From Bdellovibrionia bacterium (lineage in GTDB: Bacteria > Bdellovibrionota > Bdellovibrionia > Bdellovibrionales > JAGQZY01), in assembly GCA_030424665.1 (NCBI GenBank), contig JAUHWN010000019.1:1-39321 (forward strand): a DNA stretch of 39,321 nucleotides, written 5' to 3'. Positions 1-39,321 of this stretch are shown here, piece after piece; position 1 is the stretch's first letter, and each line of letters opens with the position of its first letter. The translations under genes were made by a program, and so were the position numbers. The notes below the pieces were generated by a model. That model did no database searches, was not told the DNA's origin, and saw nothing but the letters and a program-made list of their open reading frames with translations.

Positions 1-2
1 CT

Positions 3-923
3 TTGATCGATAAGAATAGGAAACTAGATCAAAATTTTTCGTTTGAATATACGAGAGACACATATGGAGAGCTTCGAAACTATGAATTCACCGTAATTCA
101 AGCTGATGGTGACGATTCTGATTTTATTCTTCTCGGTACCGACTTTACAGAACGACGAAAAACAGAAGAACAACTCGAAGACGCTCAGGCCCAGGTGGTT
201 CAGTCTTCAAAACTTGCATCGCTCGGAGAAATGGCAGCAGGACTTGCCCACGAAATTCACAATCCCATACAATCTATTCGGGGCTTCAACGAGCTGATTG
301 AGCGAAAAACTACCGATCCAGATAAAGTCGACCTCGAAAAGGTACGCGATTATTCACAAAAGATTCACGAAAACTGTCAGAGAGTCGTAGATATTGTTGA
401 ACATTTTCGAAACTTTTCACGGGTAAATAATGCGAATAAAGCGGCCATCTCTGTGAATCAAGTTATAGAGAGAGCATTAGCCTTCTTTAGTCAACAATTG
501 AAAATTGTTGGAATAGAGCTAGAATGGACCCCTCCCCAATTCGAAATTTATGTTGAGGCAAACGATACACAAATGGAACAAATTCTTGTCAACTTGATAT
601 CTAATGCCAGAGATGCCATAGTTGCGAAACATGGCCGATCTGGAGGGCAACTCTCTATCTCTTTACACGGAGACGACGTCGAAGTTAAGTTGACTGTCAA
701 AGATAACGGTACGGGTGTTGACGAAAAGACGAAGCAAAAAATATTCGACCCTTTCTTCACTACCAAACCTCCTGGCAAGGGTACAGGGTTAGGCTTATCC
801 ATTATCCACGGTCTGATAGCTGATCATAATGGCACAATGGAGTTCAACACTGAACTAGGTATTGGGTCTGAGATTGTATTAAGGTTTCCATCTCTCGAAA
901 ATCAGGAGAAAAACGTTGCCTAG
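3..923 (+). CDS. Sensor histidine kinase, 3' part of gene
   Basis: This is the C-terminal portion of a two-component sensor kinase that autophosphorylates on histidine and passes the phosphate to a response regulator. The first ~50 residues look like the tail of a PAS domain (ending [16 protein letters not shown]). The HisKA box follows with [11 protein letters not shown] (phospho-acceptor His about residue 83). The HATPase_c domain shows an N-box ([12 protein letters not shown]), a G1 box (DNGTGVD), and F/G2 boxes ([17 protein letters not shown]). The frame is open to the window edge and the only early start is a TTG at base 3, so the true start is almost certainly upstream. It overlaps the receiver gene at 916 by 8 nt, so the two are a likely cognate pair. 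Confidence 0.9.
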
Positions 924-1272
924 ATATAGAATTCTTTTTTTAGATGACGAACCTGATGCTGGTTTCTTTGTGTCTGAGTTACTCGACGAAGATGAAGTAG
1001 TGACTTTTACAAGTCCAACTAAAGCTCTGACTTGTATCCAAAAAGAATCCTTTGACTTGCTCATATCAGATATCACAATGCCTGAAATGACTGGTCTCGA
1101 ATTTTATAAAAAATTACGCGCCACAGGCAACCAAGCTCCCTTCGTTTTGGTAACTGGTCATCGAGGAGGCGTTCCAGAATACGAAGAAGCCAAGTCTTTA
1201 GGGATTGAGCTCCTTCATAAACCCTACTCCGGCTCAGATCTTCTAAACATCCTCGAAAAACTTATAAAATAA
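916..1272 (+). CDS. Single-domain response regulator (receiver only)
   Basis: This is a 118-residue CheY-like receiver with no output domain. The acidic pocket D10-D11, phospho-acceptor D52 (LISDITMPEMTG), switch T80 (LVTGH) and K102 (HKPYSG) are all present, so it should be phosphorylatable. The start is a TTG at 916 inside the kinase 3' end (8-nt overlap), which implies translational coupling. Partner kinase and receiver probably form a phosphorelay or a signalling pair acting by protein-protein contact rather than DNA binding. The output target cannot be read from this window. Confidence 0.9.
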   Translation: MPRYRILFLDDEPDAGFFVSELLDEDEVVTFTSPTKALTCIQKESFDLLISDITMPEMTGLEFYKKLRATGNQAPFVLVTGHRGGVPEYEEAKSLGIELLHKPYSGSDLLNILEKLIK

Positions 1273-1332
1273 TTTTGAAACTGTCTCCTTTTCCTATTCT
1301 TTACGTCATAAAGGGTAAATAAGGAGATTCTT

Positions 1333-1740
1333 ATGAACAAAAAGGTCCATCTATCTATAAATGCCGTTGATATGAAAAAAAGCTTAGAATTCTACACTGC
1401 TTTATTTGGAGTAGAGCCTGCAAAATCGAAAGATACCTATATTAAATTTGACCTCGAAGAACCAGCTCTAAACTTTACAATCAACAAATCAGACTCTGTC
1501 CAAGGCAATAGATTAAATCATCTCGGACTGCAAGTCCGTGCCAGTGGAGACGTAACTCTCGAAAAATCTCGTCTTGAGAAACTTGGACTGAATACGCGAC
1601 TCGAAGAAGGTACAGATTGCTGCTATGCTATTCAAGATAAGGTTTGGATCAAAGATCCAGATGGCAATTCCTGGGAAGTGTTTGTCGTTTTAGCGGAGGG
1701 AAAAAGTCGAAGTGGAAAAGACTCAAGATGTTGTGTCTGA
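1333..1740 (+). CDS. ArsI/CadI-family VOC metalloenzyme (organoarsenical lyase-like)
   Basis: This 135-residue vicinal-oxygen-chelate protein is of the ArsI/CadI type. Family members cleave C-As bonds in trivalent organoarsenicals or are induced by heavy metals. The VOC metal-ligand positions appear as H6, H63 (NHLGLQV) and E115 (WEVFV). The family-diagnostic vicinal cysteine pair is C96-C97 (GTDCCYA), and the second half has the usual KVWIKDPDGNSWEVF. A second CC pair (C133-C134) sits at the extreme C-terminus. The SD is AAGGAGA before ATG 1333. It overlaps the sigma factor gene by 29 nt, which suggests one metal(loid)-responsive unit. Substrate is inferred from family only. Confidence 0.8.
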   Translation: MNKKVHLSINAVDMKKSLEFYTALFGVEPAKSKDTYIKFDLEEPALNFTINKSDSVQGNRLNHLGLQVRASGDVTLEKSRLEKLGLNTRLEEGTDCCYAIQDKVWIKDPDGNSWEVFVVLAEGKSRSGKDSRCCV

Positions 1741-2257
1741 AAAGCTGTACTTAGCAATTAAGTCCTTTGTAAAAAGGAGAGTCCAAAACGATGAAGATGT
1801 CTCGGATCTTGTTCAAGAGATATTCTTAAAGTTGCACAAAAACGAAGGTAAAATTGGTGATTTGGAAAATTTGGTGGCTTGGTTGTATCGAGTGGCGAGA
1901 AACCAAGTCATCGATTTCTATCGAAGAAATGGAAGGTCCGCGCCCGAACTTCCCAGTGAGGAGATCACTCCCTCTGACAATGACATTTTTAGAGAAGTCT
2001 CCTCGTGGCTCGAGTATTTTATAGAAATCCTCAGTGAACCCGATCAGGAGATACTAAAGCTCGTTGAATTAAAGGGACTTACACAGAGAGAGGCTGCTCT
2101 CCAGTTGAATATTTCTTTAGAGGCAGCGAAGGCTAGGCATCAAAGAGCAAAAAAACGTTTGCGAATAAAACTCGAGGAATGTTGTGCCTACACTTTTGAT
2201 TCGCGAGGAAAGATTATTTCTTACGAAGTTAAGAACGAAAATTCCTGCTGTGATTAA
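1712..2257 (+). CDS. sigZ: SigZ-like ECF RNA polymerase sigma factor with cysteine-paired tail
   Basis: This 181-residue sigma-70 family protein has region 2 at about residues 8-75 (DVSDLVQEIFLKLH, AWLYRVARNQVIDFYRR) and region 4 at about 100-153 (EPDQEILKLVELKGLTQREAALQLNIS, then a helix-turn-helix). The tail after region 4 carries two vicinal cysteine pairs, C157-C158 and C179-C180, flanking a TFDSRGKIISYE segment typical of the SigZ group. The GTG start at 1712 is chosen because GCGGAGGG lies 12 nt upstream, within the preceding gene. No anti-sigma gene is adjacent. The tail cysteines could sense metal or arsenite directly, but that is inference. Confidence 0.82.
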   Translation: MEKTQDVVSEKLYLAIKSFVKRRVQNDEDVSDLVQEIFLKLHKNEGKIGDLENLVAWLYRVARNQVIDFYRRNGRSAPELPSEEITPSDNDIFREVSSWLEYFIEILSEPDQEILKLVELKGLTQREAALQLNISLEAAKARHQRAKKRLRIKLEECCAYTFDSRGKIISYEVKNENSCCD

Positions 2258-2405
2258 TAGAAAAAGTCTCACAATAGAATTCGCACCTTTAATCCGCCCT
2301 GTTTTGGTAAAAGTGTATCGTTTTTAGACAGCCGCTAGGTGTTTACACGCTCTAGCTTAATTCTCAGATCCCTTAAACGGAATAGTCATTGCTGCTTAAA
2401 AGGCT

Positions 2406-3341
2406 ATGAGAGTGATTCAAATCTTGGTTTCTATGGCGATGGGCCTATGTGGTCCCTCCCTCCTTGCTTGTAATATTGATTATGATTTAACTCCCGAAGA
2501 GGCCGCACGCCCCGTCTTTGTACTCGTTGATAAATCCTCGAGCGTTCAAAAGATGTGTGTTTTTAACCGAGGTGCTTTACAAAATGAGTATTCCGTCTCG
2601 ACCGGAAGAGAAAATATTGAAGGATACGATTTCGCGCGAAGGAGAGACTACATAACCCCTTATTGTTCGACAACTCCAACGACCATGTCACTCTCAATAG
2701 GAGAAATGAATCCGGAGCGCACCTCTCAGCAATGGACTCGACCTGGCGGTTCAGCGCCCATCATGTACAATGCACTCGAGTTACGGGGTACTGATAACGT
2801 GGGTCTACCCGTTACTGGTCGCGGAATTTTCATTCATGGTGTAGAAGAACATCACGAAGAGAGAATCGGACAAAGGGCCTCGGGTGCATGTATTCGCATG
2901 ATGCGTAGTGATTCAGATGCGCTTTTTCAATTAATTCAAACTGAGGGTCGCAATCAAACTACGGTCAGGATAATAAATTCAGATGCGAACGCCGAAAGGC
3001 AACGTACCAGAGATTGCCTACTAAGAGCCGAAGTCTATCAGTGTATCTTTGAAAAATTAAGGGCTGAGGGACGCGATGATGCTTACTACTTCCGATTTAC
3101 CGAAGAAGAATGGGCCACTCGATATCAAGGCAACAAATATTCAAATGAGGCCTATCAGTTTGCAATGGGAGAATTGCAAGCTCATTACTATCGTGAGTGC
3201 GAAAACGATCGTCGAGTTCTTCGAGATCAAGCACGAATTAATGAAGCATATGATAGTGCTCCACCAGAGCAGTCTGTTCATCCTAGGCCGCGGCCGATTG
3301 TAAGCGCTACTCACCGCCCCGACTCTGAGCTTGAACGCTAG
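2406..3341 (+). CDS. Lipoprotein L,D-transpeptidase (YkuD-like) with variant active-site motif
   Basis: This 311-residue exported protein has a hydrophobic N-terminus ending in a lipobox (SLLAC, lipid-acceptor Cys22), so it is probably anchored in the outer or inner membrane facing the periplasm. Residues ~37-190 resemble the YkuD/ErfK L,D-transpeptidase catalytic domain, which cross-links or edits peptidoglycan. HG at 144-145 and a nucleophile region ASGACIRM (Cys162, Arg164) are visible. The usual SHGC motif reads SGAC here, so the histidine two before the cysteine is lost. The C-terminal ~110 residues are charged and rich in Arg, Glu and Tyr, without a fold I recognise. It appears to be a single-gene unit, with AAAGG upstream of the ATG. 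Confidence 0.72.
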   Translation: MRVIQILVSMAMGLCGPSLLACNIDYDLTPEEAARPVFVLVDKSSSVQKMCVFNRGALQNEYSVSTGRENIEGYDFARRRDYITPYCSTTPTTMSLSIGEMNPERTSQQWTRPGGSAPIMYNALELRGTDNVGLPVTGRGIFIHGVEEHHEERIGQRASGACIRMMRSDSDALFQLIQTEGRNQTTVRIINSDANAERQRTRDCLLRAEVYQCIFEKLRAEGRDDAYYFRFTEEEWATRYQGNKYSNEAYQFAMGELQAHYYRECENDRRVLRDQARINEAYDSAPPEQSVHPRPRPIVSATHRPDSELER

Positions 3342-3367
3342 GCCTACTCATTGTATTTATTTGAGTA

Positions 3368-4144
3368 ATGTTTAGTTGGTGGAAAAACCTGAAACGAAAA
3401 AGACTATTGGAAAAACCATTTCCAACTCAATGGAATGACCATCTAGAGAGCAATCTCCCTTACTATTCCTTGCTCCCAGAAAAAGATCAAAAACACCTAA
3501 AAGATCTCGTACAAATATTCGTAGCGGAAAAAGACTGGCACGGAGGCGAAGGCCTTGATATTGACGATGAAATTAAAGTTACTATCGCCGCCCATGCCTG
3601 TCTCCTTATTTTAAAAATTCCCCACGACTACTACAATAATGTGATTTCCATATTTGTTTATCCGAGCACAGTATTAACTCCTAAACCTGCAATGAATTTT
3701 TTTGGAGGACCCCTCGAACCCGTACTTGGCCCGGTACCCATTTTGGGGGCTGCCCATTACAACGGTCCGCTGATATTAGTATGGGATTCTATTAAGCGAG
3801 AGGTTCGTCATCCCGAAAAAGGTCATAATGTTATCTTTCATGAATTTGCCCATAAACTTGATATGATGGATGGCTACGCCGATGGCACTCCTCTTCTCAA
3901 AGGCCAAAAGAAATACAAGGAATGGGCCGAAGTTTGTACAAAAGAATTTGAAAACCTTCGAGATGACGTTGAAAAAAATAGAGACAGCTTTTTTGACCCC
4001 TATGGAGCTACGAACGAAGCGGAATTTTTTGCTGTGATCACAGAATACTTTTTTACTAAACCAAAAAGAATGAAAGAACATCACCCGCGACTTTATGGCC
4101 TGTTTGTAGATTTTTACCAACAGGATCCTGCGAACTATTCTTAA
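3368..4144 (+). CDS. mtfA: MtfA-like zinc peptidase (M90 family)
   Basis: This 258-residue protein belongs to the MtfA/M90 family. In E. coli MtfA is a cytoplasmic metallopeptidase linked to glucose uptake control through Mlc. The zinc site HEFAH (H158, E159, H162) lies in VIFHEFAHKLDMMDG, and the downstream family motif ATNEAEFFAVITEYFF supplies the third ligand (a Glu near residue 219). The N-terminal basic helix (WWKNLKRKRLLEKPFP) is also typical, and the length matches the family. It stands alone on the plus strand and converges on the desaturase with a 1-nt gap. Whether it regulates an Mlc homologue here is unknown. Confidence 0.9.
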   Translation: MFSWWKNLKRKRLLEKPFPTQWNDHLESNLPYYSLLPEKDQKHLKDLVQIFVAEKDWHGGEGLDIDDEIKVTIAAHACLLILKIPHDYYNNVISIFVYPSTVLTPKPAMNFFGGPLEPVLGPVPILGAAHYNGPLILVWDSIKREVRHPEKGHNVIFHEFAHKLDMMDGYADGTPLLKGQKKYKEWAEVCTKEFENLRDDVEKNRDSFFDPYGATNEAEFFAVITEYFFTKPKRMKEHHPRLYGLFVDFYQQDPANYS

Positions 4145-4145
4145 T

Positions 4146-5240
4146 CTAAGTTAACAACTGATCTGCGTATTCCCTACTGACGACCTTTTCTAACTTAGGG
4201 TCCCAAAGCTGATAATCAAATGTCGAAATAAGCTCTCTCATTCGCACCCTTCTCACATTCTGAAACAAATCACTATACTTGTTATGGCAATCTTCGAGTC
4301 GATAATTAGGTATAGCAACCGAAAGGTGGTGGAGGTGATGAAATGCAATATCCGCTGTGAACCAATTGAGGACTTTTGGCAGTACTAACATACTGGTACC
4401 CTCTAAAGCAGCTTGGTAATAATTCACACGCTCTGAATCTGTCGCGTAGGAGTTTTCAAAATTGTGCTGAATCGTAAATGCAAGAATTCCCATTGAACCT
4501 GAAAGAGATGTAGAAACCACATAAAGCAGAAAAAATTCTGTTGCTCCTATCGCAGAGGACATGAGAATCCAGATAGAGATCAATACAATATTATTGTATG
4601 TCATGTGCAAGTAGTCTCTTTTTGACTTCCAATATTTTGTATCCCACTTTTTTGCGAAATCGACCGCTTCCTTAAATCGAAATCGAATTAAAGACCCAAG
4701 AATTCTATAAGCCATTACAATATGACCCAAAATCCAATTAATGCGTGGAAAGGCTAAAACATAAAAGAATCCCGCAGGTATTAAAATAAGTGGTTGGCGA
4801 AATCGCCAGTAATTCTTTCTTTGCTTATCTGTCAGCTTCGCATAGTCATCGGTATTAATGATGTTGAAAACTCCACCATAACTAACCCAATCCCCGTTGG
4901 TCTTATGATGATAATCGTGATTCTTAGACCAGACATATTGGGGCATCCCCGTGATAACTCCCAGAAAAAAACCGACAACACGGTTCAACCGGCGTGACGA
5001 AAAAAGTGAGTTGTGCCCACAATCGTGCATTAAAACGAAAGTTCGCAAAATGAAAAAACTAATCACAAGTGAGAACGGCAAGAAAAACCACAAAGAAATT
5101 TTTACGAGATAGGCATAGGAAAACCAAAGCAAGGCGAAAGGAATGAGCGTCAACAATACCTGGCGAGTGGCAATAAGATTAGATTTTTTCGTATAAGGCA
5201 GAAGCTTCTGCGACCAAAATTTTGAATCGTACTGTGTCAA
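4146..5240 (-). CDS. Membrane fatty acid desaturase
   Basis: This 364-residue integral membrane di-iron desaturase introduces double bonds into acyl chains. The three histidine boxes are clear: HDCGH (72-76), HDYHH (108-112) and HHLHH (301-305), with an additional conserved QHNFE at 258-262. Hydrophobic segments lie at about residues 28-70, 86-100, 152-180 and 215-245. The overall pattern resembles DesA/omega-6-like acyl-lipid desaturases, but the regiochemistry cannot be told from sequence alone. It is transcribed singly, divergent from the VOC gene at 5342. Confidence 0.93.
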   Translation of the reverse strand: MTQYDSKFWSQKLLPYTKKSNLIATRQVLLTLIPFALLWFSYAYLVKISLWFFLPFSLVISFFILRTFVLMHDCGHNSLFSSRRLNRVVGFFLGVITGMPQYVWSKNHDYHHKTNGDWVSYGGVFNIINTDDYAKLTDKQRKNYWRFRQPLILIPAGFFYVLAFPRINWILGHIVMAYRILGSLIRFRFKEAVDFAKKWDTKYWKSKRDYLHMTYNNIVLISIWILMSSAIGATEFFLLYVVSTSLSGSMGILAFTIQHNFENSYATDSERVNYYQAALEGTSMLVLPKVLNWFTADIAFHHLHHLSVAIPNYRLEDCHNKYSDLFQNVRRVRMRELISTFDYQLWDPKLEKVVSREYADQLLT

Positions 5241-5341
5241 TTGAATACCCTTAAAAAATAGAATATAACTGTTTTACCGCCTAGGAGCTCGTCTTCCAAG
5301 CTTTTTTGGCCTTAATTTGCTCTTCACAGTGGGAAATTAAT

Positions 5342-5713
5342 ATGCAATTTGGTCAGGTTCATCACATTGAGTATTACGTAAAAGATCTACAAAAATCCAA
5401 TGAATTTTGGAATTGGTTCATGCCTCTTTTAGAGTACAAGAAAGTTTCGGAGTGGGATGACGGTGTATCCTGGGAGCATCCTAATGGCACCTACCTCTGC
5501 TTCGTTCAAGTTCTGGAAACTTACCTTTCAGTGGAGAACAACCGTCAAGCCCAGGGCCTTAATCACATCGCATTTAATGGCGGTGATTTAAGCTTTTTAA
5601 ATCAGCTAGAAAATAGCCTAAATTCCAAAGGGATTCAGATACTTAAAAGGGATGGCAAATACCTTTGTTTTGAAGACCCCAATCAATTTGCAGTTGAAGT
5701 TTACGCCAATTAG
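5342..5713 (+). CDS. VOC-family (glyoxalase-fold) protein
   Basis: This is a small vicinal-oxygen-chelate fold protein of 123 residues. It begins HHIEYYVKDLQKSNEFW, has a second conserved histidine at LNHIAFNGGDL, and ends with the family pattern CFEDPNQFAVEVY, whose Glu is the usual metal ligand. The ATG at 5342 is preferred over an in-frame TTG at 5306, because the domain begins immediately after the ATG and GGGAAA precedes it. The substrate cannot be assigned; VOC proteins include glyoxalases, dioxygenases and antibiotic-binding proteins. It looks monocistronic. Confidence 0.82.
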   Translation: MQFGQVHHIEYYVKDLQKSNEFWNWFMPLLEYKKVSEWDDGVSWEHPNGTYLCFVQVLETYLSVENNRQAQGLNHIAFNGGDLSFLNQLENSLNSKGIQILKRDGKYLCFEDPNQFAVEVYAN

Positions 5714-5771
5714 TTTGCTGAACTACTTTCCCATTGAATTTACTGAAATTCTCTAGCCCAAAAGTCATCCG

Positions 5772-5791
5772 AAAAAATCTCTAAAAAGAGA
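5772..5791 (-). terminator. Weak intrinsic terminator after ttcA
   Basis: Read on the minus strand just past the ttcA stop, there is a 5-bp hairpin TCTCT-TTTT-AGAGA followed directly by six T residues. The stem is short and A+T-rich, so efficiency is doubtful, but its position and T-run fit a rho-independent terminator. Confidence 0.4.
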
Positions 5792-5797
5792 AAGATT

Positions 5798-6574
5798 TTA
5801 CCGGAGGGTAGGATCAAGCATGTGGCTGGGGAGAACATTACTCATGGCACCGAGTAGGGAGTTATCGATGTCAGGGATGGTTTTGCGAAGAGTTCTGAGG
5901 AGCTTTTTCATTTCCACCCTTTTGAGGCCGTCCTGTGAGCCACATAGGTTACAAGGTATCACGGGAAAACCCCATCGAACTTGAAGATCTAAAAGCGATT
6001 GTTCTTTCACATAGGATAAAGGGCGAATCACAATATTTCGCGCATCTTTCGAATAGAGCTTTGGCGGCATAGTTGCCGTTTTTCCGGAGTAAAACATATT
6101 CAACAAGAGAGTTTCAATGAGATCGTCTCTATGGTGGCCTAGTGCGAGTTTATTAAACTTCTTATCGTGAGCGTAGTTATAGAGAATTCCTCTGCGCAAT
6201 CTCGAACAAAGGGAACAATAGGTCTGCCCTTCTTCGACTTTTTCTTTAACAATACTGTAAGTATCTTCTTCTAAGACTGTTAGTTTGATTCCGAGGGATT
6301 CGATCCAGTTTTTAAAAGCTTCAACCTCGAATCCAGGTTGCTTTTGGTCAAGAATTGCCGCCTCTAATTCAAACTGAAAAGGGGCTTTTTGTCGAATTTG
6401 ATCAAGAAGAGCCAACATTATCGATGAGTCTTTTCCTCCAGATACGGCACATAAAACCCGGTCTCCTTCTTCGATTAAATTGAAATCGACAATTGCTTTA
6501 GTCATCTGCTTGCGAATCGAAGTTGCAAGATCACTGGTGACTGGTTGTGCTTCTAAAGGGACAAAGCTTTCCAC
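5798..6574 (-). CDS. ttcA: TtcA-type tRNA 2-thiocytidine synthetase
   Basis: This 258-residue PP-loop ATPase thiolates cytidine 32 of certain tRNAs in the TtcA family. The PP-loop is SGGKDS (45-50). The Fe-S cluster cysteines appear as C120-xx-C123 (YCSLCSRLRRG) and C208-xx-C211 (IPCNLCGSQ), both characteristic of TtcA/TtuA-like enzymes. GHHRDDLIETLLLNMF is the second nucleotide-loop motif. The start is a GTG at 6574, two bases after the yjdM stop, and AAAGGCG lies upstream within that gene. Translational coupling to yjdM is likely. Confidence 0.9.
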   Translation of the reverse strand: MESFVPLEAQPVTSDLATSIRKQMTKAIVDFNLIEEGDRVLCAVSGGKDSSIMLALLDQIRQKAPFQFELEAAILDQKQPGFEVEAFKNWIESLGIKLTVLEEDTYSIVKEKVEEGQTYCSLCSRLRRGILYNYAHDKKFNKLALGHHRDDLIETLLLNMFYSGKTATMPPKLYSKDARNIVIRPLSYVKEQSLLDLQVRWGFPVIPCNLCGSQDGLKRVEMKKLLRTLRKTIPDIDNSLLGAMSNVLPSHMLDPTLR

Positions 6575-6576
6575 GA

Positions 6577-6933
6577 CTATTTCGCCTTTTTAACTACAGA
6601 ACACTTTAGGTACATCGAACCAAATCCTGGAATCTTACAGGAAATATCGTGATCATCTTCGGGTTCGTCCAAAAGGCGAATATTCTTAACTTTGGTTCCC
6701 GACTTTAAAGTTCCACTACCCACTTTGAGATCTTTAGCGACAACAACAGTATCACCAGTTTGCAATTGAACACCATTGGCGTCCAAAAACCGAGGCTTTT
6801 CAGGAGAACTTTCTGTGGATGAAGCTTCTGTCGGAGTCCACTCGTGAAAGCACTCCGGGCATATCCATAGAGCCCCATCCTGGTAGGAGTAACTAGAATT
6901 ACAATTAGGGCAATTCGGGCTTTGATCTGACAT
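6577..6933 (-). CDS. yjdM: YjdM/PhnA zinc-ribbon protein
   Basis: This 118-residue protein matches the YjdM (formerly PhnA) family along its whole length. An N-terminal zinc ribbon (C8-xx-C11 ... C25-xx-C28, ending ICPECFHEW) is followed by a small beta-barrel domain with the family signature DANG, GDTVVVAKDLKVG, GTKVKNIRL and ISCKIPGFGSMYLK. The family is widespread but its cellular role is not firmly established; it is not a phosphonoacetate hydrolase as once thought. It is the first gene of a two-gene unit with ttcA. Confidence 0.92.
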   Translation of the reverse strand: MSDQSPNCPNCNSSYSYQDGALWICPECFHEWTPTEASSTESSPEKPRFLDANGVQLQTGDTVVVAKDLKVGSGTLKSGTKVKNIRLLDEPEDDHDISCKIPGFGSMYLKCSVVKKAK

Positions 6934-7114
6934 GGGCAGAACCTAAACTCTTAGTCGACCTATGTCAAAGCTCCTCTTAACCCGTGAAAAATCAACGCAA
7001 ATCTCTCCTGGATTTCTCTGAGACAGGGCGTAAATAGGCAAAATCAGGCTTCACTCTAGGTATATTTCTGAGAGAATAAGTGTCGACCACAGCGATACGA
7101 GTAAAGGAAGTATT

Positions 7115-7627
7115 TTGGCTAAGGCGAAGAAAGAAAAACAGCTCATTGGTTGGCGGGAATGGGTCAATTTACCCGACCTAAAGGTTCCTAAAATCAAGGC
7201 AAAAGTAGACACCGGAGCTCGGTCTTCATCGATTCACGCTTACGACGTTGAAATTTATCATCGCTCTGGGAAGGAATTCGTGAAGTTCAAGGTCCATCCT
7301 GAGCAAAAAAACAATAAAAAAGAGATCAGCTGTCACGCCAAGATCCTGGAATACCGTCGTGTGAAAAGCTCAAACGGCCAAAGCGAACTCCGACCAGTCA
7401 TACTAACCAATCTAGAGCTCCTCGGAGAAGTTTGGCCCATAGAGATCACACTTACGAATCGCGACGAAATGGGATTTCGCATGCTTCTCGGAAGAGAGAG
7501 TTTTCGTAAAAAGTTTTACGTCGATGCCGGAAACTCTTACTACGGAATTAAACGATTAAAAAATATGAAGAAAATAAATACGACCAAGAAGAAAGCCAAG
7601 AAAACTAAAACAAAGAAGAAACTATGA
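7115..7627 (+). CDS. rimB: RimB-like 'ATP-dependent zinc protease' family protein
   Basis: This 170-residue protein has the retropepsin-like fold of the family named ATP-dependent zinc protease (RimB in Pseudomonas). The catalytic-type aspartate motif is VDTGARSSSIHA (D32-T33-G34), and RMLLGRESF near residue 125 is the second family signature. The C-terminus (after ~147) is a Lys-rich tail. The TTG start at 7115 is chosen because AAAGGAAG lies about 5 nt upstream. It overlaps rimK by 4 nt (ATGA), fitting a rim-type module for adding and trimming C-terminal glutamates on ribosomal protein S6 or other targets. Confidence 0.85.
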   Translation: MAKAKKEKQLIGWREWVNLPDLKVPKIKAKVDTGARSSSIHAYDVEIYHRSGKEFVKFKVHPEQKNNKKEISCHAKILEYRRVKSSNGQSELRPVILTNLELLGEVWPIEITLTNRDEMGFRMLLGRESFRKKFYVDAGNSYYGIKRLKNMKKINTTKKKAKKTKTKKKL

Positions 7628-8826
7628 AACTAGCAATTCTTTCACGAGAACCAAATACCTACAGCACCAAAAGATTGATCGAAGCCTGTAAAAAAAGAGA
7701 TCATAAAGTTAAGGTTTTAAATACCTTAAAGTTCGCTATCGATCTTGAAGAAGGAGATCCTGATCTCTACTTTAGACAAAAACGACTCGCCCACTACGAC
7801 GCCGTTCTTCCACGAATTGGTGCGTCTATAACTTACTTTGGAACCGCAGTCGTCAGACAGTTTCAGGCTATGGATATTTTTTGCGCCAATTCAGCTGATG
7901 CTATTCTCAATTCTAGAGATAAGTTGCGCAGCCTACAAATCCTCAGCCGCCACAATATCGGAATCCCCGCCACTACTTTTGTAAAAGATAAAAAAGATGT
8001 ATTGCCGGCGATTGAAAGAGTCGGTGGAGCTCCAGTCGTGATTAAACTCATCGAAGGGACACAAGGTATTGGTGTAATGCTCGCACATACACTAGAAGTA
8101 GCAACTTCTATTATCGAGCTTCTGCAAAGCCAGAAACAAAATGTTCTGATTCAAAAGTTTGTAGCCGAGAGTAAAGGAAAAGACATTCGCGCCATCGTTG
8201 TTGGTGATCGAGTTGTAGCTGCTATGAGACGAGTTGCGCAAGGACAGGAATTTCGAAGTAATGTACACCGCGGTGGCAAAACCGAAGCCGTGGAACTCGA
8301 TGATGTTTACAAAGAGACGGCGATTCGAGCGACACGTATTATGGGTTTAGGAATCGCTGGTGTAGACATGCTCGAGGGTAAGGATGGTCCACAAATCATG
8401 GAAATTAACTCGTCGCCAGGACTTGAGGGGATAGAAACCTGCTCACAACTTGATGTTGCTGGCTCTATAGTCGATTACATTGCGGCACAGGTTGATTTTC
8501 CTGAAATCGACATTCGGCAAAGACTGACGGTCAGTCGCGGCTACGGAGTAACAGAAATTTATATTCCAGAGGGATCGGAATACATCGGAAAAACTATTGT
8601 CGACTCGGGTCTTAGGGAGAAAGACGTTAATGCATTGACGCTTTACCGAGAGGGAATGGCCTACCCGAACCCTAAACCAGATCGGGTATTGCAAAGAGAT
8701 GATCGCCTATTGTGTTTTGGTAAACTGGAGTCCATGAAACACCTCTTATCTGAAAAGACACGAAAGAGAAGAGCATCTAAGCTCAAAAAACTTAAAAAAG
8801 AAGATATCGAGGCAGCACTCGAGTAA
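7624..8826 (+). CDS. rimK: RimK-family alpha-L-glutamate ligase fused to an RCK_C (TrkA-C) domain
   Basis: This 400-residue ATP-grasp ligase fits the RimK family, which adds glutamate to protein or peptide carboxylates (S6 in E. coli). Residues 1-290 form the RimK core: PRIGASITYFG (63-73), the ATP-binding loop VIKLIEGTQGIG (139-150) and the Mg-binding motif IMEINSSPGLEGIE (258-271). Canonical RimK stops near residue 300. Here residues ~298-378 form an RCK_C/TrkA-C-like domain (VTEIYIPEGSEYIGKTI ... ALTLYREG ... DDRLLCFG), then a very basic tail (378-395). RCK_C domains bind small ligands or nucleotides, so the fusion may give allosteric control. It is coupled to the gene before it and followed 6 nt later by the next. 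Confidence 0.9.
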   Translation: MKLAILSREPNTYSTKRLIEACKKRDHKVKVLNTLKFAIDLEEGDPDLYFRQKRLAHYDAVLPRIGASITYFGTAVVRQFQAMDIFCANSADAILNSRDKLRSLQILSRHNIGIPATTFVKDKKDVLPAIERVGGAPVVIKLIEGTQGIGVMLAHTLEVATSIIELLQSQKQNVLIQKFVAESKGKDIRAIVVGDRVVAAMRRVAQGQEFRSNVHRGGKTEAVELDDVYKETAIRATRIMGLGIAGVDMLEGKDGPQIMEINSSPGLEGIETCSQLDVAGSIVDYIAAQVDFPEIDIRQRLTVSRGYGVTEIYIPEGSEYIGKTIVDSGLREKDVNALTLYREGMAYPNPKPDRVLQRDDRLLCFGKLESMKHLLSEKTRKRRASKLKKLKKEDIEAALE

Positions 8827-8832
8827 AGAACT

Positions 8833-9861
8833 ATGATGAAAAAGAAAACAACTCGTACATTTAAAATAGGTCGCGAGAAAATCGCACGCGGGGAACGTAA
8901 GAAATTTCAGTTAGAAGTTGCTGCGCTTTATGACTATACAGCATTAAATATTCCGATTGAAGTCATACGTGGAAAAGAAGATGGACCCGTAATGTTTATC
9001 AGTGCGGCTATTCACGGTGACGAGATAAATGGTGTCGAAATTTTAAAAAGACTTTTGCAAAAGCCAGTTCTGAATAAAATTAAGGGCACTCTTATAGCGA
9101 TCCCCGTCGTCAATATTTTTGGATTCAACCACAAATCTCGATACCTGCCAGACCGAAGAGATTTAAATCGGTCCTTTCCTGGTAATGCTAAAGGTTCACT
9201 TGCGAGTCGCCTTGCCCACATTTTTATGAAAGAAATCGTAAGTAAGTGCACCCACGGAATAGACCTCCATACCGGCGCTCTTCATCGGACGAACTTGCCA
9301 CAAATTCGCGCTTTTTTAGATGACCCCGAAACCGACGAATTAGCCAAAGGATTTGGTGTTCCCGTGGTAATTAACTCAAAGTTGCGAGATGGTTCCCTCC
9401 GAGAAGCCGCCCGTCAAAAAAAGGTCCGAACTCTCTTATTCGAAGGAGGAGAAGCCCTTCGATTCGATGAAGAGGTCATTAAGGCCGGTTTAAAAGGGTG
9501 CCTCTCGGTTATGAGAAATATCGGAATGTTGCCGAAATTAAAAAGCATGAAAGCACCAGCTAGGTCGCCGAAAGTCTTTGTTGCCGATCAAAGCTTTTGG
9601 GTTCGAGCGAGTCACAGTGGTTCTTTTCGCGGAATTAAAAAGGTAGGTGACTGGGTTAAAGCCAACGAAACGCTCGCTGTAATCTCAGACCTTTTTGGCT
9701 GTGAACCTTATGAGGTGAAATCAGACTACGAAGGAATCATCATCGGGATGAGTACTATTCCCCTTGTTAATAAGGGCGATGCTATGTTTCACATCGCAGC
9801 TTTTAAAAATCACAACCGTGTGAGAAAAGCTATTGAAATCTACGACGAAACTATTTACTAA
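8833..9861 (+). CDS. Succinylglutamate desuccinylase/aspartoacylase-family hydrolase
   Basis: This 342-residue M14-fold zinc hydrolase is of the AstE/AspA family, which cleaves N-acyl groups from amino acids. Zinc ligands are visible as H61-xx-E64 (AAIHGDEINGVE) and H146 (GIDLHTGAL), together with the family motif DLNRSFPG (110-117). The C-terminal part (~245-330) is the usual beta domain (GSFRGIKKVGDWV ... YEVKSDYEGIIIG). Association with rimB and rimK recurs in many genomes. A reasonable inference is that it hydrolyses an N-acyl or glutamyl product made by the ligase. Confidence 0.87.
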   Translation: MMKKKTTRTFKIGREKIARGERKKFQLEVAALYDYTALNIPIEVIRGKEDGPVMFISAAIHGDEINGVEILKRLLQKPVLNKIKGTLIAIPVVNIFGFNHKSRYLPDRRDLNRSFPGNAKGSLASRLAHIFMKEIVSKCTHGIDLHTGALHRTNLPQIRAFLDDPETDELAKGFGVPVVINSKLRDGSLREAARQKKVRTLLFEGGEALRFDEEVIKAGLKGCLSVMRNIGMLPKLKSMKAPARSPKVFVADQSFWVRASHSGSFRGIKKVGDWVKANETLAVISDLFGCEPYEVKSDYEGIIIGMSTIPLVNKGDAMFHIAAFKNHNRVRKAIEIYDETIY

Positions 9862-9870
9862 GGGGCTCAG

Positions 9871-11262
9871 ATGAGTCAAAAACCAAGTATTCAATTTTTA
9901 GGAGCGGCAAAAACAGTGACCGGAAGTAAAACCCTGGTCTCCGCCCATGGAAAGAATATTTTGGTAGATTGTGGTCTCTTTCAAGGGCCGAAGGCAATTC
10001 GGGAACTCAACTGGATGGAGTTTACCGATGCCAGTATGTTCGACGCCGTAATCTTGACTCATGCTCATATTGATCACTCAGGCTACCTTCCAAAACTCGT
10101 TAAAGAGGGCTTTGCCGGTCCTATATACTGTTCTCAAGGCACATTTGATCTTTGCGAAATCATGCTTATGGACTCTGCCCACCTTCAAGAAGAAGACGCT
10201 AAGTTTGCCAATAAAACTAAACATTCAAAACACTATCCGGCACTTCCACTTTACACAACTGCGGATGCTGAAAAAGCCTTAACACTTTTCAAACCACTAC
10301 CGAAAAACCAATGGCTCGAACTCTTTCCAAATATTTCTGTTCAACTCTTGCGTTCGGGACATATATTAGGGTCGTCCTTTGTTCAGATTGCTATTCAAGA
10401 TGATTATAAGCCAATTACGATAACGTTTAGCGGTGATATTGGAAACAATCGCCAAAATGTGATCAAAGGCCCTGTTCCAATCCTTGAAACTGATTACCTT
10501 GTTATGGAAGGAACCTACGGCGATCGAGTCCAAGCCAAAACGGATCCTTCAGACATAATAGCTGAGTGCGTAAATAAAGTTGCTAAAAAGGGAAGTGTTC
10601 TAGTTATCCCTTCTTTTGCCGTAGGCCGGTCTCAAGAGATTTTATATTTACTTAGAAAACTAGAAGCTGAAAATAAAATTCCTGAAATCCCCGTCTATCT
10701 CGACAGTCCAATGGCTGTTGAGGCAACACGGATTTACATGAGACATAGAGATGAACTAAAACTTGATTCGGACGAAAAAAGCTTTATCGAGCCACTTTGT
10801 TCACACTGTTTCGAAACGGTTAAATCGGCTGATGATTCAATGCTACTCTGCATGCAAGAGGGACCAATGGTCGTTGTATCAGCAGCGGGAATGCTCACGG
10901 GTGGCCGGGTTCTCCATCACCTAAAGGCAAGACTCCCAAATCCTGACAACATAGTTCTTTTTGTTGGTTGGCAGGCCGAGGAAACTAAGGGCCGTCTCTT
11001 ACAACAGGGACTACCTAAAATTCGAATTCACCATCAGGAAGTTGATGTCGAAGCTGAAATTCAGACCGCTGACAGCCTTTCAGCCCACGGAGATTCCGAA
11101 GATATTTTAAACTGGGTGCGAATGATTGATAAGAAGCCAAAAACTGTATTTTTAAATCACGGTGAAGAAAGTGCACTCAATACCTTGAGGTACCGATTCG
11201 AAAATGAATTGGGGCTAAACACCTTGATTCCAAATTTTGAGCAAAAATATTTTCTTGAGTAA
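9871..11262 (+). CDS. Beta-CASP/RMMBL metallo-beta-lactamase-fold ribonuclease
   Basis: This 463-residue CPSF73/YSH1-like protein shows the complete beta-CASP layout. The MBL core has HAHIDHSG (H64, H66, D68, H69), H164 (SGHILGSSF) and D189 (FSGDIGN). A beta-CASP cap (VIPSFAVGRSQEILYLLR, IPVYLDSPMA) and a C-terminal RMMBL segment (SLSAHGDSEDIL, FLNHGEES) follow. Family members are endo/exoribonucleases acting on RNA in the cytoplasm. It lies 9 nt after the deacylase gene and directly before the P-type ATPase, so it is the fourth gene of a five-gene operon. Confidence 0.92.
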   Translation: MSQKPSIQFLGAAKTVTGSKTLVSAHGKNILVDCGLFQGPKAIRELNWMEFTDASMFDAVILTHAHIDHSGYLPKLVKEGFAGPIYCSQGTFDLCEIMLMDSAHLQEEDAKFANKTKHSKHYPALPLYTTADAEKALTLFKPLPKNQWLELFPNISVQLLRSGHILGSSFVQIAIQDDYKPITITFSGDIGNNRQNVIKGPVPILETDYLVMEGTYGDRVQAKTDPSDIIAECVNKVAKKGSVLVIPSFAVGRSQEILYLLRKLEAENKIPEIPVYLDSPMAVEATRIYMRHRDELKLDSDEKSFIEPLCSHCFETVKSADDSMLLCMQEGPMVVVSAAGMLTGGRVLHHLKARLPNPDNIVLFVGWQAEETKGRLLQQGLPKIRIHHQEVDVEAEIQTADSLSAHGDSEDILNWVRMIDKKPKTVFLNHGEESALNTLRYRFENELGLNTLIPNFEQKYFLE

Positions 11263-11268
11263 TTGAGT

Positions 11269-13896
11269 ATGTCAGATTTGAAACCTTGGGCTACTTCTAC
11301 TGTTCAAGTCCTACAGAAATTTCAAGTAAACCCTGAAAAGGGATTATCTGAAAAAAGAGTGCCTCAGCTCGTAAAACTTTTTGGCAGAAACTCTATAAGT
11401 ACGCAGAAACCACCAGGCTGGGTAGAAATCTTCATTCGGCAGTTTAAAAGTCTTCTTGTTGGTCTACTTGCCCTGGCAGCAGTTGTTGCTTTTTTAACTG
11501 GCGATAGTCTCGATGCAATAGCCATAATTTTAGTACTACTTGTTAATTCGATCATAGGTTTTGTGACTGAATTAAGAGCTGTTAAATCTATGGAATCCCT
11601 AAGAAAAATGGGACAAACCCTTACAAGAGCTCTGCGAGAAGAAAAACAAAGCCTCATTCCGTCGGAAGATCTTGTTCCGGGCGACATTCTGATTCTTGAG
11701 GCTGGAGATATTGTCACCGCCGACTGCCGAATCCTAGAAAGCCATAATTTAACGATCGACGAATCAGCACTCACAGGAGAGTCAGTTCCGGTTGATAAAA
11801 AATCCAATATCGAACTAGAAGGAAATACCTCCGTTTCAGATCGAATAAATATGTTAATGAAGGGAACGCATATTACTCGGGGAGCCTGTAAGGCAGTAGT
11901 CACTAGTACAGGCATGAATACTGAACTGGGGCAGATTGCATCGCTGACCTCAAGTGCAAAAGAAGAAGTAACTCCGCTCGAAAAGAGATTGGATCGATTG
12001 GGGCGAAAACTACTCTGGTTAACTCTATTCATCTCGATTTTTATTTTTGTAAGTGGACTTCTTTCTGGGAAAGATCTCGTCTTAATGATTCAAACAGCGA
12101 TAGCATTGGCTGTGGCAACTGTTCCAGAGGGTTTGCCAATCGTAGCGACAATCGCCCTAGCTCGGGGCCTTTGGACCATGGCATCGAGGAATGCCCTCAT
12201 CAATAAGCTTTCAGCTGTCGAAACACTTGGTGCAACAAGCATCATTGTCACCGATAAAACTGGTACGCTTACCGAAAACAAAATGACCGTATCTGAGATT
12301 GTGACCAAGGAAGGGATCTTTTCTGTTCAATTCAATAGTGACTCGCAGAAACTTACTTTAATTGATACAAATAAAGCCACAGTTCCATTTAATAGCGCTA
12401 GCGACAATATTAAATACCTCGTTCAGGTTGTGGGGCTTTGCAATGACGCTCAATACGAACCAGGTCGTGAAGCTATCGGTGACCCAATGGAAATTGCTCT
12501 CGCTCGCTTCTCGTACGACCTGATAGATGGCTCGGTCGATATAAAATCATTGTACCCCCGCCGGTCTGAAGTTCCTTTTGATACCGAAACTAAAATGATG
12601 GCAAGCCTCCATAGTTTTCAGGATGGTACTTTTATCGGCGTAAAAGGGGCTCCCGAAGCCGTTCTTGAAAAATGTAATATGGATACTACCGAACGAGAAA
12701 TTTGGCTCCAAAGAAATAAAGAACTCGCCGATCAAGGCCACCGAGTCCTAGCAACTGCCTATAAGGTAAATCCAAAAAAAGGCGAAGAAGTCTACGGCGA
12801 GCTTCAATTCTTAGGACTTATTGGCTTAATCGACCCGGCCAGGCAAGATGTCCCCCAGTCAATTAGTCTCTGCCAAAGAGCGGGAATTCGAGTCATCATG
12901 GCAACCGGCGACCAGGGAGGAACGGCTGCCAAGATTGCTAAAGATATCGGCCTCCCAGAGGACAGCCTCGAACCTATTTTAGGAAGAGACCTAGAAGGCG
13001 AATGGAATGAATCAATTATCAATAACCTAGAAAGAACTTCTATATTTAGCCGTGTTAGCCCAGAACAGAAATTGAGACTCGTTGAATATTATCAAAAGAA
13101 GCAGGCCGTAGTCGCTATGACTGGTGACGGAGTCAACGATGCCCCAGCCCTAAAAAAAGCAGATATAGGCGTTGCTATGGGTCTTCGCGGGACTCAAGTC
13201 GCAAAAGAGGCCGCCGATATGATTTTGAAAGACGATCGTTTTGAATCGATTGTTTATGCCATTGAACAGGGTCGAATTATTTTTTCGAATATCCGCAAAT
13301 TCGTCATCTACTTGCTCTCATGTAATATCAGTGAAGTGTTTGTTGTTGGACTCGCATCGATCTTTAGCAATCAACTTCCCATCACTCCCTTGCAGATTTT
13401 GTTTCTAAATTTAGTCACTGATGTTTTTCCAGCCCTCGCCCTCGGTATGGGCGCCGGCGACAGCTCTTATTTAACAAAACCTCCACGAGGATCCGATGAA
13501 AAGATACTCGAGAAGCCACATTGGCACTTTATCTTCTTTTATGGAAGTTTAATGACTGCAACAGTTCTCGGAGTCTTCTTCTATTTCAATATCGTACAAG
13601 AAGCACCCTTTGAAAAAGTAGTTACACTTTCATTTCTCACCTTAGGTATCTCCCAGATCTTTCATGTCTTTAACTTAAGAAAGTCTGGAACGAGTTTATT
13701 TTTTAATGAAATAACTAAAAATATTCACGTATGGGGTGCCATCGTATTTTGTTTGGGATTATTTATAGTGAGTGTTCATCTACCTGTTTTACAGAACGCC
13801 CTCGGCCTGGTCGCTCTATCACCCCAGGAATGGCTCACTGTATTGCTCTGTAGTTTCATACCATCCTTGGGACAACTGGTAATTAGACTAAAATAA
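11269..13896 (+). CDS. P2-type cation-transporting ATPase (Ca2+-ATPase-like)
   Basis: This ~875-residue P-type ATPase has an N-terminal cation-ATPase domain, the actuator motif TGES (169-172), the phosphorylated Asp329 in DKTGTLTENKM, TGDGVNDAPALKKADIG in the P domain and about ten membrane segments. Residues matching SERCA calcium site II are present: E287 in PEGLP (M4), N686 and E689 in SCNISEV (M5), and N714, T717 and D718 in NLVTD (M6). Ca2+ export from the cytoplasm is therefore most likely, though Mn2+ or a monovalent ion is possible. ATG 11269 is preferred; an in-frame TTG at 11263 directly after the previous stop is the alternative. Last gene of the rimB-rimK operon. Confidence 0.92.
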   Translation: MSDLKPWATSTVQVLQKFQVNPEKGLSEKRVPQLVKLFGRNSISTQKPPGWVEIFIRQFKSLLVGLLALAAVVAFLTGDSLDAIAIILVLLVNSIIGFVTELRAVKSMESLRKMGQTLTRALREEKQSLIPSEDLVPGDILILEAGDIVTADCRILESHNLTIDESALTGESVPVDKKSNIELEGNTSVSDRINMLMKGTHITRGACKAVVTSTGMNTELGQIASLTSSAKEEVTPLEKRLDRLGRKLLWLTLFISIFIFVSGLLSGKDLVLMIQTAIALAVATVPEGLPIVATIALARGLWTMASRNALINKLSAVETLGATSIIVTDKTGTLTENKMTVSEIVTKEGIFSVQFNSDSQKLTLIDTNKATVPFNSASDNIKYLVQVVGLCNDAQYEPGREAIGDPMEIALARFSYDLIDGSVDIKSLYPRRSEVPFDTETKMMASLHSFQDGTFIGVKGAPEAVLEKCNMDTTEREIWLQRNKELADQGHRVLATAYKVNPKKGEEVYGELQFLGLIGLIDPARQDVPQSISLCQRAGIRVIMATGDQGGTAAKIAKDIGLPEDSLEPILGRDLEGEWNESIINNLERTSIFSRVSPEQKLRLVEYYQKKQAVVAMTGDGVNDAPALKKADIGVAMGLRGTQVAKEAADMILKDDRFESIVYAIEQGRIIFSNIRKFVIYLLSCNISEVFVVGLASIFSNQLPITPLQILFLNLVTDVFPALALGMGAGDSSYLTKPPRGSDEKILEKPHWHFIFFYGSLMTATVLGVFFYFNIVQEAPFEKVVTLSFLTLGISQIFHVFNLRKSGTSLFFNEITKNIHVWGAIVFCLGLFIVSVHLPVLQNALGLVALSPQEWLTVLLCSFIPSLGQLVIRLK

Positions 13897-13938
13897 GATA
13901 TGACTTGGTTTAAGGTAACATCCTATCCGATCAGGCTC

Positions 13939-14115
13939 CTATAAACCGATAAACTCCATAACTCCGTAGACTAGAAAGGCCGGCCAAACCAAGGCTTTTA
14001 AAAAGCCAAGGACCCCAATCCAAAAAGAAGTGGCCGTCGAAATATAATAGACGGCTGCACCTATCATTCCTAATCCGTAAATACCGCCACATCCACTACT
14101 GTGAGATTTTTTCAT
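13939..14115 (-). CDS. 58-residue small membrane protein
   Basis: This short gene translates to 58 residues beginning MKKSHSSGCGGIYGLG and ending VYGVMEFIGL. It has two hydrophobic stretches (about residues 11-36 and 40-58) separated by a Lys-containing turn (GVLGFLKALVWPAF), so it is probably a two-helix inner-membrane protein. Its start overlaps the stop of the CBS gene by 1 nt (TGATG), which strongly supports translation. I recognise the GCGGIYGLG ... SFWIGVLGFLKALVWPAFLVY pattern as a recurring hypothetical protein, without known function. It ends 42 nt from the convergent ATPase gene. Confidence 0.75.
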   Translation of the reverse strand: MKKSHSSGCGGIYGLGMIGAAVYYISTATSFWIGVLGFLKALVWPAFLVYGVMEFIGL

Positions 14116-14519
14116 CACTTAAGTTCTCCACGAGCAATTTCAATAAGGGCATTAAGTGCATCTGTCGAAGTGAAAATTCCGTAGATATTCCCCTCATTGT
14201 CTTCAATAAGGAGACTTCCTATTTTTTCTTGAGACATTTTAAACGCAGCCTCTTCTAAAGAGGTATTGCAAGAAACCGTGCAAACTTCTTGAACCATAAT
14301 TTCTTCTGCCTTCAAACTCGAGGAAACATCAAGTGCCAAACCCAATTTAAGATCGCGATCACTTATCATCCCGACAAGCATATTATTGTCGACTATTGGT
14401 ACGTGCCTGATTCCATTGGACTCCATAATTGTCTTAATATTTTCAAGACTATCCTTCGGAGATGCAGTAATCGGAGAAGGGGTCGTAAACTCTTCAACTG
14501 TAGTTTTTAATTTTGACAT
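14115..14519 (-). CDS. CBS-domain pair protein
   Basis: This 134-residue protein consists of two CBS domains (about 8-65 and 75-132) and nothing else. The motifs SNGIRHVPIVDNNMLVGMISDRDL and KIGSLLIEDNEGNIYGIFTSTDAL are typical. Stand-alone CBS pairs bind adenine nucleotides (AMP, ATP, SAM) and act as energy or stress sensors on partner proteins. It is translationally coupled to the small membrane protein downstream. A 24-nt motif shared with the DUF808 gene promoter region lies about 30 nt upstream of its ATG (14551-14574), and GAGGTGAG is the likely SD. Confidence 0.92.
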   Translation of the reverse strand: MSKLKTTVEEFTTPSPITASPKDSLENIKTIMESNGIRHVPIVDNNMLVGMISDRDLKLGLALDVSSSLKAEEIMVQEVCTVSCNTSLEEAAFKMSQEKIGSLLIEDNEGNIYGIFTSTDALNALIEIARGELK

Positions 14520-14550
14520 GGGCTCACCTCAATTCCCCCCTATTTAATAG

Positions 14551-14574
14551 GTAGAAGCTTCCTTTTGGTAGCGA
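14551..14574 (-). promoter_or_regulatory. Shared 24-nt upstream motif, copy 1
   Basis: On the plus strand this reads GTAGAAGCTTCCT followed by T and TTGGTAGCGA. The same 24 bases occur at 37568-37591 with a single mismatch (T to A). Both copies sit just upstream of minus-strand genes (CBS protein here, DUF808 there). Read towards the gene, an A+T-rich TATTAA follows as a possible -10, which puts the motif at the -35 side. It is a candidate activator site or extended promoter. Confidence 0.55.
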
Positions 14575-14634
14575 GCCCGCGTTAAACCTTCTCTCTAATT
14601 TGGGACATACTTGCTCCTATGAGAAAATAAAGAC

Positions 14635-14662
14635 TTAGACTCCTTCTCAAACTCAGTATAGT
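14635..14662 (+). promoter_or_regulatory. Sigma-70-like promoter for the symporter gene
   Basis: TTAGAC (14635-14640) is followed after 16 nt by TATAGT (14657-14662), a fair match to -35/-10 elements, 35 nt before the ATG at 14698. GGAGA just upstream of the ATG serves as SD. Confidence 0.45.
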
Positions 14663-14697
14663 TTAAGCCTTAGTTTCTCGAGAAACGGAGAATTTCC

Positions 14698-16038
14698 ATG
14701 AAAATTGAAGAGTTAAGCCCATTTAGTTTTGCCAGACTGGGAGCGAAAGCCATTAGAGATCTCGGCGCGGGTCTCGATAGATATGTTCACGGAAAGCTCT
14801 GGCTAAAAATTCTGATTGCCCTATTTTTAGGAGTTGGAGCTGGAGTTCTACTAGGGCCGGAACTCAATTTAGTTTCTACAAAACTCTCTATATCTATAAC
14901 CACATGGATCGAGGTTCCGGGGCAGATCTTTTTAGGAATGATAAAACTTGTAGTAATTCCACTTGTTTTTGCGTCTGTTGTTCTTGGAATAATCGGCAGT
15001 GATAGCATCGACAAGTTAAAAGCCCTCGGTTTAAAAATTGGAATTTACTACGTTCTGACAACTGTTTGTGCGGTCAGCTTTGGTTTTTTTGTAGCCTACC
15101 TTATTCAGCCCGGTAACTTTATTGACACTTCTATGCTCAGTAAGCTCAAAGCTTCCGAAGAGATATCCCAGCAAATGGCCTCAGGCCCCAAGACTGCCGC
15201 CAGTGAAGTGATCGTCGGGCTCATTCCATCAAACCCCTTCAACGTCCTTGTTCATGGAGAAATGCTTCAAGTGGTTCTTCTCGCAATTTTCCTAGGTATT
15301 GCTCTCATGAGCTTAAAAAACGAAGAGGCCTCACCTCTCGTAGCTTTACTCAATACGTTTCAAAAAATTTCAATGGTCGTTATTAGCTGGGCCATGCGCC
15401 TAGCACCTATCGCAGTATTCGGGCTAACAGCAAAAATTATTTCTCAACTTGGGTATAAAGCGCTATTTGGACTTGGCGTGTATGTTTTAACTGTAATAAC
15501 TGGCTTAGCACTTCTGATGGTCTTCTATTTAGTTTTGGTCAAAACACTAGGAGGGCAGTCTATTATTGGGTTTTTAAAAAGTATCAAAGAGGTTCAACTT
15601 CTCGCCTTTTCAACTTCAAGCTCCGCAAGTGTTATGCCACTCACTATCGAAACTGCAGAAAAGAAGCTCAAAGTCAGGTCCTCGGTTTCGCAGTTTATTA
15701 TCCCTCTCGGAACAACAATAAACATGGATGGAACTGCTCTTTATCAAGGAGTTGCGACCGTCTTTCTCGCCCAAGTCTTTAAGGTTGACTTGAGTTTTGC
15801 CCAAATTGTCCTTGTTGCAGCAACTGCGACTCTTTCTTCGATAGGTGCACCAGGAACGCCTGGTGTCGGTATTGCCGTACTCGCTTCAATCCTGACTTCA
15901 GTTGGAATTCCAGCCTCTGGAGTGATGCTCATTATCGGTGTCGATCGAATACTGGATATGTGCAGGACGGTCCTTAACGTCACCGGTGACCTAACCGCCT
16001 CTGTTGTTATGAATAACTTGCAGAAAGACAAATCTTAA
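14698..16038 (+). CDS. Dicarboxylate/amino acid:cation symporter (DAACS, SLC1 fold)
   Basis: This 446-residue secondary transporter is of the GltP/DctA/GltPh family. The first helical hairpin has FSTSSSASVMPLTIETAEK, the seventh segment NMDGTALYQG and the second hairpin SSIGAPGTPGVGIA. The eighth segment has DRILDMCRTVLNVTGD. The arginine after C in that last motif aligns with the residue that binds the side-chain carboxylate in GltPh and EAATs, so glutamate, aspartate or a C4-dicarboxylate with Na+ or H+ is the likely substrate. It is single-gene, and its stop overlaps the convergent SnoaL-like gene at TTAA. Confidence 0.94.
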   Translation: MKIEELSPFSFARLGAKAIRDLGAGLDRYVHGKLWLKILIALFLGVGAGVLLGPELNLVSTKLSISITTWIEVPGQIFLGMIKLVVIPLVFASVVLGIIGSDSIDKLKALGLKIGIYYVLTTVCAVSFGFFVAYLIQPGNFIDTSMLSKLKASEEISQQMASGPKTAASEVIVGLIPSNPFNVLVHGEMLQVVLLAIFLGIALMSLKNEEASPLVALLNTFQKISMVVISWAMRLAPIAVFGLTAKIISQLGYKALFGLGVYVLTVITGLALLMVFYLVLVKTLGGQSIIGFLKSIKEVQLLAFSTSSSASVMPLTIETAEKKLKVRSSVSQFIIPLGTTINMDGTALYQGVATVFLAQVFKVDLSFAQIVLVAATATLSSIGAPGTPGVGIAVLASILTSVGIPASGVMLIIGVDRILDMCRTVLNVTGDLTASVVMNNLQKDKS

Positions 16039-16778
16039 AAGCCAAACATACCATTTGAATTAGCTAGATTTTCTTTAGGGATGTCTTGCATTACTGTCCA
16101 TTGCTCAGAGATCAGACCGTCCTTTATGCAATATAAATCATATATTGCCGAATGCTTTGATTGAAAATACCCCTCACTAATGGACAAAACGAAGTTGCCC
16201 TCTGCGAAAACCCGATGTTGCTTAAGATATTCAAGGTCACTATTTAAGGCATTTTTAACGGACTTCAATTCTGGGCCCAAAAGAGGTTGGTGACAAGTAA
16301 AGCTGTCTCCATAGAATTTATCAATAGAGTCTATTTCTCCTGTCTTTAGTTCATCATGAAGGCGACTTATTAGCGACCTGTATTCTATCTCTCTGTCGAA
16401 ATCCCCAATCTCGGTTTCACCAGCCATGGGCTTGGTCCCGGAAGGAATTTCCATCATTGCACTCCAGTGCTCCGCAATTTTATTGTTTTCATCAAAACGA
16501 ATAATATGAAAAGCTTGGATATCTTTCGCACCAAATGGAATAGCGTTTTCCCACTGATGGTGCATGATTATAAATGGGCCGTCCTGGAGTATGCGTTTAT
16601 TAATGATCTTTGATTGGTGCTTTTTTAAGATCGGTAGCACAGCAGTGAAGGGACTTCTTCCGGTCTTTAAATAAGGATTGTGTTGAATATAGTCTTCGCG
16701 AACGAGACGATTCACCAGTGGAATTTCACAATTGTTGACGGCCCCAAAGTAGGATCGGGCTATATCTTTATAGAGCAT
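16035..16778 (-). CDS. Tandem SnoaL/NTF2-like protein of the isonitrile locus
   Basis: This 247-residue protein contains two NTF2-like (SnoaL-type) modules, about 1-115 and 125-240. The first shows YIQHNPYLKTGRSPF ... RFDENNKIAEHWSAMMEIP and the second the related DSFTCHQPLLGPEL ... CIKDGLISEQWTVMQDIP. Single-domain relatives act as aldol cyclases, hydrolases, isomerases or small-molecule binders. It is the last gene of a four-gene operon with the isonitrile enzymes, 49 nt behind the monooxygenase, with SD AAGGAGAG. It may process or bind the oxidised product; no catalytic residue can be fixed with certainty. Confidence 0.8.
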   Translation of the reverse strand: MLYKDIARSYFGAVNNCEIPLVNRLVREDYIQHNPYLKTGRSPFTAVLPILKKHQSKIINKRILQDGPFIIMHHQWENAIPFGAKDIQAFHIIRFDENNKIAEHWSAMMEIPSGTKPMAGETEIGDFDREIEYRSLISRLHDELKTGEIDSIDKFYGDSFTCHQPLLGPELKSVKNALNSDLEYLKQHRVFAEGNFVLSISEGYFQSKHSAIYDLYCIKDGLISEQWTVMQDIPKENLANSNGMFGF

Positions 16779-16827
16779 TGAGATCTCTCCTTGATCAATA
16801 CAATGAAATAAAGGAATTATTCGTTAA

Positions 16828-18267
16828 CTAATCAATTTTTAAAAAAAGTGTACTTAATTCATCTATCGCGGAAACCGCCTTTATATATCCATCGGGACGC
16901 ACTAAAATCGCCTTTCCCCCATAGGTGCTTTTTTCAAAGTCACTTTTATTTTTAATGGCGTCCTCTGAAACTTGAACCAGTTTTATAGACTCGGGGACAG
17001 CAACCTCAAAGTTTTTAGCACCGAAGACTACTAGGGTGAAATTGCTGTAATCGAGTTGGCTATAGAGTCTTTTTACTCCGGTTGAACTATCAAGCTCGAA
17101 GTCAAATAGTCTTGAACCAATAAGTCCGTCATTACCATACTGGATCCCCATACCGGTGACATTACCTGCACGTTTCTCTACAATTTTGACATAGTCCTTA
17201 GCATGCTCGCCACTTTCAGAATACTTCGTCGATCGAACAAGCTCTGCTGAAGTCTCGACAACTCCAAGAGCAACCGGCTTTCGTTCTTCTTCATAGGTTC
17301 TGAGTAAACGAGCATCAGCCCCATGATTAATCACTCGACTCATTTTCCACATTAAATTAAATGAATCTGCTAACCCAGTATTTAATCCCTGCCCCCCGTT
17401 GACCGAATGAATATGGCACGAGTCACCTGCTAAAAAAACTCGATCTTCAACTATGAACTTTTCCGCAACAGACTCTTTCACCGCAAACTTAGAAGACCAT
17501 GTGATTTCTTTAAAACTTAAAGTATGAGGTGACATTGCATTGTTTATTTTTGCGATCGCCTCATCCATAGTGAATTCTTCTCGATCCATTCTGACATAGA
17601 ACCGGTCAATTGTTCCTTCTCTTGGAATCCAAGCAACATCCGAAGTCTCCGCTTGGAAAACTATAATTTCTGGAACTTTAGGAAAATCAGATTCAATGAC
17701 TCCGTCTATCACAGCCCAAATTATTTGTGGCATAGTAACTTCAAACTCAACATCGAAGAACTTTCTTACAAAGGATCGAGCCCCATCTGAACCTATAATA
17801 TACTTCGAACGTACAACTTCTCCGCTAGAAAGAGTCGTTAGGCAGTAATCCCCATGAACTTCCATGTTTTCCACAGTTGTTTGCCTACGAACCGGCTGTT
17901 CCATTTCTTTTAATTTTTTATCGACAAGGTTTTCCACATAAGATTGACCGAGCATAAGAAAGTGCTTGTGAAGACAGCCCTCTAATTGATCCCACCACTG
18001 AGATTGTCGTGACTGGAATTTTCCCTCGGCCCAAATAGAACTCGTGTTACAAGGCTTACCCAGGGGATACAACTCATCAAATAATCCAGCGATCTCCATC
18101 AGCTGTAAAGTTCGAGCATTAAGAGCATCAGCCCGACCTACCTGTAAAGGCCCATCGGACTTATCAATAGCCATAGTTTTTAATCCACAAAGCTGACCTA
18201 GGTAGGAGCACATTAGACCCACAGGGCCAGACCCGACAATGAGAACATCAGTTTCAACTTCATTCAT
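16828..18267 (-). CDS. FAD-dependent aromatic monooxygenase (PheA/TfdB-like)
   Basis: This 479-residue group A flavin monooxygenase hydroxylates phenolic or similar aromatic substrates with NAD(P)H and O2. FAD motifs are the Rossmann GSGPVG (12-17), the DG motif GSDGARSFVRK (159-169) and the GD motif LAGDSCHIHSVNGGQG (279-294). RADALNARTLQLME (45-58) is the conserved segment of the PheA/TfdB/rifampicin-monooxygenase group. The C-terminal ~100 residues look like the thioredoxin-like dimer domain. It overlaps isnB by 4 nt (ATGA), so it is co-translated with the isonitrile pair and probably hydroxylates the aryl part of that product. Confidence 0.88.
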   Translation of the reverse strand: MNEVETDVLIVGSGPVGLMCSYLGQLCGLKTMAIDKSDGPLQVGRADALNARTLQLMEIAGLFDELYPLGKPCNTSSIWAEGKFQSRQSQWWDQLEGCLHKHFLMLGQSYVENLVDKKLKEMEQPVRRQTTVENMEVHGDYCLTTLSSGEVVRSKYIIGSDGARSFVRKFFDVEFEVTMPQIIWAVIDGVIESDFPKVPEIIVFQAETSDVAWIPREGTIDRFYVRMDREEFTMDEAIAKINNAMSPHTLSFKEITWSSKFAVKESVAEKFIVEDRVFLAGDSCHIHSVNGGQGLNTGLADSFNLMWKMSRVINHGADARLLRTYEEERKPVALGVVETSAELVRSTKYSESGEHAKDYVKIVEKRAGNVTGMGIQYGNDGLIGSRLFDFELDSSTGVKRLYSQLDYSNFTLVVFGAKNFEVAVPESIKLVQVSEDAIKNKSDFEKSTYGGKAILVRPDGYIKAVSAIDELSTLFLKID

Positions 18268-19100
18268 GAATGGTACACCAAGTGAGGGTTATCTAGTTTT
18301 GGACGACCAAGTACATGGACTCTTCGCAGATGTCTCGACGAGCCGCTCGTAAATGCCTCTCTCCCGTGCAAGAGAGAGTAGTTATCTGAAATTACCACAT
18401 CACCAGTTTGCCATTGGTGGGCATAAAAGTTATCTGGGTGATAAAGAGCTTCAGTTAAACTTTGGTGAAATTCAGCAAACATTGATTCGGGCAATCCTTT
18501 AAATTCACAATTAGGATGATTAACAAAACTTTCATCCTCTGACTTCGGAAGTTCACAATATCGAATAACAGAAAATTCTCTGTGAGGATGCTTACATATA
18601 ATGGGAGCTTCGGTCTTACTGTCGTAAAACTCCATTTTTCTTTGATAAACGCCAGTTACTTTCTGCCACAATTCTAGAAGCTTTGGCGAAGCATTTTCAA
18701 TCACTCTCGGTGTCAGTGAAAAAGTAGTTCTTCCGCCCTGTTCATTCCTGGGCGCACTCACACAAGAGAAAACCTGCAATTCAGGAACCTGGGGACGATA
18801 CATACCATCCCAGTGCATGGGTACATAGTTATGATCAAATATATGATCTTCCGGGTTTTTCTGTTCGACGAGCTCAAGGACTTTTCCAAATGGCCAGAGA
18901 CTAATCTCCCCCCAATTTTCACAGTAGTCAGAAAAATCATCGGAACTTGAAAAGGAAGAAAAGCCACGCAGAACAACCAAGTGATATTGAGCAAAAAGAG
19001 GACGTAAATCTTCGATTCGAAGATCACGTACATCTTGACCCTTCGAGAGAGGCTCAATCAATAGTCCAAAAGGCTGTAGAGAAGTCTTCTTAAAGTTCAT
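18264..19100 (-). CDS. isnB: Fe(II)/2-oxoglutarate oxygenase, PvcB/IsnB-like
   Basis: This TauD/TfdA-superfamily oxygenase has 278 residues from the chosen start. Iron ligands are H96-x-D98 (PMHWDGMYRP) and distal H245 (SLLHGREAF); R257/R260 (SRHLRRVHVLGRP) are placed to bind 2-oxoglutarate. The position directly behind an isonitrile synthase identifies it as the PvcB/IsnB partner, which in characterised systems desaturates and decarboxylates the amino acid isonitrile to a vinyl isonitrile. The ATG at 19100 is preferred because the domain begins there and it overlaps isnA by 11 nt. An upstream TTG at 19139 would extend the protein by 13 residues. Confidence 0.87.
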   Translation of the reverse strand: MNFKKTSLQPFGLLIEPLSKGQDVRDLRIEDLRPLFAQYHLVVLRGFSSFSSSDDFSDYCENWGEISLWPFGKVLELVEQKNPEDHIFDHNYVPMHWDGMYRPQVPELQVFSCVSAPRNEQGGRTTFSLTPRVIENASPKLLELWQKVTGVYQRKMEFYDSKTEAPIICKHPHREFSVIRYCELPKSEDESFVNHPNCEFKGLPESMFAEFHQSLTEALYHPDNFYAHQWQTGDVVISDNYSLLHGREAFTSGSSRHLRRVHVLGRPKLDNPHLVYHS

Positions 19101-20181
19101 TACATGGATCTCTATAAATGGAATCATTATGTTGCACAAGTTCGAAATGGCTGGGCCGACCTTCAGAATCTTTTACAAGATTGGATTGTAGCTTTTCTAC
19201 TTCAAATCGCTTCATCAATGTAAATCCTTCTTCGGTTTTAACGGCGACTCCATGCCAAGGGGTCATCCAATTCTCAATACCGATCAATTGAATTCCAAAT
19301 TTTTGTGATCCACAAGACTGGGGATGAATTGATAAACGTACAGCCTGTGGAAAAACCTCTGCAAGCAAAGCACTCCACGCATTACTCCGACGAATCACTT
19401 CGTAGGCCCTTTTACGACAATCCTTTTGAATCGCTGTCCGACTTTTAGATTGCCCCGGAAAGGATAAATCCTCTACTAGAAAACGAGTCATTCCACAGTA
19501 GAGACGGTTTAGTTCATTCTCTTCATCTGTTGAATTTTCTTGGGCACCAGCCTTTACTTTTCTTCTTAAGATTTCGAGCGATTGACCGTACTCTTCCATA
19601 AGATCGATTCGCAATTCATCAAAACTCTTAATCTCACAAACCTGATCGAGGTTGAAGGTCGACAAATTCGTTAGATTTAACTCTTCAATTATCTTATCGA
19701 GTTCAATTTGATATTGAGTGATATCTTCTTCTGGAATTTGCACAACATCACTAAAAACCCTTCCATCGGAACAAAGAATAATATGAGCTCCTGGCGCATA
19801 CACCTCTTTAATTTGCTCACAAAGCTCGTGTAAAAATTGAAGGGACAGGCGTTCAGCCATATCGGGGTTGGCTCCTAATACTTTAGCGAGATTGGGAGAC
19901 TTCCCCGGAAATGCCGGCAGCACAAATTGAATGACTTGGTTTTGTGCTACTGCCGATTGGACCTTTTTAATATGTGGAGCCATGCAAGTAGGGCAAGCAG
20001 AGTTTCGGCAAGATTCGTGACCTCGAACCACTCTTCGAAAAGGCATCAGTTTTTTTAAAATTTCTGTTGCTGGAGTTTTCAAAATTCTAAGATCAAATGC
20101 ACCGAGCTCCCGATTGGACTGAGAATGGACTTCAACTTGGTTATTCAAATTGGCGGCGTGAGCTTGCTCTAATACTTTCAT
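19090..20181 (-). CDS. isnA: Isonitrile synthase, PvcA/IsnA/DIT1 family
   Basis: This enzyme converts an amino acid amine (Tyr or Trp in known cases) to an isonitrile, taking the carbon from ribulose-5-phosphate. Family blocks are LPAFPGKSPN (88-97), PDMAE (106-110), CSDGRVFSDV (137-146), HPQSCGSQKFGIQL (286-299) and TPWHGV (307-312). A CRNSACPTCMAPH cysteine cluster (58-70) precedes the first block. ATG 20181 (363 residues) is preferred because AAAAGGGG lies 6 nt upstream. An in-frame ATG at 20289 would add 36 residues unlike the family, has no SD and would sit in an inverted repeat. It heads the operon isnA-isnB-monooxygenase-SnoaL. Substrate is not determinable from sequence. Confidence 0.9.
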   Translation of the reverse strand: MKVLEQAHAANLNNQVEVHSQSNRELGAFDLRILKTPATEILKKLMPFRRVVRGHESCRNSACPTCMAPHIKKVQSAVAQNQVIQFVLPAFPGKSPNLAKVLGANPDMAERLSLQFLHELCEQIKEVYAPGAHIILCSDGRVFSDVVQIPEEDITQYQIELDKIIEELNLTNLSTFNLDQVCEIKSFDELRIDLMEEYGQSLEILRRKVKAGAQENSTDEENELNRLYCGMTRFLVEDLSFPGQSKSRTAIQKDCRKRAYEVIRRSNAWSALLAEVFPQAVRLSIHPQSCGSQKFGIQLIGIENWMTPWHGVAVKTEEGFTLMKRFEVEKLQSNLVKDSEGRPSHFELVQHNDSIYRDPCNEL

Positions 20182-20287
20182 TCTTAACCCCTTTTGGCTT
20201 AGGTCGACCCCAACACTATGTCGTTGCCATACTGAATAGTTAAAACAAGTCCCCTCTTTAATATAATCAATAGACCCCATATTAATC

Positions 20288-20302
20288 ATAGGTGAAACCT
20301 AT
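20288..20302. promoter_or_regulatory. Perfect inverted repeat upstream of isnA
   Basis: ATAGGT-GAA-ACCTAT is a perfect 6-3-6 dyad about 107 nt upstream of the preferred isnA start. Its symmetry and its place in a divergent spacer fit a dimeric repressor or activator operator, but no regulator is identified. Confidence 0.4.
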
Positions 20303-20345
20303 AACTAAATATTCCATCGAAGCTCAGGTAATAAATTTGAGTGAA

Positions 20346-20369
20346 TTTGAATACTTATGTAAATTCAAA
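20346..20369. promoter_or_regulatory. Inverted repeat upstream of GFA gene
   Basis: TTTGAAT (20346-20352) and ATTCAAA (20363-20369) form a perfect 7-bp dyad with a 10-nt spacer, ending 3 nt before a TATAGT hexamer. That is a classic position for an operator overlapping the -35 region. Confidence 0.4.
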
Positions 20370-20403
20370 GGCTATAGTCATTTTCTAATGGGGAGGTGAA
20401 ATC

Positions 20404-20799
20404 ATGATTAAAGGGCAATGCCACTGTAAAAAAGTTTCATGGACTTTTGAAGGAGAGATAGAACGAGTTACTGCATGCAATTGTACAGTGTGTAGAAAAT
20501 ACGGGACTCTATGGGCCTATGGATACAAAGATGAAAACATTAAAATAGAGGGTCCCACTAATATTTATTTTAGAGGACGGGGGCACCTGGGGTTTCATTT
20601 TTGTACAGAATGTGGCTGTACGACCCATTGGCTCAGTCAAAAAGCCAATGAGGAAGGAAAGTTTCGAATAGCGGTTAATACACGGTTAGCTTCCGAACCC
20701 GAGCAGATTCAGGACATTCCTATACGGCATTTTGATGGTCTGGAGAAATTCACAGAAGCTAGCTTAGATGACAAATGTGTGAGAGATCTGTGGTTTTAG
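20404..20799 (+). CDS. GFA-family (CENP-V/Gfa) zinc protein
   Basis: This 131-residue protein has the glutathione-dependent formaldehyde-activating (GFA) fold. Zinc-binding cysteines appear as C6-x-C8 (GQCHCKKVSW), the C25/C27/C30 group (CNCTVCRKYG) and C-xx-C in FHFCTECGCTTHW. Many members are not formaldehyde enzymes but act on other small thiol adducts or have unknown roles. It is transcribed away from the isonitrile operon with a GGGGAGG SD. A second GFA gene lies in the P450-terpene operon at 27718 and also starts MIKGQC. Confidence 0.88.
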   Translation: MIKGQCHCKKVSWTFEGEIERVTACNCTVCRKYGTLWAYGYKDENIKIEGPTNIYFRGRGHLGFHFCTECGCTTHWLSQKANEEGKFRIAVNTRLASEPEQIQDIPIRHFDGLEKFTEASLDDKCVRDLWF

Positions 20800-20902
20800 A
20801 TGGATTTCCATTTCTAAAATAATTTCGCAGAGCAGCGACAAAACTACTAAATTAATTTTTTTAATTTACCTCTTAATTTTTTTAATGATAAACCCATAAT
20901 CA

Positions 20903-21325
20903 ATGAAAAATATTAAGTCGAATATTAAATGTCCTAGTTGCCAGGAGCTTATGACTCCTAAAATAATGCATTGCGCCCCCTGCGATCTCGAAGTGAAGGC
21001 CCACTTCGCCCCGCTGGAATCCCTGCATCTCGATAGCGAAGACCTTCATTTTGTAAGGCTCTTTATCCATTGCGAGGGAAGAATTCGCGATCTGGAAAAA
21101 GCACTGGGCGTAAGCTACCCGACCGTTAAGGCGAAAATAAGCGCCGTCAAAAAGAAACTCTCTCCCGACGAGTCACCTCAATTTCAGGAGAGCGAAAAAA
21201 AGAAACAGAGAGAGCCGCAACCGTCAGAATCCAACGATGCCATGAGTATATTAACAAAACTCAAGGAGGGCGAAATTGACTATCAGGCCGCTCTCAAACA
21301 ATTAAAGTCGATCCAATCTAATTAG
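20903..21325 (+). CDS. DUF2089-family protein
   Basis: This 140-residue protein has an N-terminal zinc ribbon (C10-xx-C13 CPSC ... C24-xx-C27 CAPC). A helix-turn-helix-like DUF2089 core follows (LDSEDLHFVRLFIHCEGRIRDLEKALGVSYPTVKAKI). After a charged linker, the C-terminal helix ILTKLKEGEIDYQAALKQLKSI resembles the SHOCT-like motif at the start of the next protein. DUF2089 genes often sit next to YvlB/DUF4097-type envelope-stress proteins, and a regulatory role is plausible but unproven. No obvious SD precedes the ATG. It is 8 nt from the downstream gene. Confidence 0.8.
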   Translation: MKNIKSNIKCPSCQELMTPKIMHCAPCDLEVKAHFAPLESLHLDSEDLHFVRLFIHCEGRIRDLEKALGVSYPTVKAKISAVKKKLSPDESPQFQESEKKKQREPQPSESNDAMSILTKLKEGEIDYQAALKQLKSIQSN

Positions 21326-21333
21326 GGGGAAAC

Positions 21334-22221
21334 ATGGAAAGAGAAATTACTGAAATCATTGAAATGTCCCAGCGAGGCGAAATCACTACCGAACAAGCTG
21401 CTGAGTTAATTGCCGCTCTAAAAAGAGACGACAACGACCCAAGCAAATCCACAGACTCTACCCCAGAATTTGATAGCTTGGGGGACTTTATTAGTGGCGC
21501 GATCAATAGTGCATTGGCCGGAAAATTTGGCAAGCTCAATAGTAAATTAGGAAACCATAAAATTAAAATCGACCTCGGTGACTCCGATGGCGACAACGAT
21601 ATTAAAGTCTCAAGAGTGAGTGGAATTACCGGTTCAGACTATGAGTACGAAGATAACTCCATTCAAATGTCTTCAGTTAAAAATCTTCACTTTGAACATT
21701 CTGCTGTTTTTAATGAAAATCAAGTCCATGCCTCTTCACTTAAAAACCTCTATATAAGTCATGGCCAAATGACTGAAAGCCAGATTCACGGAAGTTCTGT
21801 CGATGATCTTAAAGTCGAAGAGAGTACAATTAGTGAATGTCAGTTTCACGGCTCAAAGGTCAGTAGTCTAAGGGTTTCAAACAACAGCGAATTCAGTGAG
21901 TGTGAATTCCACGGGACTTCGACCAAGCATACTGATTTTGTAAAATCTAATGTGTCGGAAGTGCAATTTCATGGAGTCAATTTGGCCCATAGTCACTTTG
22001 AAAACTGCAAGTTTTCGGAATTACAATTCCATGGAACAAGCTTTAACAAGGCTCAATTGAACAATGTGACGTGGAAAGAAGGAAAAGTCCATAAATGCAA
22101 ATTTGATAATTGCACACTTAACAATATTGATTTATCTGAATTTAATATTACTGACGTAGCAATCAGAAATTGCACTCTCAACGGAAACGAAGAGCTTAAA
22201 AACTATCTCAGCAAATACTAG
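21334..22221 (+). CDS. SHOCT-like plus 20-residue-repeat beta-helix protein (histidine ladder)
   Basis: This 295-residue protein of unknown function begins with a SHOCT-like helix (IIEMSQRGEITTEQAAELIAAL, residues 8-29), then a Gly/Asp linker. From about 105 to 285 it has a strict repeat with period 20 (one 21). Each unit carries (Q/E/K)-(F/I/V)-H, with His at 132, 152, 172, 193, 213, 233 and 253, usually followed by G and S/T. Twenty residues is one turn of a pentapeptide-repeat-type beta-helix, so the histidines would stack on one face. There is no signal peptide or membrane segment. SD AGGGGG is strong. It probably forms an operon with the DUF2089 gene. Confidence 0.78.
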   Translation: MEREITEIIEMSQRGEITTEQAAELIAALKRDDNDPSKSTDSTPEFDSLGDFISGAINSALAGKFGKLNSKLGNHKIKIDLGDSDGDNDIKVSRVSGITGSDYEYEDNSIQMSSVKNLHFEHSAVFNENQVHASSLKNLYISHGQMTESQIHGSSVDDLKVEESTISECQFHGSKVSSLRVSNNSEFSECEFHGTSTKHTDFVKSNVSEVQFHGVNLAHSHFENCKFSELQFHGTSFNKAQLNNVTWKEGKVHKCKFDNCTLNNIDLSEFNITDVAIRNCTLNGNEELKNYLSKY

Positions 22222-22248
22222 GAACTAATCCATACCATGGAGGAATAT

Positions 22249-22596
22249 ATGAAGAACTTTCCAGCTCAGTACAAAGAACTTAACACTTGGATGGAAAAAC
22301 TCGGTGCTGCGATCCCAGGAACAATGGGAGGCTTCGGTCAGCTTCACGAAAATACAATCGCTGATGGTGCTCTCGATACAAAAACAAAGGAATTGGTTGC
22401 TATGGCTATCGCAATTACAGTTCGCTGTGATGGATGTATTGCCTACCACGTTCACGACGCTATGAAGTCTGGCGCTACTGAAAATGAAATTGCGGAGACT
22501 ATTGGAGTAGCGATCCTCATGGGCGGCGGCCCCTCTGTTGTGTACGGCATCGAGGCCATGCAAGCCGTACATCAATATAAAGAAGAAGGCTTGTAA
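22249..22596 (+). CDS. AhpD-like carboxymuconolactone decarboxylase-family protein
   Basis: This 115-residue all-helical protein has the AhpD redox core: Glu48, then CDGC (C60, C63) and H67 in RCDGCIAYHVHDA, the CxxCxxxH pattern used in peroxidase activity with an alkylhydroperoxide or thiol partner. GVAILMGGGPSVVYG is the family's second signature. The ATG at 22249 is chosen because GGAGG lies about 5 nt upstream. An in-frame ATG at 22237 falls before that SD. A role in peroxide or thiol stress defence is likely. Confidence 0.9.
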   Translation: MKNFPAQYKELNTWMEKLGAAIPGTMGGFGQLHENTIADGALDTKTKELVAMAIAITVRCDGCIAYHVHDAMKSGATENEIAETIGVAILMGGGPSVVYGIEAMQAVHQYKEEGL

Positions 22597-22618
22597 AAAA
22601 GGCCTATCGATACGAATT

Positions 22619-22643
22619 GGTGAGCCAATTTCTCTGGTTCACC
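22619..22643 (+). terminator. Stem-loop after the AhpD-like gene
   Basis: GGTGAGCCA (22619-22627) pairs with TGGTTCACC (22635-22643), a 9-bp stem with one G-U pair and a 7-nt loop, 22 nt past the stop codon. No long T-run follows, so it may be an attenuator or RNA-stability hairpin rather than a strong terminator. Confidence 0.4.
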
Positions 22644-22728
22644 TTGATTACTTCTCAAAAAGAAATCCTTTCTTTTCACATAAACACCGGTTTTAATAGT
22701 CTTTGAAACTTATCCAAAGGCTTATTTT

Positions 22729-23184
22729 ATGAATTTTGGCGAATTTCTAGAAAATCACTACGGTGTTAAGCCCAAGCTTTCTGATCGTTACGGGGATTGG
22801 CTCGGCTACGAAATCGACGTTTTTGATAAAGACAAAGGGACGACAACGACACGCCTCAAGGTCCGAGAAGATCACCTTTCTCCTAGTGGCGCTGTTCATG
22901 GTGGAGTGATTTCTGGCTTTCTCGATTTTAGCTGTGGCTGTGCCGTAATTACGAGCCTACAAAGAAACGAGCTTTGTTCAACAGTTGAGCTTAATGTGAA
23001 GTACTTCAAGCCATTGAGAGAAGGTGATGAAATTATCGCTGAGGCCCGACTCGTTAATCGCGGAAAAACCCTCTGCTCGGTCGTCGCTGAGGTCTATAAA
23101 GCCGACCAAAAAGAAAAAGCCGTAGCTTTAGCGACAGGCACCTTTAATATTTATGACGTTAAAAAAATTACTAAAAAAAATTAG
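22729..23184 (+). CDS. PaaI-type hotdog-fold thioesterase
   Basis: This 151-residue acyl-CoA thioesterase has the hotdog fold. The catalytic block is LSPSGAVHGGVISGFLDFSCG, where HGG (57-59) and D66 match the PaaI/YigI-type active site (Asp on the central helix). ELNVKYFKPLREGDEIIAEARLVNRGKTL is the second typical strand pair. It would hydrolyse acyl- or aryl-CoA esters in the cytoplasm, with no specificity visible. It is apparently monocistronic, with AAAGG upstream. Confidence 0.88.
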   Translation: MNFGEFLENHYGVKPKLSDRYGDWLGYEIDVFDKDKGTTTTRLKVREDHLSPSGAVHGGVISGFLDFSCGCAVITSLQRNELCSTVELNVKYFKPLREGDEIIAEARLVNRGKTLCSVVAEVYKADQKEKAVALATGTFNIYDVKKITKKN

Positions 23185-23265
23185 GACAAAAACAATGTCA
23201 CCATCGACTGTTTTTAAAACAATTTTTCTTAATGCCATTTAAGTTGAATTTACTAAGAGGGCTCA

Positions 23266-24675
23266 ATGAAAAACTTTCTATTATTTTTTTTAATTCAATA
23301 TACCTCTCTCTTCGCCTCGGGACTCGACCTAGCGCCAATGAATTACTATCACGTAAAGACAAAGGGATCCAAACAAATACACTTTGATAATCAAGCTCTT
23401 ACAAATGCTGATTACGAGAGCTTTAAAACCTTATTGCCCTCTGATAATTTTGCGAGAGACAAAAACAACTTGTACTTTAAAGGTCATAAAATTACTGGCC
23501 TCGATCGGAAAAATTTTAAAGCCTACTCAAACTACCTAGGGAGTGATGGGTCAAATCTCATCCTACTAAATTCCACTAAAAATCCCCCTTTCGAGAAAAT
23601 ATCCAAAAAAGCATTTCAAAAACTATCCAGCCACTTTTTCAAAGACGACTCTAACATCTACTTTTTGCGTATAAAAAACACAAACAATGGTCCGATGACA
23701 AAAACAGTTCTTCAAAAAGTTAAGGGAGCAAAAAGTAGGGAATTTAGAATTCTATTCGAAGAGGATCGTCCCATAGATGATCCAGGCACGATAATTGGCA
23801 GAGACAATAATAATATCTATCTTGGCGGAAAGGCCGTCCTCAAGATCGATCCAAAAAGTGAAGTGAGAATTATAAAGAGGAATCCTGCCTTTGGCGTTTA
23901 CCTTGTTATTGGTAAACAGCTTCACTATTTTAATAAAGTGAACCATATCCAAGTTAAAAAGGCAGTACCCAAACACCTCAAATTCATAAATGATGCTTTT
24001 CTTTCAGATGGCATCTCGCTCTTTAAGGCAGGACAAAGAGTGCCACTTAAATACAAAGCGAGCCAAACTATTAAGGCGAATTCCCTTAATATCATCGAAG
24101 AGGTCTGGGGGATCCACAAAGATTCAGTATTTTACCTGGGTAATTCAAAAATTGAAGAGTTTACCGGAGTGAACACCATATCTTTCAAAATACTTAGAAA
24201 CTATTGTAAACACGGGATTGGTTGTATTCACCTGGCCAAGGACACAAAAAGCTATTTCTACGGACCTAAGAAGTATGCGATCAAACCCCTTGATCCCACT
24301 ATGAAGTATGTCCTAGAAAAGCTACCCGATCTAAGGAGAGCCGTGTTCTATCCGGGCACTGGAATTCAAGTAAAAGAAGCCGATCCAGAAACATTCAAGG
24401 TGTTTAAGGAGGGATACGCAAAGGATCATAAAAACTTTTTTTATTACGGTCAAAAAATAGTACCCAAGGTGAATGCGAAAACTTTTAGGGTTATTGGCTA
24501 TGGTTTCGCTAAAGATGCCCAAAGAGTTTACGTCAATGGCCAATGGATAAAACAAGCTGATGCCAAGACATTCAAAAGGGTACCTCCTAAATTTGGATTA
24601 CTTTCTCATTCTTCAGAAAAAATTTGGAGCGACAAAAACTATAGATTTGATCAGAATGGAAAAATTGTTAATTAA
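23266..24675 (+). CDS. Exported DKNYY-family repeat protein
   Basis: This 469-residue protein has a signal peptide (MKNFLLFFLIQYTSLFASG), so it is exported to the periplasm or surface. The mature part contains repeated DKNxxYxxG-type units such as DKNNLYFKGHKI, DDSNIYFL, DNNNIYLGGKAV, DHKNFFYYGQKI and DAQRVYVNGQWI, the pattern of the DKNYY family. These units probably stack into a beta-rich fold for ligand or surface binding; function is unknown. SD AGAGGG precedes the ATG. The stop overlaps the convergent LysR remnant at TTAA. Confidence 0.8.
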   Translation: MKNFLLFFLIQYTSLFASGLDLAPMNYYHVKTKGSKQIHFDNQALTNADYESFKTLLPSDNFARDKNNLYFKGHKITGLDRKNFKAYSNYLGSDGSNLILLNSTKNPPFEKISKKAFQKLSSHFFKDDSNIYFLRIKNTNNGPMTKTVLQKVKGAKSREFRILFEEDRPIDDPGTIIGRDNNNIYLGGKAVLKIDPKSEVRIIKRNPAFGVYLVIGKQLHYFNKVNHIQVKKAVPKHLKFINDAFLSDGISLFKAGQRVPLKYKASQTIKANSLNIIEEVWGIHKDSVFYLGNSKIEEFTGVNTISFKILRNYCKHGIGCIHLAKDTKSYFYGPKKYAIKPLDPTMKYVLEKLPDLRRAVFYPGTGIQVKEADPETFKVFKEGYAKDHKNFFYYGQKIVPKVNAKTFRVIGYGFAKDAQRVYVNGQWIKQADAKTFKRVPPKFGLLSHSSEKIWSDKNYRFDQNGKIVN

Positions 24676-25539
24676 CTTAAATGCCGCAACGTATTCGCGA
24701 TTTTTCTAAATACTGGGTGCTCGATATCTGATTTTCTTTTCATAATATATACTGATTGCTTGTCGCCCTTGACTCCCCTCGGACTTTTTATCTCTGATAA
24801 GCGAAATTGGGATTTTACTTGTTCGTTATGCAGATCCACGACAAATCGAGGCAAATAAGCGACAGCCACACCCTTTCGACAAAACTCCATTGCCGTTTCC
24901 ATCAACTCAACCTGGTACTTAATATTTCGGGGAATCTTATCATCCGGCCAACCATCGAGACCCTTTACTTTATGGGGCACCCTCTATGGGAGTCACCGGT
25001 ACTACGAATGGTAAGTCTGAAAAATTATTCTCCCCATAGGTCCTACCTTTACCGAAGATACCCATTCCAATTGTTCCTACTTTAATGAATTCTAGATCCT
25101 TATTGGGTATGGGCAAGTAAGTGATTCCTATGTCTATTTTTCCTAGTGAAATTTGCTCTTCGAGATGTCCTGGGGTTAATTCTCGAATTTGTATTTGATA
25201 GTCTTCTAAAGATTCAGAAACGAGACGTCCCATAAAGTAGGTCGTGAATACTTCAAATGATCCAATTCTAATGGACTGCTCCTCATAGGAACTCTGCTCA
25301 TTTGTAATCTCTTCAAGTTCTCGAATTAACTTTTTTGCTTTTTCTGCAATTACTTTAGCTCGATCTGTAAAAAGGAGCCGTCGCCCCGAGTGAACGAAAA
25401 GCTGAACTCCAAGTTCTTCCTCTAGTAATTTCATGGCCTTAGAAAGTGCCGGCTGGGAGATATACAAGTGCTCTGCAGCTTCTCGCATGGTCTCTGAATT
25501 ATAAAGCACGGTAAAATATCTAAGTCGATCTATATCCAT
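24672..25539 (-). pseudogene. LysR-type regulator broken by a +1 frameshift
   Basis: This is a LysR-family transcription factor in two frames. The first part (25539 to 24970) has the full winged helix (FTVLYNSETMREAAEHLYISQPALSKAMKLLEEELG) and half the effector domain. It stops after PVTPIEGAP. The rest (KVKGLDGWPDD ... GVAVAYLPRFVV ... NTLRHLS) continues in another frame to 24672. Removing one G from the GGGG run at 24974-24977 (CCCC on the coding strand) restores a continuous ~288-residue protein of normal LysR length. It may be a real inactivation or a sequencing error. It lies divergent from the P450-terpene operon and would be its obvious regulator. Confidence 0.8.
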
Positions 25540-25613
25540 AAGTTAACTAAATATAACTATTATTCACTTTTATTCAAGTTTATATTTTGCGAGATTGTCG
25601 CCAGGAGGCACTT
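25540..25613. promoter_or_regulatory. Divergent LysR / P450 control region
   Basis: This very A+T-rich 74-nt spacer has the palindrome AGTTAACT (25541-25548) next to the LysR start. A longer dyad ATATAA (25551-25556) ... TTATAT (25580-25585) spans it, and TATATT (25581-25586) is a candidate -10 for the P450 gene. The layout fits LysR autoregulation with divergent control of the operon. Confidence 0.42.
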
Positions 25614-26885
25614 ATGCTGGCGCTTATAAAAAATTCAACTGATTCAATAAAAACCCTTATTGATTTTCAAAAAAACCCCTATCTCTTTTTTGATCAGGTA
25701 AAACCAAACGATCTATCCCATATCAAGTATTTGAATATGGGTTTTAAGAACTTTTATTTCTGCTACCATCCAGATCACGCAAAACATATTTTACAAGACA
25801 ACAAAGAAAATTACCCAAAGTCAGATTTAGTTCTCAAAAAAATTCTACCTCTATCCGGTCCGACTGGCTTGATACAACTTAAAGACAAAAAGGCTAAATC
25901 CGTCAGGCAATCCTCTGGCCACCTTATGCATCCTGATCGAGCCAAAAGACTCAGTGAATACGTTAGTTCCTTTGTCGAAGAAGAGTTTGATCGACTCGAC
26001 CAGGCTGCTCAGACTGGAGAAGTGGTTGATCTAAAAGACTTTCTTACCCAGCTTGTATTACGGACGGCAGGTATATTTATTCTGAACAAGGATGTTCAGG
26101 GTCAGGCCGACGATCTTAATGAGGCCTTCGTAGAACTGAATCGAATGGCTGGAGAGTCTTTACGAAGCCTCTTCACCTTTCCCTACTCCCCTAAGAGAAA
26201 TAAATACCTTAAAGTGATTCACCAAGAATTGGATAAAATTATCGATGAACAGCTGCAAAGCAATGACACATCTCTTCTACATGAACTCAACAAAAAAAAT
26301 TATCCAAGATGCTTTATTCGTGATCAAGTTAAGGCATTTATGTTTGCTGGCTATGACACGACAGCATCTTCACTTATCTTCGCTGTCGACTCAGTTGCTC
26401 GATGTAGAAAAAGCCAAAATGGCATCTTTTCTGAAAAAAAACTCGGTTATAGAGAAGCCGAGTTTACTCAAGCTGCCTATAAAGAATCTCTCCGTCTCTA
26501 TCCATCGGCCTATTTTTTACCGCGGCAGTCAATTGAAGACGACATTATCAGAGACCAAAAGATAATGGCAGGAAGCCAACTCTTTATAAGTATTCGTCAC
26601 GTTCAACGCTGCCCCGAAGTTTTCGAAAAACCAGATCAATTCATACCAGAACGGTTTCTTGAGAAACTGAAGCACAGTCACGGTTTCATTCCTTTTGGCG
26701 GCGGAGCTCGAATCTGTATCGGCGCTCCACTCGCAATAATGGAAGCCACTGTGGTATTACAAAAACTCTGCGAACGCTACGAATTCGAGGCAGCAAAAGA
26801 AACCCCACCAGAAATTGAAGGACTCATAACTGCCCACACCAAATCACCCTTATATTTGCGGTTAAAACGGAGGTCATCATGCTAA
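25614..26885 (+). CDS. Cytochrome P450
   Basis: This 423-residue soluble heme monooxygenase is complete in its key motifs. The I-helix is AGYDTT (245-250), the K-helix ExxR is E291-R294 (KESLRLYP), and the heme loop is FIPFGGGARICIG with thiolate Cys368. There is no N-terminal membrane anchor, so it is a bacterial cytosolic type needing separate redox partners, none of which lie nearby. ATG 25614 is chosen because a perfect AGGAGG sits 5 nt upstream; the TTG at 25587 lacks this. The 7-nt overlap with the terpene synthase gene implies that it oxidises the terpene product. Confidence 0.93.
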   Translation: MLALIKNSTDSIKTLIDFQKNPYLFFDQVKPNDLSHIKYLNMGFKNFYFCYHPDHAKHILQDNKENYPKSDLVLKKILPLSGPTGLIQLKDKKAKSVRQSSGHLMHPDRAKRLSEYVSSFVEEEFDRLDQAAQTGEVVDLKDFLTQLVLRTAGIFILNKDVQGQADDLNEAFVELNRMAGESLRSLFTFPYSPKRNKYLKVIHQELDKIIDEQLQSNDTSLLHELNKKNYPRCFIRDQVKAFMFAGYDTTASSLIFAVDSVARCRKSQNGIFSEKKLGYREAEFTQAAYKESLRLYPSAYFLPRQSIEDDIIRDQKIMAGSQLFISIRHVQRCPEVFEKPDQFIPERFLEKLKHSHGFIPFGGGARICIGAPLAIMEATVVLQKLCERYEFEAAKETPPEIEGLITAHTKSPLYLRLKRRSSC

Positions 26886-27718
26886 ATGCCATCGATCTAA
26901 ATTCATTTAGGAGTATTACGCCATTTAGAGACCAGAGACTTTTTCAAGAGTTTTTACCAAAAGGGTATCGAATTACAAGTATTGATTCCCTTGAAAATAT
27001 TGATGAGGTTATTCAATTAAAAGTTATACTAGGCGCAATTATAACTCTCTATGATGACTTTGCAGACAGGCCCGGCCATCAAAACACAAAACTATTAAGA
27101 GTCCTATATAAATTGCCTTTTGAACCCATAGAAAGTCATTCTAGTCTTTTCAATAAGGTAGAAAGTGAAAGTATTAATTTAGCGATCAGCCTCTTTGAGA
27201 AGTTACTAGGAGGTCTTAGAAGGTTGCCAAATTATAAGAGGCTCAAAGAGCTCTTTTTCTATGACTTATCACAGTTTTACAATGCGAATTACTATAGTGA
27301 ACTCCTCGGAAAATACCACTTTATTAGAAACCCCCTTGAAAACCGTATATACCTTCATCACAACATGGGAATGGTCATGGCGGGAATGATAGATTTAATG
27401 AGTCTATCTCGTCTCGAGATTGAAGAGGTTGGGCCGGCCCGAAACATTTTTCTTTTGGGCCAAAGGGCCGGACGCATTTCGAACGTGCTGAGCACCTACG
27501 AGCGTGAGATAGCTGAGGGAGATCTAACAAATGAACTCTTGTCATTTTTTAAGGGTAAAAGCTTGCGAGAAAAAATTCATCTCTTAGAAAAAGAACATCA
27601 GGAGATTATCAAAGAAGTTAAGAGTTTCACTTATCTAAAGAGTTTTTCTTCAAAGAAGTATAGTGAAGGAATTGAACAGTTACACCGTCTTCATTTTGAA
27701 TCTAAGGAGGTCATCTAA
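26879..27718 (+). CDS. Class I terpene synthase
   Basis: This 279-residue all-helical protein has the two metal-binding motifs of class I terpene cyclases. DDFAD (D59, D60, D63) in ITLYDDFADRPG is the aspartate-rich site. NVLSTYERE (N202, T206, E210) in GRISNVLSTYEREIAEGD is an NSE triad in which the second D is replaced by V203. The ~140-residue spacing between motifs is normal, and overall length is shorter than many bacterial cyclases. It would cyclise a prenyl diphosphate with Mg2+; chain length and product are not predictable. GGAGG lies 5 nt before the ATG. It is coupled to the P450 (7-nt overlap) and the GFA gene (1-nt overlap). Confidence 0.78.
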   Translation: MLNAIDLNSFRSITPFRDQRLFQEFLPKGYRITSIDSLENIDEVIQLKVILGAIITLYDDFADRPGHQNTKLLRVLYKLPFEPIESHSSLFNKVESESINLAISLFEKLLGGLRRLPNYKRLKELFFYDLSQFYNANYYSELLGKYHFIRNPLENRIYLHHNMGMVMAGMIDLMSLSRLEIEEVGPARNIFLLGQRAGRISNVLSTYEREIAEGDLTNELLSFFKGKSLREKIHLLEKEHQEIIKEVKSFTYLKSFSSKKYSEGIEQLHRLHFESKEVI

Positions 27719-28128
27719 TGATAAAAGGACAGTGCCTATGTGGCGAAATTGAGTTTACGGCCGATGAATTACCAGGGATGGTCTTCAACTGCCATTGCCA
27801 CCGTTGCCAAAAATCCCATGGTGCCGCCTATTCAACACAGGTACTATGTAGACCTGAAACCTTGCAGCTACAAAAGGGGAAGGGGCAACTCAAAGAATTT
27901 ATGGCCCCTACGGCAATAAGAGCTTTTTGCAATAATTGTGGTTCTCGATTAATGAATTACAGTCCTGATAAGGAGTCTTATTTGAGCGTTTCTCTTGGAG
28001 TAATTATCGAAAGTAGCCAATTTGCACCTATAGGAGAATGCTATGTTGAGCAAAAGCAAGAACATACTCGTCTCAACTGCAATATTCCTCATTTCGAAAA
28101 ACTTCCAGAACTACCAGCAGGAAATTAG
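27718..28128 (+). CDS. Second GFA-family zinc protein
   Basis: This 136-residue GFA-fold protein has zinc cysteines C6-x-C8 (GQCLCGEIEF), the group CHCHRCQKSHG and FCNNCGSRL. It starts MIKGQC like the GFA protein at 20404, but the rest is clearly different (classic GFA spacing here). It overlaps the terpene synthase stop by 1 nt (TAATG) behind AAGGAGG, so it is part of that operon. A role in thiol adduct or aldehyde chemistry is possible; the substrate is unknown. Confidence 0.88.
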   Translation: MIKGQCLCGEIEFTADELPGMVFNCHCHRCQKSHGAAYSTQVLCRPETLQLQKGKGQLKEFMAPTAIRAFCNNCGSRLMNYSPDKESYLSVSLGVIIESSQFAPIGECYVEQKQEHTRLNCNIPHFEKLPELPAGN

Positions 28129-28210
28129 ACAGGTTTTACAGAAGGCATATGACACCTATTGACGAAGTCTTCACTGAGTTATAAAAAACGAAGCAGGATA
28201 AGGAGAAAAC

Positions 28211-28582
28211 ATGAAATATCCATTTCATATGTCTATAGGCGTACAGTCGATAACCGAGTCTCAAAAATTTTTTACCGAGGTTCTAGGTGCTAAAATAACT
28301 CATCAAGAGGCTTCATATTGTAACGTCGAGCTGTTCCAACATCAAATTACTCTGAAACCTGTTCCAGATATTGAGGTGACTCTTCCTCATTTCCACTTTG
28401 GTATTAATATGTCTCTAGTGGAATTTGAAGAAATCTCTAAAAAAATTCTCAAGGACCATGACGAATTCGTGGCCATGAAACCCAAAGTAGTTGATAAAGG
28501 AACGAGTTTGGAACGAAGAAAAATGTATTTAAAATGTCCAACCGGATACACCGTCGAGATAAAGGGTTACGGTGATGCCTAG
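28211..28582 (+). CDS. VOC-family (glyoxalase-fold) protein
   Basis: This 123-residue vicinal-oxygen-chelate protein has an N-terminal beta-alpha unit FHMSIGVQSITESQKFFTEVLGA, a middle histidine pair FHFGINM and the C-terminal YLKCPTGYTVEIKGY carrying the usual Glu ligand. It follows the GFA gene by 82 nt with AAGGAGA before the ATG and is close to the epimerase gene. It may be part of, or read through from, the P450-terpene operon. Substrate is unknown. Confidence 0.82.
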   Translation: MKYPFHMSIGVQSITESQKFFTEVLGAKITHQEASYCNVELFQHQITLKPVPDIEVTLPHFHFGINMSLVEFEEISKKILKDHDEFVAMKPKVVDKGTSLERRKMYLKCPTGYTVEIKGYGDA

Positions 28583-28609
28583 CCGGGAGCAGACCTAAGG
28601 GGAGATTTA

Positions 28610-29473
28610 ATGAACATTCTAATACTTGGTGGTAATCGTTTTTTTGGAAACAAGCTCGCCCAGAAACTTGTTGCAAACGGAGATGATGTGACTCTTCTCA
28701 ATCGAGGTAATACCGATGATCAGCTCGGAAACTCTGTGCAACGAATTTGTTGTGATCGCGGTGATGCTAAAAAACTCAGCCAGGCTCTTGAGGGTAAAAG
28801 CTATGACGTCGTTTATGATCAAATTTGCTATGACTATAATACTGCCAAACAGGCCTGTGAGGTTTTTAAGAATAAAACAGATCGGTATATTTTTACCTCC
28901 TCTCAATCAGTCTACGAACCAGGACAGGCTATAAAAGAAAAGTCTTTCGACCCTAAAACTCATAAAATTGATAAAGAAGAGACGTCTGAGTCCAGCTATG
29001 CCGAAGCAAAAAGACAAGCTGAAGTCGGCTTTGAAAAATTTGCTCCCTTTGATATCTGCTCGATTCGCTTCCCGATCGTTGTCGGTCACGACGACTATAC
29101 AAAGAGATTTGATTTTCATAGGGATCGAATAAAAAGCGGAGAACCCATTTACTTTCCAAACAAAGAGGCGAGAATCTCATTTGTTACTTCCGACTTTGCT
29201 GGCGAGGTTTTATTCAAACTAGCGCGTTTGGATTTTACTGGCCCACTAAATGTGGCTAGTCCTAGCCCCATTAAGCTCTCTCGGTTTGTCGAAATCATAG
29301 AAAACCATTTTGGTAAAAACTGTGTTTATGCAAGCGAAGCGAACGAAACAAATCACTCTCCTTACGGTATTTCAAAGGATTGGTATATGAATTGTGATCG
29401 TCTAAAAGACTTAGGCCTCATAGGAGAAGAGATTGAAACGTGGTTGCCTGAAATGCTATCTTCGGCGGATTAA
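28610..29473 (+). CDS. NAD-dependent epimerase/reductase, extended SDR
   Basis: This 287-residue extended short-chain dehydrogenase has the nucleotide-binding glycine motif LGGNRFFG (6-13), YIFTSSQSVYEPG carrying the active-site Ser region (~98), and Y130-xxx-K134 (SYAEAK). The GGNRFFG variant resembles the CSP41/atypical epimerase group, some of which bind RNA or act on sugars. SD AAGGGGAG. It lies 27 nt behind the VOC gene. It could alter a hydroxyl on the terpene product or act in sugar metabolism; I cannot decide. Confidence 0.85.
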   Translation: MNILILGGNRFFGNKLAQKLVANGDDVTLLNRGNTDDQLGNSVQRICCDRGDAKKLSQALEGKSYDVVYDQICYDYNTAKQACEVFKNKTDRYIFTSSQSVYEPGQAIKEKSFDPKTHKIDKEETSESSYAEAKRQAEVGFEKFAPFDICSIRFPIVVGHDDYTKRFDFHRDRIKSGEPIYFPNKEARISFVTSDFAGEVLFKLARLDFTGPLNVASPSPIKLSRFVEIIENHFGKNCVYASEANETNHSPYGISKDWYMNCDRLKDLGLIGEEIETWLPEMLSSAD

Positions 29474-29640
29474 TGAAGCTTGAATTATGCTCCGGCGAAT
29501 ACTCCGTAATTAAACTAAAAAATATGAGTAGTATTCCCGAGACTGTTTACAGCAAGTCCTTTTATTCAATAACCAAGACTCCTGAGGAACTTTCTCAAAC
29601 AATTGAAAGTTTAGAAGCTAAAGGCTTTAGCTTTGTCTAA
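29473..29640 (+). CDS. 55-residue ACT-domain-like small protein
   Basis: This short gene overlaps the epimerase stop by 1 nt (TAATG) and encodes 55 residues beginning MKLELCSGEYSVIKL and containing SKSFYSITKTPEELSQ. The pattern GEYSV ... FYSITKTPEELS matches the first half of a family of ACT-domain proteins that are usually ~130 residues long. This copy ends near where the second half would begin, so it is either a truncated relic or a minimal version. Translational coupling argues that it is translated. Function is unknown. Confidence 0.55.
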   Translation: MKLELCSGEYSVIKLKNMSSIPETVYSKSFYSITKTPEELSQTIESLEAKGFSFV

Positions 29641-29748
29641 AAATTCTAGATAAATTTAACTTATGTGCTAAATCAATTAATTCTGTACGGAGAACTCTCG
29701 CGAGGTATGCTAAATACTATACGCGAAAGTCGCTCGTAGAGGATCGTA

Positions 29749-30597
29749 ATGTTAGAAATAAAAGTTTATAACAATACCAATCAGTTCTGGAATGCGGTCT
29801 CCCCCACCCTGATTGAAGAAGAGGCGAAGAACTGCCTGTTCCTCGGGCTCCTAAATAACTTTAGGTCTGATGATACGGACTGTATGTACCAGAGTGCCGT
29901 TTTTGAAAATGGGCGGCTTGTGTCTGCTCTCTTGATTAGTCGATTTCGAGGCAACAGCAACATCGTGGCGACCCCGATAGAGTCCGAGGAGGTTGCTCGA
30001 GTACTTATCGAAGGTTTAGAGAAAAGCGGTTCAATCTACAATGGACTCATCGCTGAAAAGTCGAGCTCAGAAATTTACCAGAAGCTTTTTAAGGAACTTG
30101 GTCTTGGAATAGAAGTTCATATGCGACAGGGAATTTACTACTGTAACAAGGTAACTCATACCCCCCTTCCGAAGAGCCTTAATTTTCGACTCGCCGAAAA
30201 AAGAGACATCGAAACGGTCGGAGAATGGATTGAAGGCTTTCATAGAGAAGCCGTTCCCCATGACCCTCCGATTACAGGTAAAGATGCCGCTGCAGCAAAA
30301 ATTGACCAAAAAATGGTTTACCTCCTTGAAAACGAAGACGGACCCATATCGATGGCGGGATGGAGTCGGGATATCGGCACATCGTGTTCAGTAAACCTCG
30401 TTTATACACCAAAAGAACTACGAAAGAATGGTTATGCGAGCATGGTGACCGCTCGGATCACTCAGGAGATGCTTAATAGGGGCAAGAAAGAGACTAATTT
30501 ATTTACTGATCTCGATAATCCCACTTCGAATAAAATCTATCAAAACATTGGTTATAAATTCGTCTGTAATTCAATTCATCTTGGATTAACGCGCTAA
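29749..30597 (+). CDS. GNAT-family N-acetyltransferase
   Basis: This 282-residue protein has a poorly conserved N-terminal half (possibly a degenerate GNAT fold) and a C-terminal acetyltransferase domain from about 150. The acetyl-CoA motif A is NLVYTPKELRKNGYASMVTA, and the motif B region is NLFTDLDNPTSNKIYQNIGYKFVC. It uses acetyl-CoA to modify an amine; the substrate is not evident. SD AGAGGA. CTCGCGAG and other CGCGA repeats lie in the 108-nt upstream spacer, without a clear promoter. Confidence 0.85.
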   Translation: MLEIKVYNNTNQFWNAVSPTLIEEEAKNCLFLGLLNNFRSDDTDCMYQSAVFENGRLVSALLISRFRGNSNIVATPIESEEVARVLIEGLEKSGSIYNGLIAEKSSSEIYQKLFKELGLGIEVHMRQGIYYCNKVTHTPLPKSLNFRLAEKRDIETVGEWIEGFHREAVPHDPPITGKDAAAAKIDQKMVYLLENEDGPISMAGWSRDIGTSCSVNLVYTPKELRKNGYASMVTARITQEMLNRGKKETNLFTDLDNPTSNKIYQNIGYKFVCNSIHLGLTR

Positions 30598-30615
30598 ATT
30601 TGAAATACTAGTCCA

Positions 30616-31008
30616 ATGAATAAGGACGTTGCTGAGGTTTTTAAATCCTATCCTCCTACCTACAGAAAAAAACTCAAGGAGCTTCGCAGCTTGATTTTGG
30701 AAGTTGCTGATCAGCTCCCAGAAATCGGACGCCTTGAAGAAACGCTCAAATGGGGAGAACCTAGCTACCTCCCTTTCTTAAAAAGAGTGGGGACCACGGT
30801 TCGAATTCATTGGAAAGAAAAGCAGTCCGACCAATACGCAATGTATTTTAGTTGCAATACAAATATGATTGCTAAGATCAAAAAGGCCTATAAAAATAAA
30901 TTCAAATATGAGGGGAATCGTGCCATTGTCTTTTCACTAGATGATAAACTGCCAAGGAAAGAGCTCAAAGAGTGCATAAAAATGGCACTAACTTATCACC
31001 TAAATTAG
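30616..31008 (+). CDS. DUF1801 protein
   Basis: This 130-residue protein has the DUF1801/YdhG-like fold: an N-terminal helical part (YPPTYRKKLKELRSLILEVADQLPEIGRLEETLKWGEPSY) followed by beta strands with AMYFSCNTNM and GNRAIVFSLDDKLPRKEL. Some relatives are called iron chaperones (frataxin-like), but this is not established for the bacterial family in general. It lies 18 nt after the GNAT gene and 43 nt before a VOC gene, so it probably belongs to a small operon. Confidence 0.82.
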   Translation: MNKDVAEVFKSYPPTYRKKLKELRSLILEVADQLPEIGRLEETLKWGEPSYLPFLKRVGTTVRIHWKEKQSDQYAMYFSCNTNMIAKIKKAYKNKFKYEGNRAIVFSLDDKLPRKELKECIKMALTYHLN

Positions 31009-31051
31009 CTGGCGCCGCTCATTATTAGGAAGAATCAGAATAGGAGAACAA

Positions 31052-31423
31052 ATGAATATTGGAGCGTTTTCAATTAGTCTCAATGTAAAAGATCTACAAA
31101 AGTCCAAAAATTTTTATGAAACCTTGGGGTTTCAGGTTTTTGCTGGTGATGAATCTCAAAACTGGCTAATTATGAAATCTGAAAATTCGACCATAGGACT
31201 CTTTCAGGGAATGTTTGAGCAAAATATTATGACCTTCAATCCAGGTTGGGATCAAAACTGTAACAAACTTGATAATTTTAGAGACATTAGAGAGCTTCAA
31301 TCTGATCTTAAAAATCAAGGAATCGAGTTTTCGAAAACGGTAGAGGAAGGATCCTCCGGACCAGGCAGTTTTGTTATTAACGACCCCGATGGAAACACAA
31401 TTTTATTTGACCAACACGTTTAA
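31052..31423 (+). CDS. VOC-family (glyoxalase-fold) protein
   Basis: This 123-residue protein reads [24 protein letters not shown], with IGLFQGMF in the middle and [17 protein letters not shown] at the C-terminus. The first-strand metal histidine is replaced by serine and the last-strand Glu by Asp, so metal binding may be weak or absent. SD AGGAGA. It is the third gene after the GNAT and DUF1801 genes. Its stop shares TTAA with the convergent ABC permease. Confidence 0.84.
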
Positions 31424-32181
31424 GGTTTAAGTTTGTATCCTGTTTTAAAGATCCAATAGATGATACTTAAGGTTACTGTAAGAACTAAAGTAATCCCAAT
31501 CAGACTTATACCAACAGGAACATCAGCGGTTTCGTAGAAACTCCATCGAAATCCACTTATTAAATAAACCATGGGATTGACTAGAGACACTTTGTACCAA
31601 AAAGGTGGTAACATTTTTATAGAGTAAAATGCTCCACCTAAAAAAGTGAGAGGCGTTATTACTAAGAGAGGTACAATTTGAAGCTTCTCAAATCCATCAG
31701 CCCAAATTCCAATTAAAAAGCCAAACATACTGAAGGTAAAGGTTGTTAAGATCAAAAAGGCCATCATATAAAATGGATGGGCAATTTTCAATTCTACGAA
31801 GAAACTAGCAGTTGCTAGTATAATACTGCCAATAATAATGGCCTTAGATGCGGCAGCTCCAACATAACCTAAAACAATTTCAAAGGCCGAAATTGGAGCC
31901 GAAAGAACTTCATAGATTGTTCCCGTAAATTTAGGAAAATAAATTCCAAAAGAAGCATTAGAAATGCACTGAGTTAGAACTGTTAACATTACCAAACCCG
32001 GCACAATAAAAGTACCGTATTCAATTCCTTCTACTTTATCAATTCGTGACCCTAGTGCTGAACCAAAGACAACAAAATACAAACAAGTAGATATAACCGG
32101 AGAGGCGATACTTTGCCCTAGAGTTCTCCACATTCTAGCCATTTCAAAACGATAGATTGCAATTATCCCGCGGTAGTTCAT
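31420..32181 (-). CDS. ABC-2 type transporter permease (YadH-like)
   Basis: This 253-residue permease with six predicted membrane segments resembles E. coli YadH along its length: [23 protein letters not shown] near the start, [31 protein letters not shown] and [12 protein letters not shown] are family landmarks. It forms an exporter with the ATPase encoded immediately upstream (1-nt overlap). Drug, lipid or polysaccharide export is possible; the substrate is unknown. Confidence 0.93.
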
Positions 32182-33101
32182 TACTCCCTCACCAAATCTA
32201 CAAAAATGTCCTGAAGGCTCTTCTCTTTACTCTCTACTTCAGAAAATGGAATTTTATGGTCAACAAGCACTTTAAAAAGTTTTGGAACTTCTTCTACAGC
32301 AGAAGTACTTTGATATTCGTAATTAATTAATTGCCCGTCCAACTTCAAGTTCGGAATAGACTGTAGATCTTGTAGTGCCTGCCCTTCTAAAGAGCCATCA
32401 TAGGCAATCTGAATAGTTTTTTGACCAAGACGCTTTATTAAACTCTTCTTTTCGTCGACCTGGACAATCTTTCCCTTATTGATAATTCCTATTCGGTCCG
32501 CCATTTTCTCGGCTTCTTCAATATAGTGAGTCGTTAGAATAATTGTAACACCACGCTCTTTTAAGCAATGAATTTGTTCCCACATGGATTCTCGCAATTG
32601 AACATCGACTCCCGCCGTTGGCTCATCTAAAAAAAGAATCTCTGGCTTATGGGCTAGTGCTTTGGCAATCATCACTCTTCTTTTCATGCCTCCAGAAAGA
32701 GTCATTAGCTTATTATTTCGTTTATCAAAAAGGCTGAAGTCCTTAAGGAGTTTATCTACATACTCAATGTCTTTCTTTAGACCAAATAGGCCCTGACTAA
32801 ATGCAACCGTATCTATAACTCTTTCAAAGGCATCAGTCGTAAGTTCCTGGGGAACCAGACCAATTTTAGAACGTGCACTTCTAAAATCTCTTTGATGATC
32901 GAAACCATCTATTATTATTTTACCTGAGGTTAAATTAACCAGGCCGCATATGGCTCCTATAAGAGTTGTCTTTCCCGCACCATTAGGGCCCAGCAATGCG
33001 AATATTTCACCTTTGTTTATTGAAAGATTAATATTTTCAAGGGCCTGAAAGCCACCGCTATAAATCTTATTAACTGATTCTACCGAAAGAACTGTTTCCA
33101 T
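32181..33101 (-). CDS. ABC transporter ATP-binding protein (YadG-like)
   Basis: This 306-residue ABC ATPase has Walker [10 protein letters not shown], the signature [15 protein letters not shown], Walker [13 protein letters not shown] and the switch His in [15 protein letters not shown]. The ~90 residues after the core resemble the C-terminal extension of DrrA/YadG-type exporters. It shares 1 nt with the permease start, so the two are co-translated. The SD before ATG 33101 is weak. Confidence 0.95.
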
Positions 33102-33181
33102 TGGATGATTGTGCCTGATTTAGGTTATATGTGCCACGGCTTTTAAAAATGGCGCGGAGAAACATTTTTATTCCCTAAAAA

Positions 33182-34222
33182 TTAATCGGATTCTTCTATT
33201 TTTCGTCGCTGCCGCATCATTTGATTGATTTCTTTCCATCGCTTTTTTGAATTAGCCATCTCTGCTTTATCAGATTTACGAGCGGCAAATGCCGCCTCCT
33301 TCTGAATTTTTTGATAATTTTCCCAAATTTTTGACTCAAGTTCTCCGGAATCTAGAGCCTCATTTATTGCGCAACCAGGTTCATTCGTATGTTGGCAGTT
33401 TTTAAAGCGACAAGCTTCAGCGAGTTCTCGAATGATTGGAAATGTCTCATCAATCGAATCCTGTGATGCAAAAATTGATACTTCTCTAATTCCAGGAGTA
33501 TCAATAATCATCCCCCCCCGAGGTACAAAAAACATTTGGCGAGCTCGAGTCGCGTGGCGCCCTTTATCATCGTCCTCACGAATTTCACTGGTTTGCTGAA
33601 TGTCCTCTCCCATTATTTTGTTTACGAGACTTGATTTCCCAACCCCTGAAGATCCCACAAACACTGAGGTCGTTTGGCCCGGCATTCTGCTATTGAGCTC
33701 ATCTACGCCAGATCCATCGACAATACTGGTTCCAAGACAGTCAACATTTAAGGTTTCTTTGAGGCAATCGATCAGCTCATTGGAGTTATCAATTAGGTCT
33801 GTCTTTGTAAGAACAATGAATGGTTGTGCTCCACCTTCATTAACAAGTACTAGGAATCTTTGCAGCCTGTTGATATTAAAGTCCTGATTGGCCGAAGTAA
33901 CGACAAAAACGATATCAACATTGGCGACTAGTGGTTCCTCTCCGTTTTTACCAGAACGGGCAAGGTAAGATTTCCGAGGCAATACTTCTCTAATTATTGC
34001 AGCTGACTCACCCTGCTCATCTTCAAATTCAGGCGTTGTAAGAACCCAGTCCCCAACTACAGGCGGACTGGTAACCTGACCTGACAGGTGCAGATTTATT
34101 TCTTTGTCTTTTTTTGCTGCTCTCAAGTGAGACCTGTGGACTGCGAGTACTCGGGCCACATCCGACTCTTCTATTTCATCTGTTGCCCAAAAGTCTGACC
34201 AGCCCAGATCCGATAATTCCAC
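33182..34222 (-). CDS. rsgA: Ribosome biogenesis GTPase RsgA
   Basis: This is RsgA/YjeQ, the circularly permuted GTPase that helps mature the 30S subunit near the decoding centre. The N-terminal OB fold (VVGDWVLTTPEF) is followed by permuted GTPase motifs G4 TKTDL (139-143), G1 GSSGVGKSS (190-198) and G3 DTPG (241-244). The C-terminal zinc finger has C271, C276, H278 and C284 (CRFKNCQHTNEPGC). GTG 34222 is preferred: GGAG lies 6 nt upstream and the protein then starts at the conserved LSDLGWSDF. A TTG at 34234 is the longer alternative. Single-gene unit. Confidence 0.93.
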   Translation of the reverse strand: MELSDLGWSDFWATDEIEESDVARVLAVHRSHLRAAKKDKEINLHLSGQVTSPPVVGDWVLTTPEFEDEQGESAAIIREVLPRKSYLARSGKNGEEPLVANVDIVFVVTSANQDFNINRLQRFLVLVNEGGAQPFIVLTKTDLIDNSNELIDCLKETLNVDCLGTSIVDGSGVDELNSRMPGQTTSVFVGSSGVGKSSLVNKIMGEDIQQTSEIREDDDKGRHATRARQMFFVPRGGMIIDTPGIREVSIFASQDSIDETFPIIRELAEACRFKNCQHTNEPGCAINEALDSGELESKIWENYQKIQKEAAFAARKSDKAEMANSKKRWKEINQMMRQRRKIEESD

Positions 34223-34320
34223 TGTGAACTCCAAGGAATCTATTTCTACAATAGATTTTGCTTATTCATAAACTAAAATGCAATATATTGGTTCTAGAAA
34301 GATGATTAGAGGAAGTCAGC

Positions 34321-34713
34321 ATGTCTTTTAAAAGAACATTTACGAATGCTCCCTGGGAGAAAAAAGTGGGCTACTGCAGAGCCCTCAAGGCGGGGGATCA
34401 CATCTACATCACTGGAACGGCTCCAGTCAGCGAAGATGGCACCACCTTTGCTCCAGGTGATGCCTATTCTCAGGCAAAGAAATGCTTCGAGATTATTGAA
34501 AGCACATTGGCTGAGCTATTGGTTCCCCTTTCTAAAGTGGTTCGCACGAGAATGTTTGTTACGGACATTTCCAAATGGGAAGCCTTTGGAAAGGCTCACT
34601 ACGAGGCTTTTTCCGAGTTTCCACCAGCGACGACTATGGTCGAAGTCAAACAGCTCATTGACCCACAGATGCTTATTGAAATCGAAGTCGATGCTTATAT
34701 AGGAAATACTTGA
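34321..34713 (+). CDS. Rid-family (YjgF/YER057c/UK114) protein without the catalytic arginine
   Basis: This 130-residue protein has the Rid fold (YITGTAPVSEDGTTFAPGDAYSQAKKCFEIIE, VVRTRMFVTDISKWEAFGKAHYEAF). The canonical RidA motif PARS, whose Arg binds the imine carboxylate, reads PPATTMVEV here, so the arginine is missing. That places it in a Rid subfamily not expected to deaminate 2-aminoacrylate. SD AGAGGAAG. It heads a string with the tautomerase-like and GNAT genes. Confidence 0.88.
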   Translation: MSFKRTFTNAPWEKKVGYCRALKAGDHIYITGTAPVSEDGTTFAPGDAYSQAKKCFEIIESTLAELLVPLSKVVRTRMFVTDISKWEAFGKAHYEAFSEFPPATTMVEVKQLIDPQMLIEIEVDAYIGNT

Positions 34714-34784
34714 ATTCGAAGCGAACTTCTTCCTCCCCAGACAACTATGTGATAACTCCCTAGATAGCCCTTTAGGAGATAATT

Positions 34785-35162
34785 ATGCCTATATTACACG
34801 TACGCGCGCTTCCTCAATCAGATGAAAGTAAAATCGGACCTGCATTAGAAAAAACATGTAAAGCCATTGCCAGCTTTTACAATTGTGATCCCAAACATGT
34901 CTGGGCCACTTGGGAGGAGATCAAGCCCGGCTTTTATGCCGAAGGGGGCCAAAGAGCTGAACTGCAACCTCAAGAGACCCACCCACCTATTGCACAACTT
35001 ACTTGTTTTGAAGGTTCATCTGATAAAGATATTGAAGAACTGTTAGAAGTTGCCTCCTCTACCCTTTCTGAGGCCCTTTCAATCGGTGACAATATTTTTA
35101 TGACCTATCACGAGGCTCACTCTGGTAAGGTTATAGCCGGTAATGGAATAGTGAGGAAATAA
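34785..35162 (+). CDS. Tautomerase-superfamily-like protein
   Basis: This 125-residue protein begins MPILHVRALP, leaving Pro1 as a potential catalytic base as in 4-oxalocrotonate tautomerase. It looks like two beta-alpha-beta halves (MPILHVRALPQSDESKIGPALEKTCKAIA and IAQLTCFEGSSDKDIEELLEVASSTLSEAL), the length of fused 4-OT or cis-CaaD-like members. AGGAGA precedes the ATG, and it overlaps the GNAT gene downstream by 1 nt. Substrate is unknown. Confidence 0.75.
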   Translation: MPILHVRALPQSDESKIGPALEKTCKAIASFYNCDPKHVWATWEEIKPGFYAEGGQRAELQPQETHPPIAQLTCFEGSSDKDIEELLEVASSTLSEALSIGDNIFMTYHEAHSGKVIAGNGIVRK

Positions 35163-35959
35163 TGAAAATTAAATCACTAGGTCGTCAGACTGATCTGATA
35201 TTTTCTGAATTTTCAGGAACAATAGATACTCGAGATAACTACACCTTGATAAAAACACCTTCAAACCCGGGCTACCACTGGGGCAACTACATCATCTTCG
35301 ACCATGCTCCAAAAGCGGGGGACCTCGATAAATGGAAAGCTCTTTTCGACAAAGAGTTTGATTGGTATTCGAATCCCCACCACTACGTTTTTACCTGGGA
35401 TACTGAAGGGGACGATAAGGGAGACATACAAGAGTTTTTAGACGCCGGTTTTGAATTTGATTCGGCTGTTGTTTTGACAACAGAAACCATAAAAGCCCCC
35501 CCTCATATCAATCAAGACATTGAAGTTAGAAAAATTGAATCCGGTGATGAATGGGATTCTGTTATTCATCTTCAAACTCTTTGTGCTGACCCCAAGTATC
35601 TCAATGAATACTACGAGCCTTTTAAGAGGGAACAAATCAGTCAGTATAGAAAAATGACGGATGCCAATAGAGGGAACTGGTTTGGTGCCTTCCTAGGCAA
35701 GGAACTTGTTGGTGACCTTGGAATTTTCTACAAAGGCGGCATCGCTAGGTATCAAAATGTTGGGACCCATCCGAAGTATCGAAGACAAGGAATTTGCGGT
35801 ACATTAGTTGCTGAAGCTGGTCGCAGAGCATTGCAGGAGTACGGCGTTCAATACTTGGTTATGGAGGCCGACCCAGAATACCATGCAGCGAGAATATATG
35901 AGTCCGTTGGTTTCAAAAGAAAAGAAGTCAATTATTCACTAAGCTGGTGGAAAGGCTAA
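35162..35959 (+). CDS. GNAT-family N-acetyltransferase
   Basis: This 265-residue protein has an N-terminal ~120-residue extension (HWGNYIIFDHAPKAGDLDKW ...) followed by a standard GNAT domain. The acetyl-CoA motif A is QNVGTHPKYRRQGICGTLV and motif B is YLVMEADPEYHAARIYESVGFKRKE. It overlaps the tautomerase-like gene by 1 nt (TAATG) and is followed 3 nt later by another acetyltransferase. Substrate is unknown. Confidence 0.88.
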   Translation: MKIKSLGRQTDLIFSEFSGTIDTRDNYTLIKTPSNPGYHWGNYIIFDHAPKAGDLDKWKALFDKEFDWYSNPHHYVFTWDTEGDDKGDIQEFLDAGFEFDSAVVLTTETIKAPPHINQDIEVRKIESGDEWDSVIHLQTLCADPKYLNEYYEPFKREQISQYRKMTDANRGNWFGAFLGKELVGDLGIFYKGGIARYQNVGTHPKYRRQGICGTLVAEAGRRALQEYGVQYLVMEADPEYHAARIYESVGFKRKEVNYSLSWWKG

Positions 35960-35962
35960 TCT

Positions 35963-36541
35963 ATGAAAGACACCTTGATTCCTGTACCAACTATTGAAAC
36001 CGAACGACTCCTACTTCGGATGCCTGAGCTAAATGATTCGAAAAGCTACCAAAAGAACTTTGCAGACTACGAAGTGATTCGCTATTTGTCTCATCTCGTC
36101 CCTTGGCCCTATCCAGAAAATGGAGTTTACGAGTTCCTAAAAAATGTCATTCTTCCTCCCCAAGGTAGAGAGAGATGGACATGGGCCATCTTCGAAAAAG
36201 ACCATCCTGACGAAGTTATAGGAGTAGTTGACCTTTGGAAGAATGGCTGTCCAGAACATAGAGGATTTTGGCTAGCAAAAAAACACTGGGGAAAGGGCTT
36301 TATGACTGAAGCAGTTGAACCCGTAAGCCAGTTTGCATTCGAAACACTCAATTTTGAGAAATTAGTTTTTGCAAATGCCGTTGGAAATCTACGATCAAGA
36401 AGAATCAAAGAAAAAACGGGCGCAAGGCTGATAGGTGTAGAACCTGCACAATTTGTGGACCCTCAATTTACCGAGCACGAAATCTGGGAACTGAGCAGAG
36501 AGACGTGGAACCAACTTAGTACTAACAAAGATAGAGGGTAA
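35963..36541 (+). CDS. RimJ/RimL-type GNAT acetyltransferase
   Basis: This 192-residue acetyltransferase has the RimJ/RimL layout: IETERLLLRMPELNDSKSY at the start, VIGVVDLWKNGCPEHRGFWLAKKHWGKGFMTEAV as the acetyl-CoA motif A, and FANAVGNLRSRRIKEKTGARLIG as motif B. Members acetylate protein N-termini, antibiotics or small metabolites. It shares 1 nt with the next small gene. Confidence 0.9.
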   Translation: MKDTLIPVPTIETERLLLRMPELNDSKSYQKNFADYEVIRYLSHLVPWPYPENGVYEFLKNVILPPQGRERWTWAIFEKDHPDEVIGVVDLWKNGCPEHRGFWLAKKHWGKGFMTEAVEPVSQFAFETLNFEKLVFANAVGNLRSRRIKEKTGARLIGVEPAQFVDPQFTEHEIWELSRETWNQLSTNKDRG

Positions 36542-36729
36542 TGATGGCAGAATTCGCAGGTAGCCTTATACTCGAGATACTTAACCAAAATAACCTTCTC
36601 GAAGATTTCTATGAAGCTGTCGACTCTGACAACCTAGGCAAGGTTAAGTCGATTCTTAAACAAGTTCAAGTTAGTGACAAGGATATTAAAGAGGTGATCA
36701 CTCTCATCGAAAATGGCGATTTAGATTGA
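36541..36729 (+). CDS. 62-residue hypothetical protein
   Basis: This 62-residue acidic, helical protein (MMAEFAGSLILEILNQNNLLEDF ... DIKEVITLIENGDLD) overlaps the acetyltransferase stop (TAATG), which supports translation. An alternative start is the second ATG 3 nt on. I do not recognise a family. Its coupling to the acetyltransferase suggests a partner or regulator. It ends 6 nt before the convergent DUF808 stop. Confidence 0.6.
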   Translation: MMAEFAGSLILEILNQNNLLEDFYEAVDSDNLGKVKSILKQVQVSDKDIKEVITLIENGDLD

Positions 36730-36735
36730 AATGCA

Positions 36736-37551
36736 TTAGTGAGTCGGCTTGCTTCGCAATTTATTAAATAGCTCGAAAGCGCCTAGGCAAATAAAACCAG
36801 TCACTATGCCGACAATCATATTCTGCAAATACTCATTGAGCCAGTGTGGAAAATGAAATGTATGAGAAATAATCCCTCCACCAACGAGAAGCATCGCCAA
36901 GGTACCTACAATTCCCAATCCTTTCATAATATAGGGCATGGACCGGACAAAAACTGAGCCTACTCTTTTGTACTTTTTAGCAATTAAAACGAGTCCAAAA
37001 TCATCAATTTTCACAATTAGGGCAACCAAGCCATAAATAAGAATCGACGCGAGAATCCCCACTACAATAAGGCTAACCAATTGTGTAACAAAGCTGCCCG
37101 ATAATGTACTTTTAGCGATGACAATTATTTCAATAGAAAGAATGAAGTCTGTTCTGATAGCTCCCTTGATCTTATCTTTTTCAGAGACTTTTACAGCTCT
37201 TTCTTTAGTCTGCTCATTTCCATGTAGAAGTTTTTCAACAACTTTATGAACCCCTTCAAAACAGAGATACAAGCCGCCAATAACAAGTACAATTTTAATT
37301 AAAGGAGGATAAATTGCCCCCAAGAGAAGGACACCAACTATACAGTAGACTTTATTAAGGAGAGATCCCCAGAATATACTTTTAACAATAGGTAATTCGC
37401 GATCCGGCTTAACATCCACGACGACACCAGCATTGACCGCCAGGTCATCAGACATAATCGCACTGGTCTTTTTAATGGCGACCTTGCTCATCACCGCGAC
37501 ATCATCAAGAGTTGTTGCAACCTCATCGAGGAGCGATAATAAACTAAACAT
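36736..37551 (-). CDS. DUF808 (YedI-like) membrane protein
   Basis: This 271-residue inner-membrane protein of the DUF808/YedI family starts with the family signature SLLSLLDEVATTLDDVAVMSKVAIKKTSAIMSDDLAVNAG. About six hydrophobic segments follow, with FHFPHWLNEYLQNMIVGIVTGFICLGAFE near the C-terminus. E. coli YedI has no settled function. A 24-nt motif nearly identical to one upstream of the CBS gene (14551-14574) ends about 17 nt before this ATG, suggesting shared regulation. Confidence 0.9.
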   Translation of the reverse strand: MFSLLSLLDEVATTLDDVAVMSKVAIKKTSAIMSDDLAVNAGVVVDVKPDRELPIVKSIFWGSLLNKVYCIVGVLLLGAIYPPLIKIVLVIGGLYLCFEGVHKVVEKLLHGNEQTKERAVKVSEKDKIKGAIRTDFILSIEIIVIAKSTLSGSFVTQLVSLIVVGILASILIYGLVALIVKIDDFGLVLIAKKYKRVGSVFVRSMPYIMKGLGIVGTLAMLLVGGGIISHTFHFPHWLNEYLQNMIVGIVTGFICLGAFELFNKLRSKPTH

Positions 37552-37567
37552 AGCCTTATTCTACAGA

Positions 37568-37591
37568 GTAGAAGCTTCCTATTGGTAGCGA
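37568..37591 (-). promoter_or_regulatory. Shared 24-nt upstream motif, copy 2
   Basis: On the plus strand this reads GTAGAAGCTTCCT followed by A and TTGGTAGCGA, identical to 14551-14574 except for one base. Read toward the DUF808 gene it is followed by TAGAAT, a possible -10, which would give a very short leader. The conserved block includes the palindrome GAAGCTTC. Confidence 0.55.
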
Positions 37592-37657
37592 TAGTGCATT
37601 AGAACCTTCAAATTTTGACTCGGCATAGTCACCTAAAGAAAATTACTTCTTAATGGT

Positions 37658-38398
37658 TTACAATAGGTAAGTGTCTATCAGGTATCCAGCATAATAGGCG
37701 ATCACTGAGGCCAGAGTACCCGCCAACAGGGTTTTCGCGGCGGAAACCCAGTACTTTTCAACCGTCCAATAACTCTTTAAAGAACCAACAATAATGAACG
37801 ATATGCCTGCCAGCAGAGACGACCACAGAAAAGGTCGATCAAATGTGAAAAAATAGCTCAAGAGGGGCAAACTGCCACAAAGGGCAAAAGAAAGGAATGT
37901 TATAACTCCAGCCTTAATACCCGAGCGAAATTCTAGAGTTTTTCCGTATTCATGGAGGACCATATATTTAACCCAAGATTTCTCATCTTTCGTATAAAAC
38001 TCTAAGTTTTTTTCTAAAAGGTCACCCGTAAAACCCTCTTCTTTTAATATCAATCGAACTTCTTCTTTTTCGGAGTCGGGGTCTTTGCGAACTTGCTGCG
38101 TTTCAAACTCTTCGAGTAATTGAACTTCCTGGTTTTCGGTTTTTGTACCCATATAATTACCAACAGCCATCGAAAAACCATCTGCGAGCAAATTTGCGAT
38201 ACCCAGAATAATTATCGTCTTATTAGATAGACCTGCGCCTACGACCCCGGCGACAACAGCAAAGGTGGTTACCGTTCCATCGATTCCACCAAAGACTGCA
38301 TCTTTAATATAGCTCTGCTTTTTGTTAGACCTCAATCGTCTAAGAATCGAGGCTCGATCATGGGAATGCTGAAAGGATGCTGGGAATTTTTCTGTCAA
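37658..38398 (-). CDS. VIT1/CCC1-family Fe2+/Mn2+ transporter
   Basis: This 246-residue membrane transporter of the VIT1/CCC1/Nodulin-21 family moves Fe2+ or Mn2+ out of the cytosol. The first membrane segment has the signature [22 protein letters not shown], and the second [22 protein letters not shown] Glu-rich cytosolic loop (about 88-145, [10 protein letters not shown] ... [12 protein letters not shown]) corresponds to the metal-binding domain, and three further segments follow. The TTG start at 38398 is chosen for AAGGAGCG upstream. It lies 17 nt behind the oxidoreductase gene and is likely co-transcribed with it. Confidence 0.93.
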
Positions 38399-38415
38399 AA
38401 GCGCTCCTTGTTCGC

Positions 38416-39321
38416 TTATGAGAATACTAAAACATAATTGGCTCTCTTGTGTCCAGATTCAATATCCTTATGGGCATACTTAATTTCATTTAAGTTAAAA
38501 CACTTCTCAATGGGCGCCTTAATTTTGTCCTCTTTAAACAAGACGAGAATTTCAGAGAGGTACTCTCTTAGAACCTCTGGCTTCAGGAGTCCCGTTGCAC
38601 TAAAAATAATTTGTCTTTTGGGTTTAAAAAGAGAAGACATCATCATTTTTAGCAAAACAGAAAGAGTTAGAACCGGCGTTAAGTATTTTGACGACTCTTT
38701 CATCAATCTTTTGTATTGGTGAGACCCCAGCTTCCCTACACTATCGAAAATTAAATCAAACTGCTCATTGAGTTCATCCAGCTTCTTGTAATCAACGGCA
38801 TAATCTGCACCTAGGCCCTTTACATAATCAAAATTCTCTGGTGAAGACGTAGCTACTACTCGAGCTCCTATGATTTTCGCCAGTTGAATCGCTGCAGAAC
38901 CTAAACTACCTGCACCACCATTTACAAGTATGGATTGTCCCTTTTTTAACTCGCCCAATTTATTCAAAAAGTTATATGAAGTGAGGTGACCATCGCACAA
39001 ACAACTCGCTTCTTTGTGGCTCAAATAATCCGGCTTCTCCACATAAACCCCTTTTTCGTCGAGAACGGCGTATTCGGCGTTAGCTCCAAAGTGAAAGCCA
39101 GTTTCGCCAAAAATTTTATCGCCCATGGACACCGATTTTACTTTTTCGCCAAGTCCGATAACCTCTCCCGAGAATATAGTTCCAATAAATTTATTCTTGG
39201 GTTTAGTCAGACCCATAAAGAGCCTTGCAAAGCGAGGTACTCCTCGTCTCATCATCGAGTCCGCACTCGTTACTCCGGATGCTTTAATCTTCACAAGAAT
39301 TTGCTCGGGTCCTGGTGTAGG
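38416..39321 (-). CDS. Zinc-free MDR oxidoreductase (quinone reductase-like), 5' end missing
   Basis: This medium-chain dehydrogenase/reductase continues beyond the window. Reading frame back to base 39321 gives PTPGPEQIL before the GTG at 39294, which is the normal MDR beta-strand. It has [14 protein letters not shown], the Rossmann motif [16 protein letters not shown] and [11 protein letters not shown], and lacks the catalytic and structural zinc cysteines of alcohol dehydrogenases. It probably reduces quinones or enones with NADPH. It is upstream of and co-oriented with the VIT1 gene. Confidence 0.88.

Follow-up and report, generated by a model that had tools for sequence, protein, structure and literature searches.

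The DNA analysed is a window of 39,321 nt from Bdellovibrionia contig JAUHWN010000019.1 (GCA_030424665.1), to whose whole length all coordinates refer; its source bacterium is a relative of the predator Bdellovibrio. Along the minus strand, from 20181 down to 16035, four genes run in the order isnA, isnB, FAD hydroxylase and SnoaL-like gene, and form an operon that is both real and conserved:

19090-20181, minus strand: isnA, isonitrile synthase, 363 aa (PF05141, PvcA and PIsnA matches, fold match, start backed by dN/dS)
19090-19100, minus strand: isnA/isnB overlap, 11 nt (from the ORF coordinates)
18264-19100, minus strand: isnB, Fe/2-oxoglutarate desaturase, 278 aa (PvcB and PIsnB matches, residue comparison)
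18264-18267, minus strand: isnB/FAD hydroxylase overlap, 4 nt (from the ORF coordinates)
16828-18267, minus strand: PheA/TfdB-type FAD phenol hydroxylase, 479 aa, NCBIfam NF005531 (PRK07190) (826 bits, conserved triad)
16035-16778, minus strand: two-domain SnoaL/NTF2-like protein, 247 aa, of the isn-linked clade (SnoaL_2, predicted fold, clade, signature residues)

The gene boundaries and both overlaps proposed in an earlier sequence-only reading match the minus-strand open reading frames exactly, and the identities it gave to the four products are confirmed by domain families and structure matches. The isnA ATG at 20181 is preceded by a ribosome-binding-like AAGGGG, while the SnoaL gene follows the FAD hydroxylase after a gap of 49 nt and has a ribosome-binding-like site of its own (AAGGAG). 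Comparison with a genome of the same genus (G001) gives dN/dS values of 0.06 for isnA, 0.06 for isnB, 0.07 for the FAD hydroxylase and 0.15 for SnoaL, so that purifying selection is acting on all four genes. An alternative isnA start at 20289 was rejected, and 20181 retained, because the 36 extra in-frame codons show a non-coding-like dN/dS of 0.72, against 0.06 for the gene itself. The SDF transporter gene at 14698-16038 on the plus strand is convergent with the SnoaL gene, their ends overlapping by 4 nt, and therefore lies outside the operon; it was rejected as a cluster member on account of its strand and because it is unlinked at the other loci.

IsnA scores 266.9 bits against PF05141 (curated cut-off 26.4), contains all of the conserved motifs PAFPxKSPN, SDGxxF, RLSIHPQ and TPWH in alignments, and aligns over nearly its full length with PvcA (3e59, E 3e-75) and PIsnA (9dh4, E 2e-69). 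Its predicted structure (pLDDT 88) matches the PvcA fold with E 1.7e-33. The sequence-only reading had named a phylogeny among the tests that could refute it, and when the tree was built IsnA stayed within the isonitrile synthase clade, with PvcA and PIsnA nested among its relatives. Against the strict PvcA equivalog model TyIsonSynPvcA of NCBIfam it reaches 285.8 bits, below the 600-bit cut-off, and it is therefore a PvcA homologue rather than a PvcA orthologue. IsnB scores 153 bits against TauD, is similarly related to PvcB (3eat, E 2e-90) and PIsnB (7tcl, E 2e-76), again nearly full-length, and keeps the H-x-D...H iron ligands and the substrate-binding Arg265 that characterise these desaturases.

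The third protein scores 826 bits against NF005531 (cut-off 530), a family labelled simply 'FAD-binding protein', and is related to phenol hydroxylase, with a FAD_binding_3 domain (218.6 bits) followed by Rng_hyd_C. Its D47, R216 and Y224 align with the catalytic residues D54, R281 and Y289 of phenol hydroxylase, and are invariant in 82-84 relatives. The combination of FAD_binding_3 and this Asp/Arg/Tyr triad is that of the PheA/TfdB group A flavin phenol hydroxylases, and the retention of the triad in all relatives fits a phenol, that is, a tyrosine-derived substrate.

A scan of public genomes for the FAD protein, taking one genome per species, found at least 80 loci in many phyla, with hosts including Legionella, Vibrio, Burkholderia, Pectobacterium, Aquimarina, Flavivirga, Chryseobacterium, Crossiella, Obscuribacterales, Uabimicrobium and Bdellovibrionota. 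Among the matches listed, isnB adjoins the FAD gene in 77 of 80 loci, the other three being cut by contig ends that fall inside or beside the FAD gene, and in most FAD-type loci isnA stands ahead of isnB. The gene make-up bears out the earlier reading of an isonitrile operon, but the isnA-isnB-FAD core is widespread and in no way special to the genome of the window. The NF005531 family, without known function, is now tied to isonitrile clusters across many phyla.

In several Vibrio and in Marinomonas (L030, L038, L050, L073, L075, L082, L090) isnB and the FAD gene are followed by a protein of 580-665 aa in which an IsnA-like part is fused to a weakly TauD-like half; in L030 this protein has HWN in place of the iron-ligand motif HWD, perhaps marking an inactive desaturase domain. 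Two Pectobacterium loci (L070, L071) have, as judged by sequence, acyl-adenylating-enzyme-like, MBOAT-like and SGNH-like genes before isnB-FAD and an IsnB of the PvcB type (L/C), and the IsnA search found no isnA there. Single ORFs of 900 aa (L041:7986-10688) and 789 aa (L049) contain both the FAD hydroxylase and an ATP-grasp enzyme, which suggests fusion and a direct cooperation of the two.

Within the Bdellovibrionota, IsnA occurs in 43 of 369 genomes, divided into a FAD type and a P450 type, so that these predatory and related bacteria carry two distinct kinds of isonitrile cluster. The isnA-isnB-P450 type (L022, L164, L171, L173, L176-L178, L181-L184, L189) sometimes includes a glycosyltransferase and often a LysR gene. 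In a published survey of Legionella (PMC5126622), isnAB is mentioned in the company of a P450 and a helix-turn-helix protein; the Legionella loci of the present scan have FAD, MFS and ATP-grasp genes instead. The window itself has a cytochrome P450 gene (PF00067, 175 bits) at 25587-26885 on the plus strand, about 5.3 kb from isnA, for which a tie to the isn operon is possible by analogy with the P450 and helix-turn-helix genes of that survey. It diverges from a LysR regulator gene at 24672-25539 (minus strand) in which an apparent frameshift, either a real mutation or an assembly error, breaks the coding sequence into two overlapping ORFs; in G001 the same gene is a single ORF of 289 aa (L014:2903-3772).

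The IsnA of the window carries near its N-terminus, at residues 58-70, a C-x4-C-x2-C-x3-H motif. The C-x4-C-x2-C portion, usually with the x3-H after it, is found in 61 of 72 IsnAs that adjoin a FAD gene, or 61 of 65 if the fusion type is set aside; outside the Bdellovibrionota the wider sampling of IsnA covered the FAD-linked loci and 14 plasmid records. Among Bdellovibrionota the motif is present in 23 of 24 FAD-type loci and in 0 of 13 of the P450 type, and alignment shows it to be absent from PvcA and PIsnA as well as from the P450-linked IsnAs of that phylum. The motif may plausibly be a metal site.

These findings lead us to read the four genes, with a probability of about 65%, as an isonitrile biosynthesis operon in which tyrosine would be converted to an isonitrile, desaturated, hydroxylated on the ring and finally processed by the SnoaL-like protein. 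In the first step IsnA would use ribulose-5-phosphate to convert the amino group of an aromatic amino acid, of which L-tyrosine is the likeliest, into an isonitrile; IsnB would follow by desaturating the side chain, with either a vinyl isonitrile or an isocyanoacrylate as the result. Hydroxylation of the phenol ring would then fall to the FAD enzyme, which would thereby yield an unsaturated isonitrile of the catechol type and fill, from another enzyme family, the role of PvcC in Pseudomonas. For the final step the SnoaL-like protein would stand where sister clusters have an ATP-grasp enzyme, and would most probably cyclise, isomerise or hydrolyse the oxidised ring product. The first three steps draw on family knowledge and conserved catalytic residues, the SnoaL step on fold and position only. 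The sequence comparisons establish gene identities, catalytic residues and co-inheritance; the substrate, the order of the steps, the SnoaL reaction and the product are inferred. The likeliest product class is that of hydroxylated aryl isonitriles, and the compound could be either a vinyl isonitrile with a catechol ring or a coumarin resembling paerucumarin.

The residues of IsnB bear on the choice between these two products. In PIsnB numbering, K or R at 107 with N or H at 188 predicts a vinyl isonitrile, and L107 with C188 an isocyanoacrylate (PMC9467999). The window enzyme has a mixed signature, with R107 of the vinyl type and C188 of the acrylate type, so that the rule favours neither product. 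C188 occurs in 11 of 13 SnoaL-bearing loci as against 2 of 58 tree rows without SnoaL, and PvcB-type enzymes retain the carboxylate (PMC9467999); since cyclases are also known among SnoaL-fold proteins, the carboxylate might be kept in an isocyanoacrylate on which SnoaL closes a lactone, giving a paerucumarin-like isocyano-dihydroxycoumarin by way of different enzymes. We think this somewhat unlikely, for the second predictor position holds the vinyl-type Arg, single-site swaps left the selectivity of PIsnB-Ah unaltered (PMC9467999), and Asn is found at 188 in two loci despite the presence of SnoaL (L072, and L094 paired with L100 from the same MAG). The link between Cys and SnoaL may, moreover, be one inherited event: on the concatenated tree 4 changes suffice for SnoaL and 3 for C188, and the AU test (p 0.116) does not reject a single origin for all loci with SnoaL. 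The association was not accepted as functional proof because of the few events on the tree and the 2 to 4 pairs available to an independent-pairs test; it is a lead on the product that may trace to few evolutionary events.

The SnoaL gene adjoins the core in the genus of the window, in four other Bdellovibrionota genomes (G048, G172, G273, G368), in Aquimarina, Flavivirga and other Flavobacteria, and in one lake proteobacterium. Because it recurs beside isnA-isnB-FAD in such distant bacteria, it is a true component of the cluster, and on this point the genome-neighbourhood comparison upholds the sequence-only reading. Carriers of this SnoaL clade make up 7 of the 369 Bdellovibrionota genomes and all fall within the 43 that have isnA (p 1.8e-7, a value that ignores shared ancestry); in six of the seven SnoaL is adjacent to the isn genes and in the seventh (G227) it lies at the end of a short contig. 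The linked proteins form one clade (support 99/99) apart from unlinked tandem SnoaL proteins, and the clade occurs almost only beside isonitrile clusters. Private to its first domain are H74, W76 and H91, where the unlinked proteins have T/S/A, Y (with one gap) and D/E; the His and Trp residues of interest in the window protein are H33, H74, W76, H91 and H104. Since several members (L039, L072, L094, L175) have a shortened domain 2, domain 1 is, from sequence comparison, probably the active one.

Most FAD-type clusters have no SnoaL, which is therefore dispensable for the core pathway, and in Aquimarina aquimarini and Flavivirga the gene lies on the opposite strand. These facts, along with the 49-nt gap and separate ribosome-binding-like site in the window, would suit a protein that is no pathway enzyme and serves the producer by binding the product or rendering it harmless. 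This we regard as unlikely, given that SnoaL alternates in position with the ATP-grasp gene, a tailoring-type gene, and that its clade-specific residues look catalytic. Downstream sequence is long enough for this comparison in 74 loci: SnoaL is present in 11 of them and ATP-grasp in 24 of the remaining 63, while no locus has both (Fisher p 0.013, again ignoring shared ancestry).

The SnoaL protein scores 32 bits against SnoaL_2 and 27.5 against the SnoaL Pfam model, slightly below the cut-off of 28.4, and is predicted to fold as two NTF2-like domains (pLDDT 90.5). Foldseek ranks the tandem epoxide hydrolases Lsd19 and MonBI/MonBII highest among matches to the model, and Lsd18, the partner of Lsd19 in lasalocid biosynthesis, is a flavin epoxidase. 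By analogy, the FAD enzyme could epoxidise a vinyl isonitrile and the tandem SnoaL open or cyclise the epoxide. We consider this distinctly improbable: the whole-chain match to Lsd19-type proteins is poor (TM 0.40, rmsd ~16 A) and rests on the possession of two NTF2 domains, the single domains match structures of many different functions, and the phenol hydroxylase triad of the FAD enzyme is intact. No polyketide synthase genes are seen beside the SnoaL gene among the ORFs of the window. The sequence-only reading knew of no characterised pathway with a double SnoaL protein, but outside isonitriles tandem SnoaL-fold enzymes have a characterised precedent in Lsd19 of lasalocid. Nor did that reading note the IsnA Cys motif, the two types of signature residue combined in IsnB, or the way SnoaL and ATP-grasp alternate. 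Lastly, it is very unlikely that IsnA uses tryptophan or yields N-formyl-type products as proposed for fungal Dit1, for although Trp-using and Dit1-type proteins are found within PF05141 (PMC4236562, PMC7345447), the closest characterised relatives are tyrosine enzymes and the partners present are a phenol-type FAD enzyme and the Fe/2OG enzyme IsnB.

We tentatively raise a further possibility, that the SnoaL proteins of the isn-linked clade are a new kind of enzyme for tailoring isonitriles, whose His-rich NTF2 cavity (H33, H74, H91, H104) would cyclise or rearrange a catechol or quinone isonitrile, or bind it via a metal, and that the Cys3(His) of IsnA is a metal site undescribed for isonitrile synthases. 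If true, the two together would set such pathways apart as a class of their own among bacterial isonitrile routes, with a new scaffold. Isonitriles serve as metal binders, antibiotics, virulence aids and signals, and few of their bacterial pathways have been solved. The IsnA Cys motif and SnoaL H74/W76/H91 offer two sequence markers for finding further clusters, and the operon, with its four genes, is a compact system in which to study how isonitriles can be tailored by a protein of the SnoaL fold.

Among characterised systems, Lsd19, the epoxide hydrolase/cyclase of lasalocid, shares two NTF2-like domains per chain with the window protein, but at 15% identity, with another domain arrangement and in a polyether pathway. 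The isnA-isnB-P450 clusters of other Bdellovibrionota (e.g. L022) have the same IsnA/IsnB pair in the same phylum, but a P450, sometimes with a glycosyltransferase, replaces the FAD enzyme, and there is neither Cys motif nor SnoaL. The isnAB/rhabduscin system of Photorhabdus and Xenorhabdus has homologues of both IsnA and IsnB and, like the window, a positive residue at PIsnB K107 (Arg here, Lys in PIsnB); the window differs in having no glycosyltransferase, in its FAD hydroxylase and SnoaL, and in the Cys at 188. With pvcABCD of Pseudomonas aeruginosa, which makes paerucumarin, the operon has in common an isonitrile synthase, its Fe/2OG partner and ring hydroxylation. PvcC is, however, a different type of hydroxylase from the single-component PheA/TfdB flavoproteins, whereas the window enzyme belongs to the latter (FAD_binding_3) and no PvcC-type hydroxylase stands beside the isnA-isnB pair; the window also adds SnoaL, the Cys motif of IsnA and the mixed signature of IsnB. 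The pvcABCD genes are a single transcript (PMC3639982).

In the open-access literature we found no description of SnoaL, the NF005531 FAD family or ATP-grasp together with an isonitrile synthase, and no product for the isnA-isnB-FAD(-MFS-ATP-grasp) loci of Legionella, Gammaproteobacteria and Obscuribacterales. These loci share with the window the three-gene core, the Cys-motif IsnA and, often, overlapping genes, and differ in having ATP-grasp and MFS where the window has SnoaL. FAD-linked isonitrile clusters are a widespread and unstudied class, and the SnoaL version is a variant within it.
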